Source: Candidatus Bathyarchaeota archaeon (GTDB lineage: Archaea; Thermoproteota; Bathyarchaeia; RBG-16-48-13; GCA-020355125). From it: a DNA stretch of 41,001 bases. Under the pieces are notes generated by a model. That model did not search any database. It worked only from the letters and a program-made list of their open reading frames with translations, and was not told the DNA's origin. The position numbers and the translations under genes are program-made. The stretch lies in contig JAOZHB010000036.1 of assembly GCA_026015035.1 (NCBI GenBank), positions 1 to 41,001 of the forward strand, in the 5' to 3' direction. This document shows positions 1 to 41,001 of this stretch, piece after piece (position 1 is the stretch's first letter; each line of letters starts with the position of its first letter).

Positions 1-189
1 TTCGTCGTCGAGAGTGATTTGCGAGCTAGGGCAACTGGAGACTTCACCAGTTTTCTGTTCGATCCAGATGAGGGGAACGCTTCTCGGCGAGTCCACGGAG
101 AACCCGAAGATTCTACCATACACTCGACCGTAAGAGTCATGAATTACCTCACCGATGACTGTCTTTGCTACATTCGTTTTGATTGACAT
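1..189 (-). CDS. cdvA: CdvA-like division protein, N-terminal part (cut by window edge)
   Basis: The first 63 codons of a gene that runs off the left edge. The start ATG (189-187) has a GGAGGAT ribosome site at 194-200. The peptide begins MSIKTNVAKTVIGEVIHDSY and continues with GRVYGRIFGF, a PRC-barrel-like beta domain as found at the N terminus of CdvA. In Sulfolobus, CdvA is a filament-forming coiled-coil protein that binds membrane and recruits ESCRT-III to the division site. The coiled coil and C-terminal E3B tail expected for CdvA would lie outside the window, so the call rests on this domain and on the CdvB gene 93 bases upstream. Alternative: another PRC-barrel protein. Confidence 0.72.
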   Translation of the reverse strand, partial: MSIKTNVAKTVIGEVIHDSYGRVYGRIFGFSVDSPRSVPLIWIEQKTGEVSSCPSSQITLDDE

Positions 190-282
190 GGCAATCCTCC
201 GATAGAGAGAGACCTAAAAAAGAAGGGGATTCCGCGTTTGACCCCGTTAATTTGATTCCTTTTCTACGCAGCTCTCGAGAAG

Positions 283-921
283 TTAATTCGATTTTTCTAG
301 GCTTGGTAGCGTGGTAGTGGGTAGTGTGGGGAACTTCTCTTTCATCTTTTGTTCAGCAATAGCGTTTGCATCTTCAAGGATCTTGTCAGCGGCTTCGCCA
401 GAGGTAATCACGTTCCAGCTTGTGGCGGTAACCCTGCCAGAATCTATTACAAGGTCGTTCAGTGAAGTTCCTATCTCACCTAGTCTATACGATACTTCGG
501 GGACGACGCCAGCTAAGTTTCCTTTAATCGAGTTTATCACGTTTGCCACAGGATTCATTTCCACCGCGATGTCGCCAAATTCTTCAACGGTCTCCAGCCG
601 TAGAACGACCTGCTCAATAGCAAATTGTCCTCTCAGGATCGTTTGACACATTTTCCTTATTTCGGCGCACTCGTTTGCATATATGGAAGCGCGTGCTGAG
701 TCTTTGGCGAGAACCGAGTTGGTGCATCGTCTAAAGAGACCGTTGTAGTGCTTCTGCATTCGTTGGTAAGCTTGTTCGAGACGCCCCTGCTGAACCTTTA
801 ACTTGTAGATGGTGAAGGTGATTTTTTCTCGGAGGGGTTGAGGCTTCCTCATGGCGTTCGCGATCTTCGAAAATGTTGATGGCTGATTACTACTTTCCCA
901 AGTCTTAAATATATCTGCCAT
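283..921 (-). CDS. cdvB: CdvB-type ESCRT-III protein
   Basis: A 212-residue Snf7/ESCRT-III-like protein, the polymer-forming part of the archaeal Cdv division and membrane-scission machinery. Residues about 30-170 are a charged, helical core starting near PLREKITFTIYKLKVQQGRL, typical of archaeal ESCRT-III. The tail (about 193-208) reads KFPTLPTTTLPSLE, which resembles the proline-rich MIM2 motif that binds the MIT domain of the CdvC/Vps4 ATPase. The protein ends straight after this motif. The C-terminal winged helix that Sulfolobus CdvB uses to bind CdvA is therefore absent, and in length it is closer to the CdvB1/B2 paralogues. The start ATG has AGGAGG at 930-935. It lies directly upstream of cdvA and probably shares a transcript with it. 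CdvC is not in the window. Confidence 0.85.
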   Translation of the reverse strand: MADIFKTWESSNQPSTFSKIANAMRKPQPLREKITFTIYKLKVQQGRLEQAYQRMQKHYNGLFRRCTNSVLAKDSARASIYANECAEIRKMCQTILRGQFAIEQVVLRLETVEEFGDIAVEMNPVANVINSIKGNLAGVVPEVSYRLGEIGTSLNDLVIDSGRVTATSWNVITSGEAADKILEDANAIAEQKMKEKFPTLPTTTLPSLEKSN

Positions 922-1153
922 CTATGTAACCTCCTCTTTTATTTCAAGTAACTTTTTTGTTAAACAACCCTTGGCCAAACCATTTAGACTTTTGTTACAG
1001 TTCTGTTGAAACCCGCGGGGGCATCGTGTTAAAATTAACTAAAAAAGTGCTAAATCTGGGCCTCGGCTTTTGTCAGGGTAATACGGTGAAAATCTCGGTA
1101 GGTAATACGATGAGAGCTAACTCTTTAAATCATGTGACGGCGTACGAGGGGTC
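922..1153. other. Intergenic region upstream of cdvB
   Basis: There is no convincing gene. On the minus strand it holds the cdvB ribosome site AGGAGG (930-935) and AT-rich candidates for a TATA box at about 935-945 and 952-966; neither is clear enough to choose. The upstream three-gene operon ends at its left boundary, so cdvBA could be transcribed alone or by read-through. Confidence 0.4.
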
Positions 1154-1744
1154 TCAGGGACTCGTAGGGGTTTGATCGCTGGACGGGCTTGTTTCGCCAC
1201 CGATGACCAGTTTAATCAGCGTCTTTTGGTCGATTTCGGCCCTTGCCCTCCAGTCGAGGTAGAGTACATCGTCCACCTCGTTGAGGTATCCCTGTCGGAT
1301 GTAGCGGTTGAGGTTACGCTCAACCCGCCACTTGGGAAATTTTTCCCGGAGAATCTGCTCAATGTCCCTTCGAGCGGCCTTCCCCTGTTTCGAAATGATG
1401 TATGAAACGGTGACGACGAGGGCTGCGACGTCATCCACGCGCCACCCAGACATAACCAAGTCAGATGCCGTCAGAGGCTCCTTCACGGCCACGTAGAATC
1501 GGGCTCGGTCAAGTTGTTCACTCGTTGGGTTTTGAGGCCGCTCTGAACCCTCGTAAACGGTGTTCACCTGTAAGCCTAAACTCGAAAGTTGGTGATTCAA
1601 CAGGTCGACGATTTTAATGTACTCCTTTCCCAGAGCTCTCCGAAGCTCCCATCCCTTGACCCCCGGCTGTCGATGTCGTCTATAGAAAATGATTTTTGCC
1701 GCTCTCTTCACTCGTCTAACGTAGGCTCCTGTGTCTTCAGCCAA
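1154..1744 (-). CDS. Kite/MAGE-like tandem winged-helix protein (Nse3-like SMC partner)
   Basis: A 196-residue protein, third gene of the SMC-like operon. It looks like two winged helices: residues about 8-62, and about 95-180. The second ends in GYLNEVDDVLYLDWRARAEI (152-171), which matches in pattern the end of MAGE/Nse3 domains, where a YL-x-hydrophobic segment is followed by WGPRA and an acidic helix. Nse1, Nse3, ScpB and MukE are Kite proteins that dimerise and bind the kleisin of SMC complexes. The start is TTG (1744-1742), one base after the kleisin stop, with its GGAGGG ribosome site inside the end of the preceding gene; this implies translational coupling. The last 15 residues are a Pro/Ser/Thr tail. 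Family assignment is by pattern, not by alignment. Confidence 0.6.
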   Translation of the reverse strand: MAEDTGAYVRRVKRAAKIIFYRRHRQPGVKGWELRRALGKEYIKIVDLLNHQLSSLGLQVNTVYEGSERPQNPTSEQLDRARFYVAVKEPLTASDLVMSGWRVDDVAALVVTVSYIISKQGKAARRDIEQILREKFPKWRVERNLNRYIRQGYLNEVDDVLYLDWRARAEIDQKTLIKLVIGGETSPSSDQTPTSP

Positions 1745-1745
1745 C

Positions 1746-2543
1746 TTATCGTCCCTCCGCCATTTCTTTCCAGAGGTCGTAGTCGATGGAGATGGGAAAC
1801 GAAATCATCTGCTCCGTAAAGGAAAGCTCTCTAGGCTCCATGTGAGGGACGAGAAACGTTTCTTCTTCTATGGGCTCTATCTCCATTGTGGCAAAGCCGT
1901 AGGTGACCAAGAAGCTTGTTAAATACGCTCGTACCACGGTCTCCTCATAGGACGGCGCGTAAATGAAGTCCCAATAGTGAATCCGCCCCTCTCCAGCAAC
2001 CTTCTCTTTAAGTTCTAACCAGAACTTTTGGAGGAGGCCGGTGAAGGACTCTTCATTGACAATTCGAGCTTTAATGAGCTCTTCGATGCTTGTGAGGTCG
2101 AGGACGCCTGTGGGCTCAGGCAGCTTCATCAGCCGATCCTCGAGGGATTGAAGTTGATTCCAATAGTCGATGGCCTCCAGGACCCGCTTGTTGGAAAGAC
2201 GGTCCATTTCGATCACGGGGTGCCACGTCCTTCGAAAGATCTCTAAGAGTTTTTCGGGTTCCAACATCTTAACTTTCAACTCGATGAGGAGGGGGTCGAC
2301 GAAGAGGGTGGTCGATCGATGTTTGATCCAATTCCCTTGAAGGCTGACGATGGACGAGATGCGGTTCAGGGTTGCAGCGTCTAAGGCGAAGTCCTCAAGG
2401 GCGCTCCAATGGGGAAGATACTTCCGCAAGGTTTCAAGAGCCTCTTTGACCTCGACTTCGAAGGGGTTTCCACCCTTCCGTTCTATGGCCACACACGTGC
2501 TGATGATCCTCAATAGACGTTCCCTATCTTTGCTGCTCTTCAC
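1746..2543 (-). CDS. Kleisin-like protein (Nse4/ScpA-type candidate)
   Basis: A 265-residue protein between the SMC-like ATPase and the Kite-like gene. Residues 1-60 are helical and could be the N-terminal domain that contacts the SMC neck. Residues about 199-232 (from SYEETVVRAYLTSFLVTYGF through an acidic strand to FLVP) resemble the small C-terminal winged helix of kleisins, which caps the SMC head. The middle is acidic and helical, as expected for a linker that binds Kite proteins. The start is GTG at 2543-2541, because the nearby ATG is followed by TGA. The ATPase stop lies 6 bases upstream. No close family is recognised by sequence alone. The kleisin role is inferred from position, size and the C-terminal pattern. 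Confidence 0.55.
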   Translation of the reverse strand: MKSSKDRERLLRIISTCVAIERKGGNPFEVEVKEALETLRKYLPHWSALEDFALDAATLNRISSIVSLQGNWIKHRSTTLFVDPLLIELKVKMLEPEKLLEIFRRTWHPVIEMDRLSNKRVLEAIDYWNQLQSLEDRLMKLPEPTGVLDLTSIEELIKARIVNEESFTGLLQKFWLELKEKVAGEGRIHYWDFIYAPSYEETVVRAYLTSFLVTYGFATMEIEPIEEETFLVPHMEPRELSFTEQMISFPISIDYDLWKEMAEGR

Positions 2544-2549
2544 ATACGA

Positions 2550-4496
2550 TCACTCCACCACGCTTACCTCGGATCGCCCCTCAAGGTTTTGAACGGTAAT
2601 GACGTGAACCGCCTTATCAACGTTGGTAATTTGCCCCGGCGTTATGGTGAGATACTGGGTTTCCCGACTTCCCCGCACCTCCTTGTAGAGCAAATCAGAA
2701 ATCGTCTCTCTGTTCTTGGGATCCATATGAATGTCGAACTCGTCCACCGCCCGGAACGGTGATTTCACGTATTGCTGAAGCGCCAAAAGAAACGCCATGG
2801 TTGCGGTGCTTCTCTCGCCGCCGCTCTGGGTATAAGAGTCCAGAATGGCGGGCTCCGCTCCTTTGAAGCCCACCGTCAACTCCAAGCCCATTGTTTCGAC
2901 GTCCTGGGTGTTAACTAACCGGATGTTACCAGTGGCATTGATCCGGAAAAGGAAGTTTTGGTATGGAACGCTTACTTCGTCGAGGAGGGATTGAATGATG
3001 CTGATCCACAGTCTCTTACGTTCCGCAACCTCATTCAAGACACTCGCCCTGTTCTCCGAGACCACCTCTACCTTTTGCTTCAAATCGTTGAACACGTTCA
3101 GATACGTCAAATACATTTGTTCAATGTCCTCAGAGAGCTTACCAATGGTTGCGAGTTGAATACTGGCGACGCGTATGTCGTCAGAGATCTCTTGAGGGCT
3201 TCTCACAGCCTTCATCGGTGCACCTGCCGCTTCTAACCGGGGTTGAAAGGCCTCCACGCCCCTCAGGGCGTGTCCCAACTCGTCTTTCAAATAAGTCAAC
3301 TCCCTACGCGCGGCCTCACTTTGAAACGTTAACAGGCCTTCCCTAACCCGCTCGTCTACATATTGTTGTTCAGCGCGAGTCCGTTCTTCGTCAAACACAG
3401 CCAATTGGGATTGAAGAGCCGACGTCTTGAAGTCGAGATCCTTCACCACGGTCTGAGACAGGGATATTTTCGCGTGCAGCTCATCGACGTAACCCTCTAA
3501 CGCGTCCAGCGTTTCTTTAACCGCATAAGCGTCCGGCTGAACCTTAAGGTTCAGAAGTTCCCCGATTTTATTGAGGGTCGCACTGCCGATTTTAGCCGTG
3601 ACTTGATGCTCTGTCTTTTCCTTTTCAAGCGTCATCAAGGAGTAAAAGGATTGGCGCTGTTCAAACCGGAGGGAGTTCAAGTCGCTGCCTCTTTGCTTGA
3701 TTAAGGCTTGGGTGCGGACAATCTCCTGTTCGAGGTCGGCTAGGCTTGCTTCTTTCCGTTCAACCTTCTCCTGCCACGCGGTGACGAGAGCCTCCTGCTT
3801 AGCTAGCTCCGCCCAAACAAGCTCTCGCCCCAGAAAGGTTTTTCTCTGAAGAACTTCCTTTCGTCTCTGGTATTTCTCGTACTCTTCTTTCCAGTAGGCA
3901 AGGGTTTGCTCCGCGTTTTCGAAGAGGGTTTTAACAGACTCTTCCTGACTCAGAACTTGAGTCAACTTGTCTTGGGCTTCTAAAACGTTCTGTCGGTACG
4001 CGCCTAAGCCAACCGCCTCCTCAACCATGGTCAGCCTCTGGACGAGTGTAGTTATGCCAAACTCTTCCATCATGCGTTGGTGCATGATGATGAGCATGTT
4101 ATCCGGGTTTATGCCGAAATCGTTTAAAATGGAGGTGACTTCCCTCTTGTTAACCGTCTTAAAGTTCACTTCAAACCAGTAGGCCCCTTCCTTCTTCAGG
4201 TACCGGGAAACCCGAAAGTAATCCACGTCAAACCGTGGTACAGGTCTCTTCCCCTGTCTCGGCGTGTTATCGAAAACAAGGGTCACTCTAGCGCTGTCTT
4301 CACCCCATCGAATGAGATCACTGAGCTTTCGCGATCTTTCGGTGTAGGCTTGTCCTAAGGCGACTGATATTGCAAGTAGAAGAGAGGATTTCCCGGAGCC
4401 GTTTGGACCGCAAATGATGTTCAGGCCTGGTTTTAACGGAATTCTCGCGTATTCATAGGACATAAAGTTCTCAAGGATTATTTCGCGAAGCAGCAC
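2550..4496 (-). CDS. Short SMC-like ATPase related to Smc5/Smc6
   Basis: A 648-residue ABC-type ATPase with split head domains. Walker A is GPNGSGKSS (30-38); a Q-loop candidate is MHQRM (138-142). A coiled coil runs from about 175 to 500. The ABC signature is SGGERS (558-563) and Walker B is FRAVDEFDIHMDPKNR (581-596). The last segment, followed by QYLTITP, recalls both Smc5 (PFR-VVDE, MDP-N, ITP) and Smc6 (LDEFDV-MD--NR). The coiled-coil arms are short: canonical SMCs are about 1,150-1,200 residues. I see no typical hinge domain and no CxxC zinc hook, so it is neither a normal SMC nor Rad50. The start is GTG (4496-4494), and a good TATA box lies 41 bases upstream. It probably loads on or tethers DNA with the kleisin- and Kite-like proteins encoded downstream. 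Confidence 0.8.
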   Translation of the reverse strand: MLLREIILENFMSYEYARIPLKPGLNIICGPNGSGKSSLLLAISVALGQAYTERSRKLSDLIRWGEDSARVTLVFDNTPRQGKRPVPRFDVDYFRVSRYLKKEGAYWFEVNFKTVNKREVTSILNDFGINPDNMLIIMHQRMMEEFGITTLVQRLTMVEEAVGLGAYRQNVLEAQDKLTQVLSQEESVKTLFENAEQTLAYWKEEYEKYQRRKEVLQRKTFLGRELVWAELAKQEALVTAWQEKVERKEASLADLEQEIVRTQALIKQRGSDLNSLRFEQRQSFYSLMTLEKEKTEHQVTAKIGSATLNKIGELLNLKVQPDAYAVKETLDALEGYVDELHAKISLSQTVVKDLDFKTSALQSQLAVFDEERTRAEQQYVDERVREGLLTFQSEAARRELTYLKDELGHALRGVEAFQPRLEAAGAPMKAVRSPQEISDDIRVASIQLATIGKLSEDIEQMYLTYLNVFNDLKQKVEVVSENRASVLNEVAERKRLWISIIQSLLDEVSVPYQNFLFRINATGNIRLVNTQDVETMGLELTVGFKGAEPAILDSYTQSGGERSTATMAFLLALQQYVKSPFRAVDEFDIHMDPKNRETISDLLYKEVRGSRETQYLTITPGQITNVDKAVHVITVQNLEGRSEVSVVE

Positions 4497-4536
4497 TCTA
4501 ACCCGTCACCAGACTACAGAAATACCCCTAACCCCA

Positions 4537-4546
4537 TATTTAAAAA
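4537..4546 (-). promoter_or_regulatory. TATA box of the SMC-like operon
   Basis: The minus strand reads TTTTTAAATA, a classical archaeal TATA box, about 41 bases upstream of the GTG start of the ATPase. Transcription would start near 4515. The three genes downstream are separated by 6 and 1 bases, so this is the likely promoter of the whole operon. Confidence 0.65.
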
Positions 4547-4682
4547 CTACGCGTCGGTTAGCGTCAAGAGGCTACGAGAGGAAAAGGATGTGACCTCACC
4601 GCGTAAACCGTTTTAGAAAACGGAGAACGATCCAGTACAACCATGCTTAAACCAATGGAAGAGTCGCTCTACAAAGGCTGCC

Positions 4683-4871
4683 TCAATTGAGGACGTCTAA
4701 CCCCGAACAATTGATCGAAGTCACAGATTTATCTTCAGGGAACAACCGTTTCCGGAAGATTGGGCAGGGGCTGCGAGTGCCTCCACTCATTGTCAGGAAG
4801 AGGCTGCCCCCAGCTAGAAACATGGTCGCCACAAGGGTCAACAGCGTGATGTTGCGAGGCGGCTTACACAC
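4683..4871 (-). CDS. Possible small membrane protein downstream of ssb
   Basis: A 62-codon reading frame starting with GTG, in the 350-base gap between the ssb stop and the SMC promoter. Residues about 8-29 (NITLLTLVATMFLAGGSLFL) form one hydrophobic stretch long enough to span a membrane, followed by a polar tail. It follows ssb on the same strand. No ribosome site is visible before the GTG, and no family is recognised. The hydrophobic segment is the only argument for it being real; the rest of the gap (4560-4680) shows nothing. Confidence 0.3.
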   Translation of the reverse strand: MCKPPRNITLLTLVATMFLAGGSLFLTMSGGTRSPCPIFRKRLFPEDKSVTSINCSGLDVLN

Positions 4872-4910
4872 CAGTATTCAACGGGGTTTCCAGACGGGGC
4901 TCCACCCCAT

Positions 4911-5210
4911 CTACTCTTCTACAACGGATATTTTTCCACTTCGTTTTCGCACATTCAACTGACTCACACCTCGGAACTGGCTGACATACCCATTTTCTAT
5001 TTGGATCGTGTCACCTGCCGAAACGCTGTCAATTTGGTCGTTCCACAAAATCAGCTTAATCGAGCCCGTTTCATCGGAGATCTGAACCTGGGAAACACGA
5101 TGAACGTTGAAGCCGTACCTCGAATACACTTCCCGCGTCTCAGATTTTTCAACAATCTTTCCCCGAACATCAATATTTTTCATGCCTACTCTAAGTTCAC
5201 CAATGTTCAA
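4911..5210 (-). CDS. ssb: Single-stranded DNA-binding protein, OB fold
   Basis: A 99-residue OB-fold protein of the crenarchaeal SSB type, coating single-stranded DNA in replication and repair. It starts MNIGELRVGMKNIDVRGKIV. The pattern ISDETGSIKLILWNDQ (about 59-74), followed by a G-D-x-I-x-I-x-N-G strand and an FRGVSQLNV strand, is the usual OB barrel of this family. The frame is open back to 5258, but I prefer the TTG at 5210-5208. It is preceded by AGGACGTGAT, close to the anti-16S consensus, and it gives the normal family N terminus. It lacks the acidic flexible tail of Sulfolobus SSB. A TATA candidate lies at 5286-5296. Confidence 0.85.
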   Translation of the reverse strand: MNIGELRVGMKNIDVRGKIVEKSETREVYSRYGFNVHRVSQVQISDETGSIKLILWNDQIDSVSAGDTIQIENGYVSQFRGVSQLNVRKRSGKISVVEE

Positions 5211-5520
5211 ACATAAATCACGTCCTAGCAAACAGGCTCGCCATGGACAACCAGGCAAATCCTGTCAAACCTAACCCATTAAAACATATATTAATGTTTA
5301 GAAGGCCTTCAACTAGCATTACCCTTTTCAATCGAAGCCCTTAGATATGAGTTGGTTAATGCTTGGAGCCTTGAAGTAGTGAAAAACCCTCCCAAGGTTT
5401 CCTGCTGTGATGTCAATCTTGAAGCCGTTGAAACGAATGAAAGAGTCTCACGGGGGAACGGTGTGAAGAGGGTGTGAGGCTGAGTAAGGTGATACGTTCG
5501 CACTTAGCCACGACTGCTCC
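5211..5520. other. Gap between ssb and cooC
   Basis: About 310 bases without a supported gene. The ssb promoter is at its left end (minus-strand TATA-like AT run at 5286-5296). The remainder, 5300-5520, has only a 64-codon frame with low-complexity composition and no ribosome site, which I do not accept. No tRNA, repeat or clear hairpin was seen. Confidence 0.4.
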
Positions 5521-6312
5521 TCATTCAAGCGAGGTGGACAGCAGTCGTTCGCTTAATGTTTTAATAGCGGTTAACCCAGAAGACGCCTTGGAGAGGTCTA
5601 AGGCCTCCCCCTTCACGTCGTTTTTCCGTATCTCCTCATCATAGGGTATGAGGGTGAGGAGGAAAAGGCCGTTGTCAGCGCAATACTCTTTGATGACGCC
5701 CTCTTCAAAGGGGTTTAGAACCTTGTTGCCGACGATGAACGCCTGTTCAACGCCCATTTCCCTGGAGAGAGCGTAGATGTTCTTCGCGGTTTCCAAGGAC
5801 TTCCTGTTCGCATCGGAGATAATAAGCATCACGTTCACGTGTTCGGCTGTACGTCGCCCCAAGTGTTCGGTTCCGGCCTCCATGTCGAGGACGACGACCT
5901 CCTCGCGTCTAACGATGAGGTGGCGTATGAGAGCTCTGACCAAGGCATTAGCGGGGCACATGCAGCCCTGTCCAGCCGATCGGACGACGCCCATAACGAG
6001 GAGGGTCACGCCGTCCAGCGTTTGCACACCAAACCGGTCGATGACATCGCCGACACTGAAGGAAAGACGGAAGACGCCGCCGTAGGACTCGGGTTTGACA
6101 CCTGTCTTCTCCTCAATGAGCGCCGCATTTTCCGATACGGGAATTACCGTTTTGGCTTGATCCAAGGGCACGCCCAAGGTTAAACCCAAGTTGGCGTTAG
6201 GGTCAGCATCGATCGCTAAGACTTTAAAGCCTTTGCGAGAGAAGATGCGCGCTAGAGTGCCAGCGACCGTCGTTTTTCCGACCCCACCCTTCCCCGAAAC
6301 TGCGACCTTCAT
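5521..6312 (-). CDS. cooC: CooC-type nickel-insertion ATPase (CO dehydrogenase accessory protein)
   Basis: A 263-residue MinD/SIMIBI-family P-loop ATPase. It starts MKVAVSGKGGVGKTT with a deviant Walker A (lysine signature KGGVGKTT), followed by DADPNANLG. The motif GCMCPANALVRAL (about 115-127) carries the C-x-C pair through which CooC dimers bind nickel before handing it to the C-cluster of carbon monoxide dehydrogenase. The frame is open to 6369, but ATG 6312-6310 is chosen: it gives the family N terminus and has GGGGAG 5 bases upstream. A TATA-like run lies at about 6369-6380. No CODH genes lie in this window, so the partner must be encoded elsewhere. An alternative is a related maturation ATPase for acetyl-CoA synthase. 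Confidence 0.85.
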   Translation of the reverse strand: MKVAVSGKGGVGKTTVAGTLARIFSRKGFKVLAIDADPNANLGLTLGVPLDQAKTVIPVSENAALIEEKTGVKPESYGGVFRLSFSVGDVIDRFGVQTLDGVTLLVMGVVRSAGQGCMCPANALVRALIRHLIVRREEVVVLDMEAGTEHLGRRTAEHVNVMLIISDANRKSLETAKNIYALSREMGVEQAFIVGNKVLNPFEEGVIKEYCADNGLFLLTLIPYDEEIRKNDVKGEALDLSKASSGLTAIKTLSERLLSTSLE

Positions 6313-6469
6313 CCCACTCCCCTCACGCTCATCCAAGACAACCATTCCTCTTTCCCAATACGTCTTCACTTTTATTAAACATTAAACGTAAAAAATACCT
6401 TACTGCGACGAAGAAGAAGGGTGACAGGTCACTGAAGATCGACATCCGGTGTTCCACCAACTCCAAGAC

Positions 6470-6780
6470 CTCTTCACTCGTCTCCGCACTCCTCTGAGCG
6501 CCTATCGTCTGAGCTTAGGTTGCTCTCTTCCGAGCCTGGCCAAGTTCACCCAGCGAATGCGGAAACAACCTCCCTCCGAAGATTGCCCCACAACCGTAGG
6601 CCCCAGAGGACGAAGATTCACGGCGACTAGGTAATGGCGTTGATAGAGCCTAAAGGCCTCACTTCAGCGTCGTCCGCCGTATAGGGGGTTTGCGGTCGAA
6701 GCATTGCTTCTAAGGGAACCCCTAGCTCCCACTTAGACCCATCACCCAAACGGGTAAGAGGAGTGGACGAGTATAAAGAT
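6470..6780 (-). ncRNA. ffs: Signal recognition particle RNA (7S/SRP RNA)
   Basis: The minus strand contains the conserved SRP S-domain: GGTGAACTTGGCCAGG followed by CTCGGAAGAG (GGAA tetraloop closed by CTC/GAG) and AGCAACC, the asymmetric loop of helix 8 bound by SRP54. The ends pair: the minus strand near 6771-6757 (CTCGTC, CACTCCTCT) is complementary to AGAGGAGTG (6495-6487) and GACGAG (6482-6477). This forms a long terminal helix 1, as in archaeal SRP RNA. The length of about 300 is right for archaea. The exact ends are estimated from where pairing stops. The RNA is the scaffold of the particle that targets nascent secretory and membrane proteins. Confidence 0.93.
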
Positions 6781-6806
6781 TATGCGATTTCCTCGGACGA
6801 AAGAAG

Positions 6807-6820
6807 GGTTTTTATTTTCG
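6807..6820. promoter_or_regulatory. AT-rich element between SRP RNA and tRNA-Ser
   Basis: The plus strand reads GGTTTTTATTTTCG about 25-35 bases upstream of the tRNA 5' end, the right place for a TATA box. Read on the minus strand it is AAAATAAAAAC, about 30 bases upstream of the estimated SRP RNA 5' end. One element may therefore serve two divergent stable-RNA promoters. Confidence 0.5.
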
Positions 6821-6843
6821 ATAACAATTCAAGTAGAACAGAT

Positions 6844-6980
6844 GCCGGGATATCCTAGAGTCACTTGTCATTTGACGGGACAGGGATTCTGGTAGGGAGC
6901 AGACCAATACGTTAGGTGCTTAAGCCTGCTAAGTCTGTGGCCTACGGGCCTCGTGGGTTCAAATCCCTCTCCCGGCGCCA
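6844..6980 (+). tRNA. tRNA-Ser(GCU) with two apparent introns, CCA encoded
   Basis: The acceptor stem GCCGGGA (6844-6850) pairs with TCCCGGC (6970-6976), followed by discriminator G and encoded CCA. The D stem TCCT/GGGA is interrupted by a D loop of nearly 40 bases (6857-6894), which contains about 27-30 extra bases. The anticodon stem CAGAC (6900-6904) pairs perfectly with GTCTG (6933-6937). The 28 bases between them hold a normal CTGCTAA loop (anticodon GCT) plus 21 extra bases placed before the anticodon, near position 31-33 rather than the canonical 37/38. A long variable arm (GGCC-TACG-GGCC) confirms serine. The T arm GTGGG-TTCAAAT-CCCTC has one U-U mismatch. Removing both insertions leaves about 88 bases, normal for tRNA-Ser. 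Confidence 0.85.
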
Positions 6981-7138
6981 TCACCCAGTGGTAGTCGGCA
7001 TGTTTTTCTGGAAGCGAGATCAAGCCTATTCTTCGCCTATTTAACGTTGAGTTTTTGATGTTACGTCTTGATTTTCGCTGAGGAAAAGGATGACCGCCCC
7101 CCCTTTAGAGAAGGCGAAGTATTTTAGGAGTTACAGCG

Positions 7139-7149
7139 AATAAATATAC
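7139..7149 (+). promoter_or_regulatory. TATA box of the pdxA-family gene
   Basis: AATAAATATAC lies about 26-36 bases upstream of the ATG at 7175, so the transcript would start only a few bases before the coding sequence. A T run at 7000-7005 after the tRNA may end upstream transcription. Confidence 0.45.
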
Positions 7150-7174
7150 AGAAGATGAAAGCAAGGTAAAAGAA

Positions 7175-8200
7175 ATGACGAGAACTGAGCGCCCAACCAT
7201 AATGGTGACGATGGGAGACCCAGCGGGAATAGGCCCCGAGATCGCGGTGAAAACCCTCCTAAACCCCGAGGTCTACGAACGCTGCAAGCCCATCATAATT
7301 GGAGACGTAAAACTCCTTCAGAAGACAGCGAAGCAACTCAAGGAAAAAGTAAGGTTCAAGACGACAGCGACGCCCCGAAACGTCGAGGGAGAGGCGGGAA
7401 CGATCGAGGTGGTAGACCTCAACAACGTCGACCTTGAGACGCTGCAGATTGGGGAGATTAGCGCCGAGGCCGGAAGAGCGTCGCTGGAATACGTGGAAAA
7501 GGCCGTGGAATACGCTTTACACAAGGAGGTTGACGCCGTCGTGACCGCCCCCATAAACAAGAAGGCGATCAGCTTGGCAGGAAGCAGCCACATAGGGCAC
7601 ACCGAGTTCATCGCAGCCTTAAGTGGCGTCGGAGAACCGTTGACTATGTTCTGGGTGAGGGACGCAAAAATCTTTTTTCTGACGCGGCATCTTCCACTAA
7701 AAGAAGCGTTGAATGCCGTGACACGAAAGAGAGTCGTGGACACAACCATTACCATTGCAGAGGCCCTGAAGGGGATTGGGGTGACCGATCCCGAGATTGC
7801 GATTGCTGCCCTGAACCCCCACGCGAGTGATGGAGGACTGGTGGGGAGAGAGGAAGAGGAAGAACTCGCTCCAGCCATTAAGGAGGTGAGGAAACAGGGT
7901 ATCAAGGTGTACGGTCCCATCCCAGCTGACTCCGTGTTTCACCTTGCAGTGGAGGGAAGATACGACGCGGTTCTATCGCTCTACCATGATCAGGGCCACA
8001 TCGCAGCGAAGACCCTTGACTTCTATGGGACCGTGTCAGTGACGCTGGGGCTTCCCTTCATCAGGACGTCAGTGGATCACGGAACGGCTCACGAAATCGC
8101 GGGTCGGGGTATCGCGAATCCGACCAGCCTGGACGAGGCAATAAGGGTGGCTGTGAACCTCGTGAACACGCGTCACGTATGCAGTAACCTGAATGAATGA
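7175..8200 (+). CDS. pdxA: PdxA-family 4-phosphohydroxy-acid dehydrogenase
   Basis: A 341-residue protein with the full PdxA fold: TMGDPAGIGPEI near the N terminus, IGHTEF (about 143-148), NPHASDGG (about 213-220) and YHDQGHIAAK (about 270-279). The histidines and aspartate of these motifs bind the divalent metal. The family oxidises 4-phosphohydroxy-L-threonine (vitamin B6 synthesis) or, in PdxA2 enzymes, 4-phospho-D-threonate or -erythronate. Archaea normally make pyridoxal phosphate with Pdx1/Pdx2, so a sugar-acid (PdxA2-like) substrate is at least as likely. It stands alone between tRNA-Ser and the ribosomal operon, with its own TATA box. Confidence 0.88.
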   Translation: MTRTERPTIMVTMGDPAGIGPEIAVKTLLNPEVYERCKPIIIGDVKLLQKTAKQLKEKVRFKTTATPRNVEGEAGTIEVVDLNNVDLETLQIGEISAEAGRASLEYVEKAVEYALHKEVDAVVTAPINKKAISLAGSSHIGHTEFIAALSGVGEPLTMFWVRDAKIFFLTRHLPLKEALNAVTRKRVVDTTITIAEALKGIGVTDPEIAIAALNPHASDGGLVGREEEEELAPAIKEVRKQGIKVYGPIPADSVFHLAVEGRYDAVLSLYHDQGHIAAKTLDFYGTVSVTLGLPFIRTSVDHGTAHEIAGRGIANPTSLDEAIRVAVNLVNTRHVCSNLNE

Positions 8201-8364
8201 AAAGGTAGACTCCTTACTCCTGAAACCTCGTTTCTTACGTCTAGTCGTAGGCGTGTGCGTTCGGCTTGGGCATGCACCTCTCTGGTAACCGTCATGATGA
8301 GCGTTCTGGCTGCATCGTGCCGTTAATCGTCCTCCTCTCATGGTTTGACGTCACGTTACATAAT

Positions 8365-8373
8365 GTTTAAAAA
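8365..8373 (+). promoter_or_regulatory. TATA box of the ribosomal/isoprenoid operon
   Basis: GTTTAAAAA in an AT-rich context, about 85 bases before the chosen rps13 start. It predicts transcription from about 8395 and a leader of about 60 bases. It is the only strong promoter signal seen before the 14-gene run. Confidence 0.55.
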
Positions 8374-8455
8374 CACCATTTTGCATGTTTGTGTGAAAGC
8401 TTTTTGAAGCTTGATATCATTTGAGATCGATTGGTCAAAAGAGGAGCGTCAACCA

Positions 8456-8914
8456 TTGTCCGAGTTTCGCTACATAGTCCGAATAGCAGACACCGATTTA
8501 CGGGGTTCGGAGAGCTTAGAGTGTGAACTGACAAAGATTAAGGGCATAAGCATTAATCTATCAAAAGCAATTCTAAAAGCGGCTGATTTGACAGATTTAC
8601 AGGTGGGCTCTATGAAGGACGCGGAAGCCCAAAAAATCGAAGAGGTTCTGGCAAATCCTGAGGCCTTTGGAATACCGCCTTGGCTTTTTAACCGTCAAAA
8701 AGACTTGGAAACAGGTGAAAACCGGCACTTGATCGGGTCGGACCTCACCCTCCAAACGGAATCCGACATTGATCTCATGAAAGAATCGCGATCGTGGAAA
8801 GGAATTCGCCACGGCTTAGGCTTAAAGGTGCGTGGACAACGGACGAAGACCACCGCTAGGTCCGGTAGAGTGGTCAGCGTTCGACGAAGCAGCCTCCGCA
8901 GAACCCGACAATAA
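8456..8914 (+). CDS. rps13: Small ribosomal subunit protein uS13
   Basis: A 152-residue archaeal S13 from the small-subunit head, contacting the large subunit and P-site tRNA. It begins MSEFRYIVRIADTDLRG, the normal archaeal start, has the KIKGI helix-two-turn-helix region, and ends in a basic tail (RGQRTKTTARSGRV and RRSSLRRTR). The frame is open 15 codons further upstream, but the TTG at 8456 has a strong GAGGAG ribosome site 9 bases before it (8441-8446) and gives the family N terminus. It is the first gene of the long operon; rps4 follows after 25 bases. Confidence 0.96.
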   Translation: MSEFRYIVRIADTDLRGSESLECELTKIKGISINLSKAILKAADLTDLQVGSMKDAEAQKIEEVLANPEAFGIPPWLFNRQKDLETGENRHLIGSDLTLQTESDIDLMKESRSWKGIRHGLGLKVRGQRTKTTARSGRVVSVRRSSLRRTRQ

Positions 8915-8939
8915 CAAGGCGATAGAAGAGGGATATGAC

Positions 8940-9470
8940 ATGGGAGACCCCAAGAAACAGCGAAAAAAATTTGAATCCCCGAGATTTCCGTGGTCAAGTA
9001 CAGAATTGAGATCTGAACTCAGGTTTGTAGGGGAATACGGGTTACGAAATAAGAGAGAGCTGCGGCGTCACCGTTACACGGTTTCGAAGTATCGAGCCCT
9101 GGCGAGGCGTTTGTTGGCGATGCCGGAGGAAGAACGCGTAAAACTTGAGACCCAGCTCTTAAGCAAGCTCCAATCGATTAAACTCATCTCAGAAAACGCG
9201 GGTCTGGACGACGTCCTCGATCTATCTGTAGCGGGAATCCTTGAACGCAGGCTTCAAACCTTCGTCTTCAGAAACGGGTTAGCACGAACGCCGCAACAAG
9301 CACGACAGCTAGTTGTCCACGGTCATATTTCCATAGGCAACAGGAAGATAACCTCTCCTAGCTACATCGTTCGAAGGGACGACGAACAGGACGTTCACTT
9401 CACGCCGACAAGTGTTTTCGCCAAGACTGAATCAGAGTCCGTCATGAAACCGGAAGTAACAAACAATTGA
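8940..9470 (+). CDS. rps4: Small ribosomal subunit protein uS4
   Basis: A 176-residue S4, a primary 16S rRNA-binding assembly protein. An S4 RNA-binding domain starts at ERRLQTFVFRNGLARTPQQA, with the VVHGHISIGNRKITSPSY signature after it. The ATG at 8940 begins MGDPKKQRKKFESP and has GAGG upstream. The frame is open further upstream only because it overlaps rps13 in another frame. The neighbours match the conserved archaeal S13-S4-S11-Rpo3 order. Confidence 0.96.
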   Translation: MGDPKKQRKKFESPRFPWSSTELRSELRFVGEYGLRNKRELRRHRYTVSKYRALARRLLAMPEEERVKLETQLLSKLQSIKLISENAGLDDVLDLSVAGILERRLQTFVFRNGLARTPQQARQLVVHGHISIGNRKITSPSYIVRRDDEQDVHFTPTSVFAKTESESVMKPEVTNN

Positions 9471-9489
9471 ATGGTTGTGAACTGCAAAA

Positions 9490-9885
9490 ATGAGTGAAAG
9501 AAAAGAGCGGTGGGCGGTAGTGAACATCTACTCCTCCTATAACAACACCATCGTCCACGTGACCGATTTAAGTGGCGCAGAAACCATCGCTAGGTACTCT
9601 GGAGGAATGTTTGTCAAGGTTGGCCGGTACGAGTCCTCGCCCCACGCTGCCATGCAAGCGGCCTTAAGCGCGGCGCAGACAGCGAAGGATAAAGGGATAA
9701 ACGCAGTGCACATCAAGGTCAGGGCTCCAGGGGGCCACAGCCTTAAGACACCTGGCCCAGGCGCGCAACCAGCGATCAGAGCCTTAGCGAGGTCGGGTCT
9801 TCGAATAGGACGAATAGAGGAGGTCACCCCCATCCCCCACGATGGCACAAGACGTCCTGGAGGCCGCAGGGGAAGACGAAAGTAA
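9490..9885 (+). CDS. rps11: Small ribosomal subunit protein uS11
   Basis: A 131-residue S11 of the ribosomal platform. It shows [18 protein letters not shown], the internal KVRAPGGHS and [20 protein letters not shown] motifs, and the C-terminal [18 protein letters not shown] tail. Full length; ATG start 19 bases after rps4. Confidence 0.97.
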
Positions 9886-9908
9886 GTGACCGAGACGGTG
9901 CGGATACC

Positions 9909-10727
9909 ATGAAAATTAAAGTTCTGGAGAGAGATGAGAACTTTCTTCGGTTTCTTGTCAGTGGAATCGATGTATCTCTCGCGAATTCTCTGAGGAGAAT
10001 AATGATGACCGAGGTGCCTTCGATGGCGATTGACACCGTCATCATGATAGAGAATTCGTCGCCCATGAAAGACGAGGTTCTGGCCCACCGGCTGGGTTTT
10101 ATTCCGTTGAGGACTGACCTCGACTCCTATGTGCTTCCCGAGAGCTGTGCCTGTAACAGTGAGCTGGGCTGCAGCAAGTGTAGGGTGACCCTCACCTTGG
10201 AGTCTGAGGCCCAGGAGGGCATGCGAACCGTCTATTCCAAGGAATTGAGTTCCATTGATCCCGAAATCGTTTCCGTGAGCGAGAAGATCCCCGTCGTAAA
10301 GTTAGCGCAGGGCCAGAAGATCCGTTTAGAAGCCTACGCGAAGCTGGGGTTGGGTCTTGACCACGTCAAGTGGCAGCCCACCTCTTGCTGCACCCATAAA
10401 TACGCTGCGGACATTCAGGTTGACCTCGAGAAGTGTACGCTGTGTAAGAAATGCGTGGACGCCTGCTTAAAGCAGGTGTTCGCAGTGGATGAACAGGTCA
10501 ACGTTGTTGACCTCGAGAGCTGTAATCTTTGTAAAGAGTGTGAAAAAGTCTGTCCGGTCGACGCAGTACGGGTGGACATGATTAAAGACGCGTTTATCTT
10601 TAACGTCGAGTCCACAGGGGCGTTACCGCCGGAACGTATCTTCTTGGAATCCATCCGAATACTGAAGGCAAAAACCGATGAATTGACGGGTTTCGTGACG
10701 CAGATCAAGGCAGGTGAAGTAGAATGA
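9909..10727 (+). CDS. rpo3: RNA polymerase subunit Rpo3 (RpoD) with a two-cluster ferredoxin domain
   Basis: A 272-residue archaeal homologue of RPB3/alpha, which dimerises with Rpo11 and nucleates polymerase assembly. The dimerisation part starts ISLANSLRR-like (SLANSLRRIMMTEVPSMAI). An inserted domain (about 165-225) carries two complete four-cysteine motifs: C176-C179-C182-C186 (CTLCKKCVDAC) and C205-C208-C211-C215 (CNLCKECEKVC). This predicts two [4Fe-4S] clusters. A further set of cysteines (C80, C82, C88, C91) lies before it. Many archaeal Rpo3 proteins keep one or no cluster. Its stop overlaps the rpl18e start by four bases. Confidence 0.97.
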   Translation: MKIKVLERDENFLRFLVSGIDVSLANSLRRIMMTEVPSMAIDTVIMIENSSPMKDEVLAHRLGFIPLRTDLDSYVLPESCACNSELGCSKCRVTLTLESEAQEGMRTVYSKELSSIDPEIVSVSEKIPVVKLAQGQKIRLEAYAKLGLGLDHVKWQPTSCCTHKYAADIQVDLEKCTLCKKCVDACLKQVFAVDEQVNVVDLESCNLCKECEKVCPVDAVRVDMIKDAFIFNVESTGALPPERIFLESIRILKAKTDELTGFVTQIKAGEVE

Positions 10728-11083
10728 GATCCAAAACGATAAATCCGGAGCTCATAGACGTCCTAAAAACGTTAGTACACACGGCAAACGAGGAAGACGC
10801 TGCTGTTTGGGACGCCGTAGCGGATAAACTACGGAAGAGCAAGCACAAGCGGGCCGCAGTAAACATCAGTCGAATAAACAGGCACTCCACAGAGGATGAA
10901 ACCGTGGTCGTTCCGGGAAAAGTACTCGGCTCAGGAGTGTTAACGCATCGAGTGAACGTGGCAGCGCTCTCATGTTCAAGGCAGGCCAGAGAAAAAATTG
11001 AGGAGGCGGGAGGCAAATATCTGACCATACCCGCCCTCATTCAGGAGAACCCTGAGGGGTCGGGGATAAGAATAATTGGGTGA
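10724..11083 (+). CDS. rpl18e: Large ribosomal subunit protein eL18 (L18e)
   Basis: A 119-residue L18e with NPELIDVLKTLVHTANE, KHKRAAVNISRINR and VVVPGKVLGSGVLTH motifs. The ATG overlaps the rpo3 stop (ATGA), indicating coupling. In most archaea rpl13 follows here. In this window only 28 bases separate rpl18e from rps9. Confidence 0.95.
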   Translation: MRSKTINPELIDVLKTLVHTANEEDAAVWDAVADKLRKSKHKRAAVNISRINRHSTEDETVVVPGKVLGSGVLTHRVNVAALSCSRQAREKIEEAGGKYLTIPALIQENPEGSGIRIIG

Positions 11084-11111
11084 CGAGACAAACGTCGTGA
11101 GGGGGATGTAG

Positions 11112-11534
11112 ATGAGAACGAGGTATGCAAGTAAAAAGAATATTGTGCTTGAGAGTGGAAAGAGGAAGACGGCTATAGCCCGAGCCATTGTCAGGCCGGG
11201 AAAAGGCCGGGTGAGAATCAACAAGATTCCCATTGAAATCTTCACCCCTGAAATCGCGCAGAGGAAGATACAGGAACCCCTCCTCCTTCTCGAGGAGCAG
11301 TTAAGTGACGTCGACATAGATGTCAACGTTCGTGGCGGGGGATTTATGGGGCAAGCTGAAGCAGCGAGAATGGCCATCGCCCGAGCCCTCGTTACCTGGT
11401 TTAAAGGCTCCTCGGTCAGAGACATCCTTCAAAGTTATGACCGAACCATGCTGACAGGTGACCCGCGGAGAAAGGAGCCAAAGAAGGTTGGCGGTCCAGG
11501 CGCGCGCAGGAAGAAGCAAAAATCCTATCGGTAG
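11112..11534 (+). CDS. rps9: Small ribosomal subunit protein uS9
   Basis: A 140-residue S9 whose C-terminal tail reaches the P site. It shows [40 protein letters not shown] and the terminal [12 protein letters not shown]...KKQKSYR. The ATG is preceded by GAGGGGGAT. Normal length. Confidence 0.97.
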
Positions 11535-11547
11535 GAGGCGGAAGACG

Positions 11548-11748
11548 ATGATGGCTCCGGTAAGATGCTTTTCGTGCGGCACCCTCGTTGGAGATAAATG
11601 GGAAGAGTTCGCACGAAGAGTTCAAGGTGGAGAGACCCCGAAGGCGGTTTTAGATGATTTAGGGATAAAACGCTATTGCTGTCGCCGCATGATCCTCTCC
11701 AACGTTGAGATTATAGATGAAGTGCTCAAATACTTTGAAGCCAAGTAA
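11548..11748 (+). CDS. rpo10: RNA polymerase subunit Rpo10 (RpoN)
   Basis: A 66-residue zinc-binding polymerase subunit, homologue of RPB10. It starts [20 protein letters not shown]; the zinc ligands are the CxxC pair C7/C10 and the CC pair C44/C45 (YCCRRM). The frame is open upstream over rps9, but ATG 11548 has GGAGG at 11534-11538. The rpoK gene that usually follows is not present before rps2. Confidence 0.95.
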
Positions 11749-11839
11749 ACACACCGCTTCAGGTAAAGAAAAAAATGGAGATGGAGGTCAGTGAAAGCGT
11801 GGAAAACTCGTGTATAGGTGGAGATAGGAGGATTCAGAC

Positions 11840-12505
11840 GTGACTGAAGAAGAAAGTAGGGAGAGGAAAGAAGTCGAAGAGGAAGAGGCTGGTCTTCTTC
11901 TGCCGATTGAAGCCCTTCTTTCAGCGGGCATACACATTGGGACGAGGATTAACACAAAGGACATGGAGGCCTTCATCTACAGAGTTAGGCCCGACGGCCT
12001 CTTCGTGTTAGATGTGCAGAAGACCGATGACCGGATCCGGACAGCCGCCAAATTCATCGCGTCCTTTGACCCAGCAAAGGTCATCGTTGTTTCTTCACGG
12101 TTGTACGGTATAACCCCTGTCACAAAGTTCTGCGAAACAATCTTTGCCCACCCGGTTACAGGCAGATTTCTGCCAGGGCTCTTTTCGAACCCCAATCACT
12201 CCAGCCATCTTGAAGCAGAGGTGGTGGTGGTAACCGACCCGAAAGCAGATAGACAGGCCGTTATAGAGGCCGCGTTGGTGGGCATACCGGTCGTGGCTCT
12301 ATGCGACACCGACAACGACTTCTCCAAGATCGACTTCGTAATTCCCGCTAACAACAAAGGACGACGATCCCTCGCCACAATCTATTGGCTGCTGGCCAGA
12401 CAGATCCTGCGGGAGAAGGGAGAGATCCCACCCGACGGTGACTTGGCAACGCCAATAGACGATTTTGAAACCAAACTCGTTGAATCTCACACACTAGTCG
12501 AATGA
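11840..12505 (+). CDS. rps2: Small ribosomal subunit protein uS2
   Basis: A 221-residue archaeal S2 with an acidic N-terminal extension. Recognisable parts are AGIHIGTRINTKDMEAFIYR, the FDPAKVIVVSSRLYG strand-helix, FLPGLFSNP and VVVTDPKADRQAV. The start is GTG at 11840 with GGAGG 7 bases upstream. The 91 bases before it hold no rpoK or enolase gene; a 22-codon frame ending on the start codon is too short to judge. Confidence 0.95.
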   Translation: MTEEESRERKEVEEEEAGLLLPIEALLSAGIHIGTRINTKDMEAFIYRVRPDGLFVLDVQKTDDRIRTAAKFIASFDPAKVIVVSSRLYGITPVTKFCETIFAHPVTGRFLPGLFSNPNHSSHLEAEVVVVTDPKADRQAVIEAALVGIPVVALCDTDNDFSKIDFVIPANNKGRRSLATIYWLLARQILREKGEIPPDGDLATPIDDFETKLVESHTLVE

Positions 12506-12523
12506 AAAGAGGCGGATAACCCG

Positions 12524-13375
12524 TTGGGAGAGCCCGTTAGGCTTCCCTGTCAGGCGGGAAGCTTCTACGCTGCATCGGAAAGACCGCTGAGAAAGCAGAT
12601 TGAAGAGTGCTTCATGCATGACTTTGCTTCGAGAGCGCTTCCCACCGTCAGAGAACAGGGCCCACGAAGGGTAATCGCCCTTGTCTCTCCCCATGCAGGA
12701 TACATGTACTCCGGTCCCGTAGCTGCAAAGGGATATGCCTACGTGGCTGACGATGGACGACCCGACGCCATCGTTCTCGTCGGCCCCAACCACACGGGAT
12801 ATGGAACGGGGGTCTCCATCATGTTGAGGGGAGTCTGGCGAACCCCCCTCGGAGACCTCAGGATCGACTCGGAGCTGGCAACAGACATTCAAAGGCATTC
12901 AAAATTCGTTGATGTGGATGCGGGGGCGCACCTCTACGAACATTCTATTGAAGTGCAACTTCCCTTCGTACAATACGTGTACGGCGCCGTCCACTTCGTT
13001 CCAATCTGTATGAGGATGCAGGATGTGGAAGTAAGCCGGGACGTTGGAGCGGCCATAGCCCGCGCCTCAGCAGGAAAAAACGTTTTAATAATCGCGTCCA
13101 CCGACCTCTCGCATTACGAACCCCAAAGCATCGTCGAGAAAAAGGATAGGTTAGCGTTGGACGCCATAAGCCGCCTCGACGAGGAAGCGCTTCAAGCTGT
13201 GGTCGAAGCCCACGGCATATCGATGTGTGGGTATGGACCAGTGTCCGCAGCCATCGTGGCGTCCAAGACCTTGGGAGCTGAAAAAGGGGTGCTCCTACAG
13301 CATAAGACCAGCGGGGACATAACAGGAGACAGAGGGCGAGTCGTTGGCTATGCCTCCGCAGTCATGGTTAAATAG
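12524..13375 (+). CDS. MEMO1 family protein (AmmeMemoRadiSam system protein B family)
   Basis: A 283-residue MEMO-like protein of the class III extradiol dioxygenase fold. Motifs: AGSFYAASERPLRKQIEECF, VSPHAGYMYSGPVAA, VLVGPNHTGYG, YEHSIEVQLPF and IASTDLSHYEP. The histidines in the PHAGY, PNHTG and EHSIEVQLP segments match the metal-site positions of the fold. The start is TTG at 12524 after GAGGCGGAT. Its place between rps2 and mevalonate kinase is conserved in archaea. The biochemical role in archaea is not established. Confidence 0.92.
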   Translation: MGEPVRLPCQAGSFYAASERPLRKQIEECFMHDFASRALPTVREQGPRRVIALVSPHAGYMYSGPVAAKGYAYVADDGRPDAIVLVGPNHTGYGTGVSIMLRGVWRTPLGDLRIDSELATDIQRHSKFVDVDAGAHLYEHSIEVQLPFVQYVYGAVHFVPICMRMQDVEVSRDVGAAIARASAGKNVLIIASTDLSHYEPQSIVEKKDRLALDAISRLDEEALQAVVEAHGISMCGYGPVSAAIVASKTLGAEKGVLLQHKTSGDITGDRGRVVGYASAVMVK

Positions 13376-13450
13376 CCTCCTACCACAATTTTATTGAGGA
13401 ATCATAGTAACGGTTTCTCCGTTGGGTTATCACCCACAAGAAGGGATGTT

Positions 13451-14431
13451 ATGAAGGTAACGGCAGCCGCCCCGGGAAAAACCATATTGGTGGGCGAACA
13501 CTTCGTCGTGTACGGTGAAGCCGCAGTAGTCATGGCGATCAACCGCCGTGTCCAAGTAACCGTGGAGGACAGAAAGGACCGTTCCCTCTACATTGCCTCC
13601 GACCTCGGCTTTTCAGGAACCTTTGTCGAAGACGAGTATACGGCTGAAACGGGTGATGTGGGAGGCGGGACGGTATTAGAGCCCATAAAGATTTCAGCGC
13701 AGACCGTTCTCAAGGCGTTCGAGGAGAATAGGGGGCTCAACATTGCGGTGCAATCTGCCATCCCCATGGCCGTGGGCTTAGGCTCTTCCGGCGCCTTGGC
13801 CGTTGCCACGGTAGCCGCTGTGGGAAAGTTTTTGGGCAGTGACTTATCGGAGGAAGAAATTGTCTCTCTGTCCACGGAGGCGGAGAAAGCTGTGCACATA
13901 AACCCGTCTGGAATCGATCAAGCCATCTCCACCTACGGTGGAGTCATCGTGTACAAGAAGAAGGAAGGCATAACCCGGCTAAAGACGACGTCCGACATCC
14001 CCCTCGTCATTGGAAACACGGGGATTCAACGGAACACGGGAACCATGGTGGACGGTGTTAGGATGAAGCGAAAACAGTTTCCCGAGATAATGAACTTGAT
14101 GAACGCTGCGGCAAATCACGTTTCTCGACAATTCATTGACGCCTTAAAAAGGGACGCCTTGAATCGGCTGGGAGAGGTAATGGACATAAATCAAGGACTC
14201 CTGATGGCGATCGGCGTTTCCCATGAAGCCTTGGAACGTCTGGTGTATGCGGCGCGGGCGAACGGCGCCCTCGGAGCGAAGCTCACAGGCGCTGGCGGGG
14301 GAGGCTGCATGATTGCGCTCGCAACGTTAGACGGCAGGGAGCGGGTGTCCGAGGCAATTCGCAGGGCAGGAGGCACGCCCATAATAGCGAAAAAGGCTGA
14401 TCAAGGTGTTCACTGTTGGATACACGAGTGA
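13451..14431 (+). CDS. mvk: Mevalonate kinase
   Basis: A 326-residue GHMP kinase that phosphorylates mevalonate for archaeal lipid synthesis. It starts MKVTAAAPGKTILVGEHFVV. The ATP-binding loop PMAVGLGSSGALAVA lies at about 108-122, HINPSGIDQAISTYGG carries the catalytic aspartate, and GAKLTGAGGGGCMIAL is GHMP motif 3. The frame is open to 13394, but the ATG at 13451 gives the standard N terminus. The next gene starts inside its stop codon. Confidence 0.95.
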   Translation: MKVTAAAPGKTILVGEHFVVYGEAAVVMAINRRVQVTVEDRKDRSLYIASDLGFSGTFVEDEYTAETGDVGGGTVLEPIKISAQTVLKAFEENRGLNIAVQSAIPMAVGLGSSGALAVATVAAVGKFLGSDLSEEEIVSLSTEAEKAVHINPSGIDQAISTYGGVIVYKKKEGITRLKTTSDIPLVIGNTGIQRNTGTMVDGVRMKRKQFPEIMNLMNAAANHVSRQFIDALKRDALNRLGEVMDINQGLLMAIGVSHEALERLVYAARANGALGAKLTGAGGGGCMIALATLDGRERVSEAIRRAGGTPIIAKKADQGVHCWIHE

Positions 14432-15219
14432 AGCCCACAGTAGTGAAGCTCGGGGGCAGCGTGATCACCGTAAAAGATGAGGCGTTCACCCCGAATCTTC
14501 CAGCCATCAACAGGCTGGCTAAGGAAATAGCTGAAGCCCAGCTCGATTCCGTGATCCTCATCCATGGCGGAGGCTCCTTCGGCCACCCTGTCGCACGGAA
14601 GTACCAGATTGTTGAAGGCTATAAAACGCCCGGGCAACGGATCGGTTTTTCCAAGACGAGACAGGCCATGATGACGCTTAACAAACTGGTCATCGACGCC
14701 TTCGTCCGACAGAGCCTTCCCGTGATTGCCGTTCAACCATCTGCCTGTATTACGACCAAGGGGGGACGAATCCACCACTTCGACGTCACCGCAATTCAAC
14801 ACTTACTCCGCCTCGGATTCATCCCCGTTCTGTACGGAGACGCTGTTTTAGACTTTGATTTGGGCTTCACCATTCTCTCGGGAGACCAACTGACCGCTGA
14901 ACTCGCAGCAATCTTCAATGCAGAAAAAACGGTCATCGCTGTGGATGTTGACGGCCTCTTCACCGACGACCCGAAGGTGAATCCTAACGCCAAACTGATA
15001 CATCAGATTTCGCTCGAAGAATTGAAGGGGCTTCTGGACAGCATCGATGAAGCCAAGACGGTGGATGTTACGAAAGGAATGCGGGGAAAGATCACGGAGT
15101 TACTCCCAGCCGTAAAGCGTGGCATTCAAATAGACCTAGTGAATGCTAGAATGGCAGGTCGACTCTACAAAGCCTTAAAGGGAGAGAAGGTTACTGGTAC
15201 AAAAATAACGCGGGGGTAG
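14428..15219 (+). CDS. ipk: Isopentenyl phosphate kinase
   Basis: An amino-acid-kinase-fold enzyme that converts isopentenyl phosphate to IPP in the archaeal mevalonate pathway. It shows VVKLGGSVITVKD, the IHGGGSFGHPVARKY loop with the substrate-binding histidine typical of IPK, the LSGDQLTAELA loop and DVDGLFTDDP. The preferred start is GTG at 14428, overlapping the mvk stop (GTGA), giving 263 residues. A TTG at 14416 would add four. With mvk just upstream, the phosphomevalonate-to-IP step must be encoded elsewhere. Confidence 0.94.
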   Translation: MKPTVVKLGGSVITVKDEAFTPNLPAINRLAKEIAEAQLDSVILIHGGGSFGHPVARKYQIVEGYKTPGQRIGFSKTRQAMMTLNKLVIDAFVRQSLPVIAVQPSACITTKGGRIHHFDVTAIQHLLRLGFIPVLYGDAVLDFDLGFTILSGDQLTAELAAIFNAEKTVIAVDVDGLFTDDPKVNPNAKLIHQISLEELKGLLDSIDEAKTVDVTKGMRGKITELLPAVKRGIQIDLVNARMAGRLYKALKGEKVTGTKITRG

Positions 15220-15225
15220 AATGCG

Positions 15226-16317
15226 TTGACCGAAACAAACACCCGGAAAGGCGACCACATCAGGATCTGCCTCGAAGAAGACGTCCAAGCCTCCACCGTC
15301 GAAACAGGCCTTCAGGACGTCCACTTCATCCACCGAGCCCTCCCCGAGACCGCTGTGGACAACGTGAACCTAGTCATAGAAATGTTCGGTCGCAGGCTAT
15401 CGGCTCCAATTATCATAGAGGCCATGACGGGAGGCGTTGACTCGGCAACTGAAATCAACGCGACCTTAGCGGAGGCCGCTGAAGCCTTAGACTTGGCCAT
15501 GGGGGTCGGAAGCCAAAGAGCGGCCATAGAAGACCCACGGCTGGCGCACACCTTTAAAATCGTTCGAAAGAAGGCGCCTCACTCCTTTTTGATAGCGAAT
15601 ATCGGGGCACCACAAATAAAAGAGTACAGCCTCAACGAAATCACGAGCACCATCGACATGATCGAAGCCGATGCCTTGGCTGTACACTTTAACCCACTCC
15701 AAGAAGCAATTCAGCCCGAAGGAAGCCCCCAATACGACGGGCTCTTGGACAAATTGGAGGAGATAGCGTCCTCCCTATCCATCCCCATCATTGCAAAGGA
15801 GACGGGCTCTGGAATCGCCATGGAAGAAGCACAGCTTCTCGAAGGCGTAGGAGTGAAAGGTATAGACGTCGCTGGCGCCGGCGGAACGAGTTGGGCGGCC
15901 GTGGAAGCCTGCCGAGCCCGAGCCAGAGGCAATCATCCACTGGCGAGTTTAGGAGAAACTTTTCGGGATTGGGGTCTTCCCACGGCGATAAGTGTCGTGG
16001 AGGTAAGCCAGAGCGTTGACCTGAAGGTTATAGCCTCTGGAGGGCTGCGAAGTGGAGTCGACGCCGCCAAGGCCATCGCCATCGGAGCCGACGCAGCGGG
16101 GTATGCCTTCCACCTTCTAAAACCAGCTGTGGAGGGGAGGGTGAAGGAGGTGTTGGAGGGGTTACTGCAGGAGCTTAAGACCTCGATGTTTCTGGTGGGC
16201 GCGAAGTCGATTGAAGAGTTGAAGACTACCCCCGTGATTATTGTCGGCAAGACAGCTCAATGGCTGGAAGCCAGAGGATTTCACCCCGAGAACTTTGCGA
16301 GGAGGGGAAAGATTTGA
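15226..16317 (+). CDS. fni: Type 2 isopentenyl-diphosphate isomerase
   Basis: A 363-residue FMN-dependent TIM-barrel isomerase interconverting IPP and DMAPP. Motifs: EAMTGGVDSATEINATLAEA, MGVGSQRAAIEDP, HFNPLQEAIQPEG (with the conserved NPLQE-Q), KETGSGIA, DVAGAGGTSWAAVEA and ASGGLRSGVDAAKAIAIGAD. The start is TTG at 15226 after a GGGGGTAG site. The last bases overlap the start of the prenyltransferase gene. Confidence 0.95.
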   Translation: MTETNTRKGDHIRICLEEDVQASTVETGLQDVHFIHRALPETAVDNVNLVIEMFGRRLSAPIIIEAMTGGVDSATEINATLAEAAEALDLAMGVGSQRAAIEDPRLAHTFKIVRKKAPHSFLIANIGAPQIKEYSLNEITSTIDMIEADALAVHFNPLQEAIQPEGSPQYDGLLDKLEEIASSLSIPIIAKETGSGIAMEEAQLLEGVGVKGIDVAGAGGTSWAAVEACRARARGNHPLASLGETFRDWGLPTAISVVEVSQSVDLKVIASGGLRSGVDAAKAIAIGADAAGYAFHLLKPAVEGRVKEVLEGLLQELKTSMFLVGAKSIEELKTTPVIIVGKTAQWLEARGFHPENFARRGKI

Positions 16318-17318
16318 GTCAAAGACTGTTGAAAGAGTTGTCAGCGGCGTCAAAAGAAGTCAATCAAGCGATCAACAAACTGTTTGATAACCGACTTGAA
16401 CCCACTAAACTGTATGACGCCTCCAAACACCTCATCGAGGCAGGAGGTAAAAGACTTCGACCCTTCTTGGTCCTAAAGGCTTGTGAAATGGTGGGCGGCA
16501 ACCGAGAAGACGCGTTACCCGTGGCCGCCGCTGTTGAACTCCTCCACACATTCACCCTCGTCCACGATGACATCATGGACAGCGATGATAAACGACGGGG
16601 TAAACCGACGGTTCACACGCTCTGGGGAACGCCCATCGCCATATCCGCTGGAGACATGTTGTATGCTAAAGCCTACGAAGCCGTCCTTTCCTCCCTACGG
16701 CCCAGTAAAGTTTCGCCGAGACGGATATTGAAGATTCTAAGTCTCATTACGGAGGCAACCATCTCAATCTGTGAAGGTCAAGCCCTCGACATACTCTTTG
16801 AGGAGAGGGAACTGATCTCAGAGAAAGAATACTTTAACATGATCACGAAAAAAACAGCGGGTCTCCTTGAAACATCGACGCGAGTTGGCGCCATAGTAGG
16901 CGGCGGCAACGCCGCTCAAGTGAGACGCCTTGGACGATATGCCTACTATTCCGGCCTCGCCTTTCAGGTGATAGATGACTATCTAGGGATAACCGCAGAC
17001 GAGAAGATTCTGGGAAAACCCGTGGGCAGCGACATTCGCGAGGGAAAAAGAACCTTAATCCTGATTCACGCCCTCACCCACGCCACGGAAGCCGAGCGAA
17101 ACCAAATGTACTCGGTTCTTGGCCGCGGAGACGCCACCCCTACAGAGATTGAAGAGGTGAGTCGAATAATCGACTCCCTAGGCTCCCTTGACTACGCCTT
17201 TAAAAAAGCTGAACAACTCGTAGCAAAAGCCAAGCGTCAACTATCCCCCTTCCTGTCCTCCCAGACCAAGGAAATCCTTCTAAATCTCGCTGATTACGTA
17301 GTGTCCAGAAAGTATTAG
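16314..17318 (+). CDS. idsA: Geranylgeranyl (polyprenyl) diphosphate synthase
   Basis: A 334-residue class I prenyltransferase that joins IPP units into the C20 (or C15/C20) chains of archaeal lipids. The first aspartate-rich motif is DDIMD (85-89) and the second is DDYLG (221-225); GGKRLRP (44-50) binds IPP. The start is TTG at 16314, overlapping the fni stop, with GGAGGGG upstream; a longer frame to 16260 overlaps fni and is rejected. Product length cannot be fixed from the sequence alone. Confidence 0.94.
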   Translation: MSQRLLKELSAASKEVNQAINKLFDNRLEPTKLYDASKHLIEAGGKRLRPFLVLKACEMVGGNREDALPVAAAVELLHTFTLVHDDIMDSDDKRRGKPTVHTLWGTPIAISAGDMLYAKAYEAVLSSLRPSKVSPRRILKILSLITEATISICEGQALDILFEERELISEKEYFNMITKKTAGLLETSTRVGAIVGGGNAAQVRRLGRYAYYSGLAFQVIDDYLGITADEKILGKPVGSDIREGKRTLILIHALTHATEAERNQMYSVLGRGDATPTEIEEVSRIIDSLGSLDYAFKKAEQLVAKAKRQLSPFLSSQTKEILLNLADYVVSRKY

Positions 17319-17407
17319 AGAGATGGTATCGACTACATGTTGAAGACGCGGTTGAACTACCAGATCAAGCGTAACCCGTACCTTCCACGCTCCATGAAAG
17401 GAGGACA

Positions 17408-19150
17408 ATGTCATTGGACGACGACTTGAGAGAAATCGTTCGGCGGCTTACCCTTTATAACGCTCTCCAATATGAAGGCCAAGCAAGAGCCGGCCCTGTT
17501 CTAGGCAAGGTCTTGGCTGAAATACCGGAACTAAAACGCGAAATTAAATCCGTCCTTCAACTAATCCACGCCGTAGTGAACGAAGTAAATAAGCTCTCAC
17601 CAGACAAACAAAGACAGATTCTTGAAGAAAAATGGCCGAGCCTCCTCGAAGAAAAAAGGGTTAAACCGGAAGAAAAGCGGCTTCCTCCCCTCCCAAACAC
17701 GGAGAAGTACTCCCTCATCCACCTCCGTTTCTGCCCAAACCCGGACGGAGCCTTACACCTGGGTGGGTGTAGAGCCGCTGTACTCGACGACGAGTATGCA
17801 AAACGGTACAACGGCCGCCTCACCCTGAGGTTCGATGACACCGATCCTCGAACCAAGTCGCCCATACAAGAAGCCTATGACTGGATCCGAGAGGACCTTG
17901 AATGGTTGGGGGTGACGTGGCACCAAGAGGTTTACCAATCCGATCGAATTGAAATCTACTACACCTATGCGAGACGCCTCATAGAATCGTCCTTCGCCTA
18001 CGTCTGCACCTGCAAACCCCGAAGCTTCCGAAGTCTGACCCTCGCAAATACAGCGTGTCCCTGCCGCAGCCTACCCCCCGAAGAACAGCTGGACCGATGG
18101 AATCGCATGCTCGATGGACAATACCGGGAAGGGGATGCGGTTGTGCGGATTAAGACGGACATCAACCACCCCAATCCCGCGGTGAGAGATTGGCCTGCCC
18201 TACGGATCATCGACGTGAAGAAGTATCCCCATCCACGCGTTGGAGACGCGTATCGCGTTTGGCCCCTCTTCGCCTTCTGCTGCGGCATCGACGACCACGA
18301 ATTGGAGATATCCCACATCTTGCGGGGAAAAGAGCACTTAACCAACTCGGTGCGAGTGGGCTTCCTCTACGACTATCTGGGATGGAGCACACAGGAGGCC
18401 ATTCACTACGGTCGATTAAATATACTGGGAACCGTGCTCAGCAAATCAAAGATCAGGAGAGGCATTCTTGAGGGGGCTTATTCGGGGTGGGACGACCCGC
18501 GATTAGGGACTTTGAAGGCATTGAGGCGACGGGGATTCCTCCCCGAGACCATCCGCCAATTCATCACGGACTTGGGGCCTAAACCTGTTGACATAAAGGT
18601 CAGCTGGAGCAACCTCGAAGCCATCAATAGGAAACGTCTGGACCCTTTGGTCAACCGCTTCTTCTTTGTGTCAAATCCAATGTCGCTAAGTATTGACAAC
18701 GTAGGTGAAACCCGCACAGCCAAGATACGCCTCCACCCTGACTACCCTGAGAAGGGACAGCGAATCTTCACGATTACGCCACAAAAAAACAGGGACACCC
18801 TCCTCGTTTCAAAGAAAGACGTGAATCTTTTCAAGAAGGACAAAATCATTAGACTCATGGAATTGTATAACATCAAGGTGAAGGCCATGCAAGACGAAGT
18901 GGAAGCCGACTACCACAGCGAAACATACCAGGAGGCTAAAGCAGTGGAGGCCCCCCTCATCCACTGGATACCAGCCTCCACCGGAGTGAAGACGTCAGTC
19001 ATCTTGTCCGACGCCACCGCCGTTGAGGGATTAGCTGAAGACCAATGTAAAACGTTGAAGCAGGGAGACATAATTCAGTTTGAACGCTTCGGATTCGCCA
19101 GAATAGACGAAGTCGACGGCCACCTAGTGGCCTACTTCGCCCATAGATGA
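17408..19150 (+). CDS. gltX: Glutamyl-tRNA synthetase, archaeal type
   Basis: A 580-residue class I synthetase of the archaeal/eukaryotic GlxRS group. An N-terminal helical extension (1-100) precedes the Rossmann core. The HIGH motif appears as HLGG (117-120, in PNPDGALHLGGCRAA) and KMSKS as LSKSK near 341. A cysteine cluster (CTC near 199 and CPC near 218) looks like a zinc site. The C-terminal part from about 400 is the beta-barrel anticodon-binding region. In archaea this enzyme is usually non-discriminating or charges tRNA-Glu, with GatDE making Gln-tRNA. The ATG follows AAAGGAGGAC. It is the last gene of the operon. Confidence 0.95.
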   Translation: MSLDDDLREIVRRLTLYNALQYEGQARAGPVLGKVLAEIPELKREIKSVLQLIHAVVNEVNKLSPDKQRQILEEKWPSLLEEKRVKPEEKRLPPLPNTEKYSLIHLRFCPNPDGALHLGGCRAAVLDDEYAKRYNGRLTLRFDDTDPRTKSPIQEAYDWIREDLEWLGVTWHQEVYQSDRIEIYYTYARRLIESSFAYVCTCKPRSFRSLTLANTACPCRSLPPEEQLDRWNRMLDGQYREGDAVVRIKTDINHPNPAVRDWPALRIIDVKKYPHPRVGDAYRVWPLFAFCCGIDDHELEISHILRGKEHLTNSVRVGFLYDYLGWSTQEAIHYGRLNILGTVLSKSKIRRGILEGAYSGWDDPRLGTLKALRRRGFLPETIRQFITDLGPKPVDIKVSWSNLEAINRKRLDPLVNRFFFVSNPMSLSIDNVGETRTAKIRLHPDYPEKGQRIFTITPQKNRDTLLVSKKDVNLFKKDKIIRLMELYNIKVKAMQDEVEADYHSETYQEAKAVEAPLIHWIPASTGVKTSVILSDATAVEGLAEDQCKTLKQGDIIQFERFGFARIDEVDGHLVAYFAHR

Positions 19151-19266
19151 AAAACGGGACTGACGAGGAGCCGGCTTTACCCCGGTCTGGTCTAGATCCA
19201 AGTTTTACTCTTGCGAGAACGAGCTTAAACATCCAGAAGTAGGGTAGACGCCCGTAACTTCACGTG

Positions 19267-19279
19267 GCTAGCTAGCTAG
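19267..19279. repeat. GCTAGCTAGCTAG word
   Basis: A run of three overlapping GCTAG units over the stop codon of the double zinc-ribbon gene. It is one of several such words in the right half of the window (also 23784-23792, 26641-26649, 37237-37248 and 39689-39698). The tetramer CTAG is rare in many prokaryotic genomes, so the clustering is notable. Confidence 0.6.
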
Positions 19280-19569
19280 TCTAGATCCTTGCCACAGGTG
19301 TAGCAGAATCTCGCGTCATGCAGATTCTTTTCGCCGCAGCTTGGACAGGCGATGGGGTCTCTCGTGGTCGATTTTCGAATGCTTTCTTTGACGGTCTCAA
19401 AGGTTTTTTCCAGTTCGTTGGCCACCGTTGACAGCGTTCGCTCTACCTCTTTTTCCCATTTCCAGGGATAGGAGACGCCTGCCTCCACACCCTTACTCGT
19501 CCTTGAGCCGCATTTGAGGCAGAAATACGCTTTTTCGGGAAGGCTTTCTCCACATTGAGAACAAAACAT
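19276..19569 (-). CDS. Small protein with two zinc ribbons joined by a helix
   Basis: A 97-residue protein. An N-terminal zinc ribbon CSQCG...CLKCG (C3, C6, C17, C20) and a C-terminal ribbon CPSCG...CYTCG (about C75-C92) flank a charged helical linker (about 33-70). Such paired ribbons occur in archaeal regulators or adaptor proteins, but no specific function can be assigned. The ribosome site is GGTGA before the ATG. TATA-like AATTTAAATC lies at 19606-19616. Its stop codon lies within a CTAG-rich word (19267-19279). Confidence 0.8.
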   Translation of the reverse strand: MFCSQCGESLPEKAYFCLKCGSRTSKGVEAGVSYPWKWEKEVERTLSTVANELEKTFETVKESIRKSTTRDPIACPSCGEKNLHDARFCYTCGKDLD

Positions 19570-19660
19570 TCAAGGTCACCTATAACGGAGAGAGGGAAAC
19601 AGATGATTTAAATTTTTCAATCAAAACGGGGATACCGTCGCACGTTTTGAAAAAAGTTGG

Positions 19661-19676
19661 TGCTAGCTAGAGGGGA
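19661..19676. repeat. Direct repeat, copy 1, flanking the radical SAM gene
   Basis: TGCTAGCTAGAGG, then G and GA. The same 16 bases with one change recur at 20656-20671. The two copies bracket the radical SAM gene (19685-20566) at about 10 and 90 bases from its ends. Confidence 0.65.
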
Positions 19677-19684
19677 GGAACGCA

Positions 19685-20566
19685 TCACGATCTTCGAAAG
19701 GAATACATCTTATGGTATTGGTTCACTTCAAATTTTTTTATAATCTTGTTGGTGTGCTGTCGTATTTTTCGGGCATATGTGTTGTCACAGTAATTCGTTG
19801 GGTAGAGGGCCTCGTATTTTGGAATCAATGTGGGGTCGTACGTCTGTAGAAAGGACATGTATCGAGTTCTTGTTTCCCCACGAAAGTTGAGTACATCTGC
19901 GACGACGTAATCAGCCCCCTTTTCCGCGACGGCTTTGATGAGGCTTTCAACGTCTTTCTCGTGATCGGAGATGTAGGGTAACAGCGGTATCGCGGTGACG
20001 CCGGTCGTGATACCCGCGATGTGAAGTTCTCGGATGAGACGCAGCCGTTTTTCAATGCTTGGAGCGTTAGGCTCAATCAGTTTCCTCAAGTCTTCGTCTA
20101 AGGTAGGCAGAGTCACGGTGACGTTGAGGAAACCAGTCTGCCCAATTTGTTTGAGAAGGTCTAGATCTCTCAAAATGAGATCGGACTTGGTAGTCACGAG
20201 TAAGGCGTTGTGGTGTTTTAGAAAGACGTCCAGTACCCTTCGAGTGATTTTGAAGCGGTTCTCTGCGGGTTGGTACGGATCGGTGACAGTGGCAAGGTTA
20301 ACCGTGAGGTTGTTTCTCCATGTAACTCTCGAAAACTCTTTATCGAGAACCTCAGCTGCGTTATCTTTCACGAGGATCTTATGAGCGAAGGCTCCCATTG
20401 GAAGCCCGAGATATTCATGCGTGTACCGTGCATTACAGTAGAGACAGTTATGCTCACACCCGCGGTAGGTATTGGTCCCCCATTTGAAGGGTAAAAACCA
20501 GACCTTAACGTAATGAAGCATCCGTTTCACCTGCACGTGCTCATAGACTGTGTTCTGTTGCGTCAT
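19685..20566 (-). CDS. Radical SAM protein, SPL (spore photoproduct lyase)-like
   Basis: A 293-residue radical SAM enzyme. The cluster motif is GCEHNCLYCNARY (CxxxCxxC, about 36-48). The following TVTDPYQPAENRFKITRRVL is typical of the SPL/Rv2578c-like group. LLVTTKSDLILRDLDLL and the VTLPTLDEDLRKLIEP strand are also characteristic. The group includes DNA-repair-like spore photoproduct lyases, but most archaeal members are uncharacterised and the substrate here is unknown. It is monocistronic and flanked by a pair of 16-base direct repeats. Confidence 0.88.
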   Translation of the reverse strand: MTQQNTVYEHVQVKRMLHYVKVWFLPFKWGTNTYRGCEHNCLYCNARYTHEYLGLPMGAFAHKILVKDNAAEVLDKEFSRVTWRNNLTVNLATVTDPYQPAENRFKITRRVLDVFLKHHNALLVTTKSDLILRDLDLLKQIGQTGFLNVTVTLPTLDEDLRKLIEPNAPSIEKRLRLIRELHIAGITTGVTAIPLLPYISDHEKDVESLIKAVAEKGADYVVADVLNFRGETRTRYMSFLQTYDPTLIPKYEALYPTNYCDNTYARKIRQHTNKIIKKFEVNQYHKMYSFRRS

Positions 20567-20655
20567 TTGGAGTCTACCACTAAGAGCGATAGTTAAGGGT
20601 CATCAAACAATATTTGCATACGTCCATAAAAAGGATGGAGAAACGGATCGATTGA

Positions 20656-20671
20656 TGCTAGCTAGAGGTGA
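20656..20671. repeat. Direct repeat, copy 2, flanking the radical SAM gene
   Basis: TGCTAGCTAGAGG, then T and GA, matching 19661-19676 at 15 of 16 positions and in the same orientation. Confidence 0.65.
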
Positions 20672-20703
20672 CTCACGGAAACAGGTAGAACTCTGCAAAC
20701 TAT

Positions 20704-22272
20704 TCAGGTGGAACCTGCTTTTCTGCGGATTCTTGCTTTGTCCGGATCTATTCCGTGCCACTCGACGCCGTAGCCCAGTGCTTCAAGAATCCGGGTAGGT
20801 CTGAGGCCACCCCACTCCTCGATGAGCTGCGTCGCCTCGTTCAAGGTAAGAGCCTTTTCCTCGGTTTTCTGAGTCAGCTGTTCCTCGATCAGATTCAGCG
20901 TTGCCTCACTGATGAGCACGTCCCCCAAGAGATGGTATCCCGGTACCCGTCGTTCTTGGAGCACATCTTTCACCGCTTCCTCCAGGACACCGAGCTGCTC
21001 TGCGATGTCCGCAGTCGTCATCACCGACCCCTCGAACGTCAGCTTTCGGTCTCTAAGGTGCTTGCGGTGAGTCTCCCGCAGCACAGCCTCCCTAGAGTTC
21101 AGGTGGTCGAGGATGGGGCGGAGGGGTACCTTGCCCTTATAGTAGATGACGTTTAACCGCCGTCCCACGCGATCCAGCTGCTGGCACGCGTTGGACCTGT
21201 CCGCAGCAACAATCATGTCCACGTTCTCTACCCCATCGAGTTGCTTTAACTTGTGTCGGAGATACTCAGGCGTCCAGAAGCCGACCACCTCCATGTACAC
21301 CCGTAGCCCCTTCTTCTCAAAAAGGAAGTCCGGGAGCATCACACTTCGCCCCACTGAGAGAGGCCTCGGCTCCCTAGTCAGCCGCCAGCCACTGCGAAGG
21401 GCGTTAAACCGCTGAGCAAAATCTTCCTCCACGGCACTGTCATACGCCTCTCCAATCCCTGCTTCACCCGCTTTCAGGTAGGCGCCATGGTCACGACTGT
21501 CCAGCTTCAGGTTGAGAAGTTGCCGGTCGCTTTGACGCCTCAGAACCTGAGCTCGGATGCTCCAGTCCCGTGAGGCAACGATGTGGGGCACGAGCTGGGC
21601 CAGACGACTCCCATACCGGTGGCCGAGCTTGAAGAGGGAAAGAGGCCCATCAACCTTGACCCAGTAGCCTTCCCTCCGTCCCTGAATGGTGTAGATAAGA
21701 CCAAGCCACCGGATCCCCCGGAAGATCCGCTGCCAGTTCCCAGAGGCTGTGAACTCCATCTCCGACGATCGGAAGAGGAGGGTCTGGGTCAGGCTGAGGT
21801 TGTACTGTCGAACCAACGCGTCGGCGTCGATGGGGTTGAACGCTGTGAGGACGAGTTCCTCGTCGAGGTCGGCGTAGAGGGCGTCTTCCACCGCTTGGAC
21901 GGAGACAGCGTGGTGTTTGGCCTCGTCACGTAGAAGCCTAAAGCGTTCTCGTAGAGTGGCTGGAACGCCCTCCCTCGACGTGGCGTGGAAGAGCCTGCTG
22001 CGGAGTGTCCTCGGGTTGACGGCGGCTTCGACTTCGAATTGGCACCGTCGCTCCAGTAACACTCCGAGGCCTCGCACAAAGCGGTAATTGTGTCCCTGCT
22101 CCTCCAATCCCGCTATCGCTTCCTCCACCTCCCACTTCCTCTTCGTCAAGTGATCATTAAAGGCCTGAATCAGCCTCTCAGCGAAGGCAAGATTCGCGTC
22201 ATTTAGCGTGGCGTAGACGGGGTAGATGGTGTCCCGGTACTTCCTCGCCACCAATAGGTCGCTGGGCAACAC
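20704..22272 (-). CDS. bax1: Bax1 nuclease (DUF790), partner of XPB
   Basis: A 522-residue DUF790 protein. Bax1 forms a stable complex with archaeal XPB and acts as a structure-specific endonuclease, so helicase and nuclease together can unwind and cut damaged DNA. The PD-(D/E)xK-like core is visible at about 311-335: LPDFLFEKKG, then MEVVGFWTPEYL. The N terminus LPSDLLVARKYRDTIYPVY is typical. The GTG start lies 2 bases after the xpb stop, after GGAGGGG. The gene pair is clearly more GC-rich than its right-hand neighbours. Confidence 0.92.
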   Translation of the reverse strand: MLPSDLLVARKYRDTIYPVYATLNDANLAFAERLIQAFNDHLTKRKWEVEEAIAGLEEQGHNYRFVRGLGVLLERRCQFEVEAAVNPRTLRSRLFHATSREGVPATLRERFRLLRDEAKHHAVSVQAVEDALYADLDEELVLTAFNPIDADALVRQYNLSLTQTLLFRSSEMEFTASGNWQRIFRGIRWLGLIYTIQGRREGYWVKVDGPLSLFKLGHRYGSRLAQLVPHIVASRDWSIRAQVLRRQSDRQLLNLKLDSRDHGAYLKAGEAGIGEAYDSAVEEDFAQRFNALRSGWRLTREPRPLSVGRSVMLPDFLFEKKGLRVYMEVVGFWTPEYLRHKLKQLDGVENVDMIVAADRSNACQQLDRVGRRLNVIYYKGKVPLRPILDHLNSREAVLRETHRKHLRDRKLTFEGSVMTTADIAEQLGVLEEAVKDVLQERRVPGYHLLGDVLISEATLNLIEEQLTQKTEEKALTLNEATQLIEEWGGLRPTRILEALGYGVEWHGIDPDKARIRRKAGST

Positions 22273-22274
22273 GT

Positions 22275-23618
22275 CTAACCCCTCCTGTAACGGTGTCTCC
22301 TCTGACTGATCCTTGATTCCAGGGTGTCTCGAGTCACCAACTCGAAGAGCTTCGCCGTCTTTCCCTTCTGCTTCCGGAGGATACGACCGAGGCGCTGGAT
22401 ATACTCTCGGCTGCTACCGGTTCCGCTGATGATGAAGGCCATGGAGGCGTCTGGCACGTCGATTCCCTCGTCCAACACCTGACTGGTGACGATGACCCGG
22501 AACTCCCCCGTCCTAAATGCCTCTAGCACGGCTTTCCGCTCCTCTTTCGGCGTCTGGTAAGTGATGGTAGGGATCAGGAATCGTCGGCTTATCCGGTAGA
22601 CGAGGCTGTTGTGTCGGGTGAAGATGAGGGTCTTCTCATCCGCATAGGCCGTGAGAAGATCCGCCAGAACTTTGATTTTAGACTGGGCATTTAGGGCGAC
22701 ATCGACGGCCCGGTTCCTAGCGAGAAGCGCCCTCCGGGCTCCAAGGTCTCCTCCGGTGGAAATGATGAAGCGCTGAAAGTCTCCGGGGCCACGAAGGCGG
22801 ATGTTCTTTCGCTTCAGGTATCCCGTGAAAACCGTGTACTCTCGCTCGTAGATCACTCGCTCCTCGGGGGTGAGGTCCACGAAAACCGTCTCGAGGGTGT
22901 AGGGTGAGAGGTGTCGTCCTGTGAGAGCGTCGACGCCCAGCCTGTAGACGCGGCCACCAATCAGCCGAGGAAGTTCCATGTGGGCGCCGTCCTCCCGCTC
23001 GTAGGTGGCTGTCAGTCCCAGCCGACTGGGGGCGACGTACATCTCCGCGATCTGCATATAGCTGGGTGCGGGGAGGTGATGTACCTCGTCGAAGACCATG
23101 AAGAGGAATCGATTGCCAAGCTGTTCCCCTCGGAGGTAGGCTGAGTCATAGGTGGAGACCGTCAACGGCTTCACCACCACCTCCCCGCCGCCCACCACCC
23201 CTGCCTCTACGTGGAAGAAGGCTTCGAGCTGGCGCCTCCACTGATCGACCAGATCCAAAGTCGGAACCACCACGAGGGTTGATACGTTCAACCGCTCCAT
23301 CGCCTTCAAGGCGATGTACGTCTTTCCAGCCCCCGTTGGAAGCTCGATGACGCCGCGGCGCCCAGCGTCCAGCCACGCCTCCAAGGCGGCCTGCTGGTAA
23401 GGCCTGAGCTCCACGTCCGACGCTAGAGGCGGGGTTGGCAAGGAATCCACCACCTCATCCCGAACAGGGAGATGGCTTCGATCTAAGTACTCCAATATAT
23501 CTGGGTAGTAGAGGGCCATGGCCCGGAATGCGTCCACCCGAGGATCCCATCGAGCGTATGGCGTCCCCACCTCACCCTCCAGAAGAATGGTTCCCCGATC
23601 GTACTTCAGTCGAATCAT
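22275..23618 (-). CDS. xpb: XPB-type DNA helicase
   Basis: A 447-residue superfamily 2 helicase. It has an N-terminal damage-recognition-like domain (1-65), Walker A ELPTGAGKT (92-100), DEVH box (177-180), the RED motif (208-210) diagnostic of XPB, and C-terminal motifs VTSQVLDEGIDVP and QRLGRILRKQKGK. It is cotranscribed with bax1, the standard archaeal pairing thought to act in nucleotide-excision-type repair. The ATG has AGGAG two bases upstream. Confidence 0.95.
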   Translation of the reverse strand: MIRLKYDRGTILLEGEVGTPYARWDPRVDAFRAMALYYPDILEYLDRSHLPVRDEVVDSLPTPPLASDVELRPYQQAALEAWLDAGRRGVIELPTGAGKTYIALKAMERLNVSTLVVVPTLDLVDQWRRQLEAFFHVEAGVVGGGEVVVKPLTVSTYDSAYLRGEQLGNRFLFMVFDEVHHLPAPSYMQIAEMYVAPSRLGLTATYEREDGAHMELPRLIGGRVYRLGVDALTGRHLSPYTLETVFVDLTPEERVIYEREYTVFTGYLKRKNIRLRGPGDFQRFIISTGGDLGARRALLARNRAVDVALNAQSKIKVLADLLTAYADEKTLIFTRHNSLVYRISRRFLIPTITYQTPKEERKAVLEAFRTGEFRVIVTSQVLDEGIDVPDASMAFIISGTGSSREYIQRLGRILRKQKGKTAKLFELVTRDTLESRISQRRHRYRRG

Positions 23619-23783
23619 TCTCCTGCACCAACGTGATTAGGGATCAACTTATCGTCCTCGCCTCGGGAACCAGTATCGGGGAACCGGGTCGCTTGTTCCG
23701 CCTGTGATAGGTATAGTGGTATCGGTATCAGGTTAATATGCTTGTTCTCCTGTGACGCGGCTGTTTCCAGGTTTTTTGGCTAA

Positions 23784-23792
23784 CTAGCTAGC
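23784..23792. repeat. CTAGCTAG word upstream of xpb
   Basis: ACTAGCTAGC preceded by TAA in the gap upstream of xpb; one of the recurring CTAG-rich intergenic words. Confidence 0.5.
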
Positions 23793-23905
23793 AGTCACAC
23801 AGGTTCACCAGCTGGAGAGAAACAGTAGAGTCTGTAAAGAGAGCGGTATTAGAGCGATGACTGAGGTTCAGAAGTCAAGACGCATCCCTCTATTTTTATG
23901 TCCTG

Positions 23906-24271
23906 TCAGTTACCAAGAGTAATTGTTGAGTTCTGAAGGAAGCTAGCAGGTTCATGCATATGTCCGTTGAAGTGCTGCGGGTTTTCTTCAAACAGCCACA
24001 GGGATACGGCTTCTCGTCGAAGATGGCCAAATTACGCTGAATTTCTCTATCACGGCCCTCACAGATCCTGAGATGAATAGGCATAACGATCTGGCGGTTA
24101 CTCAAGACGTATCCTCATCCGATTTCTCTTCAGCATCAACGAAAATCTGCTCGATTAAACCTTGCTCTACAACGATGTTTCAGACAAGTTCGATGCTTGT
24201 CTCAGGATTTCTCTTTTACGATGTTTGGCAGCTGTCTTCAAATCACCGAAAGGATCGATGCCTGTAATCAT
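23906..24271 (-). pseudogene. Possible decayed gene in the xpb-inhibitor gap
   Basis: The 840-base gap 23619-24457 has no intact gene. On the minus strand an ATG at 24271 opens a frame beginning MITGIDPFGDLKTAAKHRKR that stops after 34 codons. A second frame then reads NIVVEQGLIEQIFVDAEEK and stops near 24105. A third gives FGHLRREAVSLWLFEENPQH and further residues to a stop at 23906. All three look protein-like in succession, as expected for a frameshifted remnant, but the family is not recognised. A 69-codon frame at 23896-24105 overlaps it. The rest of the gap (23619-23900) holds the xpb promoter region and a pair of GGGAACC-type direct repeats near 23661-23685. Nothing was seen at 24272-24457. 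Confidence 0.3.
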
Positions 24272-24457
24272 GTTGATAGGAACTTCTCAAAGAAAGATTC
24301 CTAACTAGCGTAGATTGGAGGGGTGAAGAAAGGTTGATGCTAGAACCAACAATTCTCATCTTCCCTTATGTAATTCCAATACTTAGGGTTACGTTCATCG
24401 TTGTAATATAGAAGAAATGGCGTGCTATTTCGGGTTAGCTACAAGCTAAATTGATGT

Positions 24458-24793
24458 TTAATCTCCTTTTTTGGTTGCTTGGATAAGTACTTCGAATTGG
24501 TCTATCATCATATTTTTTGGTTCCCATTCACGTCTAAGTCTCAAAGATATCTTTGAAGTACCAGAGGATCGAATATTAAAGTTAAATGTTCTTGTACCCC
24601 CACCGCCAACACCTGTTCCAAGATCCGTGGAAAAGTTTGAGTCTTTGAACTCGATAACGTTTGCATTCAATGTTTTTATTTCCCATCGGTAACCTGTTGT
24701 GGGATTTTCCGAAAGCTGAATTTTTATTGAATCTCCTTCAACTACAGTAAAGGTCTTTCCTTTGTCATTCTGAGTTACAATGATGCCATTCAT
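24458..24793 (-). CDS. Chagasin-family (I42) cysteine peptidase inhibitor
   Basis: A 111-residue chagasin-like inhibitor of papain-family peptidases. The three inhibitory loops are recognisable: SENPTTGYRWEI (L2, about 28-39), GVGGGGTRTFNF (L4, about 60-71) and RREWEP (L6, about 87-92). There is no signal peptide, so it should act in the cytoplasm. A TATA-like AAATAAATC (24813-24822) lies about 25 bases upstream of the ATG, which suggests a leaderless transcript separate from the protease operon. A papain-like protease gene lies 625 bases away on the same strand, so inhibitor and target are probably paired. Composition is AT-rich like the protease genes. Confidence 0.9.
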   Translation of the reverse strand: MNGIIVTQNDKGKTFTVVEGDSIKIQLSENPTTGYRWEIKTLNANVIEFKDSNFSTDLGTGVGGGGTRTFNFNIRSSGTSKISLRLRREWEPKNMMIDQFEVLIQATKKGD

Positions 24794-24862
24794 GACAACT
24801 CACATCTATTGTAGATTTATTTGGTAATAAATTCTATCAGTTCTCAGAACCATCACATTTGA

Positions 24863-24907
24863 TAAAAAGTGGGGGATAAGTCGCTGAGGAGCTAATGCCG
24901 TAGCTCC
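24863..24907 (-). terminator. Hairpin and T-run after the protease operon
   Basis: GGAGCT (24888-24893) and AGCTCC (24902-24907) form a 6-bp stem with an 8-base loop. On the minus strand the T-run CTTTTTATC follows at about 24861-24869. It sits 70 bases after the stop of the small shared-domain gene and before the inhibitor promoter. Confidence 0.4.
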
Positions 24908-24979
24908 ACTGCAACTTTACGAAGAGTCTGTTTTTATGTCGTTTCTTTGTTAGGTAGTCAAGTGGCTGAAAGAGAGGTA

Positions 24980-25402
24980 TCACCATACATACATCTCTTT
25001 AATCTGCCCTGCCTCCTCCCTCAAATTGACGTTGCTCCCTGTTTGTTTGGCGTGTGAAGCCAACATGGTCAACGCTACAACTGCGGAATCTGAGTTGTTG
25101 GCCAGTTTCTTCCAGCCAAGCCCTGAAACACCGATCCACGAATTACGGTTCTGGTTTATTGACCATAGGGCTGTGACCCTCTTACTTTTATGCCAGACTG
25201 CTGCTGCAATCCCAGTTATTGTATCCTCAACCTTTGGAGGTACCGTTGGAGGCGTTTCGGAGGGTGTTTCTGGAGCTTCTGCTTCAGCCTCCGTAACCGT
25301 TTTGATCTCTTCAGGGATCTGTTCTATTGGTTTTGACTCGTCTTCTGCTGCTAATAAAGTCTCCTCGATGGGAGGAAGATTTTCTGGTTTTTGTTCAGAC
25401 AT
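24980..25402 (-). CDS. Small protein sharing the C-terminal domain of the adjacent protease
   Basis: A 140-residue protein with no family I can name. Residues 1-65 are acidic, proline-rich and probably disordered (many Glu-Pro and Pro-Pro pairs). Residues about 70-140 form a domain that repeats the C terminus of the protease encoded just upstream: RVTALWSINQNRNSWIGV then LGWKKL here, RIIGLWTINQTRNAWVYV then LGWRKI there, ending IKEMYVW and IKEVYVF. The two genes are 15 bases apart; the ribosome site AGAGG overlaps the end of the protease gene. A plausible role is binding the same partner or anchor as the protease, as a competitor, adaptor or substrate. This is inference. Confidence 0.75.
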   Translation of the reverse strand: MSEQKPENLPPIEETLLAAEDESKPIEQIPEEIKTVTEAEAEAPETPSETPPTVPPKVEDTITGIAAAVWHKSKRVTALWSINQNRNSWIGVSGLGWKKLANNSDSAVVALTMLASHAKQTGSNVNLREEAGQIKEMYVW

Positions 25403-25417
25403 AATTTTTATCCTCTT

Positions 25418-26521
25418 TTAAAAGACGTATACCTCTTTGATCACGGCATTCACTTGACGGATCGAAACAGGACGGTTACCTGCTTTGGCTGCTGCCAATT
25501 GTGCTAACATGTCGAAGAAGATGTTGTCGTTATCTGGACTGATCTTGCGCCAACCGAGGTCCTTTACGTAGACCCAAGCGTTGCGTGTTTGGTTGATTGT
25601 CCAGAGTCCGATGATCCGCGTGTTTTTTATCCAGCCTGTTTCCGCAATACCTAGGACTTCATCCATGGAGCTGTCGATTCCACATTGACCGTATCCTATG
25701 CGGAAGTACCCATTTTCACCGAAGCCGGTGCCCCAACTGTTCTTGCATATCCAATATTTTGAGGCGTTATTATATCCTACTACACTTATGCAGTGTCCGC
25801 CTACAGCTTTTCCAGTGACATGTTTATAAATGCCACTTTTGTACGCGAAAAAGTCCTCATAGACTGTGTAGCAAGCGACGAGTGGGCCCTTACTTGAGAC
25901 CCAATTTTTCATGTCTGCTGTTGAGGTTATCCTCTTCCAGCCAGTGATTTTTGTCAGTCTACTATTCCAGTTGCTACATAAATTAGTGCAATTCTGGTCA
26001 CCTGCGGTATATGGGTAGCATGCTTCGTCGACCACTCCCTTGTCTCGGAAGGCATCCAACGCCTTACTTGGCCACCAACCATTACTACATCGTCTGCCTT
26101 CAGCACGAGCATGACAATAGAACAGATGCGCCTCGGAATAGTCCACACTCAATGTAGGATTATTGCGTTGTTTTCTAAGACTTCCCTCTACGGTTGCAAC
26201 GACGCCAAAAGCAACACATGAACCGCAGCCGCCTTGATTTTTGACAGAGGTAATATAGTTTTTACCATTGATATTTCGTAAATCATAGGAGTTTGGGTAG
26301 CCTATCGCTGTTGGAGCAGCCATGAACGCCATAAAATTTTTATTCGCAAGGCTTTCTGCTTCTTCGAGCGAAGGATCTCCGGGTCCAGGCGTGTAACCCA
26401 GAAGGAGAGAACGTTCTTCATCCGACATCTTAGTAAACTTGGTCTCCCCAGATGCCCAAGGAACATCCAACTTAGAGATCTCAGTCGTCAAATCTTCTAG
26501 TTTAAAATTTTCGAACGGCAT
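25418..26521 (-). CDS. Papain-family (C1) cysteine protease with an unusual C-terminal domain
   Basis: A 367-residue peptidase from the preferred ATG (26521-26519). Residues about 1-70 look like an inhibitory pro-region. The mature part begins near YPNSYDLRNINGKNYITSVK. Catalytic residues are all visible: Gln96 and Cys102 in NQGGCGSCVAFG, His243 in GGHCISVVGY and Asn261 in CKNSWGTGFGENGYFRIG. Residues about 297-367 form an extra domain (GLWTINQTRNAWVYVKDLGW...) shared with the next gene. There is no signal peptide or membrane segment, unusual for a papain. The TATA box at 26545-26562 is about 27 bases before this ATG, so the message is probably leaderless; an upstream in-frame ATG at 26539 would lie before the transcription start. 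AT-rich composition suggests transfer. Confidence 0.93.
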   Translation of the reverse strand: MPFENFKLEDLTTEISKLDVPWASGETKFTKMSDEERSLLLGYTPGPGDPSLEEAESLANKNFMAFMAAPTAIGYPNSYDLRNINGKNYITSVKNQGGCGSCVAFGVVATVEGSLRKQRNNPTLSVDYSEAHLFYCHARAEGRRCSNGWWPSKALDAFRDKGVVDEACYPYTAGDQNCTNLCSNWNSRLTKITGWKRITSTADMKNWVSSKGPLVACYTVYEDFFAYKSGIYKHVTGKAVGGHCISVVGYNNASKYWICKNSWGTGFGENGYFRIGYGQCGIDSSMDEVLGIAETGWIKNTRIIGLWTINQTRNAWVYVKDLGWRKISPDNDNIFFDMLAQLAAAKAGNRPVSIRQVNAVIKEVYVF

Positions 26522-26544
26522 AGTATTTCCCAGTACCATTATTG

Positions 26545-26562
26545 TTTATAAATAATAAAAAC
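26545..26562 (-). promoter_or_regulatory. TATA box of the protease operon
   Basis: The minus strand reads TTTTTATTATTTATAAAC. The TTTATAAA core is about 27 bases upstream of the ATG at 26521, placing the transcription start at or next to the start codon. Confidence 0.6.
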
Positions 26563-26588
26563 ATTACTATCATTGAATAGGTACTAAG

Positions 26589-26642
26589 ACTACAATAATT
26601 AGGATAGATATCATAACTACAATAATTAGGATAGATACCATA
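26589..26642. repeat. Two tandem copies of a 27-base unit
   Basis: Positions 26589-26615 and 26616-26642 are identical except for one T/C change. The unit begins ACTACAATAATTAGG and ends CATA. It lies 25-80 bases upstream of the protease TATA box, between two diverging genes, and its right end runs into a TAGCTAGCCTAGC word (26641-26653). It may be a double operator for the protease operon. Confidence 0.85.
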
Positions 26643-26784
26643 GCTAGCCTAGCTTCAGAAACGGTACATAGCAGCCTCAATTCTTTCCCACGAGAAACCT
26701 GCCAAAGGGCGTGGTATAAGTTCTTGACAAAGATGTACCTTTATCAGATGCGACGGCCCGTAAGAACCATAAAAGGGAAGACGT

Positions 26785-27348
26785 ATGAAGCCAAGGCAAA
26801 CGAATTATTTTTCGATTTGTAACGCATGCAAGTTGTGCTGTTGTCAGAACGCGAGACCACCTATCACACAGAACCGACGAAAACAGATTGAAGAGTACCT
26901 CTTAACTCAAGAGCTGAGGGTCGATAAACCATTTGAGACAACGGAGTACGTCTTTCCTCGGGAAACAAGGGACGGTTTCTGCGTTTTCTTTGACGAGGAA
27001 ACACGAAGATGTCGGGTATATGCCGTGAAGCCAGAAACCTGTGTCGCCGGACCAATTACCTTCGACATCAATCTACAAACGGGTAAGATCGAGTTTTATT
27101 TAAAGTTTGAACGAATCTGTCCCCTTGCCGGCACGTTGAAGAAGGACATGGTCGCGTTGGAAAAACACGTGAAATCTGCGAAAAGAGAGTTATTGACGCT
27201 GGTTGGTGAACTCGACGCCGAAGCGTTGTCAGCGATCTTACAAATTGACGAGCCAGAAACCTTTAAAATAGGAGAGGCCTTGTTGAACAAAGGTGTACTG
27301 GAAAGACTGCGGAACCCACGTGCGCGTCGCAAAGGCTCGGTCCATTAA
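26785..27348 (+). CDS. YkgJ-type cysteine-cluster protein
   Basis: A 187-residue protein of the YkgJ/CxxCxxCC family. The N-terminal cluster is CNACKLCCCQNARPPIT (C12-C20). Later cysteines follow in FCVFFD, RRCRVYAVKPETC and ICPLAG, the usual spacing of this putative metal-binding domain. Residues about 115-187 are a helical extension with a basic tail (RNPRARRKGS). The function of the family is unknown. It is transcribed away from the protease operon and has its own upstream region with the 27-base repeats. Confidence 0.85.
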   Translation: MKPRQTNYFSICNACKLCCCQNARPPITQNRRKQIEEYLLTQELRVDKPFETTEYVFPRETRDGFCVFFDEETRRCRVYAVKPETCVAGPITFDINLQTGKIEFYLKFERICPLAGTLKKDMVALEKHVKSAKRELLTLVGELDAEALSAILQIDEPETFKIGEALLNKGVLERLRNPRARRKGSVH

Positions 27349-27499
27349 GGAAAGTGAACAGCTGTAAAACGCCAGCTTCATTCGTTGAATATGTCTCGAC
27401 GATCCTATGCCACGTAGAACACGTTGAGGATAGAACAGTAAGAGGACACGTGTGTAGCCATCTCTCTTAGGTCAGCCGGAAGAGCCCTGATATAAGGTC

Positions 27500-28090
27500 T
27501 CAGAAGCCAGTTTGAGGACGCGTCTTAATCAGGGATCGTGCTAGGAGGCGGGCGACTCTGAGGGGTTCGGGAACAGCCCCGTGTATGGTGAATTTATTGA
27601 GAAGCCCCTTCGCCTCATCCAACGTCATGTTGATGAAGCGGGCGTACACCGTGTGACCCGTGTGAAGCATTATGGGGGTCCTCGACCCGTTCTTGCGGTA
27701 TACTTCGACTCGACGCTTCCAATCGTCCGGGAAGAGCTCTAAGAAATACTTTTCAAGGCCTTCAGACGTCTCGTAGGTTACGCAGAGCAGAGGACGGCGG
27801 GTTTCCACCACGACCTTATGAAGATCAACGACGTTGTACCAGCTGATGATGCAGCCGTTTAACAGAATGAGGTTAATGTCATCTCGTTCAAGAGATTCAT
27901 GCAGCTCTATCATCTTGTCGGTGGCGTCCATCCCTCCCACTGTGGCGGTGGCGAACCCAAACCCGTCGAGTACCCTGTCGGCTCGCATGACCACGCCAGC
28001 CAAGACCGATCTCTTACTCACCCCTTTCACGAAGCTCTCGGCGATTCCCAAGGCCCTCACGGCCTTTTTATGAACGTGTAAGGGCAACAC
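27500..28090 (-). CDS. DUF99 family protein (endonuclease V-like fold)
   Basis: A 196-residue archaeal DUF99/COG1628 protein. Diagnostic segments are KKAVRALGIAESFVKG, RSVLAGVVMRADRVLDGF, TVGGMDATDKMIEL and ILLNGCIISWYNVVDLH. The family is distantly related to endonuclease V, but no activity is established. The start is GTG or an equivalent at 28090. The upstream 170 bases to the reductase gene hold no clear gene. Confidence 0.88.
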   Translation of the reverse strand: MLPLHVHKKAVRALGIAESFVKGVSKRSVLAGVVMRADRVLDGFGFATATVGGMDATDKMIELHESLERDDINLILLNGCIISWYNVVDLHKVVVETRRPLLCVTYETSEGLEKYFLELFPDDWKRRVEVYRKNGSRTPIMLHTGHTVYARFINMTLDEAKGLLNKFTIHGAVPEPLRVARLLARSLIKTRPQTGF

Positions 28091-28261
28091 TCACCCACTT
28101 CTCCACTACCCATGAACCTCTGAGGTATACCAAGACGTATGTCTGTTTTACATCAAAAGGATTCCGGGTGAAAAGGTTTTCCTTAAAACTATTTCGAGGT
28201 TCAACCGGGTGAATCACCCCACAACTTCGGTAGAGTGAGCAGGGATACTCGTGATCGAGCG

Positions 28262-29278
28262 TTAGGTAGTGCCGGTGAGGGTTCTCTGGGAGTAGCCGCG
28301 GATATAGGCGCGGGTTCGTGCTATATCTTTGTCCGCACATATTTTTTTCAGTCGCTCTCTTCCTCCCTCAGAGAGGGCGAAGGTCAGACTGTTCTTGAGT
28401 ACTGTTTCATCAACGGCACGATTTTGGGTAAAGGTAGCCAAATTCTCTGCTAACTCGGTCAAGGTGTTGGTTCCCGGAACGATGGTACTCACTTCAGGGG
28501 CTTTCAGGATCCACTTGAGACTCGTCTGAGCCGGCGTGTACCCCCCAGTATCGACGTTGGAGGGAGAGAAGTAAGTGAAGGGCAGGCCGTAGTACGGCCA
28601 ATTGAAGGGTTTCATGACCACCACTCCGATGTTCAACGCTTTGCAGAGGGGAAAGAGGGCGTCCCTAGCCTCCTGAAGATGATAGTTATAGGGAATCATC
28701 ACGGAGTCGAAACAGTCGTACTTACGTATCAGCTCCGCGATGAACCTGGGATGATGCCCAGATACGCCGATGGCCCCGAGTTTCCCTTGCTCCTGAATCT
28801 CCTTCAGAGTCGTTATCACGAACTCAAAGCGGTCACGCGAATAGCCGTCCGCCACTTCGTGGGCATTGAAGACATCGATGTGATCCGTTCGTAAGAGGCG
28901 CAGGCGCTCGTCCACCCCGCCCATGAGGGCGTCTCGCCACTGGGCTTTCGGGATCTCTCTTAACATTCGAACAGGCCCCATGGTTTCAGCGGCTACGTAG
29001 ACGTCCTTCCGACGCCCGAGGGTGTCCAACGCCAGTCCGAGGGACTGGGGTTCAGCTACCTCTCCTGTATCGAAATAATTTACGCCTGCCTCGATCGCCG
29101 TCTCTATTAACTCGTTTCTTCGCGCTTGAGTTACTACAAGCTCCGCAGACGGAACGGGTTCTTCAAACTTCCTGTTTGTGGTAAAGTGCCACGAAGGGAG
29201 AAACCGCGCAAACTCGTGTCCTCCAAGACCCAGTTCAGAAACCGTTAAGCCAGTTCTACCCAACATCCTATACTTCAT
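28262..29278 (-). CDS. Aldo/keto reductase homologue without the usual catalytic Tyr and Lys
   Basis: A 338-residue AKR-fold protein. Typical parts: MKYRMLGRTGLTVSELGLGG, AIEAGVNYFDTGE, DHIDVFNAHEV, GKLGAIGVSGHHPRFI and VSTIVPGTNTLTEL. In canonical AKRs the aspartate of FDT is followed by a YG pair and later a TK pair (tetrad D-Y-K-H). Here the text is FDTGEVAEPQSLG and VYVAAETMG, so Asp and His remain but Tyr and Lys are not at the expected places. Either the activity is altered or another residue serves. The ATG at 29278 has GGGAGGG six bases upstream and is preferred over 29284. Confidence 0.85.
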   Translation of the reverse strand: MKYRMLGRTGLTVSELGLGGHEFARFLPSWHFTTNRKFEEPVPSAELVVTQARRNELIETAIEAGVNYFDTGEVAEPQSLGLALDTLGRRKDVYVAAETMGPVRMLREIPKAQWRDALMGGVDERLRLLRTDHIDVFNAHEVADGYSRDRFEFVITTLKEIQEQGKLGAIGVSGHHPRFIAELIRKYDCFDSVMIPYNYHLQEARDALFPLCKALNIGVVVMKPFNWPYYGLPFTYFSPSNVDTGGYTPAQTSLKWILKAPEVSTIVPGTNTLTELAENLATFTQNRAVDETVLKNSLTFALSEGGRERLKKICADKDIARTRAYIRGYSQRTLTGTT

Positions 29279-29415
29279 TACCATCCCTCCCGACTTCTAC
29301 AACAGCATTATTGGCTCCGTAAGTACTAATGTGTTATTGAAGACCCAATTGAGTGCCCGCGTTTTCCGTCCCTGAGGCGGGTTCCTCCCCGAAGGGTGTA
29401 AGAGTTGATCTGGGG

Positions 29416-30384
29416 TTAGTGCGTTACCATGTTCTGCGGCGTCTCTCCCCGGAAGACCGTTAACACGCCTTCAGCGGATTGGATGGCCATCTTCTTCAGG
29501 GCCTCCCGGGTGGTGGCGCCGATGTGAGGTGTTAAGACAACGTTCTCAAAGGCCAGCAGCGGGTTCTCCCGGCTTGGAGGCTCCTCGTCGAAGACGTCCA
29601 ACGCCGCACCAGCCACCTTTCCTGAGCGGAGGGCTGCGATCAAGGCCGATTCATCGATGATCTTGCCCCGTGCCAAGTTAACGAGGTACACGCCCTCCTT
29701 CATCAAGTCGAATGCTCGGTGCGAGATTAGGTGACGAGTCTGGGACGTAAACGGAACGTGGAGGGTGATGACGTCGCTAGTGGCTAGGAGCACGTCGAGG
29801 TCGACACGACGGATACCAAGCGCTTCTTCAACGCTTCGTCTCCCAATCACGTCGTGGTATTGGAGGATTACGCTGAAGCAGCCCAGTCGACGGGCGACCG
29901 CCTCACCTATGCGTCCGAGCCCCACGATGCCAACGGTCTTCCCCTTTAACTCGACGCCGACGAGATCGGTGTACTTCCGATCCCACTCACCAGCCCTCAC
30001 GGCTTCATCGGCGTGTACGACCCTTCGGAGAAGGGCGAGAAGGAGGGCCACAGTCAATTCCGCTACACTCTCTGTCAAGGCCGTGGGCGTGTTGAAGACA
30101 AGGATTCCATGCTCAGCCGCGGCTTCCAGATCCACGTGATCTGTTCCGACGCCATGGACTGCCACGGCCTTCAACCGGTGAGCCGTCGCCAAGAACGTCC
30201 TGGTGACCCGAATGTATCCTCGGCTGAGAAGAACCTCCACCTCGCCAGCGTGGGTTAACAAGGTGTTCTCATCGGAACCGGGAGGCAGTTCCACGACGTG
30301 ACACGCCTTCCGCAGGAGTTCGAGGCCTGCGGGGTGAATGGGTTCAGCCACGACAACGGTTCCCACGGGTTTATCAGTCATCAT
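29416..30384 (-). CDS. D-2-hydroxyacid dehydrogenase (phosphoglycerate dehydrogenase-like)
   Basis: A 322-residue NAD-dependent D-2-hydroxyacid dehydrogenase. The NAD loop is GKTVGIVGLGRIGEAVARRL. Catalytic residues are the Arg in NLARGKIIDE, the Glu in DVFDEEPP and the His in LTPHIGATT. It lacks the ACT regulatory domain of long SerA proteins. The substrate could be 3-phosphoglycerate, glyoxylate/hydroxypyruvate or another 2-oxoacid. The ATG at 30384 is chosen because GGAG lies nine bases upstream; in-frame ATGs at 30393 and 30381 are alternatives. It diverges from the ThDP-enzyme gene, sharing a 150-base promoter region. Confidence 0.88.
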   Translation of the reverse strand: MMTDKPVGTVVVAEPIHPAGLELLRKACHVVELPPGSDENTLLTHAGEVEVLLSRGYIRVTRTFLATAHRLKAVAVHGVGTDHVDLEAAAEHGILVFNTPTALTESVAELTVALLLALLRRVVHADEAVRAGEWDRKYTDLVGVELKGKTVGIVGLGRIGEAVARRLGCFSVILQYHDVIGRRSVEEALGIRRVDLDVLLATSDVITLHVPFTSQTRHLISHRAFDLMKEGVYLVNLARGKIIDESALIAALRSGKVAGAALDVFDEEPPSRENPLLAFENVVLTPHIGATTREALKKMAIQSAEGVLTVFRGETPQNMVTH

Positions 30385-30490
30385 AGACACCATCTCCCAT
30401 TCCCTTTAACACAAGGCCACATAAAGCAATCGGTGGCTTCACAAGATACGGGAAACAAAGGTCAGTGCACTCGTTCCCCTGAGGCAATAA

Positions 30491-30499
30491 GCCATATAT
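30491..30499 (+). promoter_or_regulatory. TATA-like box of the ThDP-enzyme gene
   Basis: CCATATATG about 37-43 bases before the ATG at 30534, in the region between two divergent genes; predicts a short leader. Confidence 0.4.
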
Positions 30500-30533
30500 G
30501 TCGAAGCTATGTTCTTCTCATGGATGAATTAGA

Positions 30534-32192
30534 ATGTCGATTCTCTCAGGAGCCCAAGCTGTAGTCACATCGCTGAGGAACGAAGGAGTGAAATACGTCT
30601 TCGGAATCCCCGGCGGCCCCATCCTGCCCCTGTACGACGCGCTGTACGATGCGTCGAGTCCGAAACACATCTTGGTCAGACACGAAGAAGCCGCGGCATT
30701 CATGGCCGACGCCTATGCCCGGGTGACAGGGCGACCCCAGGTCTGCGTGGGAACGATGGGTCCGGGCGCCGCCAACCTCTTGATAGGCGTTGCCTGCGCT
30801 TTCTCGGACTCGATTCCCCTGATCGCCATCACAGGAAACGTGAGCACCGCCTTTGAGGGGCGAGGCCTCCAGCAGGAGATGGATCACGTCCGCGTCTTCA
30901 CCCCCGTCACCAAACGAAGCATCAAGGTACATCGAACGGAGAGGATACCAGAGATCCTGCAGATGGCCTTCCGCGTCGCGACCACCGGGAGACCGGGCCC
31001 CGTTCTCATCGACGTCCCCAGCGACGTCCTCTCCCGGGAAGCCGAAGTAGACTTCGTGGAGCCCTCCAAGGCGAGGCCTACGTCCAGGAGGCTGTACGGC
31101 GATCCCGAAGAAATCAGGCGGGCTGCCCAGCTTCTCGTTGACGCAGAGAGGCGCATCATCCTTGCAGGTGGCGGTGTCATCATCTCCAACGCATCCACCG
31201 AGCTGACGACGCTCGCGGAGACCTTGATCTCCCCCGTGGTCACCAGCTACAACGGGAGAGGCGCGATCCCAGAAGACCATTCCCTCTTCCTCGGTAGAGC
31301 GGGCAGCGGGGCGCCCACAGTGTTCGACGAAGTCATTCGTGAAGCCGATGTCGTGTTGGCGGTAGGCTACCGCTTCACCGACGTCTCCACCAACAACTGG
31401 AGCTTCCCGAGTGGGAACGCGGAAATCATTCACGTGGACATCGACCCCTGTGAGATCGGGAGGATCGTTCCGGTGGAGGTCGGCGTCGTCGGGGACTCCA
31501 GAGCCGTGTTAAGTGAACTCCTCCAAGCCGTCGGCTCACGACTTGCGAAGAGGAGACGGCAACGAGGGTGGATTGAAGACGCGTTTCGAAGGAAGGAGGT
31601 GTGGGAGACGCGGATGATGGAGAAGATGACGTCCGACGCGGTTCCCATCAAGCCCCACCGCGTGATGAAGGAGCTGCGGGAGGTCCTCGACCGTAACGCC
31701 ATCCTGGCCACGAGCGCCGGAAGCAACAAGATGTTTGCCGCCTCTCTCTTCCGGATTTACGAGCCCCGAACCTGGATTCACTCCGGGGGATCCACCCCAA
31801 TGGGTGCTGCCTTCTGCCACGCCCTTGGAGCCAAGTTGGCGGCTCCTGACCGCCAAGTCGTAGCCGTGTGCGGTGACGGCGGGTTCCAGATGGTCTGTCA
31901 AGAACTCGTGACGGCCGTGGAGAACGACCTCAACGTCGTCACCTGCATCCTGAACGATCAGAGGTTGGGATTGATTCGGTATCAACAGCAGAAGCAGTAC
32001 GGAGGGCGGGTCATTGCCACCGAGTTCCGTCACTCAACCGACTTCGTCAAGCTCGCGGAAGCCTTCGGGGCCACGGGAATCCGGGTGGAGAAGCCCCAGG
32101 AGATGAAACCGTCGCTGAAGCGTGCGTTACAGGCCGATACGCCGGTGGTCATCGACATCGTCATCGACGGAGAAGAGGCTCCTCAGCTTTGA
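30534..32192 (+). CDS. Acetolactate synthase-like thiamine diphosphate enzyme
   Basis: A 552-residue three-domain ThDP enzyme. The N-terminal Pyr domain has FGIPGGPILPLYDAL and RHEEAAAFMADAYAR with the glutamate that activates ThDP. The middle domain starts near VDAERRIILAGGGV. The C-terminal PP domain has AVCGDGGFQMVCQEL followed by LNDQRLGLI (GDG...N motif for ThDP-Mg). The size fits the catalytic subunit IlvB of acetolactate synthase, but related decarboxylases and carboligases have the same layout. No regulatory subunit gene (ilvN) or isoleucine/valine gene lies nearby, so the substrate is uncertain. Confidence 0.87.
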   Translation: MSILSGAQAVVTSLRNEGVKYVFGIPGGPILPLYDALYDASSPKHILVRHEEAAAFMADAYARVTGRPQVCVGTMGPGAANLLIGVACAFSDSIPLIAITGNVSTAFEGRGLQQEMDHVRVFTPVTKRSIKVHRTERIPEILQMAFRVATTGRPGPVLIDVPSDVLSREAEVDFVEPSKARPTSRRLYGDPEEIRRAAQLLVDAERRIILAGGGVIISNASTELTTLAETLISPVVTSYNGRGAIPEDHSLFLGRAGSGAPTVFDEVIREADVVLAVGYRFTDVSTNNWSFPSGNAEIIHVDIDPCEIGRIVPVEVGVVGDSRAVLSELLQAVGSRLAKRRRQRGWIEDAFRRKEVWETRMMEKMTSDAVPIKPHRVMKELREVLDRNAILATSAGSNKMFAASLFRIYEPRTWIHSGGSTPMGAAFCHALGAKLAAPDRQVVAVCGDGGFQMVCQELVTAVENDLNVVTCILNDQRLGLIRYQQQKQYGGRVIATEFRHSTDFVKLAEAFGATGIRVEKPQEMKPSLKRALQADTPVVIDIVIDGEEAPQL

Positions 32193-32533
32193 GTTCAGAT
32201 CTACACCGAAGGAAATACGCTGCCAAGTCCATTAACGTAACGGCAGGAGCCTCAAGAAACCGTTAAAGGCCTTGAAGGTGGCGTTTCAAACCACGGGTTA
32301 GGAAGTGGAATCAGCTGTGTGAGGGGCAATCTCTTCAAGGCAGATTTGTGTGACGCCGCGGTTCGGGCTTGCAGCTGGCTGTTTGCAGAGAAGGTTTTGA
32401 CAGCATCGCTGTTATCTCTGTGCCCCGCCTTCGTAATGCCTTTAAGAGCTTTAACGCTGCTTTTGAGTGAGCTATGAGAAGGGGATAAGTGGACTACAGC
32501 GGGTTGTGGGAATAGCCTTTGTGGAGAGGGTGG
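32193..32533. other. Gap between the ThDP enzyme and the GH4 gene
   Basis: About 340 bases between two converging genes. A 52-codon plus-strand frame starting VRGNLFKADLCDAAV and a minus-strand open stretch were examined. Neither has a ribosome site or a recognisable family. No terminator hairpin is certain. Confidence 0.35.
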
Positions 32534-33868
32534 TTATTTGAAGTCGGTTAAGTATCCCAGTTTTACTTGGGCTTCAAACATTTCATCGACCATTTTACGG
32601 GTTTCAGCTAATGTGAGCACTGCGCTCGTTAAGGGATCGAGGAGAATCGCTTGATAGGCTAGGGTCTTGTCCTTCTCGACCGCTGCTTTCACACCAATTT
32701 CCTGTAAATTGATGTTGGTACGGTTTAAGGCGGCGCATTGAGGTGGTAGATTTCCGACGTAGCAGGGGTGAATTCCCATCTTATCGACCAGACATGGGAC
32801 TTCGACGCAGGAGTCGGGGGGTAGATTGGTGATCAGACCCGTGTTCTTGACATTCACGTTCACACGTCGAGATCCGTCGTAGGGATTACCGTGCTCGATG
32901 GAGTGGATGATGTACGAGCAATACTCGTTTGTGCGTTGCGTCGGAATCGTCTCATCACTCTCCACCAGTCGCCGAGTCTCCTCTTCTCGGGGCCTCCTCT
33001 GGGGTTCTGTGGGTGGCTCGCTCGCTTGATACGTCTCTCGGAGGGTTAACCCGAACTGTTCGAGGAGGTCAGTACGCTTCCTGAAGTAGGGAACGTACTC
33101 GGACATATGTCGACTTGACTCGGTAACGAAGTAGCCGAAGGCCTTGAAGATTAATACGCGTACGGTGTCCGGTCTATCCGATCGTGAATAGACGGTAGGG
33201 TCCTTGAATTTCTCTGCGAGTAGGGGGTACGCGTCTTTCCCGCGCCAATTCAGTTTGAGGAACCAGGCCATGTGGTTTATGCCTGCCACCCAGTAAGAGA
33301 CTTCATCTATAGGTGCTTCCAAATAAGAGGCAAGTTGCTCAGCTGTGCCTTGAACGCTGTGGCATAAGCCTATGTTCTTTATGTGTGTGTAATCGTTCAG
33401 AGCCCAGCAGGTCATGGCCATGGGATTTGTGTAGTTCATGAGCAGGGCGTCGGGACAGCGGTCTTCCATGTCGTGGGCGATACTCAGTAAGAGAGGTATG
33501 TGGCGGAGTGCATAAAACACGCCGGCCGGTCCAACTGTGTCCCCCACGCTGTGGTGAACGCCGTATTTGGCAGGTATCGCCTTGTCATACCAATTGACAT
33601 CAGGTCCACCCTGTCGGAGGGTGGTGGTAACGTAGTCGGCGTCGTCTAAGGCGACGCTACGATTCGTGGTCGACTCCACTTTGGTCTTGTACCCGTATTG
33701 TCGCACCAGTTTTTTCGCAAAGGCCGTGATGAGGCGTAACCGATCCTCATCAATGTCCATCAAGGCGATGGTCGTGTTGTCTCGGAGATCGGGGAACGAG
33801 AGAATGTCGGTGACTAAACGCCGTGAAAAGACTTGGCTTCCCGCACCAATCAACGCGATTTTAACCAA
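32534..33868 (-). CDS. GH4 family glycosidase (alpha-galactosidase/alpha-glucosidase type)
   Basis: A 444-residue NAD- and Mn-dependent GH4 hydrolase. The N-terminal Rossmann loop is VKIALIGAGSQVFSRRLV. LMNYTNPMAMTCWAL is the substrate-phosphate/metal region. GLCHSVQGTAEQL (Cys near 170) and GINHMAWF (His near 200) give the metal ligands. GH4 enzymes cleave by a redox elimination mechanism. The CHSVQG version is typical of MelA/AglA (alpha-galactosidase, alpha-glucosidase, alpha-glucuronidase) rather than 6-phospho-glucosidases. The start is TTG at 33868 with GAGG upstream. A TATA-like ATTAATAAAGG lies near 33905-33913. Confidence 0.92.
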   Translation of the reverse strand: MVKIALIGAGSQVFSRRLVTDILSFPDLRDNTTIALMDIDEDRLRLITAFAKKLVRQYGYKTKVESTTNRSVALDDADYVTTTLRQGGPDVNWYDKAIPAKYGVHHSVGDTVGPAGVFYALRHIPLLLSIAHDMEDRCPDALLMNYTNPMAMTCWALNDYTHIKNIGLCHSVQGTAEQLASYLEAPIDEVSYWVAGINHMAWFLKLNWRGKDAYPLLAEKFKDPTVYSRSDRPDTVRVLIFKAFGYFVTESSRHMSEYVPYFRKRTDLLEQFGLTLRETYQASEPPTEPQRRPREEETRRLVESDETIPTQRTNEYCSYIIHSIEHGNPYDGSRRVNVNVKNTGLITNLPPDSCVEVPCLVDKMGIHPCYVGNLPPQCAALNRTNINLQEIGVKAAVEKDKTLAYQAILLDPLTSAVLTLAETRKMVDEMFEAQVKLGYLTDFK

Positions 33869-34018
33869 AATAAAACCTCGCCTAAATAGGAAGCCGGGTT
33901 TCCTTTATTAATGTGTTTTACAGGCTGATCACAGGTCGTTGCCGTGGTCGAGGACTCCAGCAACCCTGCTCCTCGAAGACCGCTAGTTACGGATTGAAAC
34001 ACAGCCGCGTGTTCAAAC

Positions 34019-34041
34019 CTTTAGAACGTCTTGTTCTAAAG
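34019..34041. promoter_or_regulatory. Perfect 9-bp inverted repeat beside a promoter
   Basis: CTTTAGAAC and GTTCTAAAG are perfect inverted copies around a 5-base spacer (GTCTT). The repeat ends about five bases before a TATA-like GTATTATAACC (34046-34056) that serves the secreted-protein gene. The position fits an operator for a dimeric regulator. A transcript hairpin is the alternative. Confidence 0.6.
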
Positions 34042-34089
34042 CATGGTATTATAACCCTCTTGAATCATCTTTCTATGTGGTGATAAAAG

Positions 34090-34497
34090 ATGAAGAGAAG
34101 CATACTCCTTGTGTCACTGATGTTAGTCATCGTCATCCCTTTTTCAGCCTACGCTTTGGCTACATTCGACGACGTGTCGACCGAAAAACGCCACGATGAT
34201 TCTTCCGACATGACCCCGTTCACGGCCGTGGTCAACAGAGGGAGAAGCGTAGATGTGTATGTGCCTGTCGACATGGGCGACGGCTTAACGGAGGAAGAAG
34301 CCGCATTGATTGCAGAGGTTACGTTCACTACGGTCATGGGACACACCCGTATTCATCGATTGGATACCCTGACTCTCAAGGAGGCCCAAATGACCGCGCA
34401 TTACTCGTGGGGCTACAATGAAAACGACCTCGGCCACGTATTCGATATGATCGTTGATCTCATAACCCTTCAAATAACGGTTTCTCACTGCTTTTAA
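34090..34497 (+). CDS. Small secreted protein of unknown family
   Basis: A 135-residue protein. Residues 1-24 are a classical signal peptide: KR, then a hydrophobic run (SILLVSLMLVIVIPFSAYAL), with cleavage likely after an Ala-x-Ala near 22-24. The remaining 110 residues include an acidic segment (MGDGLTEEEAALIAEV) and an aromatic C-terminal part ending in a cysteine. No family is recognised. The ATG follows GGTGAT. A TATA box and a perfect inverted repeat lie upstream, so it is probably regulated and monocistronic. Confidence 0.65.
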   Translation: MKRSILLVSLMLVIVIPFSAYALATFDDVSTEKRHDDSSDMTPFTAVVNRGRSVDVYVPVDMGDGLTEEEAALIAEVTFTTVMGHTRIHRLDTLTLKEAQMTAHYSWGYNENDLGHVFDMIVDLITLQITVSHCF

Positions 34498-34761
34498 AAC
34501 CAGTCACGCGCAACCTCGCATCAGGTAGCCCGATCGGGTTTCTTAACGTCTATGTTGATTGATCTTTCTTCTCTTATAAAAGTGATACAGGGAAAAGTTC
34601 CTCATTCCTCAAAGTCTTCAAGCCCACCATATACCGCTACCTATTCTCGAAAGGTTTACAGTATAGCGAGCGAACTCTCGGATTTACCACTCCATATGTA
34701 CCGACACACTATCACGTCCGTCCATATCCACGAATACCTCAAGAAGAAGTAGAAACCTGCC

Positions 34762-35979
34762 CTACCTTCGTGGCCTCGCTCTGCTTGTCTCCATGATCGT
34801 GATCACGTCCCGATGTCTGAGATTGTAATCCTTGGGGAGGCGGATTCCCGTTTTAGCCTCGATGGCGAGCACGTAGTTTTCGGCGAGACGTGAATGAACC
34901 CGCTTAGCGAGGTTGAAGGGAGTGGAGCCGTCTGGCAGGAGATGCACATCGGGAAGCACGTTACCATGATGATCGGTGTACTTCGCCTCATCACTTACGG
35001 GATAAATCATATTGGTTTTCAGGAGTTTGAAGACCACCGTGTTCAGGGCTTGTTGGATCCCCGTCCGCATCCACTTCGCCAGAACCCTCCGCTCAATGTA
35101 CTCGATCGCTCTCCGCTGCTCAGGCGTTAGTTGGGCGTCGTCCCTGATCCTGAACTGTTCGTGGCCGGGCGTATAGGAGAGGAGGCCTCGCTGCGCCGCT
35201 CGTCTGAGGGCCAGTTCGGCTTCGGTGGAGCACGCCGCGACGAGACTGCGACCGTAGTACTCCGTCAACGCTTCGAGGTTCTCCTCTGCAGTAGAGAGGT
35301 CCATCTTGTTCGCCATGATGAGGGTGGGCTTAATGAGGGGGAGGAGGTCAGCAGCGAATTGAATCGTCTGATCAAGGCTCCACCGCGTGAAAGGCACGTC
35401 ATCAAGATTCGAGGTCGTGAGAGCCGCATACACTTGGGAGAGGCCCGCTTTTAATCCTGATAAGATGTTGGCGATCGCCGCGACTGGGGTGGAGGTGGCA
35501 GCGTCACGGATGATGGTCTGCCTGTTACGGATAATTATGTCGGCGATCCACCGGTGGATTTCTCCTTCAATGTCGATGGCGTCCAGCACGGGGTTGCCGC
35601 TGCCGGGCTGGACGATCTTGCCGTCGACGTCGATGGAGCCGGAAGCGTCGACGACGTGGATTAGGGCGTCGGCTTGACTGATGACGGAGAGGAATTGGTT
35701 GCCGAGACCGCGGCCCGTCCACGCGTCCTTAACTAATCCGGGGACGTCGATGATCCGCACGGGTGCGTAGCGCCATCCGTCAAGGCAGGTGGAGTTCAAT
35801 GGGGTATCCGTCACCCCCAACTCTTGGCATACACAGACATCGCAGACGTATGCTGTGCCCACGTTGGGTTTGGTCGTGGTGAAGGGGTAAGTTGCGATCT
35901 CAGCGTTAAGCAGGGTAGCTGCATTGAAAAGCGTCGTCTTCCCTACATTCGTCTTCCCGATGACGCCGATCGTTAACAA
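34762..35979 (-). CDS. Obg/YchF-type (Ygr210-like) GTPase with TGS domain
   Basis: A 405-residue translation-factor-class GTPase. G1 is GKTNVGKTT, then the switch TYPFTTTKPNVG, G3 DVPGL and G4 NKMD. An archaeal-type cysteine-containing insert follows G2 (VCDVCVCQELGV). The C-terminal 75 residues, ending LRHRDVITIME, form a TGS domain (RNA/ribosome binding). COG0012 proteins of this kind are thought to bind ribosomes; the exact role is unknown. The start is TTG at 35979. Confidence 0.92.
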   Translation of the reverse strand: MLTIGVIGKTNVGKTTLFNAATLLNAEIATYPFTTTKPNVGTAYVCDVCVCQELGVTDTPLNSTCLDGWRYAPVRIIDVPGLVKDAWTGRGLGNQFLSVISQADALIHVVDASGSIDVDGKIVQPGSGNPVLDAIDIEGEIHRWIADIIIRNRQTIIRDAATSTPVAAIANILSGLKAGLSQVYAALTTSNLDDVPFTRWSLDQTIQFAADLLPLIKPTLIMANKMDLSTAEENLEALTEYYGRSLVAACSTEAELALRRAAQRGLLSYTPGHEQFRIRDDAQLTPEQRRAIEYIERRVLAKWMRTGIQQALNTVVFKLLKTNMIYPVSDEAKYTDHHGNVLPDVHLLPDGSTPFNLAKRVHSRLAENYVLAIEAKTGIRLPKDYNLRHRDVITIMETSRARPRR

Positions 35980-36443
35980 GAACGCATCGCTATGTAACTA
36001 ATGTACCACATCAATTATAAGAAGTTTAGTGTCTAAGACGTAACTTGACCCCTGATAAAGCACGCAAAGCTCGCTAGAAAAGGGTTCTATGGATTCTTGA
36101 TTCAAGGCGTCATCCAGTTTAGAGAACATTCTGAGTAACTTTAGATACAGGCGTTTTTAGTAGCGAAGAGAGCGGTTTTCAGATTTGATGTGATACAATA
36201 ACTGGGTAAAGGCGACGTGTTCCTGTTTTTAGGTCACGATGAGTAAGGATTTACTCTTTGCAATCGTCTCGTTTAGACTGCCTTGATATGGGCGTCTGCC
36301 TGTCTATGAAATGCGTTCGATAAGCGTACGGATCGGTCTGGCTATGTAGATCTCATAAAGTTGTCCGTTCAATACGTTTAAAGGCGAATGTTCAGTATTT
36401 TCTAGATACCACAATATGAGTAATATATTAAAGGGGAAAGAAA
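35980..36443. other. Gap upstream of the collagen-like gene
   Basis: A 464-base region between two diverging genes. A GTTTAAAGG box at about 36376-36385 is a promoter candidate for the collagen-like gene. A second AT-rich run (36422-36433, ATATATTAAAGG) lies too near the ATG to be its TATA box and overlaps its GGGGAAAG leader. The remainder shows no gene, repeat or stable RNA that I can support. Confidence 0.4.
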
Positions 36444-37073
36444 ATGTTTCGAAATTCTGGAATATCGACCTCAACCTTCGTCTTTGGGCTTCTCATCGCA
36501 ATCATCGCTTCCGTTGCGGTCTCTTCATTGATAGCACAACAATTGACGCCAGCGGGTCCTCAAGGTCCAGCAGGTCCGCAGGGAGCACAAGGACCCCCTG
36601 GAGAGCAGGGTTCGCAAGGAGAACAAGGGCTACCCGGAGAGCAGGGACCCATCGGCTTAATGGGTCCACAAGGACCCTCAGGGCTCACAGTCGTTGCGTT
36701 TAACGATATTGGCTCTGTCTCTGGCATACCTACCACGCCACAGAACTTGGGCAGTGTCACGTTGAATGCTCCAACAGATGGCTACGTGATCCTCATTGCT
36801 ACGGGATATGCCGTCACGTTCGGTGACGATACGACGTGCGTATTCGGTCTGGGAACGACGGCTGGCGCCACCGACCTCCACTTAACGAGAGTCGGCGTAC
36901 TCGATGGTTCAGGAAGTCAACGAAGAGAATTCAGTGCAACGTCAACCGCAATCGTCCCCGTGACAACGGGCAGCCACACGTTTTACGCAACAGCGTATCG
37001 GCCGTCGGTCTTCAGTTCGCAGTCCGTTAATCTCGGTGACGTCTATTTGACAGCAGTGTTCTGTGAGGGCTAA
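36444..37073 (+). CDS. Membrane-anchored collagen-like protein
   Basis: A 209-residue protein. Residues about 11-33 ([20 protein letters not shown]) form an uncleaved or signal-type membrane segment. Residues 38-79 are 14 uninterrupted Gly-X-Y triplets rich in Pro, Gln and Glu (for example [18 protein letters not shown]), as in collagen triple helices. Residues about 82-209 form a beta-rich head with [20 protein letters not shown] and FYATAYRPS, resembling globular domains that trimerise after collagen repeats in bacterial surface proteins. It should stand as a trimeric stalk on the cell surface. The coding repeat is GC-rich and low in complexity. Confidence 0.85.
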
Positions 37074-37377
37074 CACTCACCTCTCGGCTATCTTTCCACA
37101 TTATTTTTTTTCTCTTGTTAGCTCAGTACCGAGTACGCGTACTTACTGAAGGCAGAGTAAAGAAGTCGTAGATGCGTGTAGAGAGGTACTTCGTCGAAAG
37201 CGTGTGGAAGCCAAGGTATCCGCATCGATATGGGAGTAGCTAGCTAGCTCGCACCGTCTTCCACTTGTCGGAGGAGAAGTGAATCACGTTCCATACGTAT
37301 TGACTGAGCATGTAACAGCTGTTTAAAGACCGTGCTCTAAAATGAAGGAATCTGTGTCGGGTGAATATAGGTGTACT
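37074..37377. other. Gap after the collagen-like gene
   Basis: About 300 bases between converging genes. A T-rich tract (37102-37117) just after the collagen-like stop is a likely terminator. A TAGCTAGCTAGC word is at 37237-37248. Nothing else is supported. Confidence 0.4.
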
Positions 37378-37677
37378 TCAGACGCGTCGCAGCCGTTTTC
37401 CACTCAGCTTCAAAAAGGCATCCATGATGCGTCCATGCTTCAAGAGCTGATGAAGGAGGTGCCCCAACTCGGTTTTCGCGTAAAACTGGTGTTGTGAAGT
37501 GGAGATCTCTGTAAGAAAACGCTCATTTAATAAAAAGTCGTCAACCCAATAACGAAATTGGGCGGTGTTCCCCAGAATCTTTATCAACGCCCACTTACTC
37601 GCTTTCCCGTCATTCTCGTCAATGCAGTCCAACAACGCCAAGGCAATGACTCGCGGACTTCTTCGTGGAAAGGCCAA
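37378..37677 (-). CDS. Small winged-helix protein
   Basis: A 99-residue protein. Residues about 8-75 fit an archaeal winged helix: a first helix (ALALLDCIDEN), a recognition helix region (WVDDFLLNERFLTEI) and the wing plus final helix FYAKTELGHLLHQLLK, which recalls the Y-x-LTExG pattern of small archaeal transcription regulators. Basic tail KLSGKRLRRV. It is encoded 11 bases after a two-helix membrane protein gene on the same strand and probably forms an operon with it. Target unknown. Confidence 0.7.
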   Translation of the reverse strand: MAFPRRSPRVIALALLDCIDENDGKASKWALIKILGNTAQFRYWVDDFLLNERFLTEISTSQHQFYAKTELGHLLHQLLKHGRIMDAFLKLSGKRLRRV

Positions 37678-37688
37678 GATTCATGCCT

Positions 37689-38021
37689 CTACGACCGTTT
37701 CAAGTCATCTTGGTACGCGAAGAGTCGCGCGTATTTTTTTCGCAACCGGAGAAAGTTGAGGATTTGAGCGGTACCCGCAAAGAGCATCACGCCAACAATG
37801 AAAATCGTAGTGACGTGAAGCCCTTGCAGGTACTCGATCATGAAGAGAGCAAATTGTATCCCAAACAGGATCTGCACGAGGCCAAAGAAAAGGTACGTCT
37901 TGACACCCCAATTCAAGTCACTGATGAGGTCGAAGGCGTCGGTGATCACGTCCTTGAAGATTTCGTTCAGAACGCGGATCTCCTCCCCCTTGTCTCCGTC
38001 CTTTAGTTGCGGTTCACTCAT
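37689..38021 (-). CDS. Two-helix membrane protein
   Basis: A 110-residue protein with an acidic N terminus (1-40) and two membrane segments at about 43-62 (TYLFFGLVQILFGIQFALFM) and 70-90 (TTIFIVGVMLFAGTAQILNF), joined by a short loop and followed by a basic cytoplasmic end. No family is recognised. It is the first gene of a pair with the winged-helix gene. TATA-like GTTTTATATC lies at about 38050-38058, giving a very short leader. The pair could be a membrane sensor and its regulator, by inference. Confidence 0.7.
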   Translation of the reverse strand: MSEPQLKDGDKGEEIRVLNEIFKDVITDAFDLISDLNWGVKTYLFFGLVQILFGIQFALFMIEYLQGLHVTTIFIVGVMLFAGTAQILNFLRLRKKYARLFAYQDDLKRS

Positions 38022-38384
38022 GGTTAGTCACTGCTTACTCAGCATACACGATATAAAACGATTATTCTAGAAACACCGTCATGATTAGTTACAGTAGAGA
38101 GAGGAGAAAGAACAATTCAGCTATCGAAGAGGTTAGATTGGGAAACCGTAGCCAGCTATCTCCACGCGCATTAAATCAGGTTTTCCCTCTCGACCACCTG
38201 ATACCAGAGAAGAACATCAAATATGGGTTTAAGTGCGTCTTTTGAAGTAACCTGATTTCCATTGTTTATGTCAACAACTGCTGTTGAGAGTAGAAGCTGG
38301 CTAGCGGGTTAACGCGACTTCGGTATTCAGCCAGACTGGTTGAACTAAGTAGAATCGAGGTTTATATTGAATAGCGTTAATCGA
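38022..38384. other. Gap between the enolase-like and membrane protein genes
   Basis: About 360 bases. The right part follows the stop of the enolase-like gene; the left part holds the promoter of the membrane protein gene (TATA-like box near 38050-38058). A GCTAGC word is at 38303. No gene or RNA is supported. Confidence 0.4.
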
Positions 38385-39647
38385 TTACGTTTTCTTCAGA
38401 TTGAGGGCTTTTATTCCTAGGAATCTAGATGAGGGCCCGAGATCTTCTTCAATGCTTAAGTATCTGTTTGCGAGGGGTGACCCCCATCCAATTGATTTTG
38501 ACAATCCGGTGTTGAATCCAACAGCGTAGTCAGCTAAAGAAGCGCCTTCACCTCTGCTGGCTCCTGGGAAGATTCTATATCCATTTCGGTAGGCTAATTG
38601 AATTGCATCGAAGGCTTCTGTGATTGTTCCTATTTGGGGAACCTTTAAAACCATAGCGTTCGCTGCGCCGAGTTCAATTCCCTTTCGAAGTCGACTTGGG
38701 GAAGTCGCAAAGAGGTCGTCGCCTGTTATTTGGATTCCCAGTTCTTTTGTTAGAATGGCGTGTCCGTCAAAATCGTCATCATCGAGGGGGTCTTCAAGAT
38801 CTAAAATTGGGTACTTTGAACACCACTCCGTATACAAATCTATCATGTCGTCTCTCGTTTTTGCTTTCCTCGAAAACAATCCTACAAACTCATCGTTTTC
38901 CATAAAGCAGCCAGCGGCGACATCTAAGTGAAACCCCACTCTATCGTTAAATCCGAGAGCGGATATTGCCTCGGTCATTACCTCTAAAAGGTCAGAGTCA
39001 TCTTTGATAATGCCGGCCAATCCTTGACGCCTGTGTAACACGACTTTATACTTTTTTCTGATAATGTCTTGAAATTTGTTTGAGAGCTGCCAATTCATGT
39101 ATAAGGCTTCTGAAAACGATTCTGCCCCATAACTCATAAACTCAAAGACCGGTTTTCCTCCCCCTCTTTCACCACCACCATATCTCCTGCTTCCACCTGT
39201 GACTACACCAACCATAGGGACTGGTAGCACACAGGCGTTTACCCCACCAACATATCGATATAACGGAAGACCCAGACTCTGAGCAGCTGCTATTAATACC
39301 GCCGAGGAAACACTCGCCATTGCATTAGCCCCCAGCCTCGACTTATCATGGGTCCCATCAAGCTCAATCAACAAATTATCAATATCTCTCTGCCTTGTCA
39401 CATCCAGTCCCTTCAATTCAGGAGCTATAACATTGTTGACGTTGCTTACAGCCTTCAAAACGCCTTTTCCAAAGTATCGTTCCCCACCGTCGTACACAAA
39501 CGTAGCCTCATATATCCCAACCGAACTACCAGCGGCAACAACTGCTACACCACGACAGTCATTGTCTGTCACGACTGAAGCTTCAATCGCCGGAAGTCTA
39601 TCTCTACCCGTTATCTCTCTTGCCCAAACGTTCTTAATCGTAACCAT
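38385..39647 (-). CDS. Enolase homologue with a changed active site
   Basis: A 420-residue protein of the enolase family from the preferred ATG (39647). Numbering here uses the longer frame from 39662. Fold markers: LDGTHDKSRLGANA, LPVPM, GDDLF, LKVPQIGTITEA. Metal ligands Asp247, Glu290 and Asp315, and the catalytic Lys340, are kept. But the VGDEGG loop carrying the second catalytic Glu is replaced by RRQGLAGIIKDD. The GGxHA histidine is lost (GGSRRYGGGERGGG), and the SHRSGE motif that binds the phosphate is replaced by PGASRGEG. True 2-phosphoglycerate dehydration is therefore doubtful. It lies just downstream of a glycerate-2-kinase homologue, with its own TATA box at 39677-39688. Confidence 0.85.
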   Translation of the reverse strand: MVTIKNVWAREITGRDRLPAIEASVVTDNDCRGVAVVAAGSSVGIYEATFVYDGGERYFGKGVLKAVSNVNNVIAPELKGLDVTRQRDIDNLLIELDGTHDKSRLGANAMASVSSAVLIAAAQSLGLPLYRYVGGVNACVLPVPMVGVVTGGSRRYGGGERGGGKPVFEFMSYGAESFSEALYMNWQLSNKFQDIIRKKYKVVLHRRQGLAGIIKDDSDLLEVMTEAISALGFNDRVGFHLDVAAGCFMENDEFVGLFSRKAKTRDDMIDLYTEWCSKYPILDLEDPLDDDDFDGHAILTKELGIQITGDDLFATSPSRLRKGIELGAANAMVLKVPQIGTITEAFDAIQLAYRNGYRIFPGASRGEGASLADYAVGFNTGLSKSIGWGSPLANRYLSIEEDLGPSSRFLGIKALNLKKT

Positions 39648-39676
39648 TTCATTCGCATCCAACTGTAACTCGTACT

Positions 39677-39688
39677 ATTTATTTATAC
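39677..39688 (-). promoter_or_regulatory. TATA box of the enolase-like gene
   Basis: The minus strand reads TATAAATAAATA. It places the transcription start near 39657, downstream of the ATG at 39662 and just upstream of the ATG at 39647, which decides the start. Confidence 0.55.
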
Positions 39689-39698
39689 AGCTAGCTAG
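39689..39698. repeat. AGCTAGCTAG word at the kinase stop
   Basis: The CTAG-rich word includes the TAG stop codon of the kinase-like gene and abuts the TATA box of the enolase-like gene. Confidence 0.5.
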
Positions 39699-41001
39699 TT
39701 GATGTATATTACTCGAAGATCCTGCAAATTAGTCCCTGTATTCCCTGTAATAACGGCATCATCGAGTTGCCTAAGAGCGACCGTAGTGTTGTGTGTTTTC
39801 AACGCTTGAAAGATGTTAACTCCTTCGTCTTCAGCTCTTTCTGCAGTATAACCATCAGCTACCCCGCCCGCCACGTTGGTGGGACCATCGGTACCATCTG
39901 AATCGACAGCAGCAACAGTAATATTTCTACTCCCGCTTATCCTCAGGGCTGAGGACAGGACAAATTCTTGGTTTCGACCGCCCACCGCGTCAGCAGCACC
40001 CTTCCCAACCGTGACAATGGACTCCCCACCTGAGATGAGAACGCAAGGCGTCTTAAAGGGAGTCCCATGAGCTAAAATACTGACGTCTTTGCCCTCAACT
40101 TGAAGGGCCATAGCCGAAAGAGCCTTACCCAGCTCCCCGGCTTCGACAGTAGAACCGATTCTAGGAAACAGTATGGAAGTCAAACCCAAAGCTTCAGCCT
40201 TTTTTCTTGCACCTTCAAGCATAAAACGACTATTCATAACACCAAACTGATGAATGTCCATTTTCTCAAACATCGCTCTTTCAGGAACTTCGTAGCGTGG
40301 GTCAGCCTTCTCTAGATGAGCTCTCACCGAAATCGGTATTTCGTCCCATGCACCCCACTTTTTAACTATGTTAACAGCATCTGTGAAGCTAGATAGACGG
40401 GATCCCGGATGAAAAATGTAGGCCCCATTATCGCGTTCATCGTAAGCCAGATTTCCAAGGCCTGCTCCGAGCATGAAATAAACCATTTTGGCAGGGTGGA
40501 TGAGTGCGGCGACTCGCCCATATTTGACGGATGAAAGATGTCCTCTAACGACGTTTAAGTCCCTAGTGGGCACACCGTGTTCCTGCTGCATTATGCGTGT
40601 TGTTTCTCTAACGTCTTCTAAACTCAATCCGTCTGCAAGTAGTGTCACTAAAGAAGAGCATCCGCCAGAAGTAACACAAAATACGAGGTCTCCTTCTGTA
40701 GCCGTCTTAGCTATTTCGACGATCCGCTTGGCGCCTCTTACACTGTCCTCATCAGGAATTGGGTGACCAGCTAACGTTACCTCAATCCGTTTAAGATACG
40801 TTCCTTCCCCTTTTTTCGCGTTTACGGCTCCACCAGCAATTCTATCTCCTAAAACGTCCTCTATACCCTTAGATATTCTCTGAGCTGCTTTACCACCGCC
40901 AAGCACGTATATGGACCCTATTTCCGTGAGATCAAATGTTACAAACCCTTTTCCTGCGACGTCGAAGTCCTTGTGACCGATGATTAACTTGTCGTTTTCT
41001 A
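39695..41001 (-). CDS. Glycerate 2-kinase homologue (GckA/MOFRL family), 5' end outside the window
   Basis: The frame is open to the right edge: codons upstream of the first candidate start (40906) read ENDKLIIGHKDFDVAGKGF and continue into IYVLGGGKAAQRI, as normal for this family. So the gene is cut by the window, with about 435 residues present. The C-terminal MOFRL part has GGRNQEFVLSSAL and DSDGTDGPTNVAGGVADG. The usual SGGGSAL loop reads SGGCSSL. The LSDV-GD and IASGPT motifs are replaced by LGAGLGNLAYDERDNGAYIF. Family members make 2-phosphoglycerate from glycerate, but these changes and the paired divergent enolase suggest a different substrate. Confidence 0.82.
   Translation of the reverse strand, partial: ENDKLIIGHKDFDVAGKGFVTFDLTEIGSIYVLGGGKAAQRISKGIEDVLGDRIAGGAVNAKKGEGTYLKRIEVTLAGHPIPDEDSVRGAKRIVEIAKTATEGDLVFCVTSGGCSSLVTLLADGLSLEDVRETTRIMQQEHGVPTRDLNVVRGHLSSVKYGRVAALIHPAKMVYFMLGAGLGNLAYDERDNGAYIFHPGSRLSSFTDAVNIVKKWGAWDEIPISVRAHLEKADPRYEVPERAMFEKMDIHQFGVMNSRFMLEGARKKAEALGLTSILFPRIGSTVEAGELGKALSAMALQVEGKDVSILAHGTPFKTPCVLISGGESIVTVGKGAADAVGGRNQEFVLSSALRISGSRNITVAAVDSDGTDGPTNVAGGVADGYTAERAEDEGVNIFQALKTHNTTVALRQLDDAVITGNTGTNLQDLRVIYIN

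Follow-up and report, generated by a model that had tools for sequence, protein, structure and literature searches.

SMC complexes are usually defined by two features, dimerisation through a hinge and the closed ring that the SMC proteins form with a kleisin. The least understood of the eukaryotic complexes is Smc5/6, which handles DNA in human and yeast cells and whose core consists of Smc5, Smc6, the kleisin Nse4 and the Kite proteins Nse1 and Nse3. Archaeal 'SMC5/6-related' SMC ATPases have already been published (Yoshinaga & Inagaki 2021, as described in PMC9389158); the portion of PMC9389158 that concerns them deals with the ATPase and does not mention a kleisin, a Kite protein, arm length or hinge loss, and partners may be covered by van Hooff et al. 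2025 (Cell Rep 44:115855). Archaea also have small SMC-family ATPases of the coalescin/ASRP type (ClsN, Sph), most of which are equipped with a zinc hook and lack consensus neighbour genes (PMC9389158). Here we describe an operon from a Candidatus Bathyarchaeota archaeon that encodes a miniature SMC ATPase (the mini SMC), a kleisin and a Kite protein. All three proteins belong, with very little doubt, to the Smc5/6 branch, and this hinge-less operon appears to be a new form among the archaeal SMC5/6-related systems. We consider it probable, taking the statement as a whole, that the trio forms a housekeeping SMC-kleisin-Kite complex of that branch, reduced to its head module and working as a clamp.

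The window, the whole stretch of DNA analysed, is 41,001 nucleotides long, and the trio lies on its minus strand at 1154-4496, read in the order SMC, kleisin, Kite with intergenic gaps of 6 and 1 bases (Table 1). A check of the open reading frames found spacing and protein lengths exactly as first described in an earlier note on this DNA. Between two species of the window's genus, dN/dS is 0.16 for the SMC gene, 0.18 for the kleisin gene and 0.10 for the Kite gene, and all three are under purifying selection.

Table 1. Features of the operon and its neighbours, in window coordinates.
Feature	Position	Strand	Basis
CdvB (ESCRT-III) gene beside the operon, neighbour	283..921	-	NCBIfam CdvB1/B2 1e-60
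Kite protein, tandem winged helix, Nse1/Nse3-like, 196 aa	1154..1744	-	AF2 pLDDT 83; Foldseek
Kleisin, Nse4-like, 265 aa	1746..2543	-	Nse4_C 2.4e-4; PDB profile search, Nse4 1e-4
Nse4_C-matching part, kleisin C-terminal winged helix	1755..1982	-	Pfam, AF2, fold search
Kleisin N-terminal helices, putative SMC-neck binder	2313..2540	-	AF2 H2-23, H32-45, H49-77; weak ScpA match, E 0.19
Mini SMC ATPase, 648 aa, SMC5/6-related, without recognisable hinge	2550..4496	-	SMC_N 1e-36; Smc5/6 best PDB relatives; tree
Walker B/D-loop SPFRAVDEFDIHMDPKNR, Smc5/Smc6 blend (Walker B string PFRAVDEFDIHMDPKNR, residues 580-596)	2709..2762	-	sequence
ABC signature QSGGERS (Smc5-like)	2808..2828	-	sequence and family alignment
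Tip of short coiled-coil hairpin, least conserved part, no hinge, no CxxC hook	3453..3563	-	conservation 0.28-0.30
Walker A GPNGSGKS	4386..4409	-	sequence; near-invariant in 29 members
OB-fold single-stranded DNA-binding protein, upstream of SMC gene, neighbour	4911..5258	-	Ssb-like_OB 1.5e-10

The operon is conserved in one Bathyarchaeota class; the kleisin occurs in 21 of the 22 families sampled and, across the phylum, in 126 of 300 genomes. The gene order, whose conservation in related genomes the earlier note had proposed to check, is kept in 43 of the 50 kleisin loci examined, with the genes mostly abutting or overlapping. The match of the mini SMC sequence by itself to Smc5 at 5e-32, this recurrence and the dN/dS values place the operon far from chance. 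Most of the class has a single operonic SMC and a single Kite gene per genome, and a separate canonical SMC coexists in genomes that carry the operon. In one genome the mini SMC was suspected of decay, but its N-terminal end continues into undetermined bases, and the idea was dropped.

Directly beside the operon, in the window's genus, lies a complete CdvABC (ESCRT) division cluster, of which the window's CdvB is the first gene (CdvB-CdvA-CdvB-CdvC, complete in two loci), and in genus g1 a single strand carries, in order, ParA, the OB protein, SMC, kleisin, Kite, CdvB, CdvA, CdvB and CdvC. Together with the adjacency of Kite and CdvB in all five genomes of the family in which it could be checked, this run of genes invites the reading that the complex serves division or segregation by clearing or organising DNA at the Cdv site, hence its CdvABC and ParA-like neighbours. 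The adjacency is nearly confined to that one family, however, recurring only loosely in two other genomes; CdvB has no match in ten kleisin-positive genomes, several CdvB-bearing genomes are without the complex, and the existence of genomes with one and not the other weakens a general functional tie to Cdv. We regard a division role as unlikely and return to a housekeeping complex of the Smc5/6 branch, for which the proteins themselves provide the evidence.

The Walker B of the mini SMC shares PFRxVDE with Smc5 (APFRVVDEINQGMD) and SPFRxxDEFDVxMDxxNR with human SMC6, so that the mixture of Smc5 and Smc6 features claimed in the earlier note was confirmed, and its signature TQSGGER is the Smc5 version. 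When a profile of the mini SMC was compared with PDB chains, every Smc5 and Smc6 chain (194-227 bits) ranked above any full-length SMC1-4 chain (at most 154 bits), while Rad50 reached 43 bits; in the converse test, a canonical archaeal SMC profile gave 268-389 bits for full-length SMC1-4 and had no Smc5/6 chain among its listed matches (E 1e-40). In trees of the head domain the mini SMC, an archaeal protein, joins eukaryotic Smc5/6 and their Asgard relatives to the exclusion of canonical SMC. Support for the Smc5/6-branch clade was 91.5/96 and 95/95, with UFBoot values of 95-97 for the Smc5/6-type and canonical clades alike; support for eukaryotic Smc5/6 as the strict sister of the Bathyarchaeota-type SMC was low, at SH-aLRT 29-42 and UFBoot 83-86. 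Profile ranking and trees thus place the ATPase with Smc5/6 and away from Rad50/SbcC, and the mini SMC most likely belongs to the published archaeal SMC5/6-related SMC, as far as a comparison by description allows. Rad50/SbcC was rejected as an identity because the CxxC motif is absent and Rad50 scored 43 bits against 227 for Smc5/6. The ASRPs (coalescin/Sph), which resemble the mini SMC in length, were likewise set aside, as the ASRP model gave 47.7 bits against a cut-off of 300 and CxxC is absent.

The two partners point to the same branch. The Nse4_C model matches 24 of 29 kleisin family members, at best with 5.7e-6, and its match to the window kleisin lies below the Pfam curated cut-off; when a profile of the family was run against all PDB sequences, Nse4 was the sole significant match. 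The predicted structure is moderately confident (pLDDT 75, pTM 0.41), and the kleisin-type C-terminal winged helix, nearest to Nse4 by sequence and by fold, upholds the original assignment of this protein as a kleisin. As for the Kite protein, the window sequence matched no Kite family in Pfam and the family profile found nothing meaningful among PDB sequences, so that a search by fold was needed. The top Foldseek matches of its model are MAGEG1-NSE1 and Nse1-Nse3-Nse4 (2e-6 to 8e-5). The likeness to MAGE/Nse3 proposed in the earlier note therefore holds for the fold, a tandem winged helix with MAGEG1, Nse1 and Nse3 as best relatives, but is weak in sequence, where MAGE/Nse3 was matched by 2 of 33 members (best E 0.064).

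It might be argued that the mini SMC is a short-armed member of the canonical SMC-ScpAB family whose Smc5/6-like motifs arose by convergence. Kite-bearing complexes have a general fold in common, and AU tests on quick trees from shallow searches left the grouping of mini and canonical SMC unrejected (p 0.24), though these trees did not separate most alternatives and rejected only the grouping of eukaryotic Smc5/6 with canonical SMC (p 0.035). Against this stand the PFR and QSGGER motifs, the profile ranking, the bootstrap values of both clades, a kleisin that matches Nse4 and not ScpA, and the canonical SMC that the same genomes have of their own, which together make convergence highly improbable. 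Membership of SMC-ScpAB was itself rejected, the mini SMC scoring 179 bits with SMC_prok_A against a cut-off of 729, with no significant ScpA or ScpB match and no hinge. A Wadjet/Lamassu-like defence complex against plasmids or viruses, suggested by the SMC-type ATPase and its weak likeness to the LmuB and mad3 models of PADLOC, is scarcely credible, and membership was rejected, given that neither kleisin nor Kite matches a PADLOC model, that the operon has no nuclease or effector gene, and that the genes are spread across the class, mostly in single copy, under purifying selection.

As a member of the Smc5/6 branch, the operon shares with the eukaryotic core its composition, the ATPase head motifs, an Nse4-type kleisin and the Nse1/Nse3-type Kite fold; it differs in having one SMC gene and one Kite gene where Smc5/6 has two of each, and no Nse1 RING, Nse2 or Nse5/6 is encoded among its proteins. 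The arms differ as well. In Smc5/6 a hinge joins long arms, whereas here the arms are far shorter hairpins, in line with the very short arms foreseen in the earlier note, and the operonic SMCs are 635-756 aa long. What had not been anticipated is the absence of a recognisable hinge: SMC_hinge is not among the Pfam matches listed for the mini SMC, our own hinge profile found no match in the short SMCs whereas it detected the positive controls, and a CxxC hook motif was present in 0 of 19 short SMCs checked. Judging from sequence, the operonic SMC has apparently lost its hinge.

Gene content suggests a 2:1:2 stoichiometry of SMC, kleisin and Kite. Two copies of the mini SMC would enclose two ATPs at the interface of their heads, and the kleisin would contact one head at its neck through the N-terminal helices and the other at its cap through the C-terminal winged helix. 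A Kite homodimer would occupy the central part of the kleisin, and ATP binding would close this homodimer over DNA on the engaged heads, in the manner of Nse1/Nse3. Such clamping of DNA by Kite proteins on engaged heads, including the Nse3-dominated clamp of Smc5/6, is established in other complexes (PMC10512200). Because the arms are short hairpins without hinge or hook, the SMC dimer would be held only by ATP and the kleisin-Kite bridge, and DNA would consequently be caught by the head clamp instead of within a large SMC ring. We give this clamp mechanism an even chance. In the cell the complex may act as a local clamp and compactor of DNA or junctions beside the canonical SMC, and not as a long-range loop extruder.

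The homodimer is not to be assumed in the window's own family, where, and only where, there is a second SMC, long-armed (1039-1067 aa) and with a Rad50-like CxxC motif, which is the product of a duplication. We lean, if only slightly, towards a history in which a complex of the Smc5/6 branch works without a hinge, its DNA held by the head clamp alone, and in which one family duplicated the hinge-less SMC and lengthened it again with a Rad50-like zinc hook, so that the second SMC may be a partner of the first or a substitute for it.

SMC-kleisin-Kite operons were also found at seven Asgard loci. They share the gene order and the SMC clade with the Bathyarchaeota operon, and profiles from the window's family recognise the kleisins and Kites of the Asgard group with SMCs of 831-840 aa; they differ in that their SMCs (831-840 or 1122-1126 aa) are hinged and in an AAA ATPase gene directly upstream wherever the contig reaches. 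Of the earlier suggestion that the complex is a possible relative of the Smc5/6 ancestor, kinship is supported by the profiles, the trees, the kleisin and the Kite fold, but the word ancestor is not, since the short, hinge-less form looks derived beside the hinged Asgard relatives. With three-gene archaeal relatives of Smc5/6 both with and without hinges, the order in which hinge, arm and subunit duplication were gained or lost becomes testable. A conserved complex without a hinge would help to separate the activities (ATPase, DNA clamping, compaction, loop extrusion) that depend on the ring from those for which heads, kleisin and Kites suffice, and this cut-down operon of three archaeal genes offers a simple system in which to approach the origin and the core capabilities of Smc5/6.

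The minus-strand operon of the window, which is contig C114, consists, as the earlier note had described it, of three reading frames separated by 6 and 1 bases and encoding an SMC-type ATPase (the mini SMC), a kleisin and a Kite protein, whose sizes and order were also confirmed. The ATPase matches SMC_N at 1e-36, and its motifs are of Smc5/Smc6 type: the signature QSGGER is shared with Smc5, the Walker B aspartate is preceded by PFR, which Smc5 and human SMC6 also have at this place (most of the canonical SMCs sampled show PFY or PFC), and DEFDxHMDPxNR is close to the DEFDVYMDxxNR of human SMC6. When a profile of 29 homologs was run against all PDB sequences, ten Smc5 and Smc6 chains ranked at the top with 194–227 bits, above canonical SMC head constructs (174 and 157 bits), SMC2 and SMC3 (154 bits and less) and Rad50 (43 bits). 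In the reverse test, a canonical archaeal SMC profile scored full-length SMC1–4 chains at 268–389 bits, and no Smc5/6 chain reached E 1e-40.

Both partner proteins kept the identities first proposed for them. The kleisin is predicted to fold into N-terminal helices and a C-terminal winged helix, with best fold matches to Nse4 and then to the C-terminal domains of ScpA and Scc1. Its Nse4_C match (2.4e-4) lies under Pfam's cut-off; 24 of 29 family members match this model, the best at 5.7e-6, and against the whole PDB the family profile finds only Nse4 above noise (yeast 1e-4, human EID3 9e-4). For the Kite protein, structure prediction gives a tandem winged helix at fair confidence (pLDDT 83). 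Among 350,542 PDB chains this fold is closest to MAGEG1-NSE1 and Nse1-Nse3-Nse4, and MukE and ScpB match less well.

A tree of SMC heads only (382–383 columns, the eukaryotic sequences taken from HMMER alignments) joins the mini SMCs in one clade with eukaryotic Smc5/6 and a number of Asgard SMCs (SH-aLRT/UFBoot 91.5/96; 95/95 with four eukaryotic sequences), from which canonical SMCs are set apart (90/97; 82/97 with the four) and Rad50 is likewise separate. Within the clade, the choice of Bathyarchaeota-type versus Asgard-type SMCs as sister of eukaryotic Smc5/6 has low support (29/86), and in AU tests on quick trees the sole rejected grouping was eukaryotic Smc5/6 with canonical SMC.

Profile searches found Asgard operons with SMC, kleisin and Kite genes ordered as in the window. 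Their SMCs have 831–840 aa (L283–L285; L286 is cut by a contig end) or 1122–1126 aa (L291, L292, L298), and the kleisin of L280 is Nse4_C-like (0.0013). At L280 two adjacent frames of 313 and 322 aa follow the SMC, one of them Nse4_C-like, an unusual kleisin arrangement. Directly upstream of the Asgard SMC gene, at L283–L285, L291, L292, L298, L280 and L281, lies a gene for a CDC48/PAN/IteA-like AAA ATPase.

The operonic SMCs of the class have only 635–756 aa. Up to E 1, SMC_hinge had no match in the window protein, nor was there one among the matches listed for the 29 homologs. With a hinge profile derived from the class's canonical SMCs, a hinge was detected in the SMCs tested from the canonical, bacterial and Asgard sets, the 831–840 aa Asgard proteins among them (E 0.0013 or better; Pfam SMC_hinge in L284, 1.3e-13); in the mini SMCs the only matches were marginal ones that lay outside the hinge core. 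The arm tip is their least conserved part (0.28–0.30), and a CxxC is absent from all 19 short SMCs checked. Most simply, the hinge would have been lost on the lineage leading to the mini SMC, an order of events inferred from the hinged Asgard relatives.

In the window's family there is also a second, long-armed SMC, of 1067 aa in the window's assembly (contig C109, locus L091) and 1039 aa in G006 (contig C47, locus L093), with partial copies in G001, G002, G003 and G005. Its centre reads CDKCGSxL...W..HL, like the CxxC of the Rad50 zinc hook, its head nests within the mini family beside the window protein (98/99; 97/99 with four eukaryotic sequences), and its genes do not adjoin kleisin or Kite. 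The long form arose through duplication inside this family.

Among 61 genomes sampled from the class, the kleisin was found in 49 (21 of 22 families), an SMC match in 51 and the Kite in 47. The conservation of gene order, which the earlier note asked to check, was seen in 43 of 50 loci, where all three genes lie in the same order and strand within the stretch retrieved, mostly overlapping or abutting; the other seven include contig ends and real separations (for example in genus g2 and family f11). In genus g2, whose genomes are 65–78% complete, the search for a mini SMC next to kleisin and Kite found none. Across the phylum the kleisin occurs in 126 of 300 genomes (59 of 127 genera), and all three genes are present in L113, a record titled Thermofilales, in which a gene for a 968-aa protein with no match in Pfam or NCBIfam comes right after the Kite gene. 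Within-genus dN/dS is 0.10–0.18. A separate canonical-type SMC was matched in 24 of 26 genomes searched with a canonical SMC model, and in the window's genome a full-length copy lies on contig C82; because the same genomes have this separate canonical SMC, the SMC-kleisin-Kite complex is a second SMC system.

Downstream of the operon in the window's genus come CdvB, CdvA, another CdvB and CdvC (MIT plus Vps4-type AAA), and the Kite gene also adjoins CdvB in G003, G004 and G005. In other families the two are only loosely linked or not linked at all, several genomes having one system without the other, and the adjacency is taken as a hint of a role tied to division, not as evidence of mechanism. 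L300 (contig C56 of the window's assembly) carries a second kleisin-Kite-CdvB copy, about 95–97% identical to window 1–2600, which fits a mixed-strain bin (7% contamination). A conserved gene for a protein of about 230 aa lies near the mini SMC gene at six loci; the one member scanned, from L101, matched nothing in Pfam and NCBIfam.

Coordinates of the operon, its paralogs and neighbouring genes
Locus	Coordinates	Feature	Strand
Window	2550-4496	mini SMC, 648 aa	minus
Window	1746-2543	kleisin, 265 aa	minus
Window	1154-1744	Kite, 196 aa	minus
Window	283-921	CdvB	minus
L300	5937-9390	complete CdvB-CdvA-CdvB-CdvC directly downstream of operon, continuing window CdvB	
L301	5508-8955	complete CdvB-CdvA-CdvB-CdvC directly downstream of operon, continuing window CdvB	
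L091	1657-4857	long SMC	
L093	1924-5040	long SMC	
L280	8398-10324	two frames after Asgard SMC	
L113	3984-6887	968-aa protein	
L101	5524-6219	~230 aa protein	opposite to mini SMC
L099	2770-3450	~230 aa protein	opposite to mini SMC
L109	11374-12054	~230 aa protein	opposite to mini SMC
L112	1483-2256	~230 aa protein	opposite to mini SMC
L114	2267-2977	~230 aa protein	opposite to mini SMC
L115	5152-5838	~230 aa protein	opposite to mini SMC

An archaeal 'SMC5/6-related' ATPase clade has been published (Yoshinaga & Inagaki 2021, as described in PMC9389158). No hinge-less SMC-kleisin-Kite complex and no zinc-hook paralog came up in the literature searched, which does not prove that none has been described. 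A study by van Hooff et al. 2025 (Cell Rep 44:115855), by its title on archaeal ancestors of SMC complexes, may describe partner subunits. Archaeal ATPases of this kind are already known, and the hinge-less operon appears to be new.

Stoichiometry, clamping and cellular role are what we infer for the complex. By analogy with solved Kite complexes (PMC10512200), ATP-engaged heads together with the kleisin and a Kite dimer should clamp DNA. Having neither hinge nor hook, the SMC dimer would be dependent on ATP and kleisin-Kite, which makes a clamp at the heads likelier than a large ring or a long-range extruder.
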